From assembly GCF_024519725.1 (NCBI RefSeq), contig NZ_JALJRK010000021.1, positions 1 through 64,000 on the forward strand: 64,000 bases of DNA, given 5' to 3'. Of this stretch, positions 1 to 64,000 are shown in pieces (the stretch's first letter is position 1; each line of letters opens with the position of its first letter). The notes under the pieces are model-generated. The model was not told the DNA's origin. It worked only from the letters and a program-made list of their open reading frames with translations, and ran no database searches. Origin of the DNA: Microvirga sp. Mcv34. GTDB taxonomy: Bacteria; Pseudomonadota; Alphaproteobacteria; Rhizobiales; Beijerinckiaceae. The translations under genes and the position numbers were made by a program.

Positions 1-1
1 C

Positions 2-106
2 ATCGACGTGCGGGACGAGCGGCATCAGCACGTGTTCACTGTCACCGCATCGCTGAGGATCGACTGGTATGCCGAACCGTCTCAACTGCATCCTGGGAGC
101 GGGTAA
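2..106 (+). CDS. C-terminal end of an unknown protein (partial, enters from left edge)
   Basis: An open frame of 34 codons runs in from the window edge and ends with TAA at 104-106. Third codon positions are mostly G or C, as in the real genes nearby, and the residues look protein-like (for example HVFTVTASLRIDWYAEP). I do not recognise the family. It could also be a chance open frame, since only a short tail is visible. Confidence 0.3.
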   Translation: MDVRDERHQHVFTVTASLRIDWYAEPSQLHPGSG

Positions 107-319
107 CCTGACCTCTCCGGCACCCGGGCCAGCGGTCTTTGACACGCATCAAGGCGGTGTAGGCCGGGCGGCGTTATTCCGGACCGACGGTCGCTCCGGC
201 CAATTGTCGGAAGTGCCTGATGCGCCCTGGGGGAGATGTTCGGGTGCTTCTGTCGTCGCCCCGGAAGGACTTGGGCTATACTCGTATGCCGAAGGCGCGT
301 CGCATCCAGGGAGGCTCGC

Positions 320-1165
320 ATGCTGACGATGCCCGCGATCGTGGCCGATGAACTCGGCAGGCATCTCGCCGACGACTTCCGGCGGCTGTTCGGATCCGCG
401 CACCAGGACGAAGCGGAGCGGCTCGACGGCATCGCTCGCGTGGCGCTGGAATGCCTCGGCAAGAGCGACGCCCTCTACCACAACGTCGAGCACACGTTCC
501 TGGTCACCCTGGTCGGCCGTGACATCCTGCACGGACGCATGCTGACCGAGCGCCTGGAGCCGGAGGACTTCTCGCACCTTATTGTCGCCTGTCTGCTGCA
601 CGACATCGGCTATGTGCGCGGCATCCTGAAGAACGATGGCAAGGACAGGTTCGTAGTCGATGCCAGCGGGCGGACCGTGGCTCTGGAGCGGGGTGCGTCA
701 GACGCGGCGTTGACCCCGTATCATGTCGACCGCTCCAAGCTCTTCGTCGCCGAGCGCCTCGGGCAGTCGCCGACGCTCGATGCCGAACGGGTGGCGCGGG
801 CGATCGAGTTTACTCGGTTCCCGGCGGGCCAGCCTGGCGCCGATGCGCCGGAGGACCGCGAGGGGCGGCTGGTGCAGGCCGCCGACCTGATCGGCCAGCT
901 CGGCGACCCACTCTACCTGAAGAAGGCGAATGCGCTGTTCTACGAGTTCGAGGAGATCGGCCTCAACCGCCAGCTCGGCTACGCCTCCCCGGCCGACTTG
1001 GTCGAGCGCTACCCGGACTTCTACTGGACGAGCGTCTCGCCCCATCTCGAGCAGGCCGTAGGCTACTTGAACGTGACGGCGGCGGGCCGGCAGTGGATCG
1101 CGAACCTGCACAGCCACGTGTTCTGCGCCGAGCACGCCTTCACGCTGATGGGGCCGCAGAGATAG
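320..1165 (+). CDS. HD-domain metal-dependent phosphohydrolase
   Basis: A 281-residue soluble protein of the HD superfamily. The visible ligand set is Y53-H54-N55 with H58, the HD pair H94-D95 in LLHDIGY, and D189 in QAADLIGQLGD, the usual order of a metal-binding HD hydrolase. The opening YHNVEHT block resembles the part of HD hydrolases related to cyclic-nucleotide phosphodiesterases, but the substrate cannot be told from sequence. I start it at ATG 320 because a GGGAGG ribosome site lies just upstream; the frame stays open to 236 but has no such site there. It stands alone in gene-poor accessory DNA, with no partner gene next to it. Confidence 0.8.
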   Translation: MLTMPAIVADELGRHLADDFRRLFGSAHQDEAERLDGIARVALECLGKSDALYHNVEHTFLVTLVGRDILHGRMLTERLEPEDFSHLIVACLLHDIGYVRGILKNDGKDRFVVDASGRTVALERGASDAALTPYHVDRSKLFVAERLGQSPTLDAERVARAIEFTRFPAGQPGADAPEDREGRLVQAADLIGQLGDPLYLKKANALFYEFEEIGLNRQLGYASPADLVERYPDFYWTSVSPHLEQAVGYLNVTAAGRQWIANLHSHVFCAEHAFTLMGPQR

Positions 1166-1617
1166 GCGCGGAAGTGGCGTCGACCGGCCGGATCACCTTC
1201 GGAGATCGCTCGCATCGCCTGAAGGAGATGGACGGCCCAGCCGGCGCCTGCAGCCCTCGGAGCGACATTGTTGCGAGGGAACACCGGGCAGGGCCAGGAG
1301 CCGGACCATATGCCGAACATTGGCGATTTGACGGCACCCGGACCATCGGCCGCTCGGTCCTGCCTCCGTCGGTGTCCACTGAGCGGATCGGGGACCATTC
1401 TGCAGTCTACCCGGGTGCCGTGCCTGCTCTGCGAAGCCAAGCGGCCCTTGCGTTCCGCTTCTGCGGCGAGGTCACGCTCCTGGGATAGGAGGCCGGGCTG
1501 CCAGCCAAGTCGCAGCGCAGCCGCACGGTCGCGCTTTCGCCTTGTGGCGTTTTGATGCTTATACGCTCACGATCAACTCGTGCGGAGGCCATCCGATTCT
1601 TCATTGAGGAGGGGAAC
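1166..1617. other. Intergenic stretch with no supported gene
   Basis: About 450 bases between the HD-domain gene and the small acidic protein gene. Frames are open on both strands because the DNA is GC-rich, but none has a ribosome site or recognisable product. I see no repeat or RNA gene in it. Confidence 0.5.
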
Positions 1618-1950
1618 ATGGGTGAGTGGAACACGGTCTTCGAAGGCGAGGTGGAGGGGCGCCTGGTCACCGTGAAGGTCTACCAGAGCGCCGATGGCGA
1701 GGACCACGAGGATGAGGGAGACCCGACAGTACGGGTCACGACAACGACTGTTGATGACTATCCCGGGGTTCTGGAGGGAGAGGACGGCAATACCCTTTTG
1801 GTCGAGCGGGAGGAAGCGGGGCGTCTCGTCACGCTGGAGCCCTATAGCCTCAATGACTTGGAAGGCGAGCTGATGGAGGTCGGATTCAGCCCCGGGGCGG
1901 CCGCGACAATCCGCAGCAAGGTTTCCGCTCGAGTCATTCAGGGGCGGTAA
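1618..1950 (+). CDS. Small acidic protein of unknown function
   Basis: A 110-residue acidic protein. The start at ATG 1618 is set by a strong GAGGAGGGG ribosome site ending four bases upstream; an in-frame upstream extension to 1552 lacks such a site. Residues 1-75 look beta-rich with an Asp/Glu-rich loop (GEDHEDEGDP) and a run of threonines, and the end (SPGAAATIRSKVSARVI) looks helical. No signal peptide or membrane segment is seen. I do not recognise the family. It is flanked by non-coding DNA and has no operon partner. Confidence 0.6.
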   Translation: MGEWNTVFEGEVEGRLVTVKVYQSADGEDHEDEGDPTVRVTTTTVDDYPGVLEGEDGNTLLVEREEAGRLVTLEPYSLNDLEGELMEVGFSPGAAATIRSKVSARVIQGR

Positions 1951-2043
1951 ACGAGAGGTGAACGCTTCAGCTCCGTTCCATGCTCCTTCGGCATGCCAGG
2001 GCTGACCGCCTCCGGGTTTGTCTGGGCCCTGGAGGCGCTGTAA

Positions 2044-2169
2044 ATGCCCCTCCTCCATCACGACCTCTCGTGGTGGGTTTCTTCCCTGAACACGGCCACC
2101 GTTCTGGTGGCCTCTTTGGCCTCGCGGCCCTCGCGCTGCGCGGATCACATTGTGTGCGTGCATTATTGA
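2044..2169 (+). CDS. Possible 41-residue small protein upstream of the DUF1127 gene
   Basis: ATG 2044 is preceded by GGAGG at an eight-base spacing, and the frame ends at TGA 2167-2169, nine bases before the DUF1127 start. The product would have a short hydrophobic stretch (NTATVLVASLA). Only the ribosome site and position support it. It could be a leader peptide for the next gene or a chance frame. Confidence 0.2.
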   Translation: MPLLHHDLSWWVSSLNTATVLVASLASRPSRCADHIVCVHY

Positions 2170-2178
2170 GGTTGCGTC

Positions 2179-2328
2179 ATGTTCCTGTCCGTCATTCTCT
2201 CCAGCTTTCGGCAATGGCTCCGTTCGCGCGAAACAGCCCGCCAGCTCTCCGTGCTATCGGACCGGGAGTTGTCCGATATCGGGATTTCCAGGCATGATAT
2301 CAGCCATGTCGCCCGCCAGGGGCGCTAG
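2179..2328 (+). CDS. DUF1127 (YjiS-like) small protein
   Basis: A 49-residue basic protein starting at ATG 2179 with GAGG eight bases upstream and ending at TAG 2326-2328. Its core, RQLSVLSDRELSDIGISRHDI, is the classic DUF1127 pattern (R.L..LsdreL.DIGisR.di). Members in Agrobacterium and relatives are known as small arginine-rich proteins that affect RNA turnover and phosphate or carbon use; whether this one does is inference. It lies in the accessory region with no recognisable partner except a doubtful small frame just upstream. Confidence 0.8.
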   Translation: MFLSVILSSFRQWLRSRETARQLSVLSDRELSDIGISRHDISHVARQGR

Positions 2329-2575
2329 CGTCACGGCTCGATGTCCGAGGCCGGTGGCACGGCGATCAAGGTCCGCCCGTGAGGCGCTGCCACCTCGATC
2401 GTTGTAACCGCAGCGGAGCCAAGCACCAGGCGTCGTCAGCGCGCTCGCGGCAGCTTCGGGCTCTCTCACGTTCGCGCGAGCAAGCCCGAGCAGGTGTTGG
2501 TTGCTGTCGTGGCGCTCCGGTCGGAACCCGCCCTGGGGCTGGCGCTTGCTCCCTGGGGACAGCCAGCGGAGCGTC

Positions 2576-2821
2576 ATGTACATGCCTATTCCCTTGCCCA
2601 ACCAGCCCTACCCGGAGCCGACGCCGGCTGATCCCAATCCGGCTCCGGTCAGCCCGCCTACCCCTCCCGAGGGGCCGCAGCCCGAGCCCGTCGGGGTGCC
2701 GCCGACGATGCCTGGAGACATCCCTTCTCCCGGCGAGCCGGTCGGGGTGCCCCCAACCTCGCCGCCGGAGATCCCTGCCACACCCACGACGCCTCAGCCC
2801 ACCGCGCGAGATGCTCCATAG
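2576..2821 (+). CDS. Proline-rich low-complexity small protein
   Basis: An 81-residue protein made almost wholly of Pro, Glu, Thr and Ser, with the unit EPVGVPPT occurring twice (about residues 43-50 and 61-68). ATG 2576 and ATG 2582 are both possible; GGAG at 2568-2571 fits the second better by spacing. No signal peptide or membrane segment is visible. Such extended proline-rich peptides occur in this bacterial group, but I know no function. The base composition favours long open frames, so some doubt remains. Confidence 0.5.
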   Translation: MYMPIPLPNQPYPEPTPADPNPAPVSPPTPPEGPQPEPVGVPPTMPGDIPSPGEPVGVPPTSPPEIPATPTTPQPTARDAP

Positions 2822-3063
2822 AGGATCAGGCAATTGGCGTGGCCCGGTCGTAGGCGTCGACCCTCGCGAACTCTCGCGTCGTCGTACTCGCCATCGGTGA
2901 ACGGATCTTCACCGGCTCCACAGCGCGGGGCATCGGCAGGCCGGTCCCAGCTAATGTGCACCACATAGCCGCCTAGCCGGATATGGTAGGTCCAAGCACC
3001 CGGTTCGGTTCTGGGCGGAGCCTCCCGTTCGATCAGCCGCCAGAGACAGGCGGGTCGTCCCAT
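2794..3063 (-). CDS. Possible hypothetical protein, 89 residues
   Basis: The residue make-up looks like a real protein in its middle (AWTYHIRLGGYVVHISWDRP and GEDPFTDGEYDD), with mostly plausible codons. It overlaps the 3' end of the proline-rich gene by 28 bases, tail to tail. No ribosome site precedes ATG 3063. I do not recognise it. Confidence 0.3.
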   Translation of the reverse strand: MGRPACLWRLIEREAPPRTEPGAWTYHIRLGGYVVHISWDRPADAPRCGAGEDPFTDGEYDDARVREGRRLRPGHANCLILYGASRAVG

Positions 3064-3185
3064 GCCAAGTGTTCGCCGGCGAACCCTGGCTGTCAGAGCC
3101 TTGTGGGACGGGCTGCCGCCGGGTTCTTCACGTCACGCTCAACGACTGCTGTGGTCCGGGAGGGTCATCCATCCCGGTGGCCTTC

Positions 3186-3440
3186 CTACGGCATGGCGGC
3201 CCACACCCCGGCAGCCTTCAGCTGGAAGAACCCAGCCGCATCCCGTATGCCAGGATCCGGAGAAAAGGCTTTCAGGCTCTGCAGTGTCAGCACAAGACGT
3301 CGCCGGAAGGGCCATGGCAAGGCAGCCAACGTCTCGTCTACGCTCAGGCGCGCGGCTCCCTCGACCCCAGCTTGGTCGGCGATGTCATCGATCCGGCTCT
3401 GGATCGCACTCAGGCTCGCTAGGGTGAGAACAACATCCAT
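3186..3440 (-). CDS. Possible hypothetical helical protein, 84 residues
   Basis: Taken from ATG 3440, the product is predicted by eye to be helical (SLSAIQSRIDDIADQAGVEG, then WPFRRRLVLTLQSLKAF). The composition is protein-like, but there is no ribosome site and the frame stays open upstream to 3506. It could be a relic or a chance frame. Confidence 0.25.
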   Translation of the reverse strand: MDVVLTLASLSAIQSRIDDIADQAGVEGAARLSVDETLAALPWPFRRRLVLTLQSLKAFSPDPGIRDAAGFFQLKAAGVWAAMP

Positions 3441-3705
3441 CGGTACTACGCACAGGTACGCTGCAATCTCGTTCGTGAACGAGCTCGAACAAGGTACGTT
3501 CCTCAAGCTTGGCCTCCGACCGCGGCCGCGGCCTTAACCACGCCATGGGGCCGGTCGAGCACCGGGGAGACCGGATCGTATGTTGCGGAATGAGACAGCA
3601 AGCCAAGCCTTGGAAGAGATTGTCTATTTGGTCCCGAGGGCTGGCATTAGTGATTGATTAACCATGCTTTTACATGCTCTCCCTCACAGGAACTTGGGAG
3701 ACGCC

Positions 3706-3885
3706 ATGGCTAGCGATCGACAGGACGACAGACGAGGACAGCTCGACAGAGCAAGCCAGAGCCGGATCGGCCGCAGACTGCGGTTGGTCTATCGCCCCTT
3801 TATGGAGGAGCCGGTCCCGGACGGCTACATTGACCTTCTCCTTGCGCTTCGCCGCAAGGAACGAGAACTGGGGCGCCTCCCGTGA
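3706..3885 (+). CDS. nepR: NepR-like anti-sigma factor (orphan)
   Basis: A 59-residue protein starting at ATG 3706, five bases after GGGAG. Residues 20-53 match the NepR core: RIGRRLRLVY, then EEPVPDGYIDLLLAL, compared with the usual IGr.LR..y....eEPvPdrfldLL..L. NepR sequesters the ECF sigma factor EcfG in the alphaproteobacterial general stress response and is itself captured by phosphorylated PhyR. Here neither ecfG nor phyR is next to it, so it is an orphan copy. The loss of the usual acidic residues between LVY and EEPVP (here RPFM) may change partner choice. Its role is inferred only from the motif. Confidence 0.7.
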   Translation: MASDRQDDRRGQLDRASQSRIGRRLRLVYRPFMEEPVPDGYIDLLLALRRKERELGRLP

Positions 3886-4267
3886 GGGGGGCGCTTCGGT
3901 GAATGGCCGAGCCTGCGTGTATGCCTTCCGTCCATCCGTCAGGTGAACGAAGGCATGGCACCGCTGGGGAGGGGTTTGCGGCGATCGAAGCAGCCTCCGA
4001 TGCCTACGCGGCCTCCACCTATGCCTCCGGCTGTCCACATACGACAACGGCCATAGAAGGGTCCTCGACGGCTATCCCTGTCCCGGCGTACGGCTACCTG
4101 GCGGCGGGCCGTAGTCTCAGGAGTGGAGCACGAGAAACTCGGGGGCCGTCTAGCAGGCTTTTGGTCTGGAAGGGTGTGCTGCCTGATTGGCCCTAGTCCA
4201 GGCCCCTCCGCCCCGAAAGGCTGCTTCCTAGTACCTTTCCCTTAGGACCCGACTTCCAATCGTTGGA
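3886..4267. other. Intergenic stretch with no supported gene
   Basis: About 380 bases between the NepR-like gene and the convergent small gene. A 33-codon proline-rich frame from ATG 3955 exists but has no family match or convincing ribosome site. No repeat or RNA gene was seen. Confidence 0.4.
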
Positions 4268-4570
4268 CTATTGAGGCGGGCTCGTCGTTGATGCTCCTGC
4301 AACGAAGAGCCTCTCGAAGTCAGCTGGCGCATGCTGCAGCCCGTCTGCATCGGCGATGAGGATATCTCGTGCACCCTCGACAAGCAGAGCTCGAGCCTTC
4401 TCCGCCGCAGCCGTAGCGGTCTCGCATGTGACCGCTACGGCTCCCTGCTCCCCGATTCCCGTCACGACAAAGAACATGCTGCGCCCCATCGGTAAGACCT
4501 GTGAAACCTCTTCAACCCTCTTCCTGAACGGCCGTGGCGCTTTCGCGGCCTTCGATGTGTACCGGGCCAT
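4268..4570 (-). CDS. Small hypothetical protein, 100 residues
   Basis: The C-terminal two thirds (from MFFVVTGIGEQGAVAVTCETATAAAEKA to the end) read as a compact alpha/beta domain: a strand, a helix rich in Ala and Lys, then the turn DILIADADG. I recall similar short proteins as uncharacterised genes in rhizobia and methylobacteria. I start it at ATG 4570 (MARYTSK); ATG 4492 is also possible and would give about 74 residues. Neither has a clear ribosome site. It sits head to tail behind the hybrid histidine kinase, convergent with nothing nearby. Confidence 0.5.
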   Translation of the reverse strand: MARYTSKAAKAPRPFRKRVEEVSQVLPMGRSMFFVVTGIGEQGAVAVTCETATAAAEKARALLVEGARDILIADADGLQHAPADFERLFVAGASTTSPPQ

Positions 4571-4785
4571 CCAATCCGTACGAGAACTCAGATGCCATGG
4601 GTGAGGTTTCGGGACGGCACTTGGCAGGGCGTCACACTCTCGCCGCAACATTCGAGGTCGACCCACCACCGGCACAATATCGTCCAGAGCGCGGCTCGCT
4701 GGAACTCCGCAATGCTGGCGGTACGGTTCGGGCGGGCCGGCCATGGTGTCCCACATACGTTTACCGTTCTTCCCGGGGTGAGCGG

Positions 4786-6888
4786 CTACTCCGCAGCGGA
4801 CGCTGCCGAGTGCGGAAGCGCTCCATTTTCGTTGGTCCGGGGAGCTTCCATCACGGACCGGACCCTCTCGGCGAGATCGGCCAGCCGGTAGGGCTTGTAG
4901 AGCAGATCAACGTCCCCGACCGTGGTGTCGCCATCCACGTAGCCTGTTGTCAGGAGCACGCGGATGTCGGGCCAGTCCCGCCTGATCAGTCGCGCCAGGT
5001 CGATGCCGGTGAGCGTCCCCGGCATCCGTACGTCCGAGAATACGAGGCGCACATGCCGGTTCGCCTTCAACACGCGAACCGCCTCGTCGCCGGTCGCAGC
5101 CTCGACGACGTCGAACCCCAGGGATCGGAAGTTCGAGATCACCACCTGGCGTACCGCGGGATCGTCCTCGACGACTAGCACGGTCCGCTCGGCGCCGAAG
5201 GGTCCGGGTGTCGCGGATTGGGTCTCGATCGGCCGCGCGGCCGCTTTTTCCGAACGAGGCATGAAGAGGCGGATGGTCGTTCCGGCATTCGGGACGCTGT
5301 CGACCTCGGCATGGCCCCGGGACTGCTGCATGAAGCCATACACCATACTGAGCCCGAGACCCGTGCCCTTGCCACTCTCCTTGGTGGTGAAGAACGGCTC
5401 GAACACGCGCTCAATCACCTCGGGCGGCATGCCGGTGCCAGTATCCGACACCTCGACGACGACGTATTCGCCGGCCGGCAGGTTCGTTCTCTCACTGATG
5501 GCCCTGTTCTCGACAGAGATCGTCAGATCTCCTCCGTCCGGCATGGCATCACGGGCATTGACAGCCAGATTGAGGAGAGCTGCCTCGAATTGCGCGCGAT
5601 CAACCTGGATGGGCCAGACCTCATGCTCCGAGCGAAGGCTCACGTTGATGCGCTCGCCAAGGGTCCGCCGCATCAGATCGAGCAGGCCCGGCAGCAGAGC
5701 CTTCACGTTGATGGTCGAGACCTGCAGCGGCTGGCGGCGCGAGAAACTGAGCAGCCTGTAGGTGAGGTCCGCACAATGCTGTGCGCTCTCCATTGCCATC
5801 CGCACTCGCCTCTCGGCCTTCTCGTCGCCCTGAATGGTCTTCTTCAACAGGTCGAGATTGCCGATGACGACGCTGAGCATGTTGTTGAAGTCGTGCGCGA
5901 TGCCGCCGGTGAGACGGCCGATCGCCTCCAGCTTGCTGGCGTGGAGCAGGTTCTGCTCCATCTGCTTCCGATCTGTGATGTCGAACCACATGCCGAAGAA
6001 CTCGCGCGGGCGGCCGTCATCGTCCCGCATGACGACGATCTGGTCGAGGAAGTGGCGCTCGGTCCCGTCGGCGCAGCGCCAGCGGTACTCGATGGCCGCC
6101 ATGCCCTCCTCAGGCAGCCGTCGGAGCTGGTTCACAACCTGCTCGCGGTCGTCGGGATTGAGCCGCGACGACCAAAAATCCGGACGCCCGAGAAATGCTT
6201 CGGGTGGAAAACCGGTAATGTGCTCGACGCTCTCATTGGTGAAATGGAGCTGCCGGTGGTCCTCCTCGACCGAGGCGGTATAGAGCGTGATCGGCAGCGA
6301 CTGGAGCACAAGGGTTTGATGCTCCTCGCGGCGGCGCAGGGCCTGCTCGGCCTTCAGCTTCTCGCTGCGGACCCGCAGATTTTCCATGAGCAGCCGCCGC
6401 TCCTCCTCGCCTTGCCGGCGGATCTCTTCTGTCTTGCGGTAGAGGTCGACGAAGATCTCGACCTTGGATTTCAGGATCAGCGGCTCGACCGGCTTGAACA
6501 CGTAGTCGACCGCGCCTGCCGAGTACCCCTTGAAGACATGCACGTCGTCCTTGTTGACGGCGGTGAGAAAGAGGATCGGCACCCGCGCCGAGCGCGGCCG
6601 GGCCCGGATCAGACCGGCCACCTCGTAGCCGTCGAGCCGCGGCATCTGCACGTCGAGCAGGATAACGGCGAAGTCGTCCTGCAACACTTGTCGCAAGGCT
6701 GCCTCACCGGAATCGACTGTGACGATCTCGATCCCCGGCGAGCGCAGCACTTCTTCCACGGCGAGGAGATTTCTGGGATCGTCATCGACGACCAGGATCT
6801 TCGCAAGCACCGGATCGGAGGGAGCGCCGGTCGAACTTACGTAAACTGAGGCCGAACCGGAACCCGCCGGACCACCAACGTTAGTCAT
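4786..6888 (-). CDS. Hybrid histidine kinase (REC-PAS-HisKA-HATPase-REC)
   Basis: A 700-residue cytoplasmic sensor kinase with no membrane segments. An N-terminal receiver (residues 29-145) has its phospho-acceptor Asp79 in LLDVQMP. A coiled linker (150-190) leads to a PAS domain (about 195-310). The HisKA box has His332 in GGIAHDFNN. The HATPase domain (about 430-545) shows the N box NLAVNARDAM, the G1 box DTGTGM and the G2 box GKGTGLGL. A C-terminal receiver (567-680) has Asp619 and Lys665. This layout is typical of kinases fed by another phosphorelay through the first receiver and passing phosphate to the second. No response regulator or phosphotransfer gene is adjacent, so the output is unknown. 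The kinase box is the ordinary HisKA type, not the HWE type usual for PhyR control. Confidence 0.9.
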   Translation of the reverse strand: MTNVGGPAGSGSASVYVSSTGAPSDPVLAKILVVDDDPRNLLAVEEVLRSPGIEIVTVDSGEAALRQVLQDDFAVILLDVQMPRLDGYEVAGLIRARPRSARVPILFLTAVNKDDVHVFKGYSAGAVDYVFKPVEPLILKSKVEIFVDLYRKTEEIRRQGEEERRLLMENLRVRSEKLKAEQALRRREEHQTLVLQSLPITLYTASVEEDHRQLHFTNESVEHITGFPPEAFLGRPDFWSSRLNPDDREQVVNQLRRLPEEGMAAIEYRWRCADGTERHFLDQIVVMRDDDGRPREFFGMWFDITDRKQMEQNLLHASKLEAIGRLTGGIAHDFNNMLSVVIGNLDLLKKTIQGDEKAERRVRMAMESAQHCADLTYRLLSFSRRQPLQVSTINVKALLPGLLDLMRRTLGERINVSLRSEHEVWPIQVDRAQFEAALLNLAVNARDAMPDGGDLTISVENRAISERTNLPAGEYVVVEVSDTGTGMPPEVIERVFEPFFTTKESGKGTGLGLSMVYGFMQQSRGHAEVDSVPNAGTTIRLFMPRSEKAAARPIETQSATPGPFGAERTVLVVEDDPAVRQVVISNFRSLGFDVVEAATGDEAVRVLKANRHVRLVFSDVRMPGTLTGIDLARLIRRDWPDIRVLLTTGYVDGDTTVGDVDLLYKPYRLADLAERVRSVMEAPRTNENGALPHSAASAAE

Positions 6889-7730
6889 CGATTTAGCCCG
6901 GTTTCTGCCCGGCCCCTTGGATCGGGTTTGCTGTCAATCAAGCCTTGGTGAAGCATCCTGGTCAGAACGCGCGGTGATCGTGGCTCAGCCTTTTAAATGG
7001 CGTCACCTGAGACCAGCTCGCCGGATGGCCCAGGTGCGAGTGCGCGCGGGCACAACGCTGATTTCGAGGAGAGATGGAAGCGGACAAGGGTCACTCCACA
7101 GCAGAGTGGGATGAAGCGGACAGCAGCTCTACCCCAAGCTGACGGGCAAAAGAAGAGGCAGTCGGCGGAGCCGTTTGGTAGGTGTTGCGCACGCTTGCCC
7201 CTCGTAACACTATAATCCTTATACGACAGCGACAATCCTGCTGCGTACAAGAGAGGAGATAGTTCAGAAAGCAGCTGGTCAAGGACCTTTTGGCTGCTGG
7301 AATGACGTCGCCTACACGCCCGGCGATTGGCTCGCCTTCCGTGCAGATGGCTCCGCAGCGCATATTGGAGGCGTAAGAGCAGGTCCGACACCAATCCGGG
7401 ATGCGGCCCGCGTCGAGGCCGAACCGACCCCGCTCCTGCTGCATCCGTCGAGGGAGCTTGGGCACGCCAAGACGCTTCTGGCCCAAGATGCGTCTGAGGA
7501 GGATGAGGTGCTGTCCCCTCATGGCAGGCAAGGGCATTCAGGACCAACTGGCGGAGGCTCTGCCACGGAACCATGGTGCCATCCGGCAGCTGCGGCAGCT
7601 CCCTGGCCTCCGCGGTTTCCAAACCAGGATCGGACGCAGCGGAGCAACCTGCAGGACAACGTCGCGAACGTCGAGGCCCCAGAGAAAACTGGCGATAGGC
7701 TCCGTATCCCGTTGGAGCCCCGCTACGCCG
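6889..7730. other. Long intergenic stretch with no supported gene
   Basis: About 840 bases between the start of the kinase gene and the end of the recombinase operon. It includes a locally AT-richer patch near 7200-7290. Open frames on both strands lack ribosome sites and recognisable domains; one minus-strand frame (7091-7537) is cysteine-rich and could be a decayed gene. No tRNA-like or palindromic element was recognised. Confidence 0.4.
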
Positions 7731-8225
7731 TCAATGCTTGGCCCGACGGGGGGACCTGGGCGAGGTCGCCGTGACAGGCGGCGGGACCGGCAGCTTATGG
7801 GCCCGCGCCAAATCCTCGAGCATGACGATTCGGCGTTCGCGCTGGTCGAGGAGGCCGATCAACGAGGCGTTCTGGGCGCGGAGAGCATCGTTCTCGCGCC
7901 GGAGGACCGCCAGCTCGCCCTCCAGGTCTCCCAATCGGCCACGCTTGGACTTCCGCAACCGCAGCTCGATGTTTCTTAGCGCCTCTTGGTACCGTTCGGT
8001 GAGGTCGGGGTACTTCCCGACGTTCGGCCGGTCGATCAGGGGGTCCGACCACTGGGCGAGGCTCCCGTCGGGCCCTCCCCATCGGCGCAACGCAGCATGG
8101 GTCTTGGGAATTTCGCTGCTCTCCGGCACCCCTTCTGCCGCCCAACGCTCCAGGATCTCGACCTTGGCCCGGAACGCCTCCAGGACACGGCGCTGTTTCT
8201 CCTCAGGTGACTCGCTCCTGCTCAT
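7731..8225 (-). CDS. Coiled-coil accessory protein of the recombinase operon (TnpC/GinD-like)
   Basis: A 164-residue charged protein, last gene of a three-gene operon; its ATG at 8225 lies two bases after the stop of the 815-residue recombinase, with GGGGGTGA as ribosome site. Residues 1-60 look like a helical DNA-binding-type head (SSEIPKTHAALRRWGG), and residues about 85-150 form a coiled coil (LEGELAVLRRENDALRAQNASL), ending in a proline-rich basic tail. In Tn554 the third gene tnpC, and in GInt islands ginD, hold the same place behind tyrosine recombinases and are known to support transposition. The assignment here rests on position, size and coiled coil, not on a sequence search. Confidence 0.6.
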   Translation of the reverse strand: MSRSESPEEKQRRVLEAFRAKVEILERWAAEGVPESSEIPKTHAALRRWGGPDGSLAQWSDPLIDRPNVGKYPDLTERYQEALRNIELRLRKSKRGRLGDLEGELAVLRRENDALRAQNASLIGLLDQRERRIVMLEDLARAHKLPVPPPVTATSPRSPRRAKH

Positions 8226-8227
8226 GA

Positions 8228-10675
8228 TCACCCCCGGTGCTTTCCGTGCACGGCCGCCTTCGCGGCGGCGACTTTCGCCTTGAGCGAAGCGAGCTTGGCC
8301 TTCGCCGCCACTCGGCTGGGCTCTGCGGGTGCCTTCTCGGCTGCCTCCGTGATCCGCTCGATCCTGCGGTTGATAACCGTCACGTTCTCGCCGAACGCGA
8401 CGCAATGGCGGCATGAGAGGCAATCCTCGGTCGACGCGAAGGCGTAGTCCGGCCGATGGGCGCCGTCCGGACCGCTCTCCTCGGCTTTGTTGCGGAGGCA
8501 GACGGCGTCCGCCAGGTCGGACGGGTCGCCAAGCCTGCAACCGCAGTGGGTGTGCCGGCCCGGATGCGGTTCGATGTACCGGTTGGGAGCGGCGTCGCGC
8601 AGCAGCCGCACCAGCGCCTCGCGTTCCCGGTCCGGCGACAGGTTCGAGCGGCCGCTGATCAGCACGGAGCGGCGCGCGCGCTCGATCATTTTTTCCAACT
8701 CGTCATAGAGCGCCGCCGCGCCGAGGCCGATGGGGCTCTCGGCCCCGTCGTACATGTCCAGGACGCGCTCGACGAAGGCCTCCTGCCGCACGTCTTCGTG
8801 CTCGCGCGCCCGCTCTTCAAGGCTGATCAATGCCGCCCGGGCCGACGTGAGGACGGCGTCCTGCCTTGGCTGCTCCATCTCCTCCGCGATCCTCAGCCGC
8901 GCGTCGATCACCTCCCGCAGCCGCGTCAGCGCGCCGGGGATCGCCTCGGTAATATACCGCCGGGTCATCTCGGGGTCGAAGTGCAGCAGGAAGCGGCTCA
9001 ACGCGTCGAGCGAGGAAAAGCGGTTTCCGTGATAGTAGTAGACGGAGAAGGCGCGGCGCAGCTGGTGCGGTGCGAATTTCCAGACGACGCCGTCCTTCTG
9101 CTTGCTCGCACCGACGACCTCCGCGAAGTCATTCAATGTAAAGCGGAGGGCGGTCTCGATGTAGACGCGGCCCTGGTCCTCGTCGCTGACCTGCGTCAAC
9201 GAGGGCCTGTGGATCTTCACGAGCCAGTTCTTTCCGGTGCTCTCCCGTGCCGACTCGCTGAGCTCCTCCAGCAGACGGACGGCCACGGGCACCATGGCGG
9301 GGACGGGGATCTGCTCGATGTCGCGGATCGTCTTCTCGATGTAGCTCGACAGCCACCAGTTCCCGAACGGATCCTTCACCGTGCAGCCGGCTTGAAGGCT
9401 GCGCACCTCGTCGCGGCGCCGCGCCGACAATCCCGCGATCAGGATCAGGCACGCGGTGACCACGTGGCCGAGCGCCTCCTCCAGCATCATCCCGTCCGCA
9501 TATGCGGGACTGTTGCGCCCACTCCGCCGCCATTGCGGCACGAGCCGCGGGACGCCCGGCTGGCTGGGCGGGAGGTGCTCGGCGATGATGGCATCGACGG
9601 CCTGCCGGAACGCCGCCATCCTCTTCTTCTGCTTGCTGATCTTGCCCGGATCGCCCTGCACCTCGCGCGCCAGCCTGCAGATCGTCAGGATGGGACCGGA
9701 GTAATCGAGGACCCATCGGGCCGCACCATCAAGCAGCGCCAGCCATTGCTCCGGACCCGGGGTGCCGGTCCGCCCTTCTCCGGCGCCAGGGGAGCGCCCG
9801 AGTTGTCTGGCCCGTGCTGTGAGACTTACCTTTGCGAAAGGGTCGAAGCCAAGCGGGTCATGAGAAAGCAAACCGATGTCCGAGAAATAGGCCAGCCTCT
9901 TCCACGCCATCAGAGCCTTTGTGACATAGCTGACGGTGGGTCTTGGATCGCTGAAGGAGGTTTCATACCAATCCGTAGGCTCAGGATTTGCGGCCTGGCT
10001 GAAATAGAGTTCCGGATTGGTTCGCTCAATCAACGCTGTGAGCCGTGGGTGCATCCAGGGCGAAATGAGCATCTGTCGCGGCACCCCGAGTTTCACACCC
10101 ACGGCGCTGAAATCGATCCTCGGTGAACTGCTATGCACATAGGTCGGCCACGACCACTCTCCGCGCTGCAATTGCGCCTCAAGACGCTGGAGGCGGTCGT
10201 CCATTGGGACGAGAGCCACCACCCCCTGCTTCAGGCGTGCACAGTAGTCCTCGAACAAGGACGGTCCGATCTGCCGCATCTCACCGAGGCCTAGCGCCAA
10301 ACGCCAGCGGACGATCCAGAAGACGTGCCGGAGCTTGTCGGTCAGCCCTTTGGCGGTGTCCATGGCCATGTACTGCCCGCGGATTGCTTCGATCGCCAAG
10401 ATCTTCGCCGTAAGAAGGTCTCGGGCGAGAGGCTCGTGCGTGAGGAGGATGCCGTCGACATCGACGGGTTGGGCGAAGTCCAAGGGAAGGTCCGGATCGA
10501 GCACCTTGTCGGGGTCTTCGCTCCGGATAGTCCAATAGTTGTGGCGCAGGTCTGTCGCGTCCTCGGTGAACACTTCCTCCGAGGTTGCGCTGGGTTTTGT
10601 TGAGACCAGCCATTTGGGGCGGTTGTAGCCCCGGAGCACCCGGTCGTGGTCCGCAAGGAAGAAGCCGTTGGCCAT
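8228..10675 (-). CDS. Large tyrosine recombinase with C-terminal Cys-rich domain
   Basis: An 815-residue site-specific recombinase. The catalytic residues of the phage-integrase fold can be read in order: Arg420 (in ARRRDEVRSL), a possible Lys448 in the beta-hairpin region, His537 and Arg540 (HQLRR), His565 (FLLHFDP) and the nucleophile Tyr574 (TRRYI). The first 330 residues are a large N-terminal region without a family I recognise. Residues 705-760 hold a cluster of Cys and His (HTHCGC, C726, CLSCRHC) that could bind zinc. The gene starts two bases after the preceding recombinase gene, whose end supplies GGAGGA. It is the only member of this operon with a full catalytic set, so it is the likely cutting enzyme of the island. 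Confidence 0.8.
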   Translation of the reverse strand: MANGFFLADHDRVLRGYNRPKWLVSTKPSATSEEVFTEDATDLRHNYWTIRSEDPDKVLDPDLPLDFAQPVDVDGILLTHEPLARDLLTAKILAIEAIRGQYMAMDTAKGLTDKLRHVFWIVRWRLALGLGEMRQIGPSLFEDYCARLKQGVVALVPMDDRLQRLEAQLQRGEWSWPTYVHSSSPRIDFSAVGVKLGVPRQMLISPWMHPRLTALIERTNPELYFSQAANPEPTDWYETSFSDPRPTVSYVTKALMAWKRLAYFSDIGLLSHDPLGFDPFAKVSLTARARQLGRSPGAGEGRTGTPGPEQWLALLDGAARWVLDYSGPILTICRLAREVQGDPGKISKQKKRMAAFRQAVDAIIAEHLPPSQPGVPRLVPQWRRSGRNSPAYADGMMLEEALGHVVTACLILIAGLSARRRDEVRSLQAGCTVKDPFGNWWLSSYIEKTIRDIEQIPVPAMVPVAVRLLEELSESARESTGKNWLVKIHRPSLTQVSDEDQGRVYIETALRFTLNDFAEVVGASKQKDGVVWKFAPHQLRRAFSVYYYHGNRFSSLDALSRFLLHFDPEMTRRYITEAIPGALTRLREVIDARLRIAEEMEQPRQDAVLTSARAALISLEERAREHEDVRQEAFVERVLDMYDGAESPIGLGAAALYDELEKMIERARRSVLISGRSNLSPDREREALVRLLRDAAPNRYIEPHPGRHTHCGCRLGDPSDLADAVCLRNKAEESGPDGAHRPDYAFASTEDCLSCRHCVAFGENVTVINRRIERITEAAEKAPAEPSRVAAKAKLASLKAKVAAAKAAVHGKHRG

Positions 10676-10676
10676 C

Positions 10677-12623
10677 TTAGTCCTCCAGGCTCGGCAGCAC
10701 GATCTGCTGGGATCTTAGCGCCAAGGAGGCCCGCCGAGCGGCCTGCCAGTACCGCGGCCCGAGGTGCTTGCGGAACAGCTCCCTGCCGATGGCCTTCGCC
10801 AGCGCCAGGAGCGGAAGGAACTCTAGCCTGAAGCGGGCGCGGTTCGGGTAATAGGCCTGCATTTCCCGAAGCTTCCGGTGGATCAGGTAGAGTTCGCCGA
10901 GGCGCTCATCGTCCGGCTCGAAACGCAGCGCAGGAGGAGCCGGTCCCGCATCGTCCGGGGCCTCGTCGAGCAGACCAAGAGCTGCGGTGATGCCCGCCCT
11001 GTCGGCCGTCCGGCGCAAGCGCACGAGGTCCGCCGCCGGCTTGTCGAGCTGCAGGGCGACATGCTCCTGATTGAGATCGCGCACGACGATGGCTTCCATC
11101 GCGTCTTGGAACTGCCGGATGCTGGCGTCCAGCTCCGCGTTCACCACCGGCGTGTTCAGGTAGTGCGGCATGAGTACCGACGAGCTGGCATGCCCCGCCG
11201 CCGCCCTGACGGCGTCGAACGAGCCGGTCTCCTGCCGCCGGAGGATCAGGTAGGTTTTCCGGATGGCCTTGAAGTTGAAGCCGGGACGGGCCAGCACGGA
11301 GCCCTTCGGATAAACTGCGGGAGAAACCACCCGCGTGTCCGACGCGTAGGTTCTCGGCTGGAGGTTGCCATTAATGAAGATCCAGAACCGATCGCCGAAA
11401 AGGTCGTGTGAGAAATGCCCGAACTCGGCCCTGAGGGCGTTTGCCATTCGCATGTAGCGCTCAAGGATGTCCGCAGCCGGAAGCGTGCTGCCGCCACCTG
11501 TGGCTTCGAGACATGCGTAACCGTCGAGTTGGCGGGCGGGATCATAGGCCTCCACGGTTCGGTCCCATTGATCGAGAGCCACACGAAGCCTGCCTTCGTC
11601 CAGACGATGGTTCTCGCCAAGGAAGGCCAGGACATGGTGCCCGGCCCGCCTCTTGAAGCTTTCGATGAACGAGGCCTCTGCGATATACGAGCCTCTAGCG
11701 GAGCGGAAGACGAAAGGATTTTGGTGGAGGTCCCGTGCAGGTTGGAGGTTCCAGCCGGTATCGCAGATCAGGACGCCCAGAGCGCCGCTCATCGCGGGAG
11801 CCAAGGGTCCGAAGCAGCCGCGGTACGCCATATTCATCACCGCGGCTCGGTCCCACAGTCCTGCCGTATCGAACTGTCCGGCCTGGTACCATAATGCTGG
11901 ATCACGTGGCAGGACGTAATCTGCGACCCGCCTCGGAAGCTTGAAGGAGCCGGTCTCGCGAATATGATCCCGGAAGATCAGGAGCCCGTTGCGCAAGGCC
12001 TCGCGGGCTTGTGGATCTTGGTCCGGCATAGGCGGGTCGCCTCGGAGGAGGCTTTGGCCAAGGTTGAATAGCTCCTCGTAGTAAAGGAATAGCGAGACGA
12101 AGGACGAACGGACGAGCTCCATGGCGCGGCGCTCACGCTCGTACCCTTCGTAGCCTTCCAGCTCGGGCCAGTCGGCGGCTCCCAAGCTTGGGAACTCCTT
12201 GGTTGGAGGAGTGCCTACCCTGATCCATTTTCGGTTGAAATTCTCCGGAATGCCGCGCACGCCCCGGTCCCTGAGGATTTCCAAGGCATGCCTGACGGAG
12301 TGGGCCCGGTACATCCGGGTGCCTTCGGTGAGGTGGCTCTCCCCAGAAACCCTGTACGCGTCGCGCCACTGGTTGAGGACGTCGACGAATGCGCGCTCGT
12401 GTGACATGCCGTCGGGAAATAGGCTCTCGACTTCGTCGCCAGGTGCACCGGCAAAGCAGCGGCGAACCCGGTCGGCGAGGCTGTCTGGTTCCGCTTGAAT
12501 GAGCCACTCGAGGAACGGAATGATCCCGTAGCGCCGGGCGTAAGTCATCTGGGAGACTGCCTCGACCATCTCTGGTCCAAAGCAGTCTTGCCACCGCAAC
12601 GACGTGTCCATCATAACCGCCAC
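10677..12623 (-). CDS. Large tyrosine-recombinase-like protein, first Arg apparently missing
   Basis: A 648-residue protein, first in the operon. It begins at GTG 12623, set by AGGAGG seven bases upstream. A tyrosine-recombinase C-terminal box is visible: K452-A-I-R455, then AGHASSS with His478, then Tyr488 in MPHYLN. The region where the first catalytic Arg is expected reads CDTGWNLQPARDL, so Asn292 appears to stand in its place. Residues 500-648 form a long helical extension. With two large recombinases and a coiled-coil gene in tandem, the set resembles Tn554 tnpABC or GInt ginABCD modules, though one recombinase of those sets is not seen. It may be a structural or target-choice partner of the 815-residue enzyme. 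Confidence 0.7.
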   Translation of the reverse strand: MAVMMDTSLRWQDCFGPEMVEAVSQMTYARRYGIIPFLEWLIQAEPDSLADRVRRCFAGAPGDEVESLFPDGMSHERAFVDVLNQWRDAYRVSGESHLTEGTRMYRAHSVRHALEILRDRGVRGIPENFNRKWIRVGTPPTKEFPSLGAADWPELEGYEGYERERRAMELVRSSFVSLFLYYEELFNLGQSLLRGDPPMPDQDPQAREALRNGLLIFRDHIRETGSFKLPRRVADYVLPRDPALWYQAGQFDTAGLWDRAAVMNMAYRGCFGPLAPAMSGALGVLICDTGWNLQPARDLHQNPFVFRSARGSYIAEASFIESFKRRAGHHVLAFLGENHRLDEGRLRVALDQWDRTVEAYDPARQLDGYACLEATGGGSTLPAADILERYMRMANALRAEFGHFSHDLFGDRFWIFINGNLQPRTYASDTRVVSPAVYPKGSVLARPGFNFKAIRKTYLILRRQETGSFDAVRAAAGHASSSVLMPHYLNTPVVNAELDASIRQFQDAMEAIVVRDLNQEHVALQLDKPAADLVRLRRTADRAGITAALGLLDEAPDDAGPAPPALRFEPDDERLGELYLIHRKLREMQAYYPNRARFRLEFLPLLALAKAIGRELFRKHLGPRYWQAARRASLALRSQQIVLPSLED

Positions 12624-12674
12624 AGCGTTTCCTCCTGCAGTTGCGAGGGGAAAGGCCGCGGGCTGTCCAGGCGC

Positions 12675-12693
12675 CTTCCTTCGCAGAAGGAAG
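12675..12693. repeat. Perfect inverted repeat, CTTCCTT-CGCAG-AAGGAAG
   Basis: Seven-base arms around a five-base spacer, between the recombinase operon and the island junction. The arm CTTCCTT recurs as a direct repeat at 12734-12740. The form suits a tyrosine-recombinase binding site. Confidence 0.5.
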
Positions 12694-12708
12694 CGTGACA
12701 GCCAGAAA

Positions 12709-12727
12709 AGCCTAGGTCAACTAGGCT
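12709..12727. repeat. Perfect inverted repeat, AGCCTAG-GTCAA-CTAGGCT
   Basis: Seven-base arms around a five-base spacer, the same geometry as the repeat 16 bases to its left and about 30 bases from the ligase junction. It may be a recombinase arm site or, less likely, a weak terminator hairpin. Confidence 0.5.
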
Positions 12728-12747
12728 CTTAGACTTCCTTCGGTATT

Positions 12748-14022
12748 CTAAATATGCGCAAAGATCTTGGCGAAGCGCTTTGCCCGCCCCCGGATGGTGA
12801 CGATACCGTCATCGACAGTCACGATGTCCCCTGTGTCATGCCATCCGTCCACGGGCGGGCGCAGGCCACCCGGCGCCGTGGGATCGAGATAGCCTTTCAT
12901 GACGTTCGGACCGCGCACGTGCAGGCGCCCGCCCTCGTGAATCCCCTCGACCGGATCGAGGCGCCATTCGATGGCCGGCAGGATCGGCCCGACCGATCCG
13001 GGCCTGTTGCGGTCCGGCAGGCTCACGGAGATGACCGGCGAGCATTCGGTCGCGCCATAGCCTTCCAGGATGATCGTGCCATGCTTGGCCCAGAGCTTGC
13101 GCGTCTCGTCCTTCACCCGCTCGGCCCCGGCAATGACGTAGCGGACGCTCGCCAGATCGTTCTCGCCCGCCGCGCGGGCATAGCCCTGCAGAAAGGTATC
13201 GGTCGCGAGCATGATCGTGGCATGCGTGCCGGCCACGAGCTTCGGGATCTGGCGGTAATGGAGCGGGCTCGGATAGAGCACGGACTTCATGCCGTTGAGC
13301 ACCGCCGTCAGCAGTCCTGCGGTCAGGCCGAAGGAATGGAAGATCGGCAGGGCATTGAAGAACACGTCGTCGGGCCGCAGCACGTCGCCCGCGAGCGCCT
13401 TCACCTGATAGGCGTTGGCGACGAGATTGGCGTTCGACAACACCACGCCTTTCGGTGCGCCTTCCGAGCCGGACGTGAAGAGCACGACGGCCGGGTCGTC
13501 GGGTTCGACCTTCGCGCCCGCATGAACGCGCCGCGCCATCCAGGAATCGACGAGGCCGCGCAGCTTGTCGAGGCTCGTAAGGTCGGCCCGCACGTCCTCC
13601 AGCCACAGGATCCGCCGTCCCTCCCCCAGGGTCGCCACGAGGTCGTCGAGCTTGCCCTGCTCGACGAAGCGGCGGGAGGTCACGATGGTGTCGATCCCAG
13701 CCAGCTCGCACGCGGCCTTCAGGTTCTTGAGCCCGGCCGTGAAGTTCAGGAAGGCGGGAACGCGCCCGAAGGCATTGAGCCCGAACAGGGTGACGGCGAT
13801 GGCCTGGACGTTCGGGAGCAGAACGCCGATCGTCTCGCGCTCCCGCGTCAGGCCCGCCAGCTTGCGCCCGAGGACGAGCGAGCCCAGGACGAGGCGCCCG
13901 AAGGTGATCGGCTGGCGCTCCAGATCCTCGAGGGCGACCTTGTTCCGGCCGAACAGGTCCCGCGCGTCGAGAAGGGCGCCGAACAGGCTCTTGCGCGTCC
14001 GCGCGATGTCGAACTCCGTCAC
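12748..14022 (-). pseudogene. AMP-forming acyl-CoA/acyl-ACP synthetase, 3' truncated by the island
   Basis: An adenylate-forming ligase, 424 residues where the family usually has about 500 or more. The ATP-binding A3 motif TSGSEGAPKG is at 183-192, GYGATECSP at 321-329 and DGWHDTGD at 392-399. The sequence stays family-like to residue 420 (GRAKRFAKI), where relatives continue with a GEMVSL-type stretch and the C-terminal domain that carries the catalytic Lys. Here it turns into FAHI and a stop. The sequence resembles the synthetase part of Aas (acyl-ACP synthetase for lysophospholipid acylation). Without the C-terminal domain it should not complete adenylation. The gpt gene lies 18 bases upstream of its start and is probably cotranscribed. 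Confidence 0.8.
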
Positions 14023-14040
14023 GGGCGCCTCTCGATCCTG

Positions 14041-14547
14041 TTAACCGGCCGAGCCTTCGCGGATCGGCGCCTGGTAGGCCAGGCCCATATCCCAGGGGAA
14101 GTAGATCCAGGTGTCCTGGCTCACTTCCGTCACGAAGGTGTCGATCAGGGGACGTCCGGCGGGCTTGGCATAGACGGCGGCGAAATGCGCGTTCGGCAGC
14201 ATGTCGCGCACGATCTTGGCGGTCTTGCCGGTATCGGTCAGGTCGTCGATCACGAGGACGCCCTTGCCCTTCCCGTCGCCCACGGCCTTGATCGAGGGCG
14301 CGATGTCCTTCAGCACCTGCAGGTCGCCCTGGTTCTTGTAGTCGTGGTAGCTCGCGATGCAGACGCTCTCGATGAGCCGCAGGTCGAGCTCGCGCGCCAC
14401 GATGGCGGCCGGCACGAGCCCGCCACGGGTGATGCAGACGATCGCCTCGAAGGGTCCGGCGGAGGCCAGGCGCCAGGCGAGCGCCCGGCAGTCGCGGTGG
14501 AACTGATCCCAGGAGACGGGGAAGGCTTTGGGAGAGGTCGGGGACAT
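14041..14547 (-). CDS. gpt: Xanthine phosphoribosyltransferase
   Basis: A 168-residue cytoplasmic type I phosphoribosyltransferase that salvages xanthine and guanine with PRPP. The PRPP motif [13 protein letters not shown] is at 97-109. The early ITRGGLVPA block and the late WIYFPWDM block are typical of the Gpt subgroup, and length fits (E. coli Gpt is 152). It starts 42 bases after the end of the molybdopterin-binding gene and is followed by the truncated ligase gene, suggesting a minus-strand operon that the island has cut at its 3' end. Confidence 0.93.
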
Positions 14548-14588
14548 GGTTCTGCTCTTGTAGGGCTGTCAGGTGAAACGAATAACGC

Positions 14589-15335
14589 TTACAGGGGCGC
14601 CCGGTCGCCCTTGAGGCGGCCGAGAAGCTCGCGCACGGCGGCGGCGGCACCGGCCACCGCCTCCGCGTCCTTGCCCCGCACGACGATCTGGTTGCGGAAG
14701 CCGCTCGTCGAGAACGACGGATAGGATCCGATGGACACGGCCGGGTTGGAGGAGGCGATCTGGCTCAGGCCTTCGGCATAGATGCCCTCGGCCAGCCCCT
14801 CGGCCTCGATGGTCTCGATGATCATGCGGGCGCCGGTCTGGAGGGTGGGCGCGATGATATCGAGCATGGCCTGCATGATGGACGGCACGCCCGCCATGAC
14901 GAACACATTGCCGATCCGGAAGCCGGGCGCCTTGGAGATCGGGTTCTCGATCAGATCGGCCCCCTCGGGGATCCGGGCCATGCGCAGGCGGGCCTCGTTC
15001 AGCTCCTCCGGCGTATAGCGCTCCCGCAGCATGGCGACCGCCCGGGGATCCTGCCCGATCCCGACGCCGAAGGCCTTGGCGACGCAATCCGCCGTGATGT
15101 CGTCATGGGTCGGGCCGATGCCCCCGGTGGTGAAGAGGTAGGTGTAGCGGCCGCGCAGGGCATTGACCGCCGCGACGATCTCCTCCTCCACGTCGGGCAC
15201 GACGCGCACCTCGCGCAGGTCGATGCCGATCCCGGTCAGGTACTCGGCGATGTAGCCGATGTTCTTGTCCTTGGTGCGGCCCGTGAGGATCTCATCGCCG
15301 ATGATGAGAAGGGCGGCTGTAACGGAAACGGCCAT
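14589..15335 (-). CDS. MoaB/Mog-fold molybdopterin-binding protein (short CinA-like)
   Basis: A 248-residue protein with the molybdopterin-binding fold also found at the N terminus of CinA. Visible signatures are AALLIIGDEILTGRTKDKN at the start and TTGGIGPTHDDIT near residue 90. It lacks the C-terminal nicotinamide-nucleotide amidase domain of full CinA, so it is the short form often annotated as a competence/damage-inducible protein A homologue. Its substrate is not fixed by sequence. It is divergent from sfsA and upstream of gpt. Confidence 0.88.
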   Translation of the reverse strand: MAVSVTAALLIIGDEILTGRTKDKNIGYIAEYLTGIGIDLREVRVVPDVEEEIVAAVNALRGRYTYLFTTGGIGPTHDDITADCVAKAFGVGIGQDPRAVAMLRERYTPEELNEARLRMARIPEGADLIENPISKAPGFRIGNVFVMAGVPSIMQAMLDIIAPTLQTGARMIIETIEAEGLAEGIYAEGLSQIASSNPAVSIGSYPSFSTSGFRNQIVVRGKDAEAVAGAAAAVRELLGRLKGDRAPL

Positions 15336-15489
15336 GCGCAGCGATCCTTTTGGGGGCGTTTAGCGTTAGAAGCTGCAATTCTCAAGCGGAAGCAAGCGTT
15401 CATTCCCTGTCCTCCCCTCGCTTCGGTCGCAGTTGAACCCCCGCCGCCTCCCCTGCTACCAGGAGGTCCCATTCAATCATTGGATTCCG

Positions 15490-16209
15490 ATGCGTTTTCA
15501 GGAAACCCTGCTCGAGGGCCGCCTCATCGAGCGATACAAGCGCTTTCTGGCCGATGTCGCGCTGGACAGCGGCGAGGTGGTTACGGCCCATTGCGCCAAT
15601 CCCGGCGCGATGATGGGCCTGAAGGAGCCCGGCAGCCGGGTCTATCTCTCCCGGGCGACGAACCCGAACCGCAAGCTCAAGTACAACTGGGAATTCATCG
15701 AGATCGCGGCCGGCGGCGGTCCGCGCCAGCTCATCGGCATCAACACCTCCCGGCCGAACCTCCTGGTCGCGGAAGCCCTGGCGGAGGGGCGCCTCGCCCC
15801 CTTCGCGCGCTACGAGCGGGTCAGGCCGGAGGTGAAATACGGCAGGAACAGCCGGGTCGACTTTCTGCTCGAGAAGGACGGCGAGCCGCCCTGCTACCTG
15901 GAGGTCAAGAACTGCCATCTGATGCGGGAGGCAGGCTTCGCCGAGTTCCCGGATTGCGTCGCGGCGCGCAGCGCCAAGCACCTCCACGAGCTCGCCGACA
16001 TGGTGGCCGAGGGCGCGAGAGCAGCCCTCGTCTATGTGATCCAGATGGATGCCGAGCGTTTCGACGTGGCCCGCGACATCGATCCGGCTTACGACAAGGC
16101 CTTCCGCCACGCCCTGGCGGCCGGCGTGGAATCCTACGCCTATGTCTGCCGCATCACCCCGGAGGAAGTGACCATCGACCGGCCCGTGGAGATTGTGACG
16201 CCTCGGTGA
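15490..16209 (+). CDS. sfsA: SfsA family DNA-binding/nuclease-like protein
   Basis: A 239-residue SfsA homologue, the usual length. Characteristic blocks are LLEGRLIERYKRFLADV at the start, AHCANPGAM near residue 37, GINTSRPN and the PD-(D/E)xK-like core YGRNSRVDFLL followed by CYLEVKNCHL. In E. coli it was linked to maltose gene control; the core looks like a nuclease fold. I chose ATG 15490 because the family begins with this RF..TLLEG pattern. AGGAGG lies about 24 bases upstream, too far for an ideal site, so the true start could be a little earlier at a non-ATG codon. Confidence 0.9.
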   Translation: MRFQETLLEGRLIERYKRFLADVALDSGEVVTAHCANPGAMMGLKEPGSRVYLSRATNPNRKLKYNWEFIEIAAGGGPRQLIGINTSRPNLLVAEALAEGRLAPFARYERVRPEVKYGRNSRVDFLLEKDGEPPCYLEVKNCHLMREAGFAEFPDCVAARSAKHLHELADMVAEGARAALVYVIQMDAERFDVARDIDPAYDKAFRHALAAGVESYAYVCRITPEEVTIDRPVEIVTPR

Positions 16210-16219
16210 GCGCCTCCGA

Positions 16220-16282
16220 CGTCATGGTCGCTCTTGTACCAGCCATCTCGATAAGGCGAGTCCCGGCACAAGGCCAGTGATG
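16220..16282. repeat. Degenerate copy of a dispersed palindromic intergenic repeat
   Basis: The block GTCATGGTCGCTCTTGTACC, then CATCTCGATAAGGCGAGTC, then GGCACAAGGCCAGTGATGGC shows decayed inverted pairs of the same style as the cleaner copies at 29211-29296 and 51968-51997. It fills most of the gap between sfsA and the convergent FkbM gene. Confidence 0.45.
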
Positions 16283-16311
16283 GCGTAGGGGCACATCGAC
16301 CCGGCAAAACC

Positions 16312-17187
16312 TCAGCCTCGCTCGAAGGCCAGGTTCATCTTGTTCTTGAGGATTTCCCGGTAACCCTTGCCCTCCAGGAGCTTCACGACGTCGATCTGCC
16401 AGCGATCCGGCACATTGGCGATGATGAACAGCGAGGGGTAGAGGGACGCGGGAGCATCCCGGAAGAACGGGTCGAGCACCAGGTCCTCGGCCCCTTCCAC
16501 GTCGAGCTTGATCGCGTCGACCCGGGTCAGACCTTCCCGTTTCAGGAGCTCCAGCATCGTCACGGCCGGGACGCGGATCGCGTCGGTCTGGCTCGAATTG
16601 ACGATCTTCAGGCTGGCCTCACCCCGGTTGAGGGGATCGAGGAAGAGGGTCAGTTCCCCGGTCTTGTCCGCCACCGCGCAATCCACGGCCTTGATGGTGC
16701 AGGAGGGGTTCTGGCGGATGTTGTAGATCAGGCGGTCGAAGATCTCCGGCTGGGGCTCGACGGCCAGGATCCGCACTGGAACGGCGTCGGCCTCGCGAGC
16801 AACCGAGAGGGCGTACCAGCCGACATTCGACCCGATGTCGATGAAGGTGAAGCCGTCCGCGATCCGGGAGGTCAGCAGCTTGATCTCGTCCACGTCGAAA
16901 TATTGCGGCGTGAACAGGATGCGCCGCTCGCAGACATTCTTGTAGGGGTAGAGCCGCATGCGCAGGCCGAAGGTCTCCAGGTCGAGCGGCAGGCCCTTCA
17001 GGGTCTTCATCGCCAGGCGGCGCAGCATCAGGGCCACCCGGCGGCCGGCCCATCCCTCGGGCAGCCCGCGCGTGCGGTCGATCACCCAGCGGGCGAGTCC
17101 TGAAGGCGCAAAATCGCCGAAAGGGCGAGAATCATTCATTAAGCGGGAATCCACGGCCGTCGAATGGGAATGAATAGGGTTGCTCAT
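16312..17187 (-). CDS. FkbM family SAM-dependent methyltransferase
   Basis: A 291-residue enzyme with a Rossmann SAM-binding core: FTFIDIGSNVGWYAL is motif I, ILAVEPQPE the following acidic motif, and AIKLDVEGAED the conserved FkbM block (D-V-E-G-E in relatives). FkbM proteins O-methylate sugars or polyketide-like substrates, often in surface glycans; the substrate here is unknown. I start at ATG 17187, since the frame upstream offers only a TTG at 17211. No glycan genes are adjacent. It is convergent with sfsA. Confidence 0.85.
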   Translation of the reverse strand: MSNPIHSHSTAVDSRLMNDSRPFGDFAPSGLARWVIDRTRGLPEGWAGRRVALMLRRLAMKTLKGLPLDLETFGLRMRLYPYKNVCERRILFTPQYFDVDEIKLLTSRIADGFTFIDIGSNVGWYALSVAREADAVPVRILAVEPQPEIFDRLIYNIRQNPSCTIKAVDCAVADKTGELTLFLDPLNRGEASLKIVNSSQTDAIRVPAVTMLELLKREGLTRVDAIKLDVEGAEDLVLDPFFRDAPASLYPSLFIIANVPDRWQIDVVKLLEGKGYREILKNKMNLAFERG

Positions 17188-17229
17188 GACACCCCCGCGC
17201 GCCAATCGCAAGCGGGACAGCAGGTCTTT

Positions 17230-17280
17230 AGAGCATCGTGCGGAAAAGTGAGTCCCGGTTTTCCGCTAGAACGATGCTCT
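17230..17280. repeat. Dispersed palindromic intergenic repeat
   Basis: AGAGCATCGT at 17230-17239 pairs with ACGATGCTCT at 17271-17280, and the interior GCGGAAAA pairs with TTTTCCGC. A related hairpin occurs at 27661-27690. It lies between the divergent FkbM and map genes. Such palindromes are common extragenic repeats in Methylobacterium-like genomes. Confidence 0.75.
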
Positions 17281-17377
17281 CATTTATAAAGGAAGCACCG
17301 GATGAACCCATCCGACGCTTTAACTTGCGTCACGCGCGACGATCCTTACATTCCGGACAAGAGTTCAAGGAATGGAA

Positions 17378-18199
17378 ATGACCGAAACCGACGTTGTCGA
17401 GCGCAAGCGCTCCGCCGAGATCCCGCTCCACGGGCCGGAGGATTTCGAGGCCATGCGGCGGGTGTGCCGCATGACGGCCGAATGCCTCGACATGCTGACC
17501 GACTACGTGAAACCCGGCGTCACGACCGAATTTCTCGACACGCTCGCCTTCGAGTTCATCCGCGACCATGGCGCCCTTCCGGCTTGCCTGAACTATCGCG
17601 GCTACACCAAGACGATCTGCACCTCGATCAACCACGTGGTCTGCCACGGCATCCCCAACGACAAGCCCCTGCGCGACGGGGACATCATGAATATCGACGT
17701 GACCCTGATCCTCGGCGGGTGGCACGGCGATTCGAGCCGGATGTACTATGTGGGCGACGTGCCGCGCCGGGCCCAGCGGCTTTGCGAGATCACCTATGAA
17801 TGCCTGATGCGCGGCATCGCTGCGGTGAAGCCCGGGGCCACAACCAACGATATCGGGGCCGCGATCCAATCCTATGCCGAGGCCGAGCGCTGCTCGGTGG
17901 TGCGGGACTTCTGCGGCCATGGCCTCGGCCGCGTGTTCCACGACTCGCCGACAATCCTCCATTACGTGGAGCCGGCCTACAACGTGGAGCTGAAACCCGG
18001 CATGCTCTTCACGATCGAGCCCATGATCAATCTCGGGCGACCCCAGGTGAAGGTGCTTGCCGACGGCTGGACCGCCGTGACCCGCGACCGCTCCCTGTCG
18101 GCCCAGTTCGAACATACGGTCGGCGTTACGGAAACCGGCGTCGAGGTCTTCACCTTCTCGCCGAAGGGCCTGGACAAGCCGCCTTACGCGGCCGCCTGA
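17378..18199 (+). CDS. map: Methionine aminopeptidase, type I
   Basis: A 273-residue metalloprotease that removes the initiator Met from new proteins in the cytoplasm. Family landmarks are INHVVCHGIP, the metal ligands in MNIDVTLILGGWHGDSSRM, the FCGHGLGRVFHD block with its His, FTIEPMINLG and the closing QFEHTVGVTE. Two starts six bases apart are possible; I prefer ATG 17378 because AAGGA ends five bases before it, while ATG 17372 would overlap that site. It is followed by an AT-rich insert before radC. Confidence 0.93.
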   Translation: MTETDVVERKRSAEIPLHGPEDFEAMRRVCRMTAECLDMLTDYVKPGVTTEFLDTLAFEFIRDHGALPACLNYRGYTKTICTSINHVVCHGIPNDKPLRDGDIMNIDVTLILGGWHGDSSRMYYVGDVPRRAQRLCEITYECLMRGIAAVKPGATTNDIGAAIQSYAEAERCSVVRDFCGHGLGRVFHDSPTILHYVEPAYNVELKPGMLFTIEPMINLGRPQVKVLADGWTAVTRDRSLSAQFEHTVGVTETGVEVFTFSPKGLDKPPYAAA

Positions 18200-18414
18200 A
18201 CCTTTTCGAGAGGAACAACTCATACCTGCAAGATGCGAGCTTAATCGCTTGTTGATCGTTTTCGCTCATCCCTATCCGGGCGAACTTCGTACGGCTAAGG
18301 TTTGTTATCCACCGAGTCTTTCTGAACCAAGGGCTCCTAAGTTGAGTTGTGCGACGTAGACGACTCTCGCAAGTTACAGTATGTTCACATTTTGTTCCCA
18401 TCGGAGGCCGCGCA

Positions 18415-18678
18415 ATGCTGATTAAATTTAACTTACTCGCAAATGGCCCAGGTCCATCCGAAGCTGTTGTTGGCATTCGTACAATCGATGGCCAGGAAGA
18501 GGTCATCCTTTCAAAGCGCCTCATGCATGGAGAGGGAGTAGAAATTGGCACACCGCTCTTGCATGAGGATGATAAACTGCTAGTTGAACTTCCTCGTGAA
18601 TCCGCTGCAGGACGTTGGCGCATTTGGGTGCCCAAATCCGAAGCAATCAAAGCACCTGAACTTCATCCGGCAGAATAA
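18415..18678 (+). CDS. Small protein of unknown function in an AT-rich insert
   Basis: An 87-residue protein starting at ATG 18415 with GGAGG nine bases upstream. The sequence looks beta-rich (MLIKFNLLANG, EAVVGIRTIDGQEEVILSKRL, KLLVELPRE, WRIWVP) with no signal peptide or membrane segment. I do not recognise the family. It is followed after 17 bases by a dCTP deaminase gene in the same direction, and the two share a lower GC content and more A/T-ending codons than map and radC on either side, which suggests they arrived together. Confidence 0.65.
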   Translation: MLIKFNLLANGPGPSEAVVGIRTIDGQEEVILSKRLMHGEGVEIGTPLLHEDDKLLVELPRESAAGRWRIWVPKSEAIKAPELHPAE

Positions 18679-18695
18679 ACAAGCAATGGTGGGCT

Positions 18696-19244
18696 ATGAT
18701 TTTAACAGATCGAGAAATTGAAATCGCGCTCGCCAAGAAACAGATAATTATTGAACCAGCGCCAAACATGAAATTGGCGCTGAGTTCAACTACTCTCGAT
18801 CTAACTCTTTCGAATGCATTTGCAGAGTGGAGAGCCATTCCCGGGATGACCGTTCATCCTGGTTCCGCAGATTACTCATATAAAGACCTTCTGCAGATGC
18901 AGAACGTACTTTCGCAGGATACATATACATTAAATCCTCAAAGTTTTGTCCTCGCATGGACAAAAGAAGAAGTTATGCTGCCCGAGGCTTCGAGAATTGC
19001 TGCTCGAGTTGAAGGAAAGAGCAGTTTGGCCCGCCTCGGCGTTGGTATTCATGTTACCGCACCAACAATTCACAGTGGGTTCAGTGGAAACATACAACTA
19101 GAGATGTTTAATTTCGGCCCACACAAGATAGTCTTGGAAGCCGGCATGCGTGTATGCCAACTGATTTTCGAGCAAACTTATGGAACTCCCAACAAAGGAT
19201 ATTCCGGAATGTTTTCCGGACAAACAGATCAAGGTCTGAAATAG
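18696..19244 (+). CDS. dcd: dCTP deaminase family protein
   Basis: A 182-residue trimeric-dUTPase-fold enzyme. The dCTP deaminase core is intact: GKSSLARLG (Ser110, Arg113), then HSGFSGNIQLEMFN with the catalytic Glu136, and a C-terminal GYSG..SGQTDQG tail that closes over the nucleotide. It would turn dCTP into dUTP, a step in dTTP supply; stand-alone deaminases are also known to deplete dCTP in phage defence. Codon use is far more AT-rich than in its neighbours, pointing to transfer. It has no strong ribosome site and is probably transcribed with the 87-residue gene ahead. Confidence 0.85.
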   Translation: MILTDREIEIALAKKQIIIEPAPNMKLALSSTTLDLTLSNAFAEWRAIPGMTVHPGSADYSYKDLLQMQNVLSQDTYTLNPQSFVLAWTKEEVMLPEASRIAARVEGKSSLARLGVGIHVTAPTIHSGFSGNIQLEMFNFGPHKIVLEAGMRVCQLIFEQTYGTPNKGYSGMFSGQTDQGLK

Positions 19245-19333
19245 AGTTGCAAAAACTCGAGCCATCATGCATTCAACATAGGCTACAGGAGTTCCTTAAG
19301 CGCGATTAGCCGCGGATCATTTGAAATATAAAC

Positions 19334-20020
19334 ATGAGCGGCGACGAGACTCCCCATTATCACGGCCATCGCGACCGGTTGCGCGCCCGCTTCATGGAAA
19401 CGGGCGGAGATCCGCTGCCTGATTATGAGCTGCTGGAACTCGTCCTGTTCCGCTCCATTCCGCGCCGGGACGTGAAACCCATCGCCAAGGAACTCCTGAA
19501 GCGCTTCGGGACCTTCGCCGAGGTGCTGGCAGCCGCCCCGGCCCGTCTCATGGAGGTGGATGGGATCGGCGATAGCGTCGTGACCGATCTCAAGATCGTC
19601 GAGGCCTCCGCCCGCCGCTTGACCAAGGGCGAGGTGGCGAAGCGGCCGGTCCTGTCCTCCTGGACCTCCGTGATCGATTATTGCCGCACCGCCATGGCCT
19701 TCATGGACAAGGAGCAGTTCCGGCTGCTCTTCCTCGACAAGCGCAATGCCCTCATCGCCGATGAGGTGCAGCAATCGGGCACAATCGACCATACGCCGGT
19801 CTATCCGCGCGAGGTGGTGAAGCGGGCGCTGGAACTCTCCGCTTCCGCCCTCATTCTCGTGCACAATCACCCGTCCGGCGACCCGACCCCCTCGTCCGCC
19901 GACATCAAGATGACCCGCGAGATCATTGAGGTCGCCAAGCCCTTGGGGATCACCGTCCACGACCACATCATCGTGGGCCGCGAGGGGTACGCCAGCCTGA
20001 AGGGCCTGCGCCTGATCTGA
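19334..20020 (+). CDS. radC: RadC/MPN-domain DNA repair protein
   Basis: A 228-residue RadC homologue. The N-terminal half carries a helix-hairpin-helix-like region ending in [12 protein letters not shown] (about 72-83). The C-terminal half is the MPN/JAMM domain with the zinc motif [14 protein letters not shown] at 177-190 (His177, His179, Asp190). Despite its name, its part in repair is unsettled. It follows map in relatives with little between; here an AT-rich two-gene insert lies between them. The product ends close to the convergent exoD-like gene. Confidence 0.92.
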
Positions 20021-20048
20021 GCGTCAGCGAGACCGGCCGCCGCGCCTC

Positions 20049-20732
20049 CTAGAAAAGCGTCTCGATCCCGGCAAAGATCGCGTAGACGAAGCCGAGACTC
20101 AGGGTCAGGCCGATGGAGCCGATGACCAGGCCGGCGATGATGACCAGGCCGTCGCGCTCCACGAGGCCGAGACCGACGAGGCATACGGCCAGCCCCAGGG
20201 GGATCTGGCCGACGAACGGGGGCGCGAACAGCAGGCCCAGGGCCAGGATCAGGATGACCGCGCCCATGACCCGCATGGAGACGGGGGTGTCGAGGAAGGT
20301 CATGCGCGGACGGGAGATGCGCTCCAGCCGGCGAAAGACCGGGAGCGCCCGCCCGACGGCCCGCTCCACGTCGGTGCGGGCCACGGACCGGTTCAGGAGC
20401 TGGCGCGGCAGCCAGGGGGCCTCTCGGCCGAAGGTGATCTGGATGGCGACGAGGGCGAGCAGCAGGCCGCAGACCAGGGGAATAGGCGGCGGCATGGGCA
20501 GGCAGTTCGGCAGGCCGAGGAGGACGATCAGCAGAGCGAAGGCCCTGTCCTGGAGCACCGTCATGATCTGGCGCACGGTGAGGCGCTCGCCGGGCTGTGA
20601 GGCAAGGGCGAGCAGAATTTGGGAAGTGCGCGCGTTGGAAAACAAGGAGCCCTGGCAGGTTCGGGGATGCTCAGGGCGCCTCTCTACCTGACTTAAGGTC
20701 CGGGGCCAAGGGTTTGAGGCCACATGGCTCAA
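20049..20732 (-). CDS. exoD: ExoD-like membrane protein (exopolysaccharide synthesis family)
   Basis: A 227-residue inner-membrane protein. The family pattern is visible: TSQILLALASQPGERLTVRQI, then AFALLIVLLGLPNCLPMPPPIP, then FGREAPWLPRQLL and four to five hydrophobic segments. ExoD was named from exopolysaccharide and alkaline-tolerance mutants of Sinorhizobium; its biochemical role is unknown. The only start that covers the whole frame is TTG 20732, which overlaps the stop of usg (ATTGA), suggesting translational coupling. GTG 20723 or TTG 20645 are alternatives. Confidence 0.82.
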   Translation of the reverse strand: MSHVASNPWPRTLSQVERRPEHPRTCQGSLFSNARTSQILLALASQPGERLTVRQIMTVLQDRAFALLIVLLGLPNCLPMPPPIPLVCGLLLALVAIQITFGREAPWLPRQLLNRSVARTDVERAVGRALPVFRRLERISRPRMTFLDTPVSMRVMGAVILILALGLLFAPPFVGQIPLGLAVCLVGLGLVERDGLVIIAGLVIGSIGLTLSLGFVYAIFAGIETLF

Positions 20733-20998
20733 TGAATGTTGATCTCACCCTGGACCGCCCGGAATTCCGCCGGCTTGATCAGATGGGCATGGGAGACGGT
20801 GACTGAATGCAAGGGCCCGGCGAGTTCGCGCTTCCAGAAGTCGAGAAAGTCGATGAGGACGGGGAACCGGGGAGCCAGATCGTATTCCTGCCAGATATAG
20901 GTCTGCAGGAAGCTCGGGTGATCAGGCATGCGGTAGAGGATCTTGGCGGTCGTCAGCCCGTAGCCTTCCATCTGGCGGATGAAGTCCTGGGATACCAT
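20729..20998 (-). CDS. usg: Usg family protein
   Basis: An 89-residue protein of the alphaproteobacterial Usg family, first noted upstream of trp genes in Caulobacter. The diagnostic stretch is GYGLTTAKILYRMPDHPSFLQ followed by WQEYDLAPRFP. Function is unknown. The start at ATG 20998 is supported by AAGGAG five bases upstream. It overlaps the ExoD-like gene by four bases, so the two should be one transcript. Confidence 0.88.
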   Translation of the reverse strand: MVSQDFIRQMEGYGLTTAKILYRMPDHPSFLQTYIWQEYDLAPRFPVLIDFLDFWKRELAGPLHSVTVSHAHLIKPAEFRAVQGEINIH

Positions 20999-21207
20999 GC
21001 GAACTCCTTCTCTCAAGCTCCAGCGAGCCCTAAAGACAGGTATCCGCCCCAATGGCACAGGCGGTTCCCTGCCCTATGCTCAAGGCTAAATCTTGAGTGT
21101 GATTCCAAGTTCCCGCAAGCCGACGGGGTTGCACATTCCTGCGATGTTGCGTTGATTGCCTGGAAACACGTGTGAGCCGGGCACACTGGATAAGGAGATC
21201 ACCGGGA

Positions 21208-22056
21208 ATGCGCTTTGCCTTCGCCGGAATCGATTTTCTCGGAGATGTTTTCGAGACGTTGCTCGCCCGCGGCTGGGAGCCGGTCAAACTCTTCAGCCGG
21301 CCCTGCGACGGCATTTACGACTTCAACGATGTCACGGTCGCCCGCGCCCGCGCCTTGAGGCTGCCGATCCAGCTGTCGCGGATCCTCCCGGCGGATCTGG
21401 CCGGCTTGAGGGCCCTGGGGTGCCAGGCCCTCGTCGTGGCGGGCTATCCCTGGCTGGTCACCGGCTGGGAGCGTCACCTTCCCTTCGCTGTCAACTTTCA
21501 TCCCTCCCCGCTCCCGATGGGACGCGGGCCCTACCCGCTCTTCCAGGCAATCCTGGACGGCCACGCGGAATGGGGCCTGACGACCCACCGGCTGGAGCCC
21601 TCCTTCGACACGGGCGCCATCGTGGCCCAGGCACGGTTTTCCTTAAGCGGGACGGAGACGCACGACACGCTTCTCGCCAAGTGCCAAATCGCCGCCAAGG
21701 ATATTTCCCTGCAGCTGTCCGAGGATCTTCCTCGGCTTTGGGAAGAAGCGCGCCCGCAGGGTCCCGGGAGCTACTGGCCCCGGATCACCCAGACGCAGCG
21801 GACGATCCGTTGGGCGGGAAGCGTCCGGGACGTCATGCGCACCATCCGGGCCTTCGGGTCGATCGAGGCCTTCGCCCAGATCGAGTCCCGCTACGTTTAT
21901 GTATGGGAGGCCACGGGCTGGGAGGAGCCGCACCGTTACCGGCCGGGCACTCTCGTCCACAAGCACCGCAGACATATGGTCGTCGCGGCGAGCGACGGCT
22001 TCGTGCAGGTCACGGGCTGGAGCCCCTACGCGCCAGGGCCCGCGAGAGGCAGGTAG
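21208..22056 (+). CDS. Formyltransferase-fold protein (Fmt/PurN/WarP type)
   Basis: A 282-residue protein with the N10-formyl-tetrahydrofolate transferase fold. The catalytic region reads VNFHPSPLPMGRGPYPLFQAI (Asn, His and the loop typical of Fmt-like enzymes), followed by WGLTTHRLEPSFDTGAIV. A C-terminal domain of about 100 residues resembles that of Fmt in size. The substrate is unknown; sugar-nucleotide formyltransferases and tRNA formyltransferase share this core. It starts at ATG 21208 after AAGGAG. It is not beside def or fmt, so a housekeeping tRNA role is less likely. Confidence 0.8.
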   Translation: MRFAFAGIDFLGDVFETLLARGWEPVKLFSRPCDGIYDFNDVTVARARALRLPIQLSRILPADLAGLRALGCQALVVAGYPWLVTGWERHLPFAVNFHPSPLPMGRGPYPLFQAILDGHAEWGLTTHRLEPSFDTGAIVAQARFSLSGTETHDTLLAKCQIAAKDISLQLSEDLPRLWEEARPQGPGSYWPRITQTQRTIRWAGSVRDVMRTIRAFGSIEAFAQIESRYVYVWEATGWEEPHRYRPGTLVHKHRRHMVVAASDGFVQVTGWSPYAPGPARGR

Positions 22057-22070
22057 CGTCTGCGCCTGCT

Positions 22071-22139
22071 TCAGCGCCGACGCTTCATCAGCTTCCAGGC
22101 CTGACGGAGGATGAAAATGTTTCTGATCAGCTTGAACAT
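22071..22139 (-). CDS. Possible 22-residue basic amphipathic peptide
   Basis: ATG 22139 is preceded by AAGGAA at a good distance, and the frame ends with TGA at 22071-22073, just behind the convergent formyltransferase gene. The peptide has a hydrophobic N-half (FKLIRNIFIL) and a basic end (KLMKRRR). Support is the ribosome site and the composition only. Confidence 0.3.
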   Translation of the reverse strand: MFKLIRNIFILRQAWKLMKRRR

Positions 22140-22324
22140 CGGGTTTCCTTGAAATTCTTCCTGGGTTTCAAGGATGAGCGGGCGGGATGGTTCCAGCCTT
22201 GGCCGAAGTGCCCTTGCCGCTCGGTTCGGTTAACGGATTTTTAATGATCTGGTCCGGAACCAAGCCTACCTGCGGGCATTATTCCATCACGAAGGCCATG
22301 TGCCCCCAGGTCTTCGAGACCCTC

Positions 22325-22364
22325 AAAGCCCTTCACAGCCCCCGTGAAGGGCTTTTTCTTTTTC
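22325..22364 (+). terminator. Intrinsic terminator without an obvious gene in front
   Basis: AAAGCCCTTCAC (22325-22336) pairs with GTGAAGGGCTTT (22344-22355), followed by TTCTTTTT. The nearest upstream gene end on this strand is 270 bases away, so it may close a small RNA. Confidence 0.75.
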
Positions 22365-22449
22365 GGATTTCCAATACGGCCGAGCTGAAACCGTCCGGCT
22401 CCTCGCCCGTTCCCCTGAGGAAGGCCATCCTGTGGCCTTCAGGACCGGG

Positions 22450-22489
22450 AGGCCTCCTCATGTGCCGGCGACGGCGGGTGAGGAGGCCT
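22450..22489. repeat. Hairpin downstream of the flavin reductase gene
   Basis: AGGCCTCCTCA (22450-22460) pairs perfectly with TGAGGAGGCCT (22479-22489) around an 18-base loop. It lies 20 bases past the stop of the minus-strand reductase gene. There is no T-run, so it may be a processing or pausing hairpin. Confidence 0.5.
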
Positions 22490-22508
22490 TTCCATTTGTC
22501 CACAGATT

Positions 22509-23036
22509 TCAGAGCTTTCGGTAGTGCCGTCCCTGATAGACGAGTGTCGGCTGACGGTCGCCCAACCGGATGCGGACGATCTCACCGATAATGACGTGAT
22601 GGGTCGCGATGATCCGCGCCTCGGCGATGCGGCAATCGAAGGAGACGAGGCTTGTCCGAAGGGCGGGCGCGCCCGTGTCGAGCTTGTCCCATTCCCCGAT
22701 CGTGAAGCGCTCCTGCCCCTGGAGCCCGGTGCGCCCTGCAAAGATGTCCGCAAGCGCCTGATCCTCGGCGCTCAAGGTATTCACGCAGAACACCCGGTTG
22801 GCCAAGAGCGACTGGGCCGAGCGGGAGCTGGTGTTGACGCAGACCAGGAGCGAGGGCGGGCTGTCCGTCACTGTGGTGACGGCCGTGGCCGTGAAGCCCG
22901 CGCGCCCTGTCGCGCCGTCGGTCGTGACCACGTGAACGGCCGCCGTCACCCGGCTCATACCTTCCCTAAAGAGAACGGCATCGGGGCTGGCGGCACCTGT
23001 GGCGGCGGAATCGGGAGAGGCTTGAGACTTCAACAT
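22509..23036 (-). CDS. Flavin reductase family protein (RutF/HpaC-like)
   Basis: A 175-residue split-barrel FMN-binding protein. The family pattern is FREGMSRVTAAVHVVTTDG, then GFTATAVTTVTDSPPSLLVCVNTSS, then FCVNTLSAEDQALADIFAG, and the closing HVIIGEIVRIR....PTLVYQGRHYRKL. Members reduce FMN with NAD(P)H to feed flavin-dependent monooxygenases; the partner oxygenase is not in the window. I start at ATG 23036 (MLKSQAS); the frame stays open to 23081. Confidence 0.85.
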   Translation of the reverse strand: MLKSQASPDSAATGAASPDAVLFREGMSRVTAAVHVVTTDGATGRAGFTATAVTTVTDSPPSLLVCVNTSSRSAQSLLANRVFCVNTLSAEDQALADIFAGRTGLQGQERFTIGEWDKLDTGAPALRTSLVSFDCRIAEARIIATHHVIIGEIVRIRLGDRQPTLVYQGRHYRKL

Positions 23037-23338
23037 GATGTTCCAGACAAGCCTCTTCCACGCTTTCAGGGCAGAGCACAAGGCCGTTCGGCCTCATATG
23101 GTTCCTGGCCTTAGCCTTTGGAAGCGGTAGGCAGAACGGGACTTGCCCAGTATTGCATCAGCCCCTGCCGCTTATTCCATCATAAGCGGGAATAGGAAAC
23201 TTAACAGAAAGTTGTCGAACGAAATTCCGTTTGCTAGAGACACCAACATCTTACGACAGGCTTGGCGTTGCTTTGGCATCGTGCTTTCCTGCAGCGTTTC
23301 CCAAGAATGACCCCATTCCAGAGGGGCAAGGGTAGGAC
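23037..23338. other. Divergent intergenic region ahead of the liv operon
   Basis: About 300 bases between the divergent flavin reductase gene and livH. It must carry the promoters of both. It is more AT-rich from 23150 to 23260 but I cannot name a promoter with confidence. No gene or repeat is seen. Confidence 0.4.
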
Positions 23339-24259
<921 letters not shown>

Positions 24260-24272
24260 GGGGCCTGAAAGC

Positions 24273-25685
24273 ATGAACGCTCCTTCCATCACCACCGCGG
24301 GCCAGACCCAGGCCGTGACGCGGGCCTTCGACCTGGGTGCCGCCCTGAAGGATTCGCTGAAGACGGCCCTGATCATGTTGGGCCTGTCGATCCCGATCCT
24401 CGCCTACAAGACGGACCAGTCCGGCGCCGACCTCTTCCTCACCCCCCGGTGGGGACTGGTGGCGATCATCTGCGCCATCGTGTTCGGCATGCGCCTCGTG
24501 CTGCACGCCTTCACGGCCTCCAGGGCCTATCGCCAGGCGACGCCCAGCTCGCACCAGGCGACGGAGCCGGTCCATGCGGAGCCGAGCGCGTTCCAGCACG
24601 TCTCCAAGTTCGCCATTCCCTTCTTCCTGGGGGTGGCCTTGTGCTTCCCGGTGATCATCTACCTGATCCAGGGCGGCCTGAACGAGTCGCGCTACTGGGT
24701 TGACCTGGGCATCCTGATCCTCACCTACGTGATGCTCGGCTGGGGTCTGAACATCGTGGTGGGCCTCGCGGGTCTACTCGATCTCGGCTATGTGGCCTTC
24801 TACGCGGTCGGGGCCTATTCCTACGCCCTGCTCTCGACCACCTTCGGCCTGTCGTTCTGGATCTGCCTGCCCCTCGCCGGCATCCTCGCCGCGTTCTGGG
24901 GCATGATCCTCGGCTTCCCGGTGTTGCGTCTGCGCGGCGATTATCTCGCCATCGTGACCCTTGCCTTTGGCGAGATCGTCCGCCTCGTCCTCATCAACTG
25001 GGTGGACCTGACCAACGGCGGCGCCGGCATCTCGTCGATCCCGCGCGCGACCTTCTTCGGCATCCCGTTTACCGCGGGCGAAGGCGGCTTCGCGCAGACC
25101 TTCGGGCTCGAATTCAACGGCATGCACCGGATCATCTTCCTCTACTACCTGATCCTGGTGCTGGCACTGATCACCAACTTCGTGACCATGCGCCTGCGCA
25201 AGCTGCCCGTGGGACGAGCCTGGGAGGCCCTGCGCGAGGATGAGATCGCCTGCCGGTCCCTTGGCATCAACACCACGAACACCAAGCTGACGGCCTTCGC
25301 CATCGGCGCCATGTTCGGCGGCTTCGCGGGCTCGTTCTTCGCGGTCCGCCAGGGCTTCGTCTCCCCGGAAAGCTTCAACTTCCTGGAATCGGCGATCATC
25401 CTGGCCATCGTGGTGCTCGGCGGCATGGGTTCGCAGATCGGCGTCGCCATCGCGGCCATCGTGCTGGTCGGCGGCCCCGAGATCCTGCGCAACCTGACCT
25501 TCCTCCAAGCCATCTTCGGATCGGGCTTCGACCCGAACGAATACCGCCTGCTCCTCTTCGGGGCCGGCATGGTGGCCATGATGGTATGGCGTCCGCGCGG
25601 CCTCATCTCGGAACGTGAACCCTCGGTGATCTTGAAAGAGCGCAAGGCCATTTCGGGCTCGCTCGTGAAGGAAGGACACGGCTAA
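24273..25685 (+). CDS. livM: Branched-chain amino acid ABC transporter permease LivM
   Basis: A 470-residue permease, longer than the 300-350 residues usual for the LivM core because of an N-terminal extension with two extra hydrophobic segments. The core is clear: [51 protein letters not shown] and [24 protein letters not shown]. It starts 13 bases after livH, and its stop overlaps the livG start by one base. Confidence 0.93.
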
Positions 25686-26523
25686 TGCGCTGGCTGCAGG
25701 ATCCCATCCTCGACGTACAGCATCTCACGATGCGCTTCGGCGGCCTCGTCGCCGTCAACGACCTCTCCTTCCAGGCCGGGCGCGGCGACATCACCGCTCT
25801 CATCGGTCCCAACGGAGCGGGAAAGACCACGGTCTTCAACTGCATCACAGGCTTCTACAAGCCGTCGGAGGGCATGGTCGCCCTTCGCAAGCCGGACGGT
25901 TCGCACCTGCTCCTGGAGCGGCTGCCGGGTTACGACATCAACTGGAAGGGCAAGGTCGCCCGCACCTTCCAGAACATCCGCCTGTTCTCCGGCATGACCG
26001 TGCTCGAGAACCTGCTGGTGGCCCAGCACAACCCGCTCATGATCGCCTCGGGCTTCACCTTCCTGGGCATTCTCGGGATCGGGGGCTACCGCAAGGCCGA
26101 GAAGGAGGCCATCGAGAAGGCCAAGTACTGGCTGGAGAAGGCCCGTCTGATGCACCGCGCCGACGACCCGGCCGGCGACCTTCCCTACGGCGACCAGCGC
26201 CGCCTGGAGATCGCCCGCGCCATGTGCACCGACCCGCTCCTGCTCTGCCTTGACGAGCCGGCGGCCGGCCTCAATCCGCGCGAGTCCCTGGAGCTCAACG
26301 AGCTGCTCCTGTCGATCCGCAAGGACAATGGCACGTCGATCCTCCTGATCGAGCACGACATGTCTGTCGTGATGCAGATCTCGGACCACGTGGTGGTGCT
26401 CGATTACGGCACCAAGATCTCGGACGGCGCCCCCGTCGAGGTCAGGAACGATCCCAAGGTCATCGCCGCCTATCTGGGCGTGGCCGACGAGGAAGTCGAA
26501 AAGGTCGAAGCGGAGATCGGCGC

Positions 26524-26527
<4 letters not shown>
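25685..26527 (+). CDS. livG: Branched-chain amino acid ABC transporter ATPase LivG
   Basis: A 280-residue ABC ATPase. Walker A is GPNGAGKTT at 41-49; the Q-loop region is TFQNIRLFSGMTVLENLLV; the region before Walker B reads LPYGDQRRLEIARAM in place of LSGGQ, as in other LivG proteins; Walker B with its Glu is LLCLDEPAAGLNP; the switch His is in LIEHDMSVVM. It starts on the last base of livM and ends in a four-base overlap with livF. Confidence 0.94.
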
Positions 26528-27290
<763 letters not shown>

Positions 27291-27291
<1 letters not shown>

Positions 27292-27653
27292 TGCAGGGCA
27301 TCCTCTACGAAGAGCCTTCGATCTGGCTCTTTCTTCTCATCACCGTGATCATGGGCGGCTGGGCGGCCTGGATGACCGGGCGGGCCATCGCCCTCACCTG
27401 GCGTCCGTTCTGGACCCTGATCGTCTACCTGTTCATCCTCGGCGCCGCGGTGCGCTTCATCCACTTCGCCCTATTCGGGGGCACGCTTCTGTCGATCCAT
27501 TATTATGCCGTCGACACCATCGTGCTGCTGATCATCGGGGCGCTGGGTTTCCGATACCGCCGCGCCCGCATGATGACCACCCAATACCGCTGGCTCTACG
27601 AGCGGACCGGCCCCTTCTCCTGGCGGGAAAAGGCGTCTGCGACCAAGGGCTAA
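27291..27653 (+). CDS. Small membrane protein at the end of the liv operon (DUF6867-like)
   Basis: A 120-residue protein with three hydrophobic segments (about 12-34, 40-62 and 70-90) and a basic C-terminal tail (RYRRARMMTTQYRWLYER). Its ATG shares one base with the livF stop, so it is translated with the transporter. I recall such a gene beside liv operons in Hyphomicrobiales, annotated as DUF6867; its role, perhaps in assembly of the permease, is unknown. Confidence 0.75.
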
Positions 27654-27660
27654 ACGCATT

Positions 27661-27690
27661 GTGCGGAAAGGTGGATCACGCTTTCCGCAC
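27661..27690. repeat. Palindromic intergenic repeat, first unit
   Basis: GTGCGGAAAG (27661-27670) and CTTTCCGCAC (27681-27690) form a perfect ten-base stem. Related in sequence to the repeat at 17230-17280. Confidence 0.7.
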
Positions 27691-27732
27691 CGAACGAAAC
27701 ACCGCTTTAAGAAGACGGTGCATCGGATTGAT

Positions 27733-27757
27733 CCCAAAAGTGGTTTCCACTTTTGGG
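27733..27757. repeat. Palindromic intergenic repeat, second unit
   Basis: CCCAAAAGTGG (27733-27743) and CCACTTTTGGG (27747-27757) form a perfect eleven-base stem with a three-base loop. It lies between the liv membrane gene and the binding-protein gene, where it may lower read-through. Confidence 0.7.
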
Positions 27758-27895
27758 TCCGACGCTCCGGCCTTGAAAATTCCCAGGTGACATCCGCTTA
27801 AAAAACAGCATGATGTTACCTTGGATGACGGATCTACCGTCAAACCGGCCCCCAAAGGAAGGGGGGCCTATAAAACCACCCAGAGGAGTGACCTC

Positions 27896-29023
27896 ATGAA
27901 AAAACTGCTGTTGACCGGCGTGGCGCTTGGTCTTGGCCTCGCCTTCTCCAGCGCCGCCAGCGCCCAGATCAAGATCGGCGTCGCTGGCCCCATCACCGGC
28001 CCGAACGCGGCCTTCGGCGCCCAGCTGAAGAACGGCGTCGAGCAGGCTGTCGAAGACATCAACGCCGCTGGCGGCATCAACGGGCAGAAGCTCGTGGTTG
28101 TCGTCGGCGACGACGTGTCCGACCCGAAGCAGGGCGTGTCGGTGGCGAACAAGTTCGCAGCCGAGGGCGTGAAGTTCGTTGTCGGCCACTTCAACTCCGG
28201 CGTGTCGATCCCCGCCTCCTCCGTGTACGAGGAAGCCGGCATCGTCCAGGTTTCGCCTGCCTCGACCAACCCGCAGTTCACCGAGCGCGGCATGTGGAAC
28301 ACGTTCCGCACCTGCGGTCGCGACGACCAGCAGGGCCTCGTTGCCGGCAGCTACCTCGCCGACAAGTTCAAGGGCAAGAAGGTCGCCGTCATTCACGACA
28401 AGACCCCCTACGGTAAGGGCCTTGCCGACGAGACCCAGAAGACCATGAACTCCAAGGGTCTGAAGGAAGTCGTCTATGAAGGCGTGAACCCGGGCGAGAA
28501 GGACTATTCCGCTCTCGTGTCGAAGCTGAAGCAGGCTGGCGTCGACGTCGTCTACTTCGGCGGTCTCCACACGGAAGCCGGCCTCATCATCCGCCAGATG
28601 CGCGACCAGGGCCTGAACGCCCCGCTCATGTCGGGCGACGGCATCGTGTCGGCCGAGTTCGTCTCGATCGCCGGCCCGGGCGCCGAAGGCACCCTGATGA
28701 CCTTCTCGCCGGATCCGCGCAAGAACCCGAACGCCAAGGACGTGGTGGCCAAGTTCAAGGCCAAGAACTACGAGCCGGAAGCCTACACGCTCTACAGCTA
28801 CGCGGCCGCTCAGATCCTGGCGGAAGCCGCCAAGCAGGCCGGCAGCGTCGACGGCAAGAAGGTTGCCGACGTCATGAAGGCCGGCAAGCCCTTCAAGACC
28901 GTCATCGGCGATCTCTCCTTCGACAAGAAGGGCGACATCACCCGTCCGGACTACGTCATGTACGTCTGGAAGAAGGGCGCCGACGGCAAGATCGACTACA
29001 CGGGCAACGAGATGTCCATGTAA
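27896..29023 (+). CDS. livK: Branched-chain amino acid ABC transporter substrate-binding protein
   Basis: A 375-residue periplasmic binding protein of the LivJ/LivK/BraC type. A Sec signal peptide with cleavage after SSAASA precedes QIKIGVAGPITGPNAAFG, the usual mature start of this family. Later blocks include YEEAGIVQVSPASTNPQFTE and KVAVIHDKTPYGKGLAD. The start at ATG 27896 is set by GAGGAGTG upstream; an in-frame extension to 27821 would bury the signal peptide. It stands 240 bases after the permease operon behind two palindromes, so it probably has its own promoter and higher expression. A strong terminator follows. Confidence 0.93.
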   Translation: MKKLLLTGVALGLGLAFSSAASAQIKIGVAGPITGPNAAFGAQLKNGVEQAVEDINAAGGINGQKLVVVVGDDVSDPKQGVSVANKFAAEGVKFVVGHFNSGVSIPASSVYEEAGIVQVSPASTNPQFTERGMWNTFRTCGRDDQQGLVAGSYLADKFKGKKVAVIHDKTPYGKGLADETQKTMNSKGLKEVVYEGVNPGEKDYSALVSKLKQAGVDVVYFGGLHTEAGLIIRQMRDQGLNAPLMSGDGIVSAEFVSIAGPGAEGTLMTFSPDPRKNPNAKDVVAKFKAKNYEPEAYTLYSYAAAQILAEAAKQAGSVDGKKVADVMKAGKPFKTVIGDLSFDKKGDITRPDYVMYVWKKGADGKIDYTGNEMSM

Positions 29024-29050
29024 TTGATCGGCCCGACAGCCGACATTCGG

Positions 29051-29080
29051 AAACCCGCCCTGGCGACAGGGCGGGTTTTC
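29051..29080 (+). terminator. Intrinsic terminator after the binding-protein gene
   Basis: AAACCCGCCCTG (29051-29062), loop GCGA, CAGGGCGGGTTTT (29067-29079): a long GC-rich stem running into T residues, 28 bases past the stop codon. Confidence 0.9.
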
Positions 29081-29210
29081 TTATGGATCGTGGATGATCC
29101 TGGACCTCATATCGGGCGCTCGAAGTACGGAAATGGAATCCATGATCAGGCGGCGTTCGATGGTTTCCCGCCTCCTCCGCTGCGCGTGATTACGGAAACA
29201 GCACACCCCA

Positions 29211-29241
29211 CCTCATGGCCGGGACAAGCCCGGCCATGAGG
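29211..29241. repeat. Dispersed palindromic intergenic repeat
   Basis: CCTCATGGCCGGG (29211-29223) pairs perfectly with CCCGGCCATGAGG (29229-29241). The same core, TCATGGCCGGG...CCCGGCCATGA, occurs at 51968-51997. Confidence 0.8.
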
Positions 29242-29273
29242 TTGCCGTGAAGCGCCGCAGTCTTCCAATCGGG

Positions 29274-29296
29274 ATCACCGGCACGAGGCCGGTGAT
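29274..29296. repeat. Second hairpin of the dispersed repeat
   Basis: ATCACCGGC (29274-29282) pairs with GCCGGTGAT (29288-29296). A decayed relative (GGCACAAGGCCAGTGATG) is seen at 16264-16280. Confidence 0.7.
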
Positions 29297-29356
29297 GACG
29301 TGGGAGACCATGACGTAAGAATTGAACGTCCGACCGCCTTCTCAGAAATGGTGACC

Positions 29357-29743
29357 ATGCCCGCTCTCAACCTGTCCCTGCTCAAGGGCATTTACGCCGT
29401 CTGCCGTTTCCAGTCCGGCACGCCCGTCGCGGCACCTGCACCCGGCGGCTTCACGCTGCTCGTCCAGGCTGCCGAGGAGACGACGCTCGTTTGCCCCCTC
29501 GACCAAGCTCCGCCGGAAGCCGACATCGATGCCGGTTGGCGCTGCTTCCGCATCGAGCAGAGCTTCGATTTCAGTGTTCCGGGAATCCTGGCTTCCGTGC
29601 TCGCGCCGCTGGCCGGCGCCGGTATCGGCATCTTCGCCACCTCCACCTTCAGCACCGATTACGTGCTGGTGAAGGCGGACGCCGCGGACAAGGCCATGGC
29701 GGCCCTGAACGCTGCCGGGCACAGGGTCGGGAGCGACGCCTGA
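29357..29743 (+). CDS. ACT-domain protein (CASTOR-like)
   Basis: A 128-residue soluble protein with two tandem ACT-type halves: residues 1-55 (LSLLKGIYAVCRF....GGFTLLVQAAEETTLVCP) and 65-125 (WRCFRIEQSFDFSVPGILASVLAPLAGAGIGIFATSTFSTDYVLVKAD). This is the layout of the bacterial CASTOR/ACT_7 family thought to sense amino acids. I use ATG 29357; ATG 29348 and GTG 29351 are also in frame. It meets the convergent DUF1203 gene with no bases between. Confidence 0.8.
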   Translation: MPALNLSLLKGIYAVCRFQSGTPVAAPAPGGFTLLVQAAEETTLVCPLDQAPPEADIDAGWRCFRIEQSFDFSVPGILASVLAPLAGAGIGIFATSTFSTDYVLVKADAADKAMAALNAAGHRVGSDA

Positions 29744-30211
29744 TCAGGCCCGCCCGATCCGCGCCGCGAAGCAGCCGCGCCGGGCGAAATGGGCGTCGAT
29801 ATGCGCAACGTGCGGGTCGGCGAAGAAGCGCTCGATCACCTGCAGAACGTCGTCCCCCTCGGCTACCTCCGCATCGACGATGAAGGCCTTCGCATCATAG
29901 GCCCGCAGGGACAGGAGCCGCTCCCGCATCATCGGCGGCAACTCGCCCCGATACAGCCCCGTTTTCCCTGAGCGGCTGACGAAGATCGGGCCGGCCGCGC
30001 GGTAGGGCGACGTCGCCGTCGTCTGGTGGGCATGGTTGAGCAGCAGAAGCTCCTCCCCGACGGCGACGCGGGTCAGGGATACGCGACACGGATAGGCATC
30101 GGCTTCATCGGCATGGACGCGCTCGGCGCCGATCGCACTGAGGCCGGCTTCATTCAGGTCGAACAGAGGCGCAAAAGGCTCGGCATCGAGGCCGCGGATT
30201 TGGAACGACAT
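29744..30211 (-). CDS. DUF1203 family protein
   Basis: A 155-residue protein matching the DUF1203 pattern from end to end: MSFQIRGLDAEPFAPLF, YPCRVSLTRVAVGEELLLLNH, then SPYRAAGPIFV, LSLRAYDAKAFIVDAE and the closing HIDAHFARRGCFAARI. Function is unknown. ATG 30211 is set by GGAG eight bases upstream. It runs in the same direction as ccdA, 71 bases downstream of it. Confidence 0.85.
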   Translation of the reverse strand: MSFQIRGLDAEPFAPLFDLNEAGLSAIGAERVHADEADAYPCRVSLTRVAVGEELLLLNHAHQTTATSPYRAAGPIFVSRSGKTGLYRGELPPMMRERLLSLRAYDAKAFIVDAEVAEGDDVLQVIERFFADPHVAHIDAHFARRGCFAARIGRA

Positions 30212-30282
30212 GGGTGATCTCCATTTGGGATCACCTGAATGCCAAACATCAGATCTCTGGACGACCCGATTCCTGTGAGGCC

Positions 30283-31011
30283 CTACCCCAGCCGCCCCAG
30301 CGCCGGGAACGTCTCCAGGAGCCAGAACGACATGTTGCCGATCCAGCCGGTGAGGAAGGCGATGCCGGTGAGGACGAGGAGGACGCCCATGACCTTCTCG
30401 ATCATGCCGAAGCGGGAGCGCATGCGCTTCAGGAGCGCCACGAACGGCTTCATGGCGAAGGCGGCGAGCAGGAAGGGAATGCCGAGCCCGGCCGAATAGG
30501 CGGCGAGCAGGAGGGCGCCGTAGGACACGCTGTCCTCCGAGCCGGCAACCGTCAGGATCGCGGCCAGGACGGGGCCGATGCAGGGGGTCCAGCCGAAGGC
30601 GAAGGCGAGGCCCATCACGTAGGCGCCCCAGAGCCCCACGGGCTTCGTCACCTGGAACCGAGCCTCGCGGTAGAACAGGCCGATGCGGAAGAGCCCGAGG
30701 AAATGCAGGCCCATCACGATGATGGCGATGCCCGCCACCGTGCTCAGCACATCGAGATATTGCCGGATCGCCTGGCCCAGGGCCGACGCGGTGGCTCCGA
30801 GCAGCACGAAGACGGTCGAGAAGCCCGCCACGAACAGCAGCGCCGCCAGGATCGCGCGCCGCCGCACGGCCCGGTCGTCGCCCGCGCTCAGCCGGTCGAA
30901 GGTGGTGCCGGCGAGGAACGACAGGTAGGGCGGCACCAGCGGCAGGACGCAGGGACTTAAAAAACTGATGAGGCCGCCGAGCGCCGCGGCCGGATAGGAA
31001 ACACTGAGCAT
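30283..31011 (-). CDS. ccdA: Cytochrome c biogenesis protein CcdA
   Basis: A 242-residue inner-membrane protein with six hydrophobic segments. It shuttles electrons from cytoplasmic thioredoxin to periplasmic thiol proteins for cytochrome c maturation. The two active cysteines are Cys21 in FLSPCVLPLVPPY and Cys144 in FGWTPCIGPVL, both in the conserved setting. Size fits the short CcdA type rather than DsbD. Divergent from the P1-peptidase gene. Confidence 0.93.
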   Translation of the reverse strand: MLSVSYPAAALGGLISFLSPCVLPLVPPYLSFLAGTTFDRLSAGDDRAVRRRAILAALLFVAGFSTVFVLLGATASALGQAIRQYLDVLSTVAGIAIIVMGLHFLGLFRIGLFYREARFQVTKPVGLWGAYVMGLAFAFGWTPCIGPVLAAILTVAGSEDSVSYGALLLAAYSAGLGIPFLLAAFAMKPFVALLKRMRSRFGMIEKVMGVLLVLTGIAFLTGWIGNMSFWLLETFPALGRLG

Positions 31012-31107
31012 GGAAGCCTTCTATCCTGTCGCGACCGCTTGAGAAAGGCGGTGAAAGGCCCGTTCTCCAGCTTGTGAAGGCCGCCGAAATTCGGTTTGCT
31101 TGACCGC

Positions 31108-32118
31108 ATGACACAGCGCCGCAACCTCATCACCGATGTTCCCGGTCTTCGGATCGGCAATGCGCAGGATGCCGACCTCGGCTCCGGCGTGACCGTCGCG
31201 CTCTTCGACGAGCCGGCCGTCGCTTCGGCCTTCGTCATGGGTGGTGCTCCGGCGACCCGCGAGACCGACCTGCTCGACCCGGATAAGATGGCGCCAGGCA
31301 TCCACGCAGTTGCGCTCTCCGGCGGCTCCGCCTTCGGCCTCGACGCGGCCAGCGGGGTTCAGGCCTACCTTCGTGAACAGGGAATCGGCTTTGCCGTCCG
31401 TGAGGCGCTCGTTCCCCTGGTCCCGCAGGCCTGCATCTTCGACCTCATCAACGGCGGCAACAAGGATTGGGGCCGTTACCCGCCCTATCGGGAGCTCGGC
31501 TACGAAGCGGCCCGCCAGGCAGGCCTCGATTTCGCCCTCGGCACGTCCGGGGGCGGCTACGGCGCCACGACGGCGAACTTCAAGGGCGGCCTCGGTTCGG
31601 CTAGCGCCGTCACGTCCGCGGGGCACACTATCGGGGCGCTCGTGGTGGTGAACAGCATCGCCTCGGCGGTCATCGGCGACGGCCCGTATTTCTGGGCCGG
31701 CGCCCTGGAGGAAGGTGCGGAATTCGGCGGTTATGGGCATCCCGAGCATGTCGACGCGGTAAAACGCAGGCTCATCTGGAAAGGCGGCCCGCAACCGGCC
31801 ACGACCATAGCGCTCGTGGCGACCGACGCGGTCCTGACGAAGGCGCAGGCCAAGCGCCTCGCCATCGCGTCTCATGCCGGCCTTGCCCGGGCCCTACGCT
31901 TTTCCCACGCCCTGTTCGACGGCGACACGGTTTTCACCGCCGCCACGGGACGGAAGCCGCTCCAGGACGAGGCGGCGGAGTTCACGGAACTCACCGCGCT
32001 TGCCGCCGACGCGCTGACCCGCGCCATCGCGCGCGGCGTCTATGAAGCGACAGCCCTGCCCTATCCGGGCGCACAGCCTGCCTGGCGGGACCGATGGGCC
32101 GACGACAGCTCAACCTGA
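31108..32118 (+). CDS. P1 family (DmpA-like) N-terminal nucleophile peptidase
   Basis: A 336-residue member of peptidase family S58. Family blocks are NLITDVPGLRIGNAQD at the start, GGSAFGLDAASGVQAYL, and GTSGGGYGATTANFKGGLGSASAV, in which the Ser of GSAS is the expected self-processing nucleophile. DmpA and relatives cleave D-amino-acid or beta-peptide substrates. I start at ATG 31108; the TTG at 31096 is less likely. Confidence 0.88.
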   Translation: MTQRRNLITDVPGLRIGNAQDADLGSGVTVALFDEPAVASAFVMGGAPATRETDLLDPDKMAPGIHAVALSGGSAFGLDAASGVQAYLREQGIGFAVREALVPLVPQACIFDLINGGNKDWGRYPPYRELGYEAARQAGLDFALGTSGGGYGATTANFKGGLGSASAVTSAGHTIGALVVVNSIASAVIGDGPYFWAGALEEGAEFGGYGHPEHVDAVKRRLIWKGGPQPATTIALVATDAVLTKAQAKRLAIASHAGLARALRFSHALFDGDTVFTAATGRKPLQDEAAEFTELTALAADALTRAIARGVYEATALPYPGAQPAWRDRWADDSST

Positions 32119-32148
32119 TTGAAAAAGGCAGCCCACGGGCCTCAGCCT

Positions 32149-32760
32149 TTACGCCTCCGGTCGTGTTGCCATCATCGAGGGTCGAGCGGCAAAACGCTCA
32201 TACCATTGCGATGCATGTGGCCTTCCCGAGCGCCAATTCAGATCGCCGAAGCGGAAATCCAGATAGCCGATCGCGCAGGCAATGGTGATCATCGGGATGA
32301 TCACCTTATCGCCGAAGGTTGTTGCCAGCCGATCCACCTCATCGAGGCCTGCCGTGACCTTCGTCAGTTGCGTGTCCCGCCAGGCTTCCCAGCGCAACTC
32401 GGCAGGACGTACGGTCTGCTCATAGCGGGCGAGCAACGCCGCATCCGTGATGCCGTCGCCGAGGGCCTGCTGAACCAAGGCTTCCCATCGATCAGAGCCA
32501 GCAGCCGGAAAGACCTTTAGACCGTTTGAGCGAGCGTCGAGGTACTCGCAGATCACGCGGCTCCCATAGAGCGCCTCACCCTCGTCGGTGACGACTGTCG
32601 GCGCCTGACCGAGGGGATTGTAGTGAGCAATGGCCTCATCACGATTGACGGGATGAGGAGCGCTGTTCACCCGCTCAATGAGATGCTCCTGATGCGTCTC
32701 GTAGGCGGTCACGAGAACCTTGCGGACGAAGGGTGAAAGGGGTGCGAAAAAGAGTTTCAA
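32149..32760 (-). CDS. Glutathione S-transferase family protein
   Basis: A 203-residue GST. The thioredoxin-like N-domain opens with MKLFFAPLSPFVRKVLVTAYE and has NPLGQAPTVVTDEGEALYGSRVICEYLD, with the cis-Pro and the glutathione-binding acidic/Ser pair. The C-domain is all helical. The start must be TTG 32760, as the first residues match the family N terminus and AGGTGA lies six bases upstream. Substrate unknown. Confidence 0.88.
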   Translation of the reverse strand: MKLFFAPLSPFVRKVLVTAYETHQEHLIERVNSAPHPVNRDEAIAHYNPLGQAPTVVTDEGEALYGSRVICEYLDARSNGLKVFPAAGSDRWEALVQQALGDGITDAALLARYEQTVRPAELRWEAWRDTQLTKVTAGLDEVDRLATTFGDKVIIPMITIACAIGYLDFRFGDLNWRSGRPHASQWYERFAARPSMMATRPEA

Positions 32761-32887
32761 AGATCACCTGCCTTGCATGGTCCTTCGGGACCAGAATACA
32801 TGCCCAGCAGACACGAAACTCTATTTCACATCAAGTTCCCTGATCACGCATTCCCCGGCGCGACCGGCAATCACAAAAGCCCCGCGG

Positions 32888-34129
32888 CTAAAACCGGTCC
32901 GCCCGATACGGCTTCGGATCGACGACAGGCGTCTCGCCAGTGATCATCTCGGCCAGGAGCCGACCCGTCACCGGGCCGAGGGTCAGGCCGTGATGGGCGT
33001 GGCCGAAGCCGAACCAGAGGTTCTTATGCTTCGGCGCCGGGCCGATGATCGGCATCATGTCCGGGGTGCAGGGGCGCATGCCCATCCAGGGCTCCGGATC
33101 GACGCGTTCCCCAAGGGGGAAGAAGTCCCGGGCGATGGGCTCGGCCCGGGCGAGTTGAACCGGGGTCTTCGGCGCGTCCCGGTTGGCGAATTCGGCTCCC
33201 GTCGTGAGGCGGATGCCCTTCGTCATCGGGGCGAGGAAATAGCCCCGGTCGAAATCGAGCGTCGGGCGGTTGAGAACTGCATTGCCCGCGGGCTTGTAGT
33301 GCATGTGGTAGCCGCGCTTGACCGCGAGCGGCAGGTTGTAGCCGAGCTTCGTCGTGAGTACGTCGGCCCAGGCGCCCAGGGCGATGACCACATCGCGGGC
33401 CTCGACCGGCCCCTTCTCCGTCTGCACGCGCCAACCGGTCGATGTCCGCTCAAGGGTCCGAGCATCGCCCGACGCCAGCTCGCCGCCGAGGCTCTCGAAG
33501 AGCCCGACATACCCCATGGTCAGCATGTGCGGATCGGACACGGAGGCCGGGTCGGTCCAATGGATGCCGCCCTTCGTCTCCACCTTGAGATGCGGCTCGC
33601 GCTCAGCGACCGACCGGGTGTCGAGCGCATCGAAGTTCACGCCGAAATCGCGCTTGACGGCTTCCGCGTCCTTGAACTGCTCGTCGCGGCTCTTCTCGTC
33701 GCGGAACACCTTCATCCAGCCGGTCGGGCGGATCAGATGCGTCGATCCGGATTCCTCCGCCAGCGCCATGTGCTCGGTGACGCTGCGCTCGATGAGAGGC
33801 GCGTACATCCGGGCGATGGCCTTGTGCTGGGCGGGGCGGGAATGCATCCAGTACTGCCACAGGAAGGGCGCGAGCTTCGGGATCGCGGCCCAATGGTAAT
33901 GGGCGTCGATGGTGTTGTTCAGGGCATAGCGCAGCAGGGCACCGAAATCGTGCGGAAAGCCGTAAGGATAGACGCCTTCGCGCTGGATCAGGCCAGCATT
34001 GCCGAAAGAGGTCTCTTCGCCCGGCTTGCGCTTGTCGACCAGGAGAACCGACCGGCCCCGCTTCTGCAGGTGCACGGCAATCGACACGCCGACGATGCCG
34101 GCCCCAAGAACAACCACATCCTTACGCAT
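32888..34129 (-). CDS. dadA: FAD-dependent D-amino acid dehydrogenase (DadA-like)
   Basis: A 413-residue flavoprotein of the DAO family. The FAD-binding motif is at the start (VVVLGAGIVGVSIAVHLQKRG), followed by GEETSFGNAGLIQ. The C-terminal flavin cap is present (WMGMRPCTPDMMPIIGPAPKHKNLWFGFGHAHHGLTLGPVTGRLLAEM). DadA enzymes oxidise D-amino acids to keto acids and pass electrons to the respiratory chain. The substrate is not fixed, and amino-acid or sarcosine-type oxidases share this pattern. It is divergent from rpe. Confidence 0.85.
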   Translation of the reverse strand: MRKDVVVLGAGIVGVSIAVHLQKRGRSVLLVDKRKPGEETSFGNAGLIQREGVYPYGFPHDFGALLRYALNNTIDAHYHWAAIPKLAPFLWQYWMHSRPAQHKAIARMYAPLIERSVTEHMALAEESGSTHLIRPTGWMKVFRDEKSRDEQFKDAEAVKRDFGVNFDALDTRSVAEREPHLKVETKGGIHWTDPASVSDPHMLTMGYVGLFESLGGELASGDARTLERTSTGWRVQTEKGPVEARDVVIALGAWADVLTTKLGYNLPLAVKRGYHMHYKPAGNAVLNRPTLDFDRGYFLAPMTKGIRLTTGAEFANRDAPKTPVQLARAEPIARDFFPLGERVDPEPWMGMRPCTPDMMPIIGPAPKHKNLWFGFGHAHHGLTLGPVTGRLLAEMITGETPVVDPKPYRADRF

Positions 34130-34336
34130 GAAGACCCTGCCCCATTCACGTCGCTTCGTGTGAAAAGCGAACTCGTATCCTTGTGACGGGGCCATCTTTA
34201 CTCCCGTTGACGGAATGCCGTCCATGACTTTCCTGTCGCAATGGGACCTCTCCCCAGCCAAGTGGTCTTGAATTGGTTCTGGCAGGTGGCTCAATGCCCC
34301 GTTGCGGCGGGAAAAGGCTCGTGCTACCGGCGCGGC

Positions 34337-35008
34337 ATGACACGCCCGCTCCTCATCGCCCCCTCCATCCTCGCCTCCGACTTCTCGAAGCTCGGAGAAG
34401 AAATCCGCGCCATCGACGCCGCCGGCGCGGACTGGATCCATATCGACGTGATGGACGGGCATTTCGTGCCGAACATCACCATCGGGCCCGACGTGGTGAA
34501 GGCCTTGCGCCCTCATACGTCCAAGCCCTTCGACGTCCACCTGATGATCGCCCCGGTCGATCCCTACCTGGAAGCCTTCGCGAACGCGGGTGCGGACATC
34601 ATCAGCATCCATGCCGAGGCCGGGCCGCACCTGCACCGCTCGCTCCAGACCATCCGCAAGCTCGGCAAGAAGGCCGGCATCGTCCTCAATCCCGGCACCC
34701 ATGAAGGCTCCATCGAGCCGGTGATCGACGAGGTTGACCTGATCCTCCTGATGACCGTCAATCCGGGCTTCGGCGGACAGGCCTTCATCCCATCCGTCTG
34801 CCACAAGCTGCGCCGGATCAAGGAGATGGTCGGGAACCGGGACATCGATATCGAGATCGATGGCGGCGTGACGCCCGAGACCGCGCCGCTGGTGGCCGAA
34901 GCCGGGGCCAACGTGCTCGTTGCCGGCTCCGCCACCTTCAAGGGCGGCCCGTCGGCCTACGCGGCCAACATGGCGGCCATTCGCGAGGCGGCAGCAAAGG
35001 CGCGTTGA
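34337..35008 (+). CDS. rpe: Ribulose-phosphate 3-epimerase
   Basis: A 223-residue TIM-barrel enzyme interconverting ribulose 5-phosphate and xylulose 5-phosphate. Family motifs are [37 protein letters not shown] (metal-ligand His and catalytic Asp), [20 protein letters not shown] and EIDGGV. I start at ATG 34337; the family begins at this point. It is followed 58 bases later by purB. Confidence 0.95.
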
Positions 35009-35066
35009 GATCACAGGGCTATCGTGCTACCGCGCGGGCATATCACCCGCGTGGAAGTGGAAAGCC

Positions 35067-36380
35067 ATGATCCCCCGTTACAGCCGTCCCGAGATGGTGG
35101 CCATCTGGTCGCCGGAAACCAAGTTCCGCATCTGGTTCGAGATCGAGGCCCATGCCACGACGGCGCTCGCCAATCTCGGCGTCGTGCCGAAGGAGGCGGC
35201 GGAAACGGTCTGGGAGAAGGGCTCCAAGGCCACCTTCGACGTGGAGCGGATCGACGCCATCGAGCGCGAGGTCAAGCACGACGTCATTGCCTTCCTGACT
35301 CACCTGGCCGAGATCGTCGGCCCCGAGGCCCGTTTCGTCCACCAGGGCATGACCTCCTCGGACGTGCTCGACACCACCTTCAACGTGCAGCTCGCCCGCG
35401 CGTCCGACCTGCTGCTGCGCGACCTCGACGAGCTCCTCGCGGCCATCAAGCGCCGAGCCTTCGAGCACAAGATGACGCCGACCATCGGCCGCTCGCACGG
35501 CATCCACGCGGAGCCCACCACCTTCGGCCTCAAGCTGGCGCAGGCCTATGCCGAGTTCGAGCGTTGCAAGATCCGCCTGATCGAGGCGCGGCGGGAAATC
35601 TCCACCTGCGCGATCTCGGGGGCGGTCGGCACCTTCGCCAATATCGACCCGAGCGTCGAGGAATACGTGGCCGAGCAGATGGGCCTCCAGGTCGAGCCGG
35701 TCTCGACCCAGGTCGTCCCCCGCGACCGGCACGCCATGTATTTCGCCACGCTGGGCGTCATCGCGTCCTCCATCGAGCGCCTCGCCACGGAGGTGCGCCA
35801 CCTGCAGCGGAGCGAGGTCCTGGAGGCGGAGGAGTTCTTCTCGGCCGGCCAGAAGGGCTCCTCGGCCATGCCGCACAAGCGCAATCCGGTGCTGACCGAG
35901 AACCTGACGGGCCTTGCCCGCATGGTCCGGGCCTATGCCATGCCGGCCATGGAGAACGTGGCGCTCTGGCACGAACGGGACATTTCCCACTCCTCTGTCG
36001 AGCGCATGATCGGCCCCGACGCCACCGTGACCCTGGACTTCGCCCTCGCGCGCCTGACCAACGTCATCGACAAGCTGGTGGTCTACCCCGAGAACATGCA
36101 GAAGAACCTGGACCGCCTCGGCGGCCTGGTCCATTCCCAGCGGGTTCTCCTGGCGCTGACCCAGAAGGGCGCGTCCCGCGAGGACGCCTATCGGCTCGTC
36201 CAGCGGAACGCCATGCCGGTCTGGCGCGGCGAAGGCGACTTCCTGACCCTCCTGAAGAGCGATGCCGACGTGACGAAGTACCTGTCCGCGGACGAGATCG
36301 CGGCCTGCTTCGACCTCGGCTACCACTTCAAGCATGTGGATACGATCTTCGCGCGGGTCTTCGGCGCAGGCGGCGCATAG
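35067..36380 (+). CDS. purB: Adenylosuccinate lyase
   Basis: A 437-residue enzyme of purine synthesis in the fumarase/aspartase superfamily. It cleaves SAICAR and adenylosuccinate, releasing fumarate. The superfamily signature SSAMPHKRNP is at 265-274, its flexible loop carrying the catalytic Ser; the active-site His region is GRSHGIHAEPTTFG (141-154), with MTSSDVLDT at 95-103. The start at ATG 35067 (MIPRYSRPEM) is the usual PurB N terminus. Confidence 0.95.
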   Translation: MIPRYSRPEMVAIWSPETKFRIWFEIEAHATTALANLGVVPKEAAETVWEKGSKATFDVERIDAIEREVKHDVIAFLTHLAEIVGPEARFVHQGMTSSDVLDTTFNVQLARASDLLLRDLDELLAAIKRRAFEHKMTPTIGRSHGIHAEPTTFGLKLAQAYAEFERCKIRLIEARREISTCAISGAVGTFANIDPSVEEYVAEQMGLQVEPVSTQVVPRDRHAMYFATLGVIASSIERLATEVRHLQRSEVLEAEEFFSAGQKGSSAMPHKRNPVLTENLTGLARMVRAYAMPAMENVALWHERDISHSSVERMIGPDATVTLDFALARLTNVIDKLVVYPENMQKNLDRLGGLVHSQRVLLALTQKGASREDAYRLVQRNAMPVWRGEGDFLTLLKSDADVTKYLSADEIAACFDLGYHFKHVDTIFARVFGAGGA

Positions 36381-36453
36381 CTCGGGGGTGGAAATTTTTC
36401 CAGAGTGAACGACAATCCCCAGTCAGGAGATCAACGGCGCGGGGATTGTTGCC

Positions 36454-37707
36454 ATGCTGTCGGAGAAACTTCTCGATCTTGCGTTCACGCGGGCCGTGAA
36501 ACACGGCACCCTGGAAATGATAACGGCCAGGGGCAAGCGTTTCAGCTTCGGCGACGGGGCTGAACCGCAGGTCAAGATCCGGTTCACGGATGCAGCGGCC
36601 CAGATGGCCCTCTGCCTACACCCGGAGCTGAAACTCGGCGAATTGTTCGTCGATGGCCGCCTGGTCATCGAAAAGGGCAATATCCTCGACCTGCTCCAGC
36701 TCCTCCTCGAGGATACCCATGGGGAACTCGACGAGCTCCCCCTCCATCGCCTGCGCAAGATCCGGGCCTGGATGTTGCGCCGGGCGGAGAACGACGCGAT
36801 CCGGTCGAAGCGCAACGTCGCCCACCATTACGACCTGGACGGCCGGCTCTACTCCCTCTTCCTCGACAGCGACCGCCAGTATTCCTGCGCCTATTTCGAC
36901 CACCCCGACGCGAGCCTCGAAGAGGCGCAGATGGCCAAGAAACGGCACATCGCAGCCAAGCTGCTGGTCGATCCAGGCCACAGCGTCCTCGATATCGGCT
37001 CCGGCTGGGGCGGCATGGGGCTCTATCTGGCCCAGGTCGCCGGAGCGGGCTCCGTCAAGGGCATCACCCTCTCGGAGGAGCAGCTGGAGGCCTCGCGCAA
37101 GCGGTCCGCGACCGCCTGCCTTCAGGACCGAGTGCGGTTCGAGCTTCAGGATTACCGCGACACGAGAGGCGCCTTCGACCGGATCGTCTCGGTCGGCATG
37201 TTCGAGCATGTGGGCGTATCCTCCTACGATGCCTATTTCCAGGCCTGCCGGAGTCTTCTGAAGCCGGACGGCGTCATGCTTCTCCACACCATCGGGAGAA
37301 CGGGTACGCCCTACCCGACCAACCCTTGGATTACGAAATACATCTTCCCCGGCGGCCACCTGCCCGTCCTGTCCGAGATGATGCCCGCCATTGAGCGCGC
37401 GGGGCTCGTGGTGGCCGATCTCGAGGTGCTGAGGCTGCACTACGCCTATACCCTGAAGGCTTGGCGCGAGCGTTTCATGGCCCATCGAGAGGAGGTCCTA
37501 CGTCTCTACGATGAGCGTTTCTGCCGGATGTGGGAATGCTACCTCGCCATGTCCGAATCCGCCTTCCGCTGGCAGGATGCCGTCGTCTTCCAAGTCCAGC
37601 TCGCCCGCCGCAACGACGTGGTGCCCGTCACACGCGACTACATCGCGGAGCGGGAGGCCGTGCTGAAGGAGGCGGAGCAGAACATGGAGTTGAAGCGGAG
37701 CGCTTGA
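36454..37707 (+). CDS. cfa: Cyclopropane-fatty-acyl-phospholipid synthase
   Basis: A 417-residue SAM-dependent enzyme that adds a methylene bridge to unsaturated acyl chains in membrane phospholipids. The N-terminal lipid-binding domain covers about residues 1-110. The catalytic domain has NVAHHYDLDGRLYSLFLD, the SAM motif VLDIGSGWGGMGLYLA at 178-193, QYSCAYF, and VSVGMFEHVGVSSYDAYF. Length is somewhat above E. coli Cfa. It stands alone, 73 bases after purB. Confidence 0.92.
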   Translation: MLSEKLLDLAFTRAVKHGTLEMITARGKRFSFGDGAEPQVKIRFTDAAAQMALCLHPELKLGELFVDGRLVIEKGNILDLLQLLLEDTHGELDELPLHRLRKIRAWMLRRAENDAIRSKRNVAHHYDLDGRLYSLFLDSDRQYSCAYFDHPDASLEEAQMAKKRHIAAKLLVDPGHSVLDIGSGWGGMGLYLAQVAGAGSVKGITLSEEQLEASRKRSATACLQDRVRFELQDYRDTRGAFDRIVSVGMFEHVGVSSYDAYFQACRSLLKPDGVMLLHTIGRTGTPYPTNPWITKYIFPGGHLPVLSEMMPAIERAGLVVADLEVLRLHYAYTLKAWRERFMAHREEVLRLYDERFCRMWECYLAMSESAFRWQDAVVFQVQLARRNDVVPVTRDYIAEREAVLKEAEQNMELKRSA

Positions 37708-37714
37708 GGGCCGG

Positions 37715-39727
37715 TCAGAACGGGTCCGGGTGCCCGTCGAGACGCATCTGGAAGAGAAAGTAGGTTGGCGAGCAGTAGCCCCAATCCTTTTTGACGCTGG
37801 ACGAGCCGGGAAGATCGTCAGGGAGCGCCTGGCAGGCATAATCCTCGCGGCAGAATCGGTCCTTCCCGCAGATCTGTCGGTTCTGCCGCACGATGCTCAT
37901 ATCGAGACAGGACGTGAAGTCGCCTGTGGCGGCACATTGGTCGAAGGCTGCCCCGCCGCCCATTCCGCAAATCTCGTCCGGCACATTGCCATTTGCGAAC
38001 CGGTCGAAGGCGAGATCGTGAGGCTGGCATCGTCTGTAGTTCAGGCCGCCTGGGACTCCAAGGCGAGGCTCGAGACAGCTATGTTTTGCAGAAACAAGTC
38101 CTTGGCTCGGTCGTCGAGCGTCGCTCAAATTAATGACGTCATTGAAGGGCTTCGATGCGGTTTTGATCCGCCCCGCCAAACAGGCCAGCCCGGCACTGAT
38201 GTTGATCCTCCGTTCTGGAATGCATTGCCCGAACTCCACGCTCAGGCGACCATTCTCGGCAATCGAGGTGCAGACCGTTCCCGCGCGGCAATTCCATGCC
38301 GATGACAGATGCGACGCAGAGGCCGGCATGATGCACGCATTGGCCAGATTTGCAGGTTGGTAGACAGGGCCGTTCCCGTCCCAGGTTGCGCTCGGCGCCG
38401 CAGAAAGGGGGCGGAAGCGGATCGGCTCGCGCCCCATGGACAGGGCGGTTATATAGGCCTCCCTCCGCTTGGACTCGGCATAATAGTGCGCCGAATGGCC
38501 CTGTTTGACTCGGTTGTGCGGCGAGGCCTTCTCGTCATCGAGGCCGAAGAAATGAAACCCAGCGGTTGCCCCTGACTGATGGCAGCCCATGCAGGTACCA
38601 TTGTCGAGACGTGCGATCACACCCCGCGGCGAGCGAACAAGCTTCGTTTTCTGAAAGGGCAGACGCCCGAGTTCCTCAGGCTTCAGCAGAGCCGAGAAAG
38701 GATGGTTAGCAAGCCTCGCACTGCCAAAGGTCGAGTATGTCAGGGCTTTGGTCGCAAGGAATTTCTCGGGGATCTGGTACACACCGAGATCGATGGCTGG
38801 GATGTTGGATCTGATGTACGAGATCAAATCCCGCTGCAATGCGGAATCCTGTTTGATGCGCTCGACATCGGGCGTGTTCTCGAGAAGCTGGGGAATAAGA
38901 TCAAACTTGCCACCGGTGGAGACCGGCTTGAAGATCCGCATGAGATAGATCGCCTGCCCTCCGAGTTCAGGTTCCATTTCAGAGGGCAGTCGAGCAATCT
39001 GGGCATTTACCTCAATCTGTTTGAGGCGCAGCGCGCTTCGATCGAGCATTCCAGATATCAGCCAGTCAAGAAACTCTTCTCTGCGCGTGAAATCGCGCTG
39101 CGGCAATGCTGTCCGCGCGGCTACTGCGCAATTCTGGAAGGCGGATCGAGGCCTTTCGTAGACGACATTCAGGTTGAACGGCATTCGCGAAGCCGAAGGC
39201 TTGGCGCCACCGGTAAGGCTGGAAAGCCAGCCGCGCGTCGTCCGGTAGCTCAATCGGTAGATGAACCTCACCTCGCCGCAGCTCTCCCGAGGTCGCGTCA
39301 GCTCTGCGAAATCTGCTCTGTCCTGCCGATTGATAACGCCTACGAGCTGGAATTGGGCATGAGGCGAACGAAGCCAGTCGGGATTGAAGCTCCGGCCGAC
39401 GTTCCACAGCACCTTTTGCTGCAAGTCCCGTCCATTCGCCTTCATCTCGGATTTCAGCGCATCCATGTCTCGTGATATATGTCCACGCAGGGTCCGAAAG
39501 GCCGGACTCAGTTCGGAAAGCCTCTCCGTCGTCTGCGCATCGGACTGATCCAGAATGGTGCCGAGGCGAAAGCCTCGACCCTCAAGCATGGAAAGCAGGG
39601 CTGGATCCTGCAGATCGACGAATGGCTTCCCTTTCTGAATGATGAATGTATCGCCAGCCTGACAAGCAGCGGCGCAGGTCAGAAACGTGCATCCTAGAAG
39701 CACCCAGGCCGGGATCTGACGCAGCAT
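37715..39727 (-). CDS. Large exported protein with a single CxxCH haem-binding-type motif
   Basis: A 670-residue protein with a Sec-type signal (hydrophobic 8-20, likely cut near ACQA-GD). One CMGCH motif lies at 379-383 in the setting NGTCMGCHQSGATAGFHFFG, as in multidomain proteins with one c-type haem. The last 250 residues hold about a dozen more cysteines, probably disulfides, so the protein should work in the periplasm or outside. No other domain is recognised. It is convergent with cfa, with seven bases between the stops. Function unknown; it may be an oxidoreductase or a structural surface protein. Confidence 0.75.
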   Translation of the reverse strand: MLRQIPAWVLLGCTFLTCAAACQAGDTFIIQKGKPFVDLQDPALLSMLEGRGFRLGTILDQSDAQTTERLSELSPAFRTLRGHISRDMDALKSEMKANGRDLQQKVLWNVGRSFNPDWLRSPHAQFQLVGVINRQDRADFAELTRPRESCGEVRFIYRLSYRTTRGWLSSLTGGAKPSASRMPFNLNVVYERPRSAFQNCAVAARTALPQRDFTRREEFLDWLISGMLDRSALRLKQIEVNAQIARLPSEMEPELGGQAIYLMRIFKPVSTGGKFDLIPQLLENTPDVERIKQDSALQRDLISYIRSNIPAIDLGVYQIPEKFLATKALTYSTFGSARLANHPFSALLKPEELGRLPFQKTKLVRSPRGVIARLDNGTCMGCHQSGATAGFHFFGLDDEKASPHNRVKQGHSAHYYAESKRREAYITALSMGREPIRFRPLSAAPSATWDGNGPVYQPANLANACIMPASASHLSSAWNCRAGTVCTSIAENGRLSVEFGQCIPERRINISAGLACLAGRIKTASKPFNDVINLSDARRPSQGLVSAKHSCLEPRLGVPGGLNYRRCQPHDLAFDRFANGNVPDEICGMGGGAAFDQCAATGDFTSCLDMSIVRQNRQICGKDRFCREDYACQALPDDLPGSSSVKKDWGYCSPTYFLFQMRLDGHPDPF

Positions 39728-39906
39728 CTCCGTCTCTTTCGACAGCGGACCTCACGCGTTATGCGGTGAGCAGCTTTGGGGTGAGGTCCGGTAAAGTTAT
39801 TGTTATAATATTTTATTACCGGAATGCGCGCGGTCCTGCCAGTGGGACTGCCCCTAATCGAAGCGGAGCGCTTGAACCTGCCAGTGCGGGTCTTTATCTC
39901 CCGGTC

Positions 39907-40458
39907 ATGAAAACCTCCGATTGCGAAATCCTCATCGTTCCCGGCCACACCAATTCCGGCGAAGATCATTGGCAGAGCCGGTGGGAGCGCCAGCTCTCGA
40001 CCGCGTGGCGCGTCGAGCAGGAGAACTGGGACGCCCCCAACAGGGACGCCTGGGTCGAGCGAATCGCGCGCGACGTGGAGCGGGCCGAGAAGCCGGTCGT
40101 GCTCGTCGGGCACAGCCTGGGCGTGCTGGCCATCGCCCATGCGGCGCCCCGGCTCGCGAACAGCAAGGCGCGGGGTGCCTTCCTGGTCAGCCTGCCTGAC
40201 GTGGAGCGGCCGGACTTCATCCCGGCCATCGACCGGGCCTTCGCGCCGATCCCGCGCGAGCCCTTCCCCTTTCCGTCGGTTCTCGTCGCCAGCAGGACAG
40301 ATCCGCATTGCGACTACGCCAAGGCCGAGGACATCGCCTATTCCTGGGGCGCGGCCATCGTCGACGCGGGCGATGCCGGTCACCTGAACACCGAGAGCGG
40401 CCATGGCCCCTGGCCCGAGGGCCTGATGCGCTTCGCCGGCTTCCTGAAGCAGTTGTAG
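39907..40458 (+). CDS. RBBP9/YdeN-type alpha/beta hydrolase
   Basis: A 183-residue serine hydrolase of the small RBBP9/YdeN family. The opening ILIVPGHTNSGEDHWQSRWE is characteristic. The nucleophile Ser lies in VLVGHSLGVLA, the Asp in SRTDPHCDYAKAE and the His in GDAGHLNTESGHGPW. The substrate is unknown. The start at ATG 39907 has no strong ribosome site. A 180-base gap with an AT-rich patch separates it from the divergent exported CxxCH protein gene. Confidence 0.85.
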   Translation: MKTSDCEILIVPGHTNSGEDHWQSRWERQLSTAWRVEQENWDAPNRDAWVERIARDVERAEKPVVLVGHSLGVLAIAHAAPRLANSKARGAFLVSLPDVERPDFIPAIDRAFAPIPREPFPFPSVLVASRTDPHCDYAKAEDIAYSWGAAIVDAGDAGHLNTESGHGPWPEGLMRFAGFLKQL

Positions 40459-40637
40459 AGGCCCGGATTATTCTCTCCTTGTCACTCCGGGGCCGCGCGG
40501 CGGAGCCCCGAATGGCGATGGGACTGCCCGGTACGCCTCCTCCGGCCTTGTCCACATGACGAAAAGTTCATGCGGCGGTCACCTGGGCGAGAGCAGGATG
40601 AGAGCAATCTTGTCCTATCGCCACACGGAGGATATTC

Positions 40638-41243
40638 ATGAAAACCCTTGCAACCGTCGCTCTGGCCGCCCTGCTTGCAGGATCCGGGACCTACGCGTTC
40701 GCACAGCAGCAGAATCCTGCGCCGAGCGCGCCGGCTGCCGGTCAGGACCAGGGCCAGCAGAACCGCCGTCCCCGCCTGAGCCAGGACGATTACAACCGGC
40801 TCGTGGATGCCCGCATCGCGGCGATCAAGGCCGGCCTGAAGCTGTCCCCCGACCAGGAGCGCCTGTGGGCGCCGGTGGAAACCGCGATCCGAACCTCGGC
40901 CTCGGAGCGCTACACCCGCATGCAGCAGTTTCGTGAGAACCGCGACCAGCGCCGGTCCATGGACATGATGCAGCGCCTCGAGCAGCGCAGCACGATGCTG
41001 AATCAGAGCGCCCAGCGCTCCGCCGCTTTGACCCAGGCGCTTCGCCCGCTCTGGGACAGCTTCAGCGAGGACCAGAAGCGGATCGCACCGCGCCTCATGC
41101 GTGAAGCCATCAACGGCGGCTGGGGCGAGCGTCGCGGCCGGGGCGGTCGCGACGGCCATCATGGTCGCCGGGCGGGAATGATGATGGAGCACGGCCCCGG
41201 TATGATGGGCCACGGACCTCGCGGTCCCGCCTCGCAGCAGTAA
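40638..41243 (+). CDS. Spy/CpxP-like periplasmic LTXXQ-motif protein
   Basis: A 201-residue exported protein. A signal peptide (MKTLATVALAALLAGSGTYAFA, cut before QQQ) is followed by a Gln/Pro-rich linker, then a helical domain with LKLSPDQERLW, the LTXXQ-type motif shared by CpxP, Spy and related chaperone-like proteins. The tail is rich in Gly, His, Met and Arg (GHHGRRAGMMM, HGPGMMGHG), which could bind metal. A strong hairpin follows. Probable role: periplasmic stress or metal response, by family resemblance. Confidence 0.8.
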   Translation: MKTLATVALAALLAGSGTYAFAQQQNPAPSAPAAGQDQGQQNRRPRLSQDDYNRLVDARIAAIKAGLKLSPDQERLWAPVETAIRTSASERYTRMQQFRENRDQRRSMDMMQRLEQRSTMLNQSAQRSAALTQALRPLWDSFSEDQKRIAPRLMREAINGGWGERRGRGGRDGHHGRRAGMMMEHGPGMMGHGPRGPASQQ

Positions 41244-41260
41244 GGCATCCGCACGTAAAA

Positions 41261-41290
41261 GCCGGACGTGGATTCGCATCCACGTCCGGC
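41261..41290 (+). terminator. Very stable hairpin after the LTXXQ-protein gene
   Basis: GCCGGACGTGGAT (41261-41273), loop TCGC, ATCCACGTCCGGC (41278-41290). It lacks an immediate T-run on the plus strand but lies 18 bases past the stop codon. Confidence 0.7.
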
Positions 41291-41300
41291 GCGTCAGGCA

Positions 41301-41328
41301 ATAAAAAAGGCCGCCCGAGGGCGGCCTT
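41301..41328 (-). terminator. Intrinsic terminator of rpsD
   Basis: On the minus strand AAGGCCGCC, loop CTCG and GGCGGCCTT run into TTTTTTAT. It lies 30 bases past the rpsD stop and could also work in the other direction. Confidence 0.9.
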
Positions 41329-41357
41329 CTTCGTTTTCGAAACCGGCTCTTCGCGGA

Positions 41358-41975
41358 TTAGCGCGAATAGAACTCGATCACGAGGTTCGGTTCCATCTGG
41401 ACCTGGTACGGCACTTCCGACAGGGTCGGGATGCGCGTCACGCGGGCCGTCATCTTGGAGTGATCGACCTCGATGTAGTCCGGAACGTCACGCTCGGCGA
41501 GCTGGGACGCCACGACGACGACCTCAAGCTGCTTCGACTTGTCCTTCACCTCGATCACATCGCCGGCCTTCACCTGATAGCTCGGGATGTTGACGCGGCG
41601 GCCGTTGACCTTCACGTGACCGTGGTTGACGAACTGACGGGCAGCGAACGGGGTGGCGACGAACTTCGCGCGGTACACGACCGCGTCGAGACGGCGCTCG
41701 AGCAGGCCGACCAGGTTCTCACCGGAGTCGCCCTTCAGGCGGATCGCCTCCGCGTAGTAGCGGCGGAACTGCTTCTCGGTGATGTTCGCGTAGTAGCCCT
41801 TGAGCTTCTGCTTGGCGCGCAGCTGCGTGCCGAAGTCGGACATCTTGCCCTTGCGGCGCTGGCCGTGCTGGCCGGGGCCGTATTCGCGGCGGTTCACGGG
41901 GCTCTTCGGGCGGCCCCAGATATTCTGACCCATGCGGCGGTCAAGCTTGTGCTTGGCCTGAATGCGCTTCGACAT
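41358..41975 (-). CDS. rpsD: 30S ribosomal protein S4
   Basis: A 205-residue primary 16S rRNA-binding protein of the small subunit. It opens with [21 protein letters not shown] and carries the S4 RNA-binding domain at about 95-155 ([34 protein letters not shown]). The closing [18 protein letters not shown] is typical. The gene stands alone, with its own terminator. Confidence 0.97.
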
Positions 41976-42183
41976 CGCTGTTCCTCTTGTTGTCGAATCT
42001 GCGAGGAACGCGCCCTCCTCTTCCCTTCATGCCCGAGAAGGTCCAAAGGACCGTCTCGAGGGACGGGACGACAGGCCGGCCGGAACCGGGCCACGGGAGC
42101 GTAAAAAGTTACGCGGCCCCGTTAAGGACCGCGTGAACGGGATTGCCTTAGTCGAGACGGGCCGGCCTGTCAAGGAACCCGCC

Positions 42184-45100
42184 TCATTCGGCCGCCTGGG
42201 CACGCGGCTCCGGCGTCTCCGCGGCCTTGGAATGGCGGCCGGACCACCAGGAGCGGACGGCCAGGGACAGGCTGTCGAGGTAGAGATACACGACCGGCGT
42301 CGTGAACAGCGTCAGGGCCTGGCTGACTACGAGACCGCCCACGATGGCATAGCCGAGGGGCTGGCGGATCTCCGAGCCCGTGCCGTGTCCTAGCATGAGC
42401 GGCACGCCGCCGAGAAGCGCCGCCATGGTGGTCATCATGATCGGCCGGAAGCGCAGGATCGCCGCCTTCCGGATGGCGTCGCGGGGGCTGAGCCCCTCGT
42501 CCCGCTCGGCGCTGATGGCGAAATCCACCATCATGATGCCGTTCTTCTTCACGATGCCGATGAGCAGGATCACTCCGATGAAGGCGATCAGGCTGAAGTC
42601 GAACCCGAACAGCATGAGCGTCGCGATGGCGCCAAGCCCCGCCGAGGGCAGCGTCGACAGGATCGTGATGGGGTGGATGTAGCTCTCGTAGAGGATGCCG
42701 AGGATCAGGTAGACGACCACGAGCGCTGCCAGGATGAGAAGCGGCACCGTCGCGAGCGAGGCCTGGAAGGCCTGCGCATTGCCCTGGAACGTCCCGGCGA
42801 GCGATCCTGGCGGGTTGAGCGAAGCCACGGCCCGCTGGATGGCCTGGGTCGCCTCGCCCAGGGCGGTGCCCTGCGCGAGGTTGAAGCTGATCGTGATCGC
42901 GGGAAACTGCCCCTGGTGGTTGATTGCCAGGGGCGCGATCTTGCGCGTCGTCCAGCTGGCGAAGGTCGAGAGCGGGACCTGCTGCCCGGAGGTCGGAGAC
43001 TTCAGGTAGATCCGGCTCAGGGTTTCCGTATCGCCTTGCAGCTCCGGCAGGACCTCCAGGATCACGTTGTAGCTGTTGAGCTGGGTAAAGTACTGCGTGA
43101 CCTGCCGCTGCCCGAACGCATCGTAGAGCGTGTCGTCGATCTGCTGCGGCGTGAAGCCGAAGCGGGAGGCCTGGTCCCGGTTGATCGTCAGGGTCAGGGT
43201 CGTGCCGCTCACCTGCTGGTCGGTTGCCACGTCGCGCAGCTCGCGAAGGGTACGGAGCTTTTCCAGGATCTTCGGAGCCCAGTCGTTCAGTTCATCCAGG
43301 TCGGCGTCCTGGAGGGTATACTGGTACTGGGTGCGGGCTTGGCGCCCACCCACGTTGATGTCCTGCGAGGCCTGCAGGAACAGGCGGACCCCCTCCACCT
43401 TGTCGATCTGCGGCCGCAGGCGGGCGATGATCTCGGACGCGGAGGCGCCGCGCTCCGATCGGGGCTTGAGGCTGATATAGAATCGGCCCGTATTGAGGGT
43501 CGACGCTCCGTTGCCCGCTCCGATCGACATGGCGAAGGTCGCGACGTCCGGATCGCTTCCCACGATCTCGCCGAGCGCCTGCTGGCGCTCGTACATGTCC
43601 TTGAACGAGATGTCCTGGGCCGCTTCCGACGTGCCGACGAGAAAGCCCGTATCCTGCTGCGGAAAGAAGCCTTTCGGGATCGCCATGAACAGCGCGACCG
43701 TCGCGGCGAGCGTCGCGAAGAAGGCGAGCAGCGTGAGGAAGCGATGGCGCAGCACCGCATCGAGCCCCCGCTCGTAACCGCGCTCCATCGCGGTGAAGGA
43801 CGCTTCGAGCCAGCGATAGAGCCGGCCGTGCCTCTCCTCGGGTCCGTGCGGCTTGAGAAGGCGGGAGGCCATCATGGGGGTCAGCGTCAGCGACACGATG
43901 GCCGAAACGGCGATCGTCATGGTCATGACGATGGAGAACTCGCGGAACAGCCGGCCGATGATGCCGCCCATGAGCAGGAGCGGGATGAACACGGCGACCA
44001 GGGACACGCTGATGGACAGGATGGTGAAGCCGATCTCCCCGGCCCCCTTGTAGGCCGCGTTCATCGGCGTCTCGCCGTTCTCCACGTGACGGACGATGTT
44101 CTCGAGCATCACGATGGCGTCGTCCACGACGAAGCCCACGGAGATCGTCAGCGCCATGAGCGAGAGGTTGTCGAGGCTGTAGCCCGCGAGATACATCAGC
44201 CCGCAGGTGCCGAGCAGGGCCAGGGGGACCGTCACGCTGGGAATGACCGTCGCCCAGAGCCGCCGCAGGAAGACGAAGATCACGAACACCACGAGGGCAA
44301 TGGTGATCAGGAGCGTGAACTGCACGTCGGCCACGGAGGCCCGGATGGTCTGGGTCCGGTCGCTCAGGACCCCGATCCTGATGGCAGGCGGCATCGCGGC
44401 TTCGAGCCGGGGCAGTTGGGCCTTCACTCGGTCGACCGTCTCGATCACGTTGGCGCCCGGCTGCTTGAAGACGATGAGGAACACCCCGCGCTTGCCGTTG
44501 GCCCAGGCGGCGAGCTTGCTGTTCTCGGGGCCGGACACCGCCCGGCCGATATCCCTCACCCGGATAGGCGCGCCCTCCGCATAGGCCACGATGACGTCGT
44601 TCCACTCTTCCGCCCAGACGAGCTGATCGTTGGCATAGATGGTGAAGCTGCGGGTCTCTCCGTCGATGGAGCCCTTGGGTGCATCGACCGTGGAAATGGC
44701 GAGCTTCGCGCGCACGTCCTCCATGGACAGGTTCTTGTTCACCAGCTTCGTGGGATCGAGCTGCACTCTGATCGCGGGCTTCTGCTGGCCGCCGATGACC
44801 ACCTGGGCCACACCCGATATCTGGCTCACCTGCTGGGCGAGCTTGGTATCCGCATTGTCGCTCACCTCCGTGAGCGGCAGGGCGTCGGAGGTGACGGAGA
44901 TGATGAGGATCGGCGTGTCGGCTGGGTTGACCTTCCTGTAGGTCGGCGGGCTCGGCAGATTTTTCGGCAACTGCCCGCTGGCCGCATTGATGGCCGATTG
45001 CACGTCCTGGGCGGCCGCATCGATGTTCCGATCGAGATCGAACTGGATCGTGATCGCGGTCGAGCCGAGCGCGCTCGCCGAGGACATCTGGGTCACGCCC

Positions 45101-45345
45101 GGGATCTGGCCGAACTGCCGTTCGAGGGGCTGAGCGACCGACGAGGCCATGGTCTGCGGGCTGGCGCCCGGCAGCGTCGCCGAGACCTGAATCGTCGGAA
45201 AGTCGATCTGAGGCAGCGGCGCCACTGGAAGGAAGGGATAGGCCGCAAGACCGGCGAACAGGATCCCGATCATCAGCAGCGTGGTGGCGACCGGATAGCG
45301 GATGAACGGTGCCGAGACGCCGCCTCCTGGAAATCCCGCGCTCAT
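42184..45345 (-). CDS. mdtC: RND efflux transporter, MdtB/MdtC type
   Basis: A 1053-residue inner-membrane proton-driven pump with the twelve-segment RND layout. Segment 4 has the proton-relay pair Asp408-Asp409 in VGFVVDDAIVMLENI. The N terminus, FIRYPVATTLLMIGILFAGLAAYPFLPVAPLPQIDFPTIQV, is of the MdtB/MdtC group (multidrug, bile salt). Only one pump subunit is present, so it may act as a homotrimer. It lies six bases behind its membrane fusion protein gene. No outer-membrane channel gene is beside it. Confidence 0.93.
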   Translation of the reverse strand: MSAGFPGGGVSAPFIRYPVATTLLMIGILFAGLAAYPFLPVAPLPQIDFPTIQVSATLPGASPQTMASSVAQPLERQFGQIPGVTQMSSASALGSTAITIQFDLDRNIDAAAQDVQSAINAASGQLPKNLPSPPTYRKVNPADTPILIISVTSDALPLTEVSDNADTKLAQQVSQISGVAQVVIGGQQKPAIRVQLDPTKLVNKNLSMEDVRAKLAISTVDAPKGSIDGETRSFTIYANDQLVWAEEWNDVIVAYAEGAPIRVRDIGRAVSGPENSKLAAWANGKRGVFLIVFKQPGANVIETVDRVKAQLPRLEAAMPPAIRIGVLSDRTQTIRASVADVQFTLLITIALVVFVIFVFLRRLWATVIPSVTVPLALLGTCGLMYLAGYSLDNLSLMALTISVGFVVDDAIVMLENIVRHVENGETPMNAAYKGAGEIGFTILSISVSLVAVFIPLLLMGGIIGRLFREFSIVMTMTIAVSAIVSLTLTPMMASRLLKPHGPEERHGRLYRWLEASFTAMERGYERGLDAVLRHRFLTLLAFFATLAATVALFMAIPKGFFPQQDTGFLVGTSEAAQDISFKDMYERQQALGEIVGSDPDVATFAMSIGAGNGASTLNTGRFYISLKPRSERGASASEIIARLRPQIDKVEGVRLFLQASQDINVGGRQARTQYQYTLQDADLDELNDWAPKILEKLRTLRELRDVATDQQVSGTTLTLTINRDQASRFGFTPQQIDDTLYDAFGQRQVTQYFTQLNSYNVILEVLPELQGDTETLSRIYLKSPTSGQQVPLSTFASWTTRKIAPLAINHQGQFPAITISFNLAQGTALGEATQAIQRAVASLNPPGSLAGTFQGNAQAFQASLATVPLLILAALVVVYLILGILYESYIHPITILSTLPSAGLGAIATLMLFGFDFSLIAFIGVILLIGIVKKNGIMMVDFAISAERDEGLSPRDAIRKAAILRFRPIMMTTMAALLGGVPLMLGHGTGSEIRQPLGYAIVGGLVVSQALTLFTTPVVYLYLDSLSLAVRSWWSGRHSKAAETPEPRAQAAE

Positions 45346-45351
45346 GTCACT

Positions 45352-46548
45352 TCATCTCCTCATCTCCCCGGCGGCGACATGCTCTTCCCCGGCATTCGTG
45401 ACCCGCACGGGCGCCCCGGGCTGGAGACGGTAATGCCCGGCCGTGACGACCCTTTCCCCGACGCCCAGTCCCTCCTCGACCACTGCCTTGTCGCCGGTGA
45501 TGACCCCAACCTTGATGGGGCGCATCTCGACTGTGTCGTCGGCTTTCACGACATAGGCGTAGAGCCCCAGCGGGCCGCGCTGGACTGCCGTGCTGGGCAC
45601 TGCCGCGACTCCTTTCAGCGTGCGCACGAGCAGGCGCGCATCCACCGACATCCCGGGCCAGAGGCTATGATCCCTATTGGGGAATTGAGCCTTGAGCCGC
45701 ACGGTCCCGGTGGCGCTGTCGACCTGGTTGTTCACCAGGGTGAGCTCGCCCTCGGCGAGCGGCGTCTTGCCGTTCGAGGAGAGGGACCAGACCTTGAGGG
45801 GTCCCTCGCCCTGGGCCTTCAGGATGCCCGACAACTCCGCCTCGGGGGCGGTGAAGATGACGGCGATCGGCTCGATCTGGGCAATCTGCACGATGCCGCT
45901 TGTATCGGCCGCATGGACGATGTTGCCCTGATCGACCTGGCGCAGACCTGTTCGGCCGGTGAGTGGAGCCCGGATCGTCGTGTAGCTCAGCTGCGTGGTG
46001 GCATTGTCGATGGCCGCCTGATCCGCCTGGATCTGGGCGTTGAGTGAGTTCACGTTCGCCTGCTGGACATCGAGCTGCTGCTTGGATGCGAAGTCGCGGG
46101 TGATGAGTTGGCGGGTCCGTTCGAGGTCGGCCTTGGCGCTCACCAGCTGAGCCTCGTCCTGCGCCTTCTTGGCGACGGCCTGGTCCAGGGCGGCCTGGAA
46201 CGGGCGCGGGTCGATCTGGAGCAGGAGGTCTCCCGCCTTGACCGTCTGCCCTTCCTGGAACGCGATCTTCTCGATCTGGCCGTCGACCCGGCTGCGGACC
46301 GTCACCGTGTTCAGGGCCTGCACCGAGCCGAGCCCCGTCAGGTAGATCGGGATGTCGCTCGCCTCGACGGAGGCCGCCTGGATCGGAACAGGAGCCGGCG
46401 CCGCGGGCCGCGCGGCCGCCGCGTTTTGCGCCGTCCGGACCTCATTCCAACGCCAAGCTCCCCAGCCGCCCGCGGCGAGGACGAGAATAAGAAGAACGGC
46501 AAAGAGGCCTCGGGACTTGCGCCCCGACGTCGGTTTCGGCTCGACCAT
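45352..46548 (-). CDS. mdtA: RND efflux membrane fusion protein, MdtA type
   Basis: A 398-residue periplasmic adaptor joining the RND pump to an outer-membrane channel. A single N-terminal membrane anchor (about 12-32) is followed by the lipoyl-type half motifs (VRSRVDGQIEKIAFQEGQTVKAGDLLLQIDPRPF), a helical hairpin, and ATTQLSYTTIRAPLTGRTGLRQVDQGN. It is the first gene of a two-gene operon with the pump. Confidence 0.92.
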   Translation of the reverse strand: MVEPKPTSGRKSRGLFAVLLILVLAAGGWGAWRWNEVRTAQNAAAARPAAPAPVPIQAASVEASDIPIYLTGLGSVQALNTVTVRSRVDGQIEKIAFQEGQTVKAGDLLLQIDPRPFQAALDQAVAKKAQDEAQLVSAKADLERTRQLITRDFASKQQLDVQQANVNSLNAQIQADQAAIDNATTQLSYTTIRAPLTGRTGLRQVDQGNIVHAADTSGIVQIAQIEPIAVIFTAPEAELSGILKAQGEGPLKVWSLSSNGKTPLAEGELTLVNNQVDSATGTVRLKAQFPNRDHSLWPGMSVDARLLVRTLKGVAAVPSTAVQRGPLGLYAYVVKADDTVEMRPIKVGVITGDKAVVEEGLGVGERVVTAGHYRLQPGAPVRVTNAGEEHVAAGEMRR

Positions 46549-46641
46549 GGAGCTCTCCCGCGCGTGGACTCAAGCTTCGTATTTAGGAAGCGCCGAGGGG
46601 AGAGATAGGGCGATGCCCTACACACTTTCGTGCGTCTGGTT

Positions 46642-47520
46642 TTATTCGCCGTTGAGGCGCATCGGCCAGGGTTCCATGACCACCTGCGACAGCCCGCGCG
46701 CATGCAGCGCGGACCGCAAGGGGGCGCCGATTCCGGCCCCGTCGGTGAAGACCGCAATGGCCTCGTCGTCGTCGGCCTCGTGGCCGGGCACGGGTTCGCC
46801 GATGAGCTGGATCACCCGGCGGGCGATGGCCGGGGCCGGGTCGATCCAGGTGACCGGCCAGGGCGCCAGGGCCTGGAAGCGCGCGAGCAGCAGCGGATAA
46901 TGGGTGCAGCTCAGGGCCACCACGTCCGTCCTTCGACCTTCATCCTCCACGAAGCAGGGCAGAATCTCTTCCAGAAGGTCGTGATCCGGCACGGGGATGC
47001 CCGCGAGTTCAGCCTCCGCGAAGCCCGCAAGGCGCCGCGAGCCGACGAGATTGACCTTGCAGCCAGCCGCATAGGTATCGATGAGGTCGCGGGTGTAGTC
47101 CCGCGCCACGGTGCCGGGGGTGGCCAGGACGGAGATGGCCCCGGTCCGCGTCGTTCGGGCCGCCGGCTTAATCGCCGGAACGGTGCCGATGAAGGGAACA
47201 GAGAACCGCCGGCGCAGGTGAGGCAGGGCGACGGTGGAGGCCGTGTTGCAGGCGATCACCACGATGTCGGGATCGTGCAGGCCGATCAGCCGCTCCATCA
47301 CGGCGACGACACGCTCAGCCAGCACCGCCTCGCTTAAGCGCCCATAGGGAAATCCCGCATCGTCCGCCGCATAGACGTAGCGCGCATCCGGGCGGACCTT
47401 CAGAACCTCGGCAAAGACCGTGAGGCCGCCGAGCCCGGAATCGAAGACGAGGATGGTGGGGACGGGAGACGGCATGACGGCGGGATTATAGGTGACCCCC
47501 GCCAGAAGATCGACACGCAT
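46642..47520 (-). CDS. murI: Glutamate racemase
   Basis: A 292-residue enzyme that makes D-glutamate for peptidoglycan. The two catalytic cysteines lie in VVIACNTASTVALP and ALSCTHYPLLL; the opening ILVFDSGLGGLTVF is diagnostic. I start at ATG 47520, where AAGGG lies six bases upstream; ATG 47475, just before the conserved domain, is an alternative but lacks a ribosome site. It follows the exported hydrolase gene closely in the same direction. Confidence 0.93.
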   Translation of the reverse strand: MRVDLLAGVTYNPAVMPSPVPTILVFDSGLGGLTVFAEVLKVRPDARYVYAADDAGFPYGRLSEAVLAERVVAVMERLIGLHDPDIVVIACNTASTVALPHLRRRFSVPFIGTVPAIKPAARTTRTGAISVLATPGTVARDYTRDLIDTYAAGCKVNLVGSRRLAGFAEAELAGIPVPDHDLLEEILPCFVEDEGRRTDVVALSCTHYPLLLARFQALAPWPVTWIDPAPAIARRVIQLIGEPVPGHEADDDEAIAVFTDGAGIGAPLRSALHARGLSQVVMEPWPMRLNGE

Positions 47521-47529
47521 AACCAACCC

Positions 47530-48732
47530 TTACGAACGCGACTTGGTCAGAAAGTCTGATAATCCCTGTTTGGTTTCCGGAGGCGCCATGTTCAGCTTGC
47601 GGCGCGGCGCCGGCTCGTCCTTGCTTTCCGGCTTGGCCGCTTTCGGAACCTGCGCCGAGAGGCGCTTGACCGGCCAGCCATCGCTCCAGGTGCTCATGTC
47701 GACGAATTTGGGATCGCGCAGAAGGGCCGAGGCTTCCTTGCCGGCGAAGGCCGCCTCGGAAGCAAGGTCGAAGGTCTTCCAGAAGGCGAGGAAGTCCAGC
47801 GTATCGGTGGCGTTGGTGCCGAGTTGCTGGGTCAGGATGGTCTGCGGCCCGCTGAGGGACATGTCGGCGCTCCAGCGCCAGGTGTTCTTCTGCTTCGGAT
47901 CGCGCGGCGGATCGGGCGGCAGCTTGATGGCGGAGGCGTCGTACTCGGCCTTCGGCGAGCCAGGCGATGCGAGGGTCGCCGTCAGGGCCGGATAGCCATG
48001 GTCGTCCGACGCGGCGCGCATGAACAGCTTGCGGGACGAGGGAACGGCGCTGGCCTGCTCGAGCAGCAGGCGAGACGCGCGATCGCTCGGCACATAATCC
48101 CTGTCGCCGCTCATGGTGATGATCATGGTGTCTGGATTGACCGCCGAGAGATCGCGCAGGAGGATACCGCGTTCCTTCTCGTTCGAGGCGATGCCACCCG
48201 CCATCAGGCCGAAGACCAGCTTCGGCGCCGGAACCTTTCCGGAACTCACTCCGGCAGCGAGGTTGAGCGCGATGGGCACGCCCGCCGAGTGGCCGATGAA
48301 GGCAACCCTCTTCGTGTCGGGCCTGGCCTTCGGGTCGTCCGCCAGCTCAGCGAGAGCGCTCTGGATCAGGTCCTCGGACAGATTGGAGGCGTCGGCGGGC
48401 CGGGAACGGTTCACCTCCTGGAAGCGGGGGAAGAGCACGAGATTGCCCTTGCGGGCCAGGTGCTCGATCCAGCCGCCGTAGAGACCCGGGTTCACGGCTC
48501 CCCAGGAATGCAGGAACACCACCACGGGGCGGGGTTGCGAGGGCTCGTCGTTTCCATGGAACACGAAGGTCCCGCTGCTCGCGGTGCCGAGTGCCCGCTT
48601 GACAACCTCAGACGCCGGGTATTCGCGCCCGCCAGGCCCCTGCGCGGGCTGTTGCGGCGGCGTCGCCGCGTGAGCCGCCGGGGCTACGAGGGAGGCGCCA
48701 AGGAGCAGAACAGGCAGCAGGAAGCGGCGCAT
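47530..48732 (-). CDS. Exported alpha/beta hydrolase
   Basis: A 400-residue protein with a signal peptide (MRRFLLPVLLLGASLVAPAAHA) and an alpha/beta hydrolase core. The oxyanion region is VVFLHSWGAVNPGLYG, the nucleophile Ser is in VAFIGHSAGVPIAL, an acidic residue is in SGDRDYVPSD, and a candidate His is in SDDHGYPAL. This resembles dienelactone-hydrolase or PET-hydrolase-like exported esterases, but the substrate is unknown. The charged, Lys/Pro-rich C-terminal tail is unusual. It overlaps nothing and is ten bases before murI. Confidence 0.75.
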   Translation of the reverse strand: MRRFLLPVLLLGASLVAPAAHAATPPQQPAQGPGGREYPASEVVKRALGTASSGTFVFHGNDEPSQPRPVVVFLHSWGAVNPGLYGGWIEHLARKGNLVLFPRFQEVNRSRPADASNLSEDLIQSALAELADDPKARPDTKRVAFIGHSAGVPIALNLAAGVSSGKVPAPKLVFGLMAGGIASNEKERGILLRDLSAVNPDTMIITMSGDRDYVPSDRASRLLLEQASAVPSSRKLFMRAASDDHGYPALTATLASPGSPKAEYDASAIKLPPDPPRDPKQKNTWRWSADMSLSGPQTILTQQLGTNATDTLDFLAFWKTFDLASEAAFAGKEASALLRDPKFVDMSTWSDGWPVKRLSAQVPKAAKPESKDEPAPRRKLNMAPPETKQGLSDFLTKSRS

Positions 48733-48797
48733 CGTCGTCTCGAACTCTTTTCACAACCGGCCAGATAGGGCCTAATCGTTATAAGGCCACGATTAGA

Positions 48798-49532
48798 TTA
48801 AGGTTTTCTCAATCGTCTGCCTTCCGCAAGGGCTCGAATCGCCCCGCGCAGGGTGCGCACCTCCTGCTCGGTCATTTCGAGCCGGTGGAAGATGTCCCGC
48901 ATGTTGCGGGTCATGGTCGGCTTCTTGTCCTCAGGGTAGAAGTTCACCGCCTCGAGCTCGGTCTCGATATAGTCGAAGAACGACGTCACCATCTCGCGCG
49001 GCGCCGGGGGCGATTGCCGTCCGCCCTCGAAGGGCAGCGCGCCGCCGGTGGCGAGCTTGTACCATTCGTACGAGACCAGCAGGACGGCCTGCGCGAGGTT
49101 GAGCGAGGAGAATTTCGGGTCGACCGGGAAGGTGATGATGGCATCCGCCAGGGACACCTCGTCGTTCTCCAGCCCCGTTCGCTCCCGCCCGAACAGGATG
49201 CCGATCCCCTGCCCGGCCCCAAGGCGCCCCTGCGCCTCCTTCATGGCGTCGTCGGGCGCGAAGACCCGCTTCATCTGCCCCCGCTCCCGGGCCGTGGTGG
49301 CGAAGACGAAGTTCAGGTCCGCGATGGCCTCGCGGACCGTATCGTAAAGCGTCGCCCCTTCCAGCACATGGGTCGCGCCCGAGGCCGCCGAATGCGCACC
49401 CTTCTTGGGCCAGCCGTTGCGCGGGGACACAAGGCGCAGGTCCGACAGACCGAAATTGGCCATGGCCCTGGCCACCATGCCGATGTTCTCGGCCAGTTGG
49501 GGTTCCACGAGGATGATGATCGGGCGGGTCAT
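48798..49532 (-). CDS. trmJ: tRNA/rRNA methyltransferase, TrmJ (SPOUT) type
   Basis: A 244-residue SPOUT-fold methyltransferase. It opens with IIILVEPQLAENIGMVARAMANFGLSDLRLVSPRNGWP and has the SAM-knot region GIGILFGRERTGLENDEV followed by FPVDPKFSSLNLAQAVLLVSYE. TrmJ 2'-O-methylates position 32 of tRNA in E. coli. Its C-terminal extension (FFDYIETELEAVNFYPEDKKPTM) is the usual one. The exact nucleotide target is inferred. Confidence 0.9.
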   Translation of the reverse strand: MTRPIIILVEPQLAENIGMVARAMANFGLSDLRLVSPRNGWPKKGAHSAASGATHVLEGATLYDTVREAIADLNFVFATTARERGQMKRVFAPDDAMKEAQGRLGAGQGIGILFGRERTGLENDEVSLADAIITFPVDPKFSSLNLAQAVLLVSYEWYKLATGGALPFEGGRQSPPAPREMVTSFFDYIETELEAVNFYPEDKKPTMTRNMRDIFHRLEMTEQEVRTLRGAIRALAEGRRLRKP

Positions 49533-49639
49533 GGCGGCTTGGTCCGCTTGGATGAAGGATCGCCTCCCATACCGCCAAAACCGGTGCCGCGACTAGGTCT
49601 ATCGAGAAGTCCTGCGGCTCTCGGACACCTCATGAAAAA

Positions 49640-49665
49640 GCCTCTCCGGGAAAGCCCGGAGAGGC
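49640..49665 (-). terminator. Intrinsic terminator of the small lipoprotein gene
   Basis: On the minus strand GCCTCTCCGGG, loop CTTT, CCCGGAGAGGC and then TTTTTC. It lies about 33 bases past the stop of the gene at 49698. Confidence 0.85.
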
Positions 49666-49697
49666 CCTGCGGCACCCCCTGGTTACGGCCCCGCCGC

Positions 49698-49985
49698 TTA
49701 CCAGCAGCCCCAGCCGCAATGGTAGTACGGGCGTGCCGAAGCAGCGCCCAGAGCCGCGCCCCCGACGACGCCGACCGCCGTGCCGACGGCCACCTGACTG
49801 GCGGCCGCGTTCGATTGCGCGACGTTGTTGCGGTAATTCGCGTTGCGGCAACGTTCGAAGGTCTTCGTGCCGGGCTTCAGGCCGGATTCCATGCAGACTG
49901 AATCGGCATTGGCCATGGACTGCTCGGCCGTCTGGCAGCCCGCCAGAACCAGGGCCGCAGTTCCAAGAATGATAGCAAGACGCAT
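49698..49985 (-). CDS. Small lipoprotein with glycine-rich segment
   Basis: A 95-residue lipoprotein. The signal MRLAIILGTAALVLAGC has a lipobox with Cys17. The middle holds cysteines (SVCMESG, ERCRNANYR), then a glycine- and alanine-rich hydrophobic stretch (VAVGTAVGVVGGAALGAASA) of the glycine-zipper kind, and a Trp/Cys end (YYHCGWGCW). ATG 49985 follows GGGGAGC. Function is unknown; it likely sits in the outer membrane. Confidence 0.8.
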   Translation of the reverse strand: MRLAIILGTAALVLAGCQTAEQSMANADSVCMESGLKPGTKTFERCRNANYRNNVAQSNAAASQVAVGTAVGVVGGAALGAASARPYYHCGWGCW

Positions 49986-50245
49986 GTCAGCTCCCCATGA
50001 TGTGTTCGCGTCCAAGGAATCAATGAAATGTTATCACCATAACAAGCTCGTGCGAGACATGATCGTGGAATAACGTCCTCGGACCGGAGGCATCTGAACT
50101 ACGGACAGGCTTGGCTTTCCGTGCGGCAGCACACGCGGCGTGGCAAGTTTTCTCAACATGGGAACCGACACGCACCAAATTCTCTTATTTCCTGTCGTTC
50201 GGACGTCACAACATCACGACGAACCGCGGCTGTCTGGAGTACCGA

Positions 50246-50629
50246 GTGCCCTTGTTGCGCTCCCTTTCGGCGAGTTTCTGCCTGATTCCCTTCCTCTTGA
50301 GCCCTGCGCTTGCGGGCCCCGCGGCTGTCCCGGTCAGACCGGCAGCGCCGCTGTTCCACGGCAACTGGTGCGGCGCGGGCGATGCGAACCGGGCCGCTCC
50401 CATCGATGCCCTGGACGCCGCCTGCCGGGCTCACGATCTCTGCTACGAGAAGCTCGGGCGCAGCGCCTGCGAATGCGACCGGGCCATCCTCAGGGCAACG
50501 GCTTCCCTCGTCAGAAGTCCGAAAGTCGCCGAGACGATCCGGAGCAAGGCGGCGACCGTGAATTCGCTGTTCAGCGCGGCCCTGTGCACCGAGACCCCGA
50601 AATTGCGCTCGCAGGCGGGAAAGCGCTGA
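50246..50629 (+). CDS. Secreted phospholipase A2-like protein
   Basis: A 127-residue exported protein. A signal peptide ends at ALA-GPAAV (about residue 23). The mature part has the phospholipase A2 pattern: Ca-loop-like NWCGAGD (40-46), then DALDAACRAHDLCYE (54-68) with the catalytic-type His63-Asp64 pair between cysteines. It is close to the short PLA2 family seen in bacteria and fungi. The best start is GTG 50246, six bases after GGAG; no ATG start fits. It lies upstream of icd but has its own setting. Confidence 0.78.
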   Translation: MPLLRSLSASFCLIPFLLSPALAGPAAVPVRPAAPLFHGNWCGAGDANRAAPIDALDAACRAHDLCYEKLGRSACECDRAILRATASLVRSPKVAETIRSKAATVNSLFSAALCTETPKLRSQAGKR

Positions 50630-50739
50630 ATTCCTAACCCGCCCCCACCTTCCCCCCCGGCTCTAACCGCGCTATAGCCCCCGCAACCATCCTGCCGCAC
50701 GGCAGGACCGTTCCAGCCCAAAAAGCGCAAGGTGAGATC

Positions 50740-51954
50740 ATGGCGAAGATCAAGGTTGCCAATCCGGTCGTCGAACTCGACGGCGACGAGATGACCCGCA
50801 TTATCTGGCACTTCATCAAAGAGAAGCTGATCCACCCCTATCTCGACATCGACCTGAAGTACTACGACCTGGGCGTCGAGCACCGCGACGCCACCAACGA
50901 CAAGGTCACCGTCGAGGCCGCCGAGGCGATCAAGAAGTACGGCGTCGGCGTGAAATGCGCCACCATCACGCCGGACGAGGCCCGCGTGAAGGAGTTCAAT
51001 CTCAAGGAAATGTGGAAGTCGCCCAACGGCACGATCCGCAACATCTTGGGCGGCGTGATCTTCCGCGAGCCCATCATCTGCAAGAACGTTCCGCGCCTCG
51101 TGCCCGGCTGGACCCAGCCGATCATCGTCGGCCGTCACGCCTTCGGCGACCAGTACCGCGCCACGGATTTCAAGGTGCCCGGCAAGGGCCGCATGACGAT
51201 CAAGTTCGAGGGCGAGGACGGCACGGTCATCGAGAAGGAAGTGTTCAAGTTCCCGGGCGCCGGCGTCGCCATGGCGATGTACAACCTGGATGACTCGATC
51301 CGCGAGTTCGCCCGCGCGTCCATGAACTACGGCCTGATGCGCAAGTACCCGGTCTATCTCTCCACGAAGAACACCATCCTCAAGGCCTATGACGGCCGCT
51401 TCAAGGATATCTTCGAGGAAGTCTACCAGAACGAGTTCAAGGCGAAGTTCGACGCCGCCGGCATCACCTACGAGCACCGCCTAATCGACGACATGGTGGC
51501 CTCGGCCCTCAAGTGGTCGGGCGGCTATGTGTGGGCGTGCAAGAACTACGACGGCGACGTGCAGTCCGACACGGTCGCGCAGGGCTTCGGCTCGCTCGGC
51601 CTGATGACCTCCGTGCTGATGACGCCGGACGGCCAGACGGTGGAAGCGGAAGCTGCCCACGGCACCGTGACCCGCCACTACCGCGAGCACCAGAAGGGCA
51701 AGGAGACCTCGACGAACTCGATCGCGTCGATCTTCGCCTGGACCCGCGGCCTCGCGCATCGCGCCAAGCTCGACGACAACGCCGATCTCGCCCGCTTCGC
51801 CTCGACTCTCGAGAAGGTTTGCGTGGACACGGTGGAAGCCGGCTTCATGACCAAGGACCTCGCCCTCCTGGTCGGTGCCGAGCAGAAATGGCTCTCCACC
51901 ACCGGCTTCCTCGACAAAATCGACGAGAACCTCAAGAAGGCGATGGCGGCGTAA
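50740..51954 (+). CDS. icd: NADP-dependent isocitrate dehydrogenase
   Basis: A 404-residue TCA-cycle enzyme of the homodimeric type found in alphaproteobacteria and eukaryotes. Family blocks are [19 protein letters not shown] at the start, the substrate-binding [19 protein letters not shown], the metal region [25 protein letters not shown] and [14 protein letters not shown] near the NADP site. It is close to alaS and recA, as in other Hyphomicrobiales. Confidence 0.96.
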
Positions 51955-51967
51955 AGCCCGTTCGCCC

Positions 51968-51997
51968 GTCATGGCCGGGCCTTGTCCCGGCCATGAC
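51968..51997. repeat. Dispersed palindromic intergenic repeat
   Basis: GTCATGGCCGGG (51968-51979) pairs perfectly with CCCGGCCATGAC (51986-51997), the same core as the copy at 29211-29241. Confidence 0.8.
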
Positions 51998-52022
51998 GAA
52001 TGGAAGACAGCGACCGACCCAC

Positions 52023-52049
52023 AGCCCGGCTTCATGCCGGGCTTTTTTG
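52023..52049 (+). terminator. Intrinsic terminator after icd
   Basis: AGCCCGGC (52023-52030), loop TTCAT, GCCGGGCT (52036-52043) and then TTTTT. It closes the icd transcript 70 bases past the stop. Confidence 0.9.
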
Positions 52050-52133
52050 TTGCACGGGTCGCCGCAGCAAGCTTGACAATGTTGCTACTTTGTTCTGAGA
52101 ATATATAGATATTTAAGAACTTATGGATAGTTT

Positions 52134-52874
52134 ATGTCCTTATCACCTTCCTCTCACCGCGAATTGCTCGGCGCCCGAAGAGCCCTCTCCATCGCGCAGC
52201 TAGAACCCCGGAGCCTGCGCATCGCACTCGCACTCAAGCGCTTCAACCCGAACCAGCCTCGCGTTCCGGCTGGAAGTCCCAACGGTGGACGATGGGTGGG
52301 AGAAGGTGGGAGTGGGGACGAAGCCCGTGTCGAGACCGTAAATTGGCCTGCCCGTCGAAGTGGAGGAATCCGCACCGTTCGCGGGCGGACCTACGAAACC
52401 TCTCCCACTCAGGAAACACTTCTTGCAGCGACGGAGGCGCGTGCAACGGCGCTCGTGCGCGAAGTGCAGCGCCGCGATCCGAACTGGAAGCCACGGCCTA
52501 ACCTCTACGAAGGCGTCGAAGGCGAAATCCTGGCCCATCAGGCCACCGCCCTGCAAGCCACCGCGCGCCTGCGGGAATTGAGGGCACAGGAGCCTGTTTG
52601 CCGACCGATAGGGGACGCCCCGCCGCTTTCACGCGGAGGCTCGTCGGATGGCATTTACACCATTCCGACATCAGTATTCAGAGAAATGCTGATAACAGTA
52701 ACACCTGGTTCGCAGATTATTACGTCTCCCGTCGGCTACCGAGGCCAATGGTATCAGCAGCCAGACGGCTCCGTTTTCGGCATTCGATGGAGCGAGCGAT
52801 ATGGCGTAACGCTCGACGTCATCCGGAGCAATAATCCCCTCGTCCCAAATGGATACAAGGTGCATCAGAAATGA
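52134..52874 (+). CDS. Candidate toxin with FNPNQPRVPAG-type linker motif
   Basis: A 246-residue protein. Residues 37-54 carry FNPNQPRVPAGSPNGGRW, a motif I recall from many rhizobial proteins of the polymorphic-toxin or phage-associated kind. The middle is helical; the last 80 residues form a separate domain (DGIYTIPTSVF, then GQWYQQPDGSVFGIRWSERYGVTLDVI), as in small nuclease-type toxin tips. No signal peptide is present. Its stop overlaps the next gene (ATGA), whose product has the look of an immunity protein. The AT-rich stretch just upstream (52080-52130) likely holds the promoter. The toxin call is an inference. Confidence 0.5.
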   Translation: MSLSPSSHRELLGARRALSIAQLEPRSLRIALALKRFNPNQPRVPAGSPNGGRWVGEGGSGDEARVETVNWPARRSGGIRTVRGRTYETSPTQETLLAATEARATALVREVQRRDPNWKPRPNLYEGVEGEILAHQATALQATARLRELRAQEPVCRPIGDAPPLSRGGSSDGIYTIPTSVFREMLITVTPGSQIITSPVGYRGQWYQQPDGSVFGIRWSERYGVTLDVIRSNNPLVPNGYKVHQK

Positions 52875-53254
52875 CCGAAGAGCCGAAGCATTGGTATTAT
52901 GGGACCCCAATGAGCGAACACATCAAGCGGGTCGCCGACGAACTGCCGATTGATGCCGTGGGCCTGTGGCAGATCGTGCCTGGAGGTCGCCAAGGATTTA
53001 AACTCGAAGGCGATGCGCTAATCGATTTCGTGCGCCGCTGCATCGCCGAACTTCTCTCGCGCGGCGCCGTGCCGGTGGTAGGCGGCGGACTTGACGGCGA
53101 GCACGAGTGGATCGTGCAGCGGCAATACGGCTCTACCGCCGAAGATATCATTGGCAACGTCGTGCGCGAGTGGCTGGCGAACGGTGCCAAGGACGAGGAT
53201 CCCGGTGGATTATGGTTTGCCTTGCGGGAGTATGCTTGGACGCCGCCGTCGTAA
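52871..53254 (+). CDS. Candidate immunity protein for the preceding toxin
   Basis: A 127-residue acidic soluble protein whose ATG overlaps the stop of the candidate toxin by four bases. The start (EEPKHWYYGTPMSEHIKRVADEL) is followed by an alpha/beta body ending in LWFALREYAW. Size, charge and coupling fit an immunity protein. I do not recognise the family, so it might also be an unrelated hypothetical. Confidence 0.5.
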   Translation: MTEEPKHWYYGTPMSEHIKRVADELPIDAVGLWQIVPGGRQGFKLEGDALIDFVRRCIAELLSRGAVPVVGGGLDGEHEWIVQRQYGSTAEDIIGNVVREWLANGAKDEDPGGLWFALREYAWTPPS

Positions 53255-53277
53255 CTTCTTGGAGGAGGAAGAAGATC

Positions 53278-53739
53278 ATGGCAGACTTAAAACCCACGCT
53301 GACCGGCGGCTGCCAATGCGGCGCGGTCCGCTACGCGCTATTGTCTGAGCCGACGCATGCCAGCATCTGCCATTGCCGCATGTGCCAGAAGGCTTTCGGC
53401 AATTACTTCGCTCCGCTCACCGGCGTTCCGCGCAGCGACCTGGTCTGGACGACGGGGCAGCCCGGCATCTTCAAGAGCTCGGAGGCCGTGGAACGGGGCT
53501 TCTGCCGCGACTGCGGCACGCCGCTGACCTTCTCCTATGTGGAGCAGGATCGCATCACCGTGTCGATCGGCAGCCTCGACGAGCCGGGTCGGGTCACGCC
53601 GGAGATCCAGTACGGCCTCGAGAGCAAACTCCGCGCGTTTGAGATGCTGCACACCCTGCCCGGCGAGCGGACCGAGGATTATGCGAGCCCGGAGGATTTG
53701 AAGAAAATGGCCTCACGCCAGCATCCCGACCACGATTGA
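53278..53739 (+). CDS. GFA/CENP-V fold zinc protein
   Basis: A 153-residue protein of the glutathione-dependent formaldehyde-activating family. Zinc-binding cysteines appear in the family order: GGCQCGAVRY, then CHCRMCQKAFG, then GFCRDCGTPLTFSY. Such proteins are often named S-(hydroxymethyl)glutathione synthase, though real activity is doubtful for most. The start at ATG 53278 follows GGAGGAGG. Its stop is 18 bases from the convergent channel gene. Confidence 0.88.
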   Translation: MADLKPTLTGGCQCGAVRYALLSEPTHASICHCRMCQKAFGNYFAPLTGVPRSDLVWTTGQPGIFKSSEAVERGFCRDCGTPLTFSYVEQDRITVSIGSLDEPGRVTPEIQYGLESKLRAFEMLHTLPGERTEDYASPEDLKKMASRQHPDHD

Positions 53740-53756
53740 GACCGCCGAGGGCTTTG

Positions 53757-54938
53757 CTACGAGATCTTCTTCGCTCCACGAGCTTGAGCCACCTTGTGGA
53801 GGTGCGCCGCGATGGACGGGTTCGCCTCCAGGAGCTCATGAAGGTCGTCGGCATCGAGAACGAGCAGCCGGCAATGGGTCGATGCCTTCACGGTGGCGGA
53901 GCGGCGCCGTCGCCTGAGAATCGCCATCTCGCCGAAGAAGTCGCCCGGCCCGAGCCTCACATGCTCGCCCGGCAGCACCACCTCCACGTCACCGGAGGCG
54001 ATCAGGTACATCGAATGGGCCTCGTCGCCCTTGCGGACGATCACCTCCCCCGGCGTGCAGCTGCGGGAGCGGAGGCATTGCATCACCGTGCCGATCTCGT
54101 GGGCGTCGAGATCGGCGAAGAGCGGCACGCGGGCCACCATGCTCCAGGTCACCACGAAGTCCCGGCGGTGGATCTCCCGCGAGAAGGCGCTCGCAACGAT
54201 GCCGACCGGCAGAGCCAGCATGATGAGCCCCATGACGGCGGTCACGGCCGCGATCACCCGCCCGACCGGCGTCACGGGAACCGCGTCGCCGTAGCCCACC
54301 GTGGTCAGGGTGACGATGGCCCAGTACATCGCCTCCGGGATCGTGCCGAACTTGTCGGGCTGCACCTCCCGCTCGGCGAGGTTCATGGCCGAGGCGGCGA
54401 GGAGCATGGCGCCGATGAGGATGACCCCGCAGGCGACCAGCGCCCGCCGTTCCGCGTAGATGGCTTCGGCGAGGCTCGCGAGACCTGGCGAATAGCGCGC
54501 GAGCTTAAAGAAGCGGAACAGCCGCAGCAGCAGGAGGGTGCGCAGGCTCTCGACGTCCCAATAGGCCAGATAGAAGGGCAGGATCGCCAGCAGGTCGACG
54601 ATGGATTGCGGATGCAGCGCCCATCGCAGGCGCGCCCGCCAGGGACGCATGTGCTGGAACGGCGGGTCCTCCGGCGCACACCAGAGGCGCGCCATGTATT
54701 CCACGGTGAAGATGAACCCGCTGACGATCTCAATGGCGAAGAAGAGTGGGCCGTAGCCCTGCCGGATCGACGGGACGCTCTCCAGGACCACGGCCGCGAC
54801 ATTCACGGCGATCAGGAGGATCAGTCCGAAATGAACAGCGCGAACGACGGAGTCGCTCGCGCTGCTGCGTTCGAGGATTTCGTAGATCCTGCGCCGCGCT
54901 GGGTGTGAATGAACCCTCGCCACGGCGCCTGGCCTCAT
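53757..54938 (-). CDS. Cyclic-nucleotide-gated potassium channel (MloK1-type)
   Basis: A 393-residue six-segment channel. The voltage-sensor-like region ends in an Arg-rich segment 4 ([15 protein letters not shown]). The pore has the selectivity filter TTVGYGD at 212-218. A cyclic-nucleotide-binding domain (about 270-385) has the phosphate-binding cassette [19 protein letters not shown] with the cyclic-nucleotide Arg near 347. This is the layout of MloK1 from Mesorhizobium. It begins in a four-base overlap with the alaS stop, so it is translated after alaS. Confidence 0.9.
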
Positions 54939-57589
54939 GCGGCGTCGGAGAGCGCCGCCTCGATGGCGGCGAGAGCCGCTTCGGCCTGGGTCCCGTCGGG
55001 ACCGCCGGCCTGGGCCATGTCGCGGCGACCGCCGCCGCCCTTGCCGCCGAGCTTCTCCGAGCCGACCCGCACGAGGGCGACCGCATCGACCTTGCCCGTC
55101 AGGTCCTCGGTGACGCCGACGACGATGCCGGCCTTGCCGTCCTCCGCCACGCCCACGATGGCCACGACCCCAGAGCCGAGGCGCTTCTTGCCCTCATCGG
55201 CGAGACTCTTGAGGTCCTTCATCTCGACGCCCGTGACCGCGCGGGCCATGAGCTTGATGCCGGCCACGTCCTTGACCGGATCGCCGCCGCCCGCGGCACC
55301 ACCGCCCATGGCGAGCTTGCGGCGCGCTTCGGCGAGTTCGCGCTCCAGCTTGCGTCGCTCTTCCAGGAGCGCCGACAGGCGGGCCGAGACCTCGTCCACC
55401 GGAGTCTTGAGAAGGCTTGCGACCTCGCGCAGCTTGCGGCTCTCATCCGCAAGGTAGCGGCGGGCGCCGTCGCCCGTCATCGCTTCGAGGCGGCGGACAC
55501 CGGCCGCGACCGCGCCCTCGCCCACAATGGTGATGACGCCGATATCGCCCGTGCGGTTCACGTGCGTTCCGCCGCAGAGTTCGACCGAGAAAGCCCTGTT
55601 GGCCTCTCCCTTGCCCATGGAAACGACCCGGACCTCGTCGCCGTATTTCTCGCCGAAGAGTGCGCGGGCGCCGGACTCGATGGCCTCGTCCACGGCCATG
55701 AGCTTGGTGACCACCGGCTCGTTCTGGAGGAGCACCTTGTTGGCGATCTCCTCCACTTCCTTCAGCTCGTGATCCTCGATCGGCTTGGGATGGCTGAAGT
55801 CGAAGCGCAGGCGGTCGGGGGCCACCAGCGAGCCCTTCTGGGCCACGTGGTCGCCGAGGACCTGCCGCAGCGCCTCGTGCAGGAGATGGGTGGCCGAGTG
55901 GTTGGACCGCACGGCCGAGCGGCGCTGATGATCGACGGTCAGCTCCAGGGACTGGTTCAGCTTGAGCGGACCGTGCTCCACGGTGACATGGTGCACGAAG
56001 AGATCGCCGAGCTTCTTCTCGGTGCCGGTCACGAAGACCCGCGCGCCCTCGCCCTGCATCACGCCGGTATCGCCGACCTGACCGCCGGATTCGCCGTAGA
56101 ACGGCGTCTGGTTGAGCACCACGAGGCCGGTCTCGCCGGCTTTCAGCTCCGTCACCTCCTGGCCGTCCTTCAGAAGCGCCAGGACGATGCCCTCAGCCGT
56201 TTCGGTGTCGTAGCCCAGGAACTCGGTCGCGCCCGTGCGCTCCTTGACGGAGAACCACACGGTCTCCGTGGCGGCCTCGCCCGATCCGGACCAGGCGGCG
56301 CGCGCCATCTCGCGCTGCCGCTGCATCGCGGCGTCGAAGGCTTCCGTGTCGACGCCGATGCCGCGCGGCTTCAGGGCGTCCTGCGTGAGATCGAGCGGGA
56401 AGCCGTAAGTGTCGTACAACGTGAAGGCTGTCTCGCCGGAAAGGTTCTCACCCTTGGTGAGCGAACGGCTTTCCTCGTCGAGGATGGAGAGGCCGCGCTC
56501 CAGGGTCTTGCGGAAGCGGGTTTCCTCCAGCTTCAGAGTCTCGGTGATCAGCGACTCGGCGCGGATCAGCTCAGGGTACGCCTGTCCCATCTCGCGCACG
56601 AGAACCGGCACGAGGCGGTACATCAGCGGGTCGCGCGCGCCGAGCAGCTGGGCGTGGCGCATGGCGCGGCGCATGATGCGGCGGAGCACGTAGCCGCGGC
56701 CCTCGTTCGACGGCAGCACGCCGTCGGCCACGAGGAAGCAGGAGGTGCGCAGGTGGTCGGCGATCACCCGATGCGAGGCCTTACGCTCACCCTCCGGGGC
56801 CACTCCGGTGGCATGGGCCACGGCCTCGATCAGCGTGCGGAACAGGTCCGTGTCGTAGTTCGAGGTCACGCCCTGCATGATCGCCGAGATGCGCTCGAGC
56901 CCCATGCCGGTGTCGATGGAGGGCTTGGGCAGGCCGATGCGGTTGCCGGGCTCGATCTGCTCGTACTGCATGAACACGAGGTTCCAGAACTCGAGGAAGC
57001 GGTCGCCGTCCTCCTCCGGGCTGCCGGGAGGGCCGCCCCAGAGCTTGTCGCCCTGGTCGATGAAGATTTCCGAGCACGGGCCGCAGGGGCCGGTATCGCC
57101 CATCTGCCAGAAATTGTCCGAGGTCGGGATGCGGATGATCTTGGAATCCGAGAACCCGGCAATCTTCTTCCACAGGTTCGCCGCCTCGTCGTCATCGTGG
57201 TAGACGGTGACCAGGAGCTTGTCCTTGGGCAGGTCGAATTCCTTGGTGATCAGCCCCCAGGCGAGCTCGATGGCCCGCTCCTTGAAGTAATCCCCGAAGG
57301 AGAAGTTGCCGAGCATCTCGAAGAAGGTGTGGTGGCGCGCCGTATAGCCCACATTGTCGAGATCGTTGTGCTTGCCGCCCGCGCGAACGCATTTCTGCGC
57401 TGTCGCAGCCGTGCTGTAGGGGCGCTTCTCGGCTCCCGTGAAGACGTTCTTGAACTGCACCATGCCGGCATTCGTGAACATCAGGGTCGGGTCGTTGCGC
57501 GGCACGAGGGGGCTCGAGGCCACGACCTCATGGCCGTTCTTGGCGAAGTAATCGAGGAAGGCCGACCGGATTTCGTTGACGCCGCTCAT
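54935..57589 (-). CDS. alaS: Alanyl-tRNA synthetase
   Basis: An 884-residue class II synthetase. The catalytic domain opens with [41 protein letters not shown]; the editing domain has the zinc ligands [14 protein letters not shown] (HxxxH) and [16 protein letters not shown]; a C-terminal dimer or C-Ala part ends the protein. It charges tRNA-Ala. The stop overlaps the potassium-channel gene, and no gene follows on the other side within 200 bases except the divergent DUF2231 gene. Confidence 0.97.
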
Positions 57590-57788
57590 GGAACTCTTAG
57601 CTCGGAGTAATGGGCTCGTTCGCCCGTCATGCTCATGTTTCGGCCGTTTCTAGACGTCCCGGCTTTCCCTGTCGAGGTGGCGCTTCGTCCAAAGTGCGAC
57701 CTTGAGGCCGGGATCGTAAGGGCGAGATCCGGGAACCTTCGTCCCCGGCCGCCGTCAACTTCGGACCATAGACCGAGGACAGGCCGCC

Positions 57789-58238
57789 ATGAGTGAACGT
57801 AACCCTGCGTCAAAGGCCAGTATCGCGGGCCACCCGATCCATCCGATGCTGGTGCCCTTCCCCATCGTCTGCTTCACCGGCGCCCTCGTGACGGACATCG
57901 CCTATTGGCGGACCGCCGATATCATGTGGTCGAACTTCTCCGCCTGGCTCCTGACCGTCGGCCTGATCATGGGAGGCCTCGCGGCCCTGGCGGGGCTGAT
58001 CGACTTCCTGAGCAGCCGCTCGATTCGGGCCCAGACGCCCGCATGGCCGCACATGCTCGGCAACCTGCTCGTCCTGGGCCTGTCCCTCGTCAACGCCTTC
58101 GTCCACAGCCGCGACGCCTGGACCTCGGTCGTCCCGACCGGTCTCGTCCTCTCCGCCGTCGTCGTGCTCCTCATGCTCGTGACGGGCTGGCTGGGCTGGT
58201 CGATGGTCTATCGCCACCGGGTGGGAGTCCTGTCATGA
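57789..58238 (+). CDS. DUF2231 membrane protein
   Basis: A 149-residue protein with four hydrophobic segments. The opening ASIAGHPIHPMLVPFPIVCFTGALVTDIAYWRT matches the DUF2231 pattern with its conserved GHP.HPml..fP. Members are found near cytochromes and quinoprotein dehydrogenases. Its stop overlaps the start of the PQQ-type dehydrogenase by four bases, so the two form a unit. Function is unknown; a role in anchoring or electron flow is a guess from the pairing. Confidence 0.88.
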   Translation: MSERNPASKASIAGHPIHPMLVPFPIVCFTGALVTDIAYWRTADIMWSNFSAWLLTVGLIMGGLAALAGLIDFLSSRSIRAQTPAWPHMLGNLLVLGLSLVNAFVHSRDAWTSVVPTGLVLSAVVVLLMLVTGWLGWSMVYRHRVGVLS

Positions 58239-59560
58239 CGGCACGATCGCGCACCGCTCCCGCCTGGACTGCCCTCCTGAGCGTTTCCATGCTGGCCCTC
58301 GCCGGCTGCCAGGACGAGGGGACCTTCGACCCGCAGAGCCAGATCGGCGCCAACCCGGTCCTGCCCGAGCCGAAGCAATATTTCGTGCCGCCCATGCACC
58401 TGGCGAAGCCCATAGGCTGGGGCGCGAACGAAACCCCGAAGGTCGCCGCCGGCCTGAAGATCCAGGCCATGGCCCGGGACCTGGCCAATCCCCGCGTCGT
58501 CTATCCCCTGCCCAACGGCGACGTGCTGGTGGTGGAATCCGGCGGTCCGGGCACCGAGCCGACCCAGCGCCCCAAGGACCTCATCATGGGCTGGATCATG
58601 TCCTACGCCCATGGTGACACGAAAGCCGGCAACCGCATCACTCTCCTGCGTGATGCCGACGGCGACGGCGTGCCCGAGATGAAGACCGTCTTCATCGACC
58701 ACCTCAACTCGCCCTATGGCGTCGTTCTGGTCGGCAACGATCTCTACGTCGCCAACACCGACGCGATTCTGCGCTACCGCTACACGGACGGTCAGACGCA
58801 GATCACGGAACCGGGGACCAAGCTCACCGACCTCCCCGGCGGGCCCATCAACCACCATTGGACGAAAGCCCTCACGGCCAGCCCCGACGGGTCGCTGCTC
58901 TACGTGGGCGTCGGGTCCAACAGCAACATCACCGAGAACGGTATGGAAGCGGAGAAGGACCGCGCCGCCGTGTGGGAGGTGGACCGGGCATCGGGCCGGT
59001 CGCGGGTCTTCGCCGGGGGCATCCGCAACCCGACGAGCCTGGCCTTCGAGCCGCAGACCAAGGTGCTCTGGGCGGTCGCCAACGAGCGCGACGAACTCGG
59101 GCCCAACCTCGTGCCGGACTACCTCACGTCCGTTAACGAAGGCGCCTTCTACGGCTGGCCCTACAGCTATTTCGGCCAGCATGTCGACCCGCGCGTCATG
59201 CCGCAGCGGCCGGACCTCGTCGCCAGCGCCATCGTGCCGGATTACGCGCTGAGCTCGCATGTCGCTCCGTTGGGCCTGGCGTTCTATACGGGCACCAGCC
59301 TGCCTGACGCCTATCGCGGCGGAGCCTTCATCGGAGAGCATGGCAGCTGGGACCGCGACCATTTCAACGGTTACAAGGTCGTTTACGTGCCCTTCCAGAA
59401 CGGCAAGCCCAGCGGCAAGGCGCAGGACGTGGTGACGGGATTTCTCGCCGGCGAAGACAGCGTCCACGGCCGCCCCGTGGGCGTCGCCGTGGACAGGACC
59501 GGAGCCCTGCTGGTCGCAGACGATCTCGGCAACACCGTCTGGCGGGTGACGACGCAGTAA
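58235..59560 (+). CDS. PQQ-type sugar dehydrogenase lipoprotein (sorbosone dehydrogenase-like)
   Basis: A 441-residue exported protein. The signal ends in a lipobox LALAGC with Cys25. The body is a beta-propeller of the soluble glucose/sorbosone dehydrogenase family: NPRVVYPLPNGDVLVVE, NSPYGVVLVGNDLYVANTD, LTASPDGSLLYVGVGSNSN, AGGIRNPTSLAFEP and FIGEHGSWDRDHFNGYKVV. PQQ-dependent oxidation of an aldose in the periplasm is the family role; substrate unknown. Its ATG at 58235 overlaps the DUF2231 stop. Confidence 0.88.
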   Translation: MTARSRTAPAWTALLSVSMLALAGCQDEGTFDPQSQIGANPVLPEPKQYFVPPMHLAKPIGWGANETPKVAAGLKIQAMARDLANPRVVYPLPNGDVLVVESGGPGTEPTQRPKDLIMGWIMSYAHGDTKAGNRITLLRDADGDGVPEMKTVFIDHLNSPYGVVLVGNDLYVANTDAILRYRYTDGQTQITEPGTKLTDLPGGPINHHWTKALTASPDGSLLYVGVGSNSNITENGMEAEKDRAAVWEVDRASGRSRVFAGGIRNPTSLAFEPQTKVLWAVANERDELGPNLVPDYLTSVNEGAFYGWPYSYFGQHVDPRVMPQRPDLVASAIVPDYALSSHVAPLGLAFYTGTSLPDAYRGGAFIGEHGSWDRDHFNGYKVVYVPFQNGKPSGKAQDVVTGFLAGEDSVHGRPVGVAVDRTGALLVADDLGNTVWRVTTQ

Positions 59561-59585
59561 GCCCGAAGGCCTTCACATGAAAAGA

Positions 59586-59607
59586 CCGCCGCGATCTCTC
59601 GCGACGG
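59586..59607 (-). terminator. Probable terminator of recA
   Basis: On the minus strand CCGTCGCGA and TCGCGGCGG pair (one G-U) around GAGA, followed by TCTTTTC. It lies about 75 bases past the recA stop. Confidence 0.65.
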
Positions 59608-59683
59608 CCTCTCTTTGCCCTTGAAGGAGAGCAAAACCTCTGTCGTGCGTGGCCTTATCGGATCACCGGATCCGGGCCCCGCC

Positions 59684-60778
59684 TTACTCAGCGGAACCTT
59701 CGTCCAGATCATCGGCGGTCGGGGTCGCCTGCTCCAGGATGCGGTCGGCGAGCAGGCCGGCATTCTGGCGGATGAGCGCCTCGATCTTGCCGGCAACCTC
59801 AGGGTTGTCGCGCAGGAACTGCTTGGCGTTCTCGCGGCCCTGGCCCAGGCGCTGGCTGTCGTAGGAGAACCAGGCGCCGGACTTGTCGACGATGCCGGCC
59901 TTGACGCCAAGATCGATGAGCTCGCCCACCTTGGACACGCCCTCGCCGAACATGATGTCGAACTCGACCTGCTTGAAGGGCGGAGCGACCTTGTTCTTGA
60001 CGACCTTCACGCGCACCGAGTTACCGATCGGATCGTCGCGATCCTTCAGCGTCGAGACGCGACGGATGTCGAGGCGCACGGACGCGTAGAACTTCAGGGC
60101 GTTGCCGCCCGTCGTCGTCTCCGGCGAGCCGTACATGACGCCGATCTTCATGCGGATCTGGTTGATGAAGATCACCATTGTGTTCGAGCGCGAGATCGAA
60201 CCGGTGAGCTTGCGCAGGGCCTGGCTCATGAGGCGGGCCTGAAGGCCCGGCTGGACCTCGCCCATCTCGCCGTCGAGCTCGGCCTTCGGGGTCAGCGCCG
60301 CCACCGAGTCGATGACGAGCACGTCCACCGCGCCGGAGCGCACCAGGGTGTCGGCGATTTCGAGGGCCTGCTCGCCGGTATCGGGCTGGGAGATCAGGAG
60401 ATCGTCCAGGTTGACGCCGAGCTTGCGGGCATAAACGGGATCGAGCGCGTGTTCCGCGTCCACGAAGGCGCAGATGCCGCCCTTCTTCTGGGCCTCGGCG
60501 ATGGTGTGCAGCGCCAGCGTGGTCTTACCCGATGATTCCGGCCCGTAGATCTCGACGATGCGGCCGCGCGGCAGGCCGCCCACGCCGAGCGCGATATCGA
60601 GGCCGAGCGAACCCGTCGAGACGGTTTCGATTTCCACCGGCTGCTGGCCCTTACCGAGCCGCATGATCGAGCCCTTACCGAAGGCACGCTCGATCTGAGA
60701 GAGCGCCGCGTCGAGAGCTTTCGATTTGTCTTTATCCATTGATGAGCTTTCCACCAGTCTCAGGGAGGACTGTGACAT
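59684..60778 (-). CDS. recA: Recombinase A
   Basis: A 364-residue DNA-strand-exchange ATPase and SOS co-protease. Walker A GPESSGKT is at 79-86; Walker B is [29 protein letters not shown] and [20 protein letters not shown] are classic. The acidic C-tail ([10 protein letters not shown]) is present. ATG 60778 gives a 13-residue extension before [16 protein letters not shown] 60739 is an alternative start used by shorter homologues. A LexA-type box lies upstream. Confidence 0.97.
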
Positions 60779-60864
60779 GACCTAACATCCTTATGGCAGG
60801 AGGAAGAGTGAATCTCAACGCGGTGTTGAGAGAATATATGTACTCACTTTGTTCCTGTCCGCAA

Positions 60865-60879
60865 GTTCTTTTTTTGTTC
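60865..60879 (-). promoter_or_regulatory. Alphaproteobacterial LexA (SOS) box for recA
   Basis: The plus strand reads GTTC-TTTTTTT-GTTC, thus GAAC-N7-GAAC on the recA strand, an exact match to the LexA site known for alphaproteobacteria (GTTC-N7-GTTC). It lies 87 bases ahead of the recA start. It could also touch the divergent promoter of the RTX protein gene at 60985. Confidence 0.8.
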
Positions 60880-60984
60880 CATTTCTGCCCTCCCTCCTGC
60901 CTGTGCAGGAGGATCAGAATTTCGTTTGAAATGAAACAAAGTTACTATAATCTTTAGCTTTTAGAATTCTGAAAGTCGGAATCC

Positions 60985-63900
60985 ATGCCAAAGATCGTTC
61001 CTATCGGCGCCGAAGTAAGCGTTACTACCGATCCTAGTCAGGTCCATAAGCATCCGACCATAACGGCTATCCCCTCGAGCCTGAGTGGATCAGGTGGCGG
61101 ATGGGTCGTTACGTGGCGCGACTCCAACAAAAATGTCTATCAACAAGTTTATTCTTCCACTGGCGCTCCAGTCACTGCCGCGCTTCAAGTCAATGAAACG
61201 CCCATCACAGCATCCTCCGATCTTACGGAACCGTTGGTAACGGCTCTACCTTTCAATTCGGATGGAAGCGGCGGCGGATGGGTTGTCGTCTGGAGCGGAA
61301 ACAGCTCTCAGCCTAATCAAAGCGACGACGAAGGCATTTTTCAGCAGGTCTTCAATGCCGACGGATCCCGCAGAGGGGGTGAAACCCGCGTCAATACAAC
61401 GACAGATCTACTCCAAGTTGAACCTTCTGTAACACCTCTTCCCCTGAATCCCGATGGAACAGGCGGCGGTTGGATCGTTGTCTGGCGTTCCCAAGTTGAC
61501 AGTTCCTATCACAGTGTCGTCGTCCTCCAACGATACGCCGCTACGGGCGAGAAATTATTTGAAGAAAGCATTACGAGTGAAACGGACATCGACTACAGGT
61601 TCGACCCTTATATTACGGCCTTGCCGTTCAAGCCGGATGGAAGTGGCGGCGGATGGGTTGTCACCTGGGCAGAGAATTCGGCTCCCGGTGGTGGGAGGGG
61701 TCTTGTACAACAAGTTTACAATAATGATGGCACCAAGAGGGGCACCCCAATTCAGGTTAACGAGACAACCAATGCCTACCGTAGCGGTGAGGTAACAGCA
61801 CTTCCTTTCAAAGCCGACGGGAGTGGTGGCGGCTGGGTCGTGACATGGGTGAGCAACAATGGCTCGCTCGATGTTTTTCAACAAGTTTACAATGCGGACG
61901 GCACAAGACACGGTGCCGAAGTACGTGTCGCCACGAGTATACAGAATAATCAACAAGACCCGAGCGTAGCTGCGTTCCCTCTTGATGGTCGCGAAATGGC
62001 TGGCGGCTGGATCGTTGTATGGGAGGGATATGGAGATCAACCCGGCTCTCCCGATACGTACGGTATTTACCAGCAACTGTTCCGTTCGGACGGAACGAAG
62101 CTCGGCTCAGAGACGCTTGTCAACACGACAGTTGATGGTCAGCAAGCCCATCCGAGCGTTACAGTCCTTGTCGGTGGCGATTGGATCGTGACTTGGGACG
62201 GTAATGGAGTAGGTGACGATACCGGCATATATATGCGGCGCTTTCACCTCAATTCCGATCCAACCGACATCAGCATCGTCTCCGGGGGATCAGTTGCCGA
62301 AAATGCGCAGACTGGATCGCCCGTTGCCACACTCGCAAGCACGGACAGCGACAGCGGCGACACACATATTTATGAAATCGTAGCGAATGCGGGAGGCGAT
62401 CCTCTACCGGACGGCCATCCCCTATTCGAATTGGGAGGAGGAGCAGACTACAACAAGCTCTTTCTTAGAGCGGCGCTGGACGATCCTCAGGTCGGGCCTC
62501 AAGACATATGGATCAAGACCACGGATCAGTTCGGTAACAGCTATATCGAAAAGCTCACAATCACCGTTACCAACGTCAACGAAACGCCAACGGCCATCGA
62601 CTTCGGCACTGGCGGTGCGCGGGACGCGACAATCGTCAGGACAGCCCGGTCGAACTTTGAGATCGGCACCCTGCGCACCCTCGATCCGGATGGCGACACG
62701 ACCTTCACCTACCAGATCGTGACGGACGATCAGAGCGACACGCTGGCGGCCGCAAACGGGCCGTTCAAGATCGGCGCGGGCGGCAAGCTCGTGGTCGATA
62801 ATGCGCAGACGCTCGCCAACCTGACCGGAACGACAGCGACCGTCTGGATCAAGTCGACCGATGCCGGGGGCCTCAGCGTCTGGCAATCCTTCACGATCAA
62901 CCTTGTCGAGAATGCCGCGCCGACGGCGGTGCGGATTACCTCGGGCGGAACCGTGGCCGAGACGGCTGGGTTGCATGCGGAAGTTGCTACCCTCGCAACG
63001 ACAGACAGCAACAGCGGTGATCGTCATAGCTATCAGATCGTCGCCAACGCCAATGGCGATCCGTTGACGGGCGGGCATCCCCTGTTCGAGATCGGAACAG
63101 GAAATCTGGCTGACAAGATCCTTCTGAAGGCGCCCCTCGACGATGCTCAGGTAGGCACCTATACACTTTGGGTCAAGACAACCGATTCCGGCAATCTCTC
63201 CCATGTGAATCAGGTCACCGTGACCGTCACGAATGTGAACGAGGCTCCCCGGAACGTAAGCCTGTCGGCTTCGACGATTGCGGAGAACACCGCCACCGGA
63301 ACCATCGTCGGGTTCCTTTCGGGAGAAGATCCCGATCAGGGCGATGAGATCAGCTATACGCTTCTGGACAATGCCGGCGGGCGTTTCGTTCTTCAAGGGA
63401 ACGCCGTGGTCGTGGCCAACGGAGCCGCGCTCGATTTCGAGCAGGCAAGCTCTTACCAAATTCGCGTTCAAGCCAAGGATAAGGGCAATCTGACCATCGA
63501 AAAGATCCTGACGGTCACGCTGACGGACGTTGCCAATGAGGTCGCAGGCGGCTCGTCGCTGAACGATACTCTGATCGGTGGCACAGGCATGGATCGCTTC
63601 GACGGAAGCGCCGGGGACGACCGCCTCTACGGGCGCGGCGGCAAGGACACCCTCACGGGAGGCACCGGGAAGGACGTGTTCGTTTTCGATACCAAGCCGG
63701 GCAAGAAGAATCTCGATACGATACAAGATTTCAAGGCCGGGCAGGACAAACTCTGGCTCGATAATGCAATCTTCAAGAAGCTCGGCTCCGGAACGGAGTC
63801 GTCACCGCGCCAGCTCAAAAAAGGCTATTTCACGCTAGGGACAGAAGCGAAAGACAGAAACGATTACCTGATCTATGACAAGAAAAAGGGCATCTTCTAT

Positions 63901-63993
63901 TACGATGCCGATGGATCGGGGGCCGGCGCCAAAGTCGAAATTGCCAACCTCATGAAGAAGACCCTCGCCTATAAGGACATCTTCATCATGTAG
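60985..63993 (+). CDS. Secreted RTX protein with seven Trp repeats and cadherin-like domains
   Basis: A 1002-residue protein with no N-terminal signal, as for type I secretion. Residues 30-425 hold seven repeats of 58-64 residues, each with a GG(G)W(I/V)V.W core (Trp at 40, 99, 163, 224, 284, 342, 400) followed by FQQVYNADGT-like text, which suggests a seven-bladed beta-propeller. About four cadherin-like units follow (near 426, 533, 645, 752; pattern VAEN....G..VATLA..DSDSGD). The end (about 860-905) has RTX nonapeptides (GGTGMDRFDGSAGDDRLYGRGGKD) and a C-terminal export region. It is complete. A surface adhesin or enzyme is likely; no activity is seen. Confidence 0.85.
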   Translation: MPKIVPIGAEVSVTTDPSQVHKHPTITAIPSSLSGSGGGWVVTWRDSNKNVYQQVYSSTGAPVTAALQVNETPITASSDLTEPLVTALPFNSDGSGGGWVVVWSGNSSQPNQSDDEGIFQQVFNADGSRRGGETRVNTTTDLLQVEPSVTPLPLNPDGTGGGWIVVWRSQVDSSYHSVVVLQRYAATGEKLFEESITSETDIDYRFDPYITALPFKPDGSGGGWVVTWAENSAPGGGRGLVQQVYNNDGTKRGTPIQVNETTNAYRSGEVTALPFKADGSGGGWVVTWVSNNGSLDVFQQVYNADGTRHGAEVRVATSIQNNQQDPSVAAFPLDGREMAGGWIVVWEGYGDQPGSPDTYGIYQQLFRSDGTKLGSETLVNTTVDGQQAHPSVTVLVGGDWIVTWDGNGVGDDTGIYMRRFHLNSDPTDISIVSGGSVAENAQTGSPVATLASTDSDSGDTHIYEIVANAGGDPLPDGHPLFELGGGADYNKLFLRAALDDPQVGPQDIWIKTTDQFGNSYIEKLTITVTNVNETPTAIDFGTGGARDATIVRTARSNFEIGTLRTLDPDGDTTFTYQIVTDDQSDTLAAANGPFKIGAGGKLVVDNAQTLANLTGTTATVWIKSTDAGGLSVWQSFTINLVENAAPTAVRITSGGTVAETAGLHAEVATLATTDSNSGDRHSYQIVANANGDPLTGGHPLFEIGTGNLADKILLKAPLDDAQVGTYTLWVKTTDSGNLSHVNQVTVTVTNVNEAPRNVSLSASTIAENTATGTIVGFLSGEDPDQGDEISYTLLDNAGGRFVLQGNAVVVANGAALDFEQASSYQIRVQAKDKGNLTIEKILTVTLTDVANEVAGGSSLNDTLIGGTGMDRFDGSAGDDRLYGRGGKDTLTGGTGKDVFVFDTKPGKKNLDTIQDFKAGQDKLWLDNAIFKKLGSGTESSPRQLKKGYFTLGTEAKDRNDYLIYDKKKGIFYYDADGSGAGAKVEIANLMKKTLAYKDIFIM

Positions 63994-64000
63994 AAGCATT

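Follow-up and report, generated by a model that had tools for sequence, protein, structure and literature searches.

Organization of the interrupted locus

The analyzed window is a stretch of 64,000 nucleotides from Microvirga sp. Mcv34 (genome G000 of our set). Its minus strand carries a phosphoribosyltransferase gene (14041..14547), which is the chromosomal flank upstream of a truncated acyl-ACP ligase gene (12748..14022). Beyond the ligase lie, on the same strand, int1 (10677..12623), int2 (8228..10675) and the gene of a coiled-coil-like protein (7731..8225), followed at 1..7730 by the start of a cargo region with an HD-domain protein (236-1165) and a hybrid histidine kinase (4786-6888). 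The window begins at base 1 of contig C133, and the island therefore continues past the contig edge.

As the original prediction had read it, the 424-aa ligase is family-like up to residue 420 and then takes four foreign codons and a stop: the match to NF005291 (ligase part of acyl-[ACP]--phospholipid O-acyltransferase, E 5.3e-175) spans residues 4-420 and is followed by F-A-H-I-stop. Residues 1-420 are native and the last four codons and the stop are supplied by the element; the island starts there and so ends the ligase frame after codon 420. Lacking its last ~97 residues, the truncated ligase is probably inactive.

Ligase open frames of at least 521 aa were found in 34 of 37 Microvirga genomes, own genome counted; those of the remaining G000, G013 and G022 have 430, 439 and 439 aa (G071 was added separately, and the 10 genomes G061-G070 lie outside this count). 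The frame is full-length and unbroken in all 34 examined genomes without a close recombinase relative, while all four genomes with a close int1 relative (G000, G013, G022 and G071) have the ligase cut at the identical base with no continuation across the junction, both in keeping with the proposed integration. The missing 3' part of the gene, for which a search had been suggested, is present as one copy each in G000 (C263:32684-32986, minus strand), G013, G022 and G071. Since the tail was found, the element must be longer than the 12 kb seen in the window, one of the two options originally left; it measures at least 39.6 kb in G000 (12.76 kb on C133 and 26.8 kb on C263). The genome comparison thus confirmed, at the level of sequence, that the ligase gene is split by a large, probably mobile island inserted at one exact point.

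Complete islands of 127.9 and 97.7 kb were recovered in two Microvirga relatives, and chaperone and protease gene sets are among the cargo of two such elements. In M. flocculans ATCC BAA-817, an environmental strain, a single contig holds the whole element. No relaxase or conjugation genes were recognized among 19 distinct island ORFs scanned.

Recombinase genes of the island

The int2 gene (gene C) encodes a tyrosine recombinase of 815 aa with R, HxxR, H and Y residues in an RHRHY-like arrangement. The 648-aa product of int1 (gene B) appears catalytically degenerate: with boxes assigned by eye, the Arg of box I (TGWN) and the His of box II are missing, and R, GH and Y are retained. The coiled-coil-like protein of 164 aa behind int2 was designated gene D. 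A further catalytic recombinase of 551 aa, int3 (gene A), lies at the opposite island end on C263, with its stop 10 bp from the second core. All four genes point in the ligase direction.

In hhalign comparisons with the Sphingobium pF2 cassette, which has the canonical A-B-C-D order and is GInt-like without being a published GInt, int3 matched gene A (97.2%, E 4.5e-11) and int2 matched gene C (98.7%, E 3.4e-16). IntA and IntB of strand-biased circularizing integrative elements (SEs) matched A and C at 95.1% and 91.8%, respectively. These profile matches show that A and C correspond by homology to the A and C positions of a multi-integrase cassette in canonical A-B-C-D order. No hhalign relationship was obtained between int1 and gene B (0.2%) or Tfp (0.1%), nor between gene D and Srap (0.2%), the Tfp and Srap targets being single SE-6945 sequences; the cassette D was a weak best match of gene D (1.4%). 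Moreover, int1 has no Pfam or NCBIfam match, PDB sequence profiles gave no credible solved relative, and its predicted structure is too poor for use of the fold (mean pLDDT 61, pTM 0.42). For lack of hhalign support and of a good int1 model, B and D were identified from their position, their order and degenerate residues.

Junction sequences and the 6-bp core

The left junction (attL) carries the 6-bp core AAGATC at 12763..12768 (minus strand), overlapping positions 12757-12766, near which the element end had been placed. When the two G000 flanks were aligned separately to the empty sites of G035, G016 and G020, they overlapped by exactly 6 bp in each of the three genomes tried. The alignments show an insertion, with a 6-bp core, between flanks that adjoin each other in relatives. 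Tail loss, or a deletion in place of an insertion, is ruled out by the tail on C263 and by these contiguous flanks.

The left terminus of the element, TTTGCGCATATT (12751..12762, minus strand), is an imperfect inverted repeat of the opposite end, TGTGTGAAAA; a 6-bp core flanked by such imperfect inverted arms is an SE trait. Three subterminal GAAGGAAG/CTTCCTTC repeats lie on the minus strand at 12734-12741, 12686-12693 and 12675-12682, and a fourth is found ~41 bp inside the opposite end. These repeats are candidate accessory binding sites. The terminal arms of a related Rhodovastum element, TGTGTGAAAA / TTTTCGCACA, are similar to those of Microvirga despite different target genes.

The core beside A codes for the expected native residues in G071, G363 and G377, and the core beside B does not; elsewhere polarity is uninformative, as the cores are identical in G000 and G022 and their differences in G013 and Rhodovastum are synonymous. 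Taking A as IntA, this is the SE polarity, in which, by the available text of PMC10214605, the attB core is kept at the IntA side.

Stem-loops in the 139 bp from the core to int1 were unconvincing (z -1.77 vs shuffles). A candidate hybrid promoter at attL (TCGCCA, 17 bp, TAGAAT; 9 of 12 matches) was rejected, its second hexamer being absent from G013 and G022. Given this unconserved match and no terminator-like site called near attL, a transcription switch is without direct support.

Distribution, layout and targets of related elements

Strong int1 and strong int3 matches are confined to the identical four of 48 genus genomes, and int3 adjoins the ligase tail in all four. The same two genes match the same two of 72,556 records in a plasmid collection. 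An order-wide search, its sensitivity limited by scoring three candidates per genome, yielded three of 397 genomes, own included. In IMG/VR no int1 relative was found, and the 15 stretches matching a Microvirga-type attP pattern are about the number expected by chance, by rough reckoning.

The split layout, with both target halves, was also identified on the Rhodovastum plasmid RHOApc (11.5 kb) and in G363 and G377 (25.3 and 25.7 kb), the latter two inserted in bcp. Gene A thus lies at the end opposite B-C-D in seven elements, its stop 3-10 bp from the core in each. Seven related modules are contiguous B-C-D-A (Az39, B506, Antarcticirhabdus, two from Rhizobiales, G036 and G069, with gene D unconfirmed in the last two), and the split layout is therefore a feature of a sub-branch. 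The int1 of B506 is short (530 aa), with another ORF behind it.

Other genes cut by related elements encode SNF2, Bcp, YifB and RecQ; a K+ channel and a serine recombinase are further targets supported by one flank only. The serine-recombinase target, in Azospirillum, is tentative because a motif scan of the available stretches did not reveal the second half of the gene and the 31-aa target fragment has no Pfam match. Altogether, the comparison shows the same gene set in unrelated hosts at different target genes.

The target sites sit in what we take to be signature motifs of conserved genes. This fits the original suggestion of a target in DNA that encodes a conserved ligase motif; as to the DNA itself, the conservation of an 18-base window at the site is unexceptional within the genus. 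Among all windows of 27 uninterrupted ligase genes (29 loci minus two interrupted), the att window ranked at 45% (18 bp), 31% (24 bp) and 13% (30 bp), so that for such short windows unusual DNA conservation is unsupported within the genus as the reason for site choice.

Proposed mechanism and alternative interpretations

We consider it likely that the locus holds a site-specific mobile island in an Aas-like acyl-ACP ligase gene, with a permuted multi-integrase unit split between its two ends. In such an element, A and C would perform strand exchange at the 6-bp core, and the degenerate B and the coiled-coil D may act as accessory DNA-binding partners. Excision would join A to B across attP, giving a circle with an A-att-B-C-D unit, and integration would put the whole cargo between A and B-C-D. 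In the integrated state, B-C-D would lie behind the interrupted ligase on the same strand and A would depend on the other end. Excision, transfer and regulatory consequences of the island are all deduced from this arrangement.

The island might instead be a dead remnant of one ancient Microvirga insertion, inherited vertically after mobility was lost. The identical site in four species and the lack of recognized mobilization genes among the scanned ORFs agree with this, as does the phosphoribosyltransferase flank gene, 93% similar between G022 and G071, where A and D reach 94%. However, the interrupted ligase is only 74-77% identical between the same two genomes, all four genomes have open frames for A, B and C, and 60 of the 77 predicted ORFs of the G071 island are matched in the M. 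flocculans island, each over at least half of the ORF, versus 9 and 6 in the compared parts of the G013 and G000 islands. The higher identity of A and D and the uneven sharing of ORFs are suggestive, though not proof, of exchange between genomes, and we regard a dead remnant as unlikely.

It is rather more doubtful that a rearrangement in one lineage later carried gene A of an ordinary GInt or SE to the far end. The gene set is similar, with A and C homologous to the canonical cassette, and GInts are known from Alphaproteobacteria (Bardaji et al., PMC5385486, available text). Against this, A follows B-C-D in all 14 branch modules with readable order, the split form occurs at three target genes in three host groups, and the available text of Idola et al. 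(PMC10214605) reports that neither ginC-ginD nor tfp-srap blocks were found in Alphaproteobacteria. It is highly improbable that the two ends are unrelated, with a B-C-D element sitting in the ligase and a separate integrase lying at its tail by chance. The island ends do lie on separate contigs in G000 and G013, and int3 alone would be plausible as a single integrase; yet int1 and int3 co-occur in all seven split elements with the A stop close to the core, and A is contiguous with B-C-D in seven relatives.

Beyond the preferred reading of a split, site-specific island, we tentatively suggest, with clearly less confidence, that these elements might form a group of tyrosine-recombinase transposons of their own within Alphaproteobacteria, with att between A and B. 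Integration would split the unit and give B-C-D the promoter of the disrupted gene, and excision would reassemble it, together a mobility switch; the targets would be signature-motif DNA of conserved enzymes, and the Microvirga members would carry ~100-kb proteostasis islands.

Having A and B-C-D at opposite ends keeps their roles physically apart, and it can be asked which end each protein requires; the layout also lets an integration-dependent change of expression be examined. In Alphaproteobacteria, such elements account for large proteins that otherwise lack annotation and for truncated copies of conserved genes, and two of them are moving, or once moved, chaperone and protease gene sets.

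Relationship to known transposon groups

Besides ICEs, the recognized groups of tyrosine-recombinase transposons are few, namely SEs, GInts, RITs and Tn554 in the available text of PMC10214605. The present element resembles GInts (Tn6571-family; ginABCD) in its three integrase-like proteins, one catalytically degenerate, with a small protein, and in its large cargo, site specificity and imperfect repeats with a 6-nt stagger. In GInts, as far as described in the available text of Bardaji et al. 2017 (PMC5385486), ginABCD all sit at one (5') end, attL is on the A side, the opposite end is short and AT-rich, and the cargo ranges from 2.5 to at least 70 kb. Here, in contrast, B-C-D lie at one end and A at the other, ending at the second core, and the cargo reaches 127.9 kb.

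With SEs the element shares the set of catalytic, degenerate, large catalytic and small coiled-coil genes, the 6-bp core between imperfect inverted arms, and, in the three elements where this can be read, retention of the native core beside A. The bcp target of the G363 and G377 elements is common to SE-6283 relatives in the work of Nonaka, Yano and co-workers (PMC9345347, PMC10214605), whose available text describes a contiguous intA-tfp-intB-srap at the left end, occurrence only in Gammaproteobacteria and a median size of 15.7 kb. Here the recombinase genes are not contiguous at the left end, int1 has no sequence match to Tfp and D none to Srap.

The target of Tn554 is radC. Compared by description only (in part from the available text of PMC10214605), Tn554 likewise has two catalytic recombinases, a small coiled-coil-like protein (TnpC) and a 6-bp footprint, but is not known to have a Tfp/B counterpart. 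RITs also have three recombinase genes; in the available text of PMC10214605 these are adjacent, of 315-410 aa each and all with the catalytic Tyr, whereas here they encode 551, 648 and 815 aa, one is degenerate, A is distant and gene D is added. Literature searches of open-licence PMC turned up no description of the split layout or of these islands. The element is a variant of the GInt/SE/Tn554-type multi-integrase elements, set apart by its permuted, split gene layout.

Insertion in the ligase gene

The island interrupts an acyl-ligase gene on an 83.3-kb contig of the draft Microvirga sp. Mcv34 genome, of which the window covers bases 1-64000. The remaining ligase frame (12748-14022, minus strand) encodes the ligase domain of Aas-like acyltransferase/ligases; as originally predicted, it is family-like up to residue 420, where the profile match ends, followed by FAHI and a stop codon. 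Among 37 same-genus genomes compared (own genome included), 34 possess ligase frames of at least 521 aa. Short frames, with ends no more than 20 residues apart, were found only in Mcv34, M. arsenatis SYSU G3D203 and M. flocculans ATCC BAA-817, in which the ligase DNA changes at the identical base into the identical sequence TTTGCGCATATT. The same switch at the same base was observed in a further congener, G071, traced through its recombinase.

The missing 3' part of the gene was located by genome sequence search in all four interrupted genomes (C263:32684-32986 in Mcv34, C2:12819-13121 in M. arsenatis, C5:47206-47508 in M. flocculans and C1:2521629-2521931 in G071), each time preceded by ...TGTGTGAAAA and AAGATC. 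Separately aligned to the uninterrupted genes of three congeners (G035, G016, G020), the two Mcv34 flanks meet with an exact 6-bp overlap in each, which is the AAGATC core (12763-12768). The common switch base, the recovered tails and this overlap bear out the original prediction of an integration junction of a recombinase island, and the insertion in the ligase gene is as certain as comparative evidence allows. A radC gene that looks intact by eye lies in the window at 19334-20020, 6.5 kb from the junction; radC is the target gene of Tn554-type elements, and its proximity is probably a coincidence.

Of the two original alternatives, an element longer than 12 kb or a lost tail, the first applies: the Mcv34 parts comprise 12.76 kb on the window contig and 26.8 kb on C263, which bears the other end, and the complete elements, including one core, measure 127,922 bp in M. 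flocculans and 97,726 bp in G071. The C263 end falls within a transposase gene (Mu-transpos_C_2). This gene belongs to a two-gene insertion sequence (C263:57613-59621), IS21-like by appearance, which is the likely cause of the contig break. The M. arsenatis island ends also lie on separate contigs.

Island ends and recombinase genes

A 139-bp leader at the left end contains two palindromes as well as repeats of GAAGGAAG/CTTCCTTC; int1 (gene B, 648 aa), int2 (gene C, 815 aa), the coiled-coil-like gene D (164 aa) and then cargo follow. The four Microvirga elements have 3-4 copies of these repeats no more than 200 bp from the ends; the expectation there, from element-wide density in M. flocculans and G071, is 0.02-0.04 for this motif, which was picked post hoc. 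The int3 gene (gene A, 551 aa) occupies the right end, its stop codon 10 bp from the core. Int2 and int3 match Phage_integrase weakly, at E 1.5e-4 and 9.8e-4, which does not reach the Pfam cut-off, and possess the R, HxxR, H and Y residues, as judged by eye. Int1 has no family match in Pfam or NCBIfam; by eye, the first Arg and the HxxR His are missing, and the other catalytic residues are retained.

Int3 belongs to the island together with int1, int2 and D. At E 0.001, int1 has matches in 6 and int3 in 8 of 48 genus genomes; strong full-length matches of both are in the same four genomes, and G036 and G069 are among the weaker matches for both. The plasmid collection contains two matches each for int1 and int3, in the identical two records, and int2 matches these and, more weakly, two others.

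Related elements and their target sites

The order B-C-D-A was found in every module of the branch with readable order: seven elements have A at the far end, and seven others have it immediately 3' of D. On the Rhodovastum plasmid RHOApc, an 11.5-kb element (int1-int2-D, four other genes, int3) interrupts an SNF2 gene at GLGKT; RefSeq annotates its int1, int2 and D as 'hypothetical protein'. Elements of 25.3 and 25.7 kb in G363 and G377, which represent another family of the same order, cut a Bcp-type peroxiredoxin, thereby breaking the Pfam AhpC-TSA profile at its position 35. Both target halves were located in all three cases. In the Microvirga genomes G036 and G069, a distant B-C-D-A type element with a putative D interrupts yifB; cargo lies beyond A, and the two parts of yifB are separated by about 45.8 and 13.5 kb, respectively. 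Two Rhizobiales records carry cargo left of B, and recQ continues about 90 bp past A; another, full-length recQ stands on the opposite side and is 65% identical over the part in common, which gives the impression of a restored target gene. Since cargo lies beyond A or left of B in these relatives, the split layout is one of several solutions.

The cut sites fall at KRFAK-I|GGE in the ligase, Walker A in SNF2, YPK|DNTPGC in Bcp, DEAHC|xSQWGHDF in RecQ and NLAP in YifB. Single flanks add the filter TTTGYGD of an Antarcticirhabdus K+ channel (Ion_trans_2 match) and, tentatively and without Pfam support, GYARVST of a serine recombinase in two Azospirillum. That the sites lie in signature motifs such as Walker A and the K+-channel filter is an observed pattern without a statistic. 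The idea that the target is DNA coding for a conserved ligase motif fits, but conservation of the att-site DNA within Microvirga is unexceptional at 18 bp.

Cargo and spread

The G071 stretch contains 96 gene calls, 77 of them counted as island, and 60 of these 77 have M. flocculans island matches that span half or more of the ORF; the partial Mcv34 and M. arsenatis islands match 6 and 9, respectively. A domain scan of 19 distinct ORFs, hand-picked from the two complete islands, identified chaperone and protease genes (DnaJ, ClpB, GroEL, two Hsp20, Lon, FtsH plus another M41 protease, a Clp AAA protein and a DegP-like trypsin/PDZ protease), as well as a class I aldolase, KaiC-like, TerC, hemerythrin, a resolvase and others. 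The many chaperone and protease genes call to mind the tLST/LHR heat-resistance islands known from other Proteobacteria (PMC8290217). ClpB genes with 91-97% identity to the island copy are present, unplaced, on other Mcv34 and M. arsenatis contigs.

Between M. flocculans and G071, identity is 74-77% for the ligase, 94% for A and D, 76% for int1, 80% for int2 and 93% for one flank gene, and exchange and mosaicism are suggested. The left end of the G071 island seems to have been exchanged separately: its int1 and int2 are 76-80% identical to the copies in other islands versus 91-96% for int3 and D. Beside a recQ-targeting relative in Rhizobium sp. CCGE 510 (L068:2896-7112), the cargo includes an AAA_15/OLD-TOPRIM protein and a UvrD-like helicase, together reminiscent of the Gabija defence system. 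That the island is mobile today, that every gene is needed and that the proposed switch operates are inferences.

Comparison with known multi-integrase elements

The hhalign comparison set profiles built from 10-11 sequences for each gene against the SE-6945 proteins and the contiguous four-gene cassette of Sphingobium pF2. Int3 matches pF2 gene A at 97.2% and int2 matches gene C at 98.7%, the other cassette genes matching neither well; SE IntA and IntB match pF2 A and C at 95.1% and 91.8%. Direct scores are 32.7% for int2-IntB and 4.8% for int3-IntA. Int1 has no hhalign match to pF2 B or to Tfp, and the best match of D, a weak one, is pF2 D. In an alphaproteobacterium, Sphingobium yanoikuyae, the pF2 plasmid (L101:3490-8657) carries the genes as a canonical A-B-C-D cassette, although a published survey reported no ginC-ginD blocks from the Alphaproteobacteria (PMC10214605).

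The cores are AAGGCC at B and AAGATC at A in G071, and AAGATC at B and AAGGAC at A in G363 and G377; in all three, translation of the core next to A gives the residues that the intact protein should have. Both cores are identical in Mcv34 and in M. flocculans, and the differences in M. arsenatis and Rhodovastum are synonymous, hence uninformative. This polarity is like that of SEs, for which retention of the attB core on the intA side is described (PMC10214605), provided that int3 corresponds to IntA. In GInts and SEs, the four genes are kept together and the A gene comes after attL (PMC5385486, PMC10214605), whereas the Microvirga island has A at the opposite end. A-att-B-C-D is the gene order that a circle would show, and the island is a multi-integrase element whose gene order is permuted and split between the ends.
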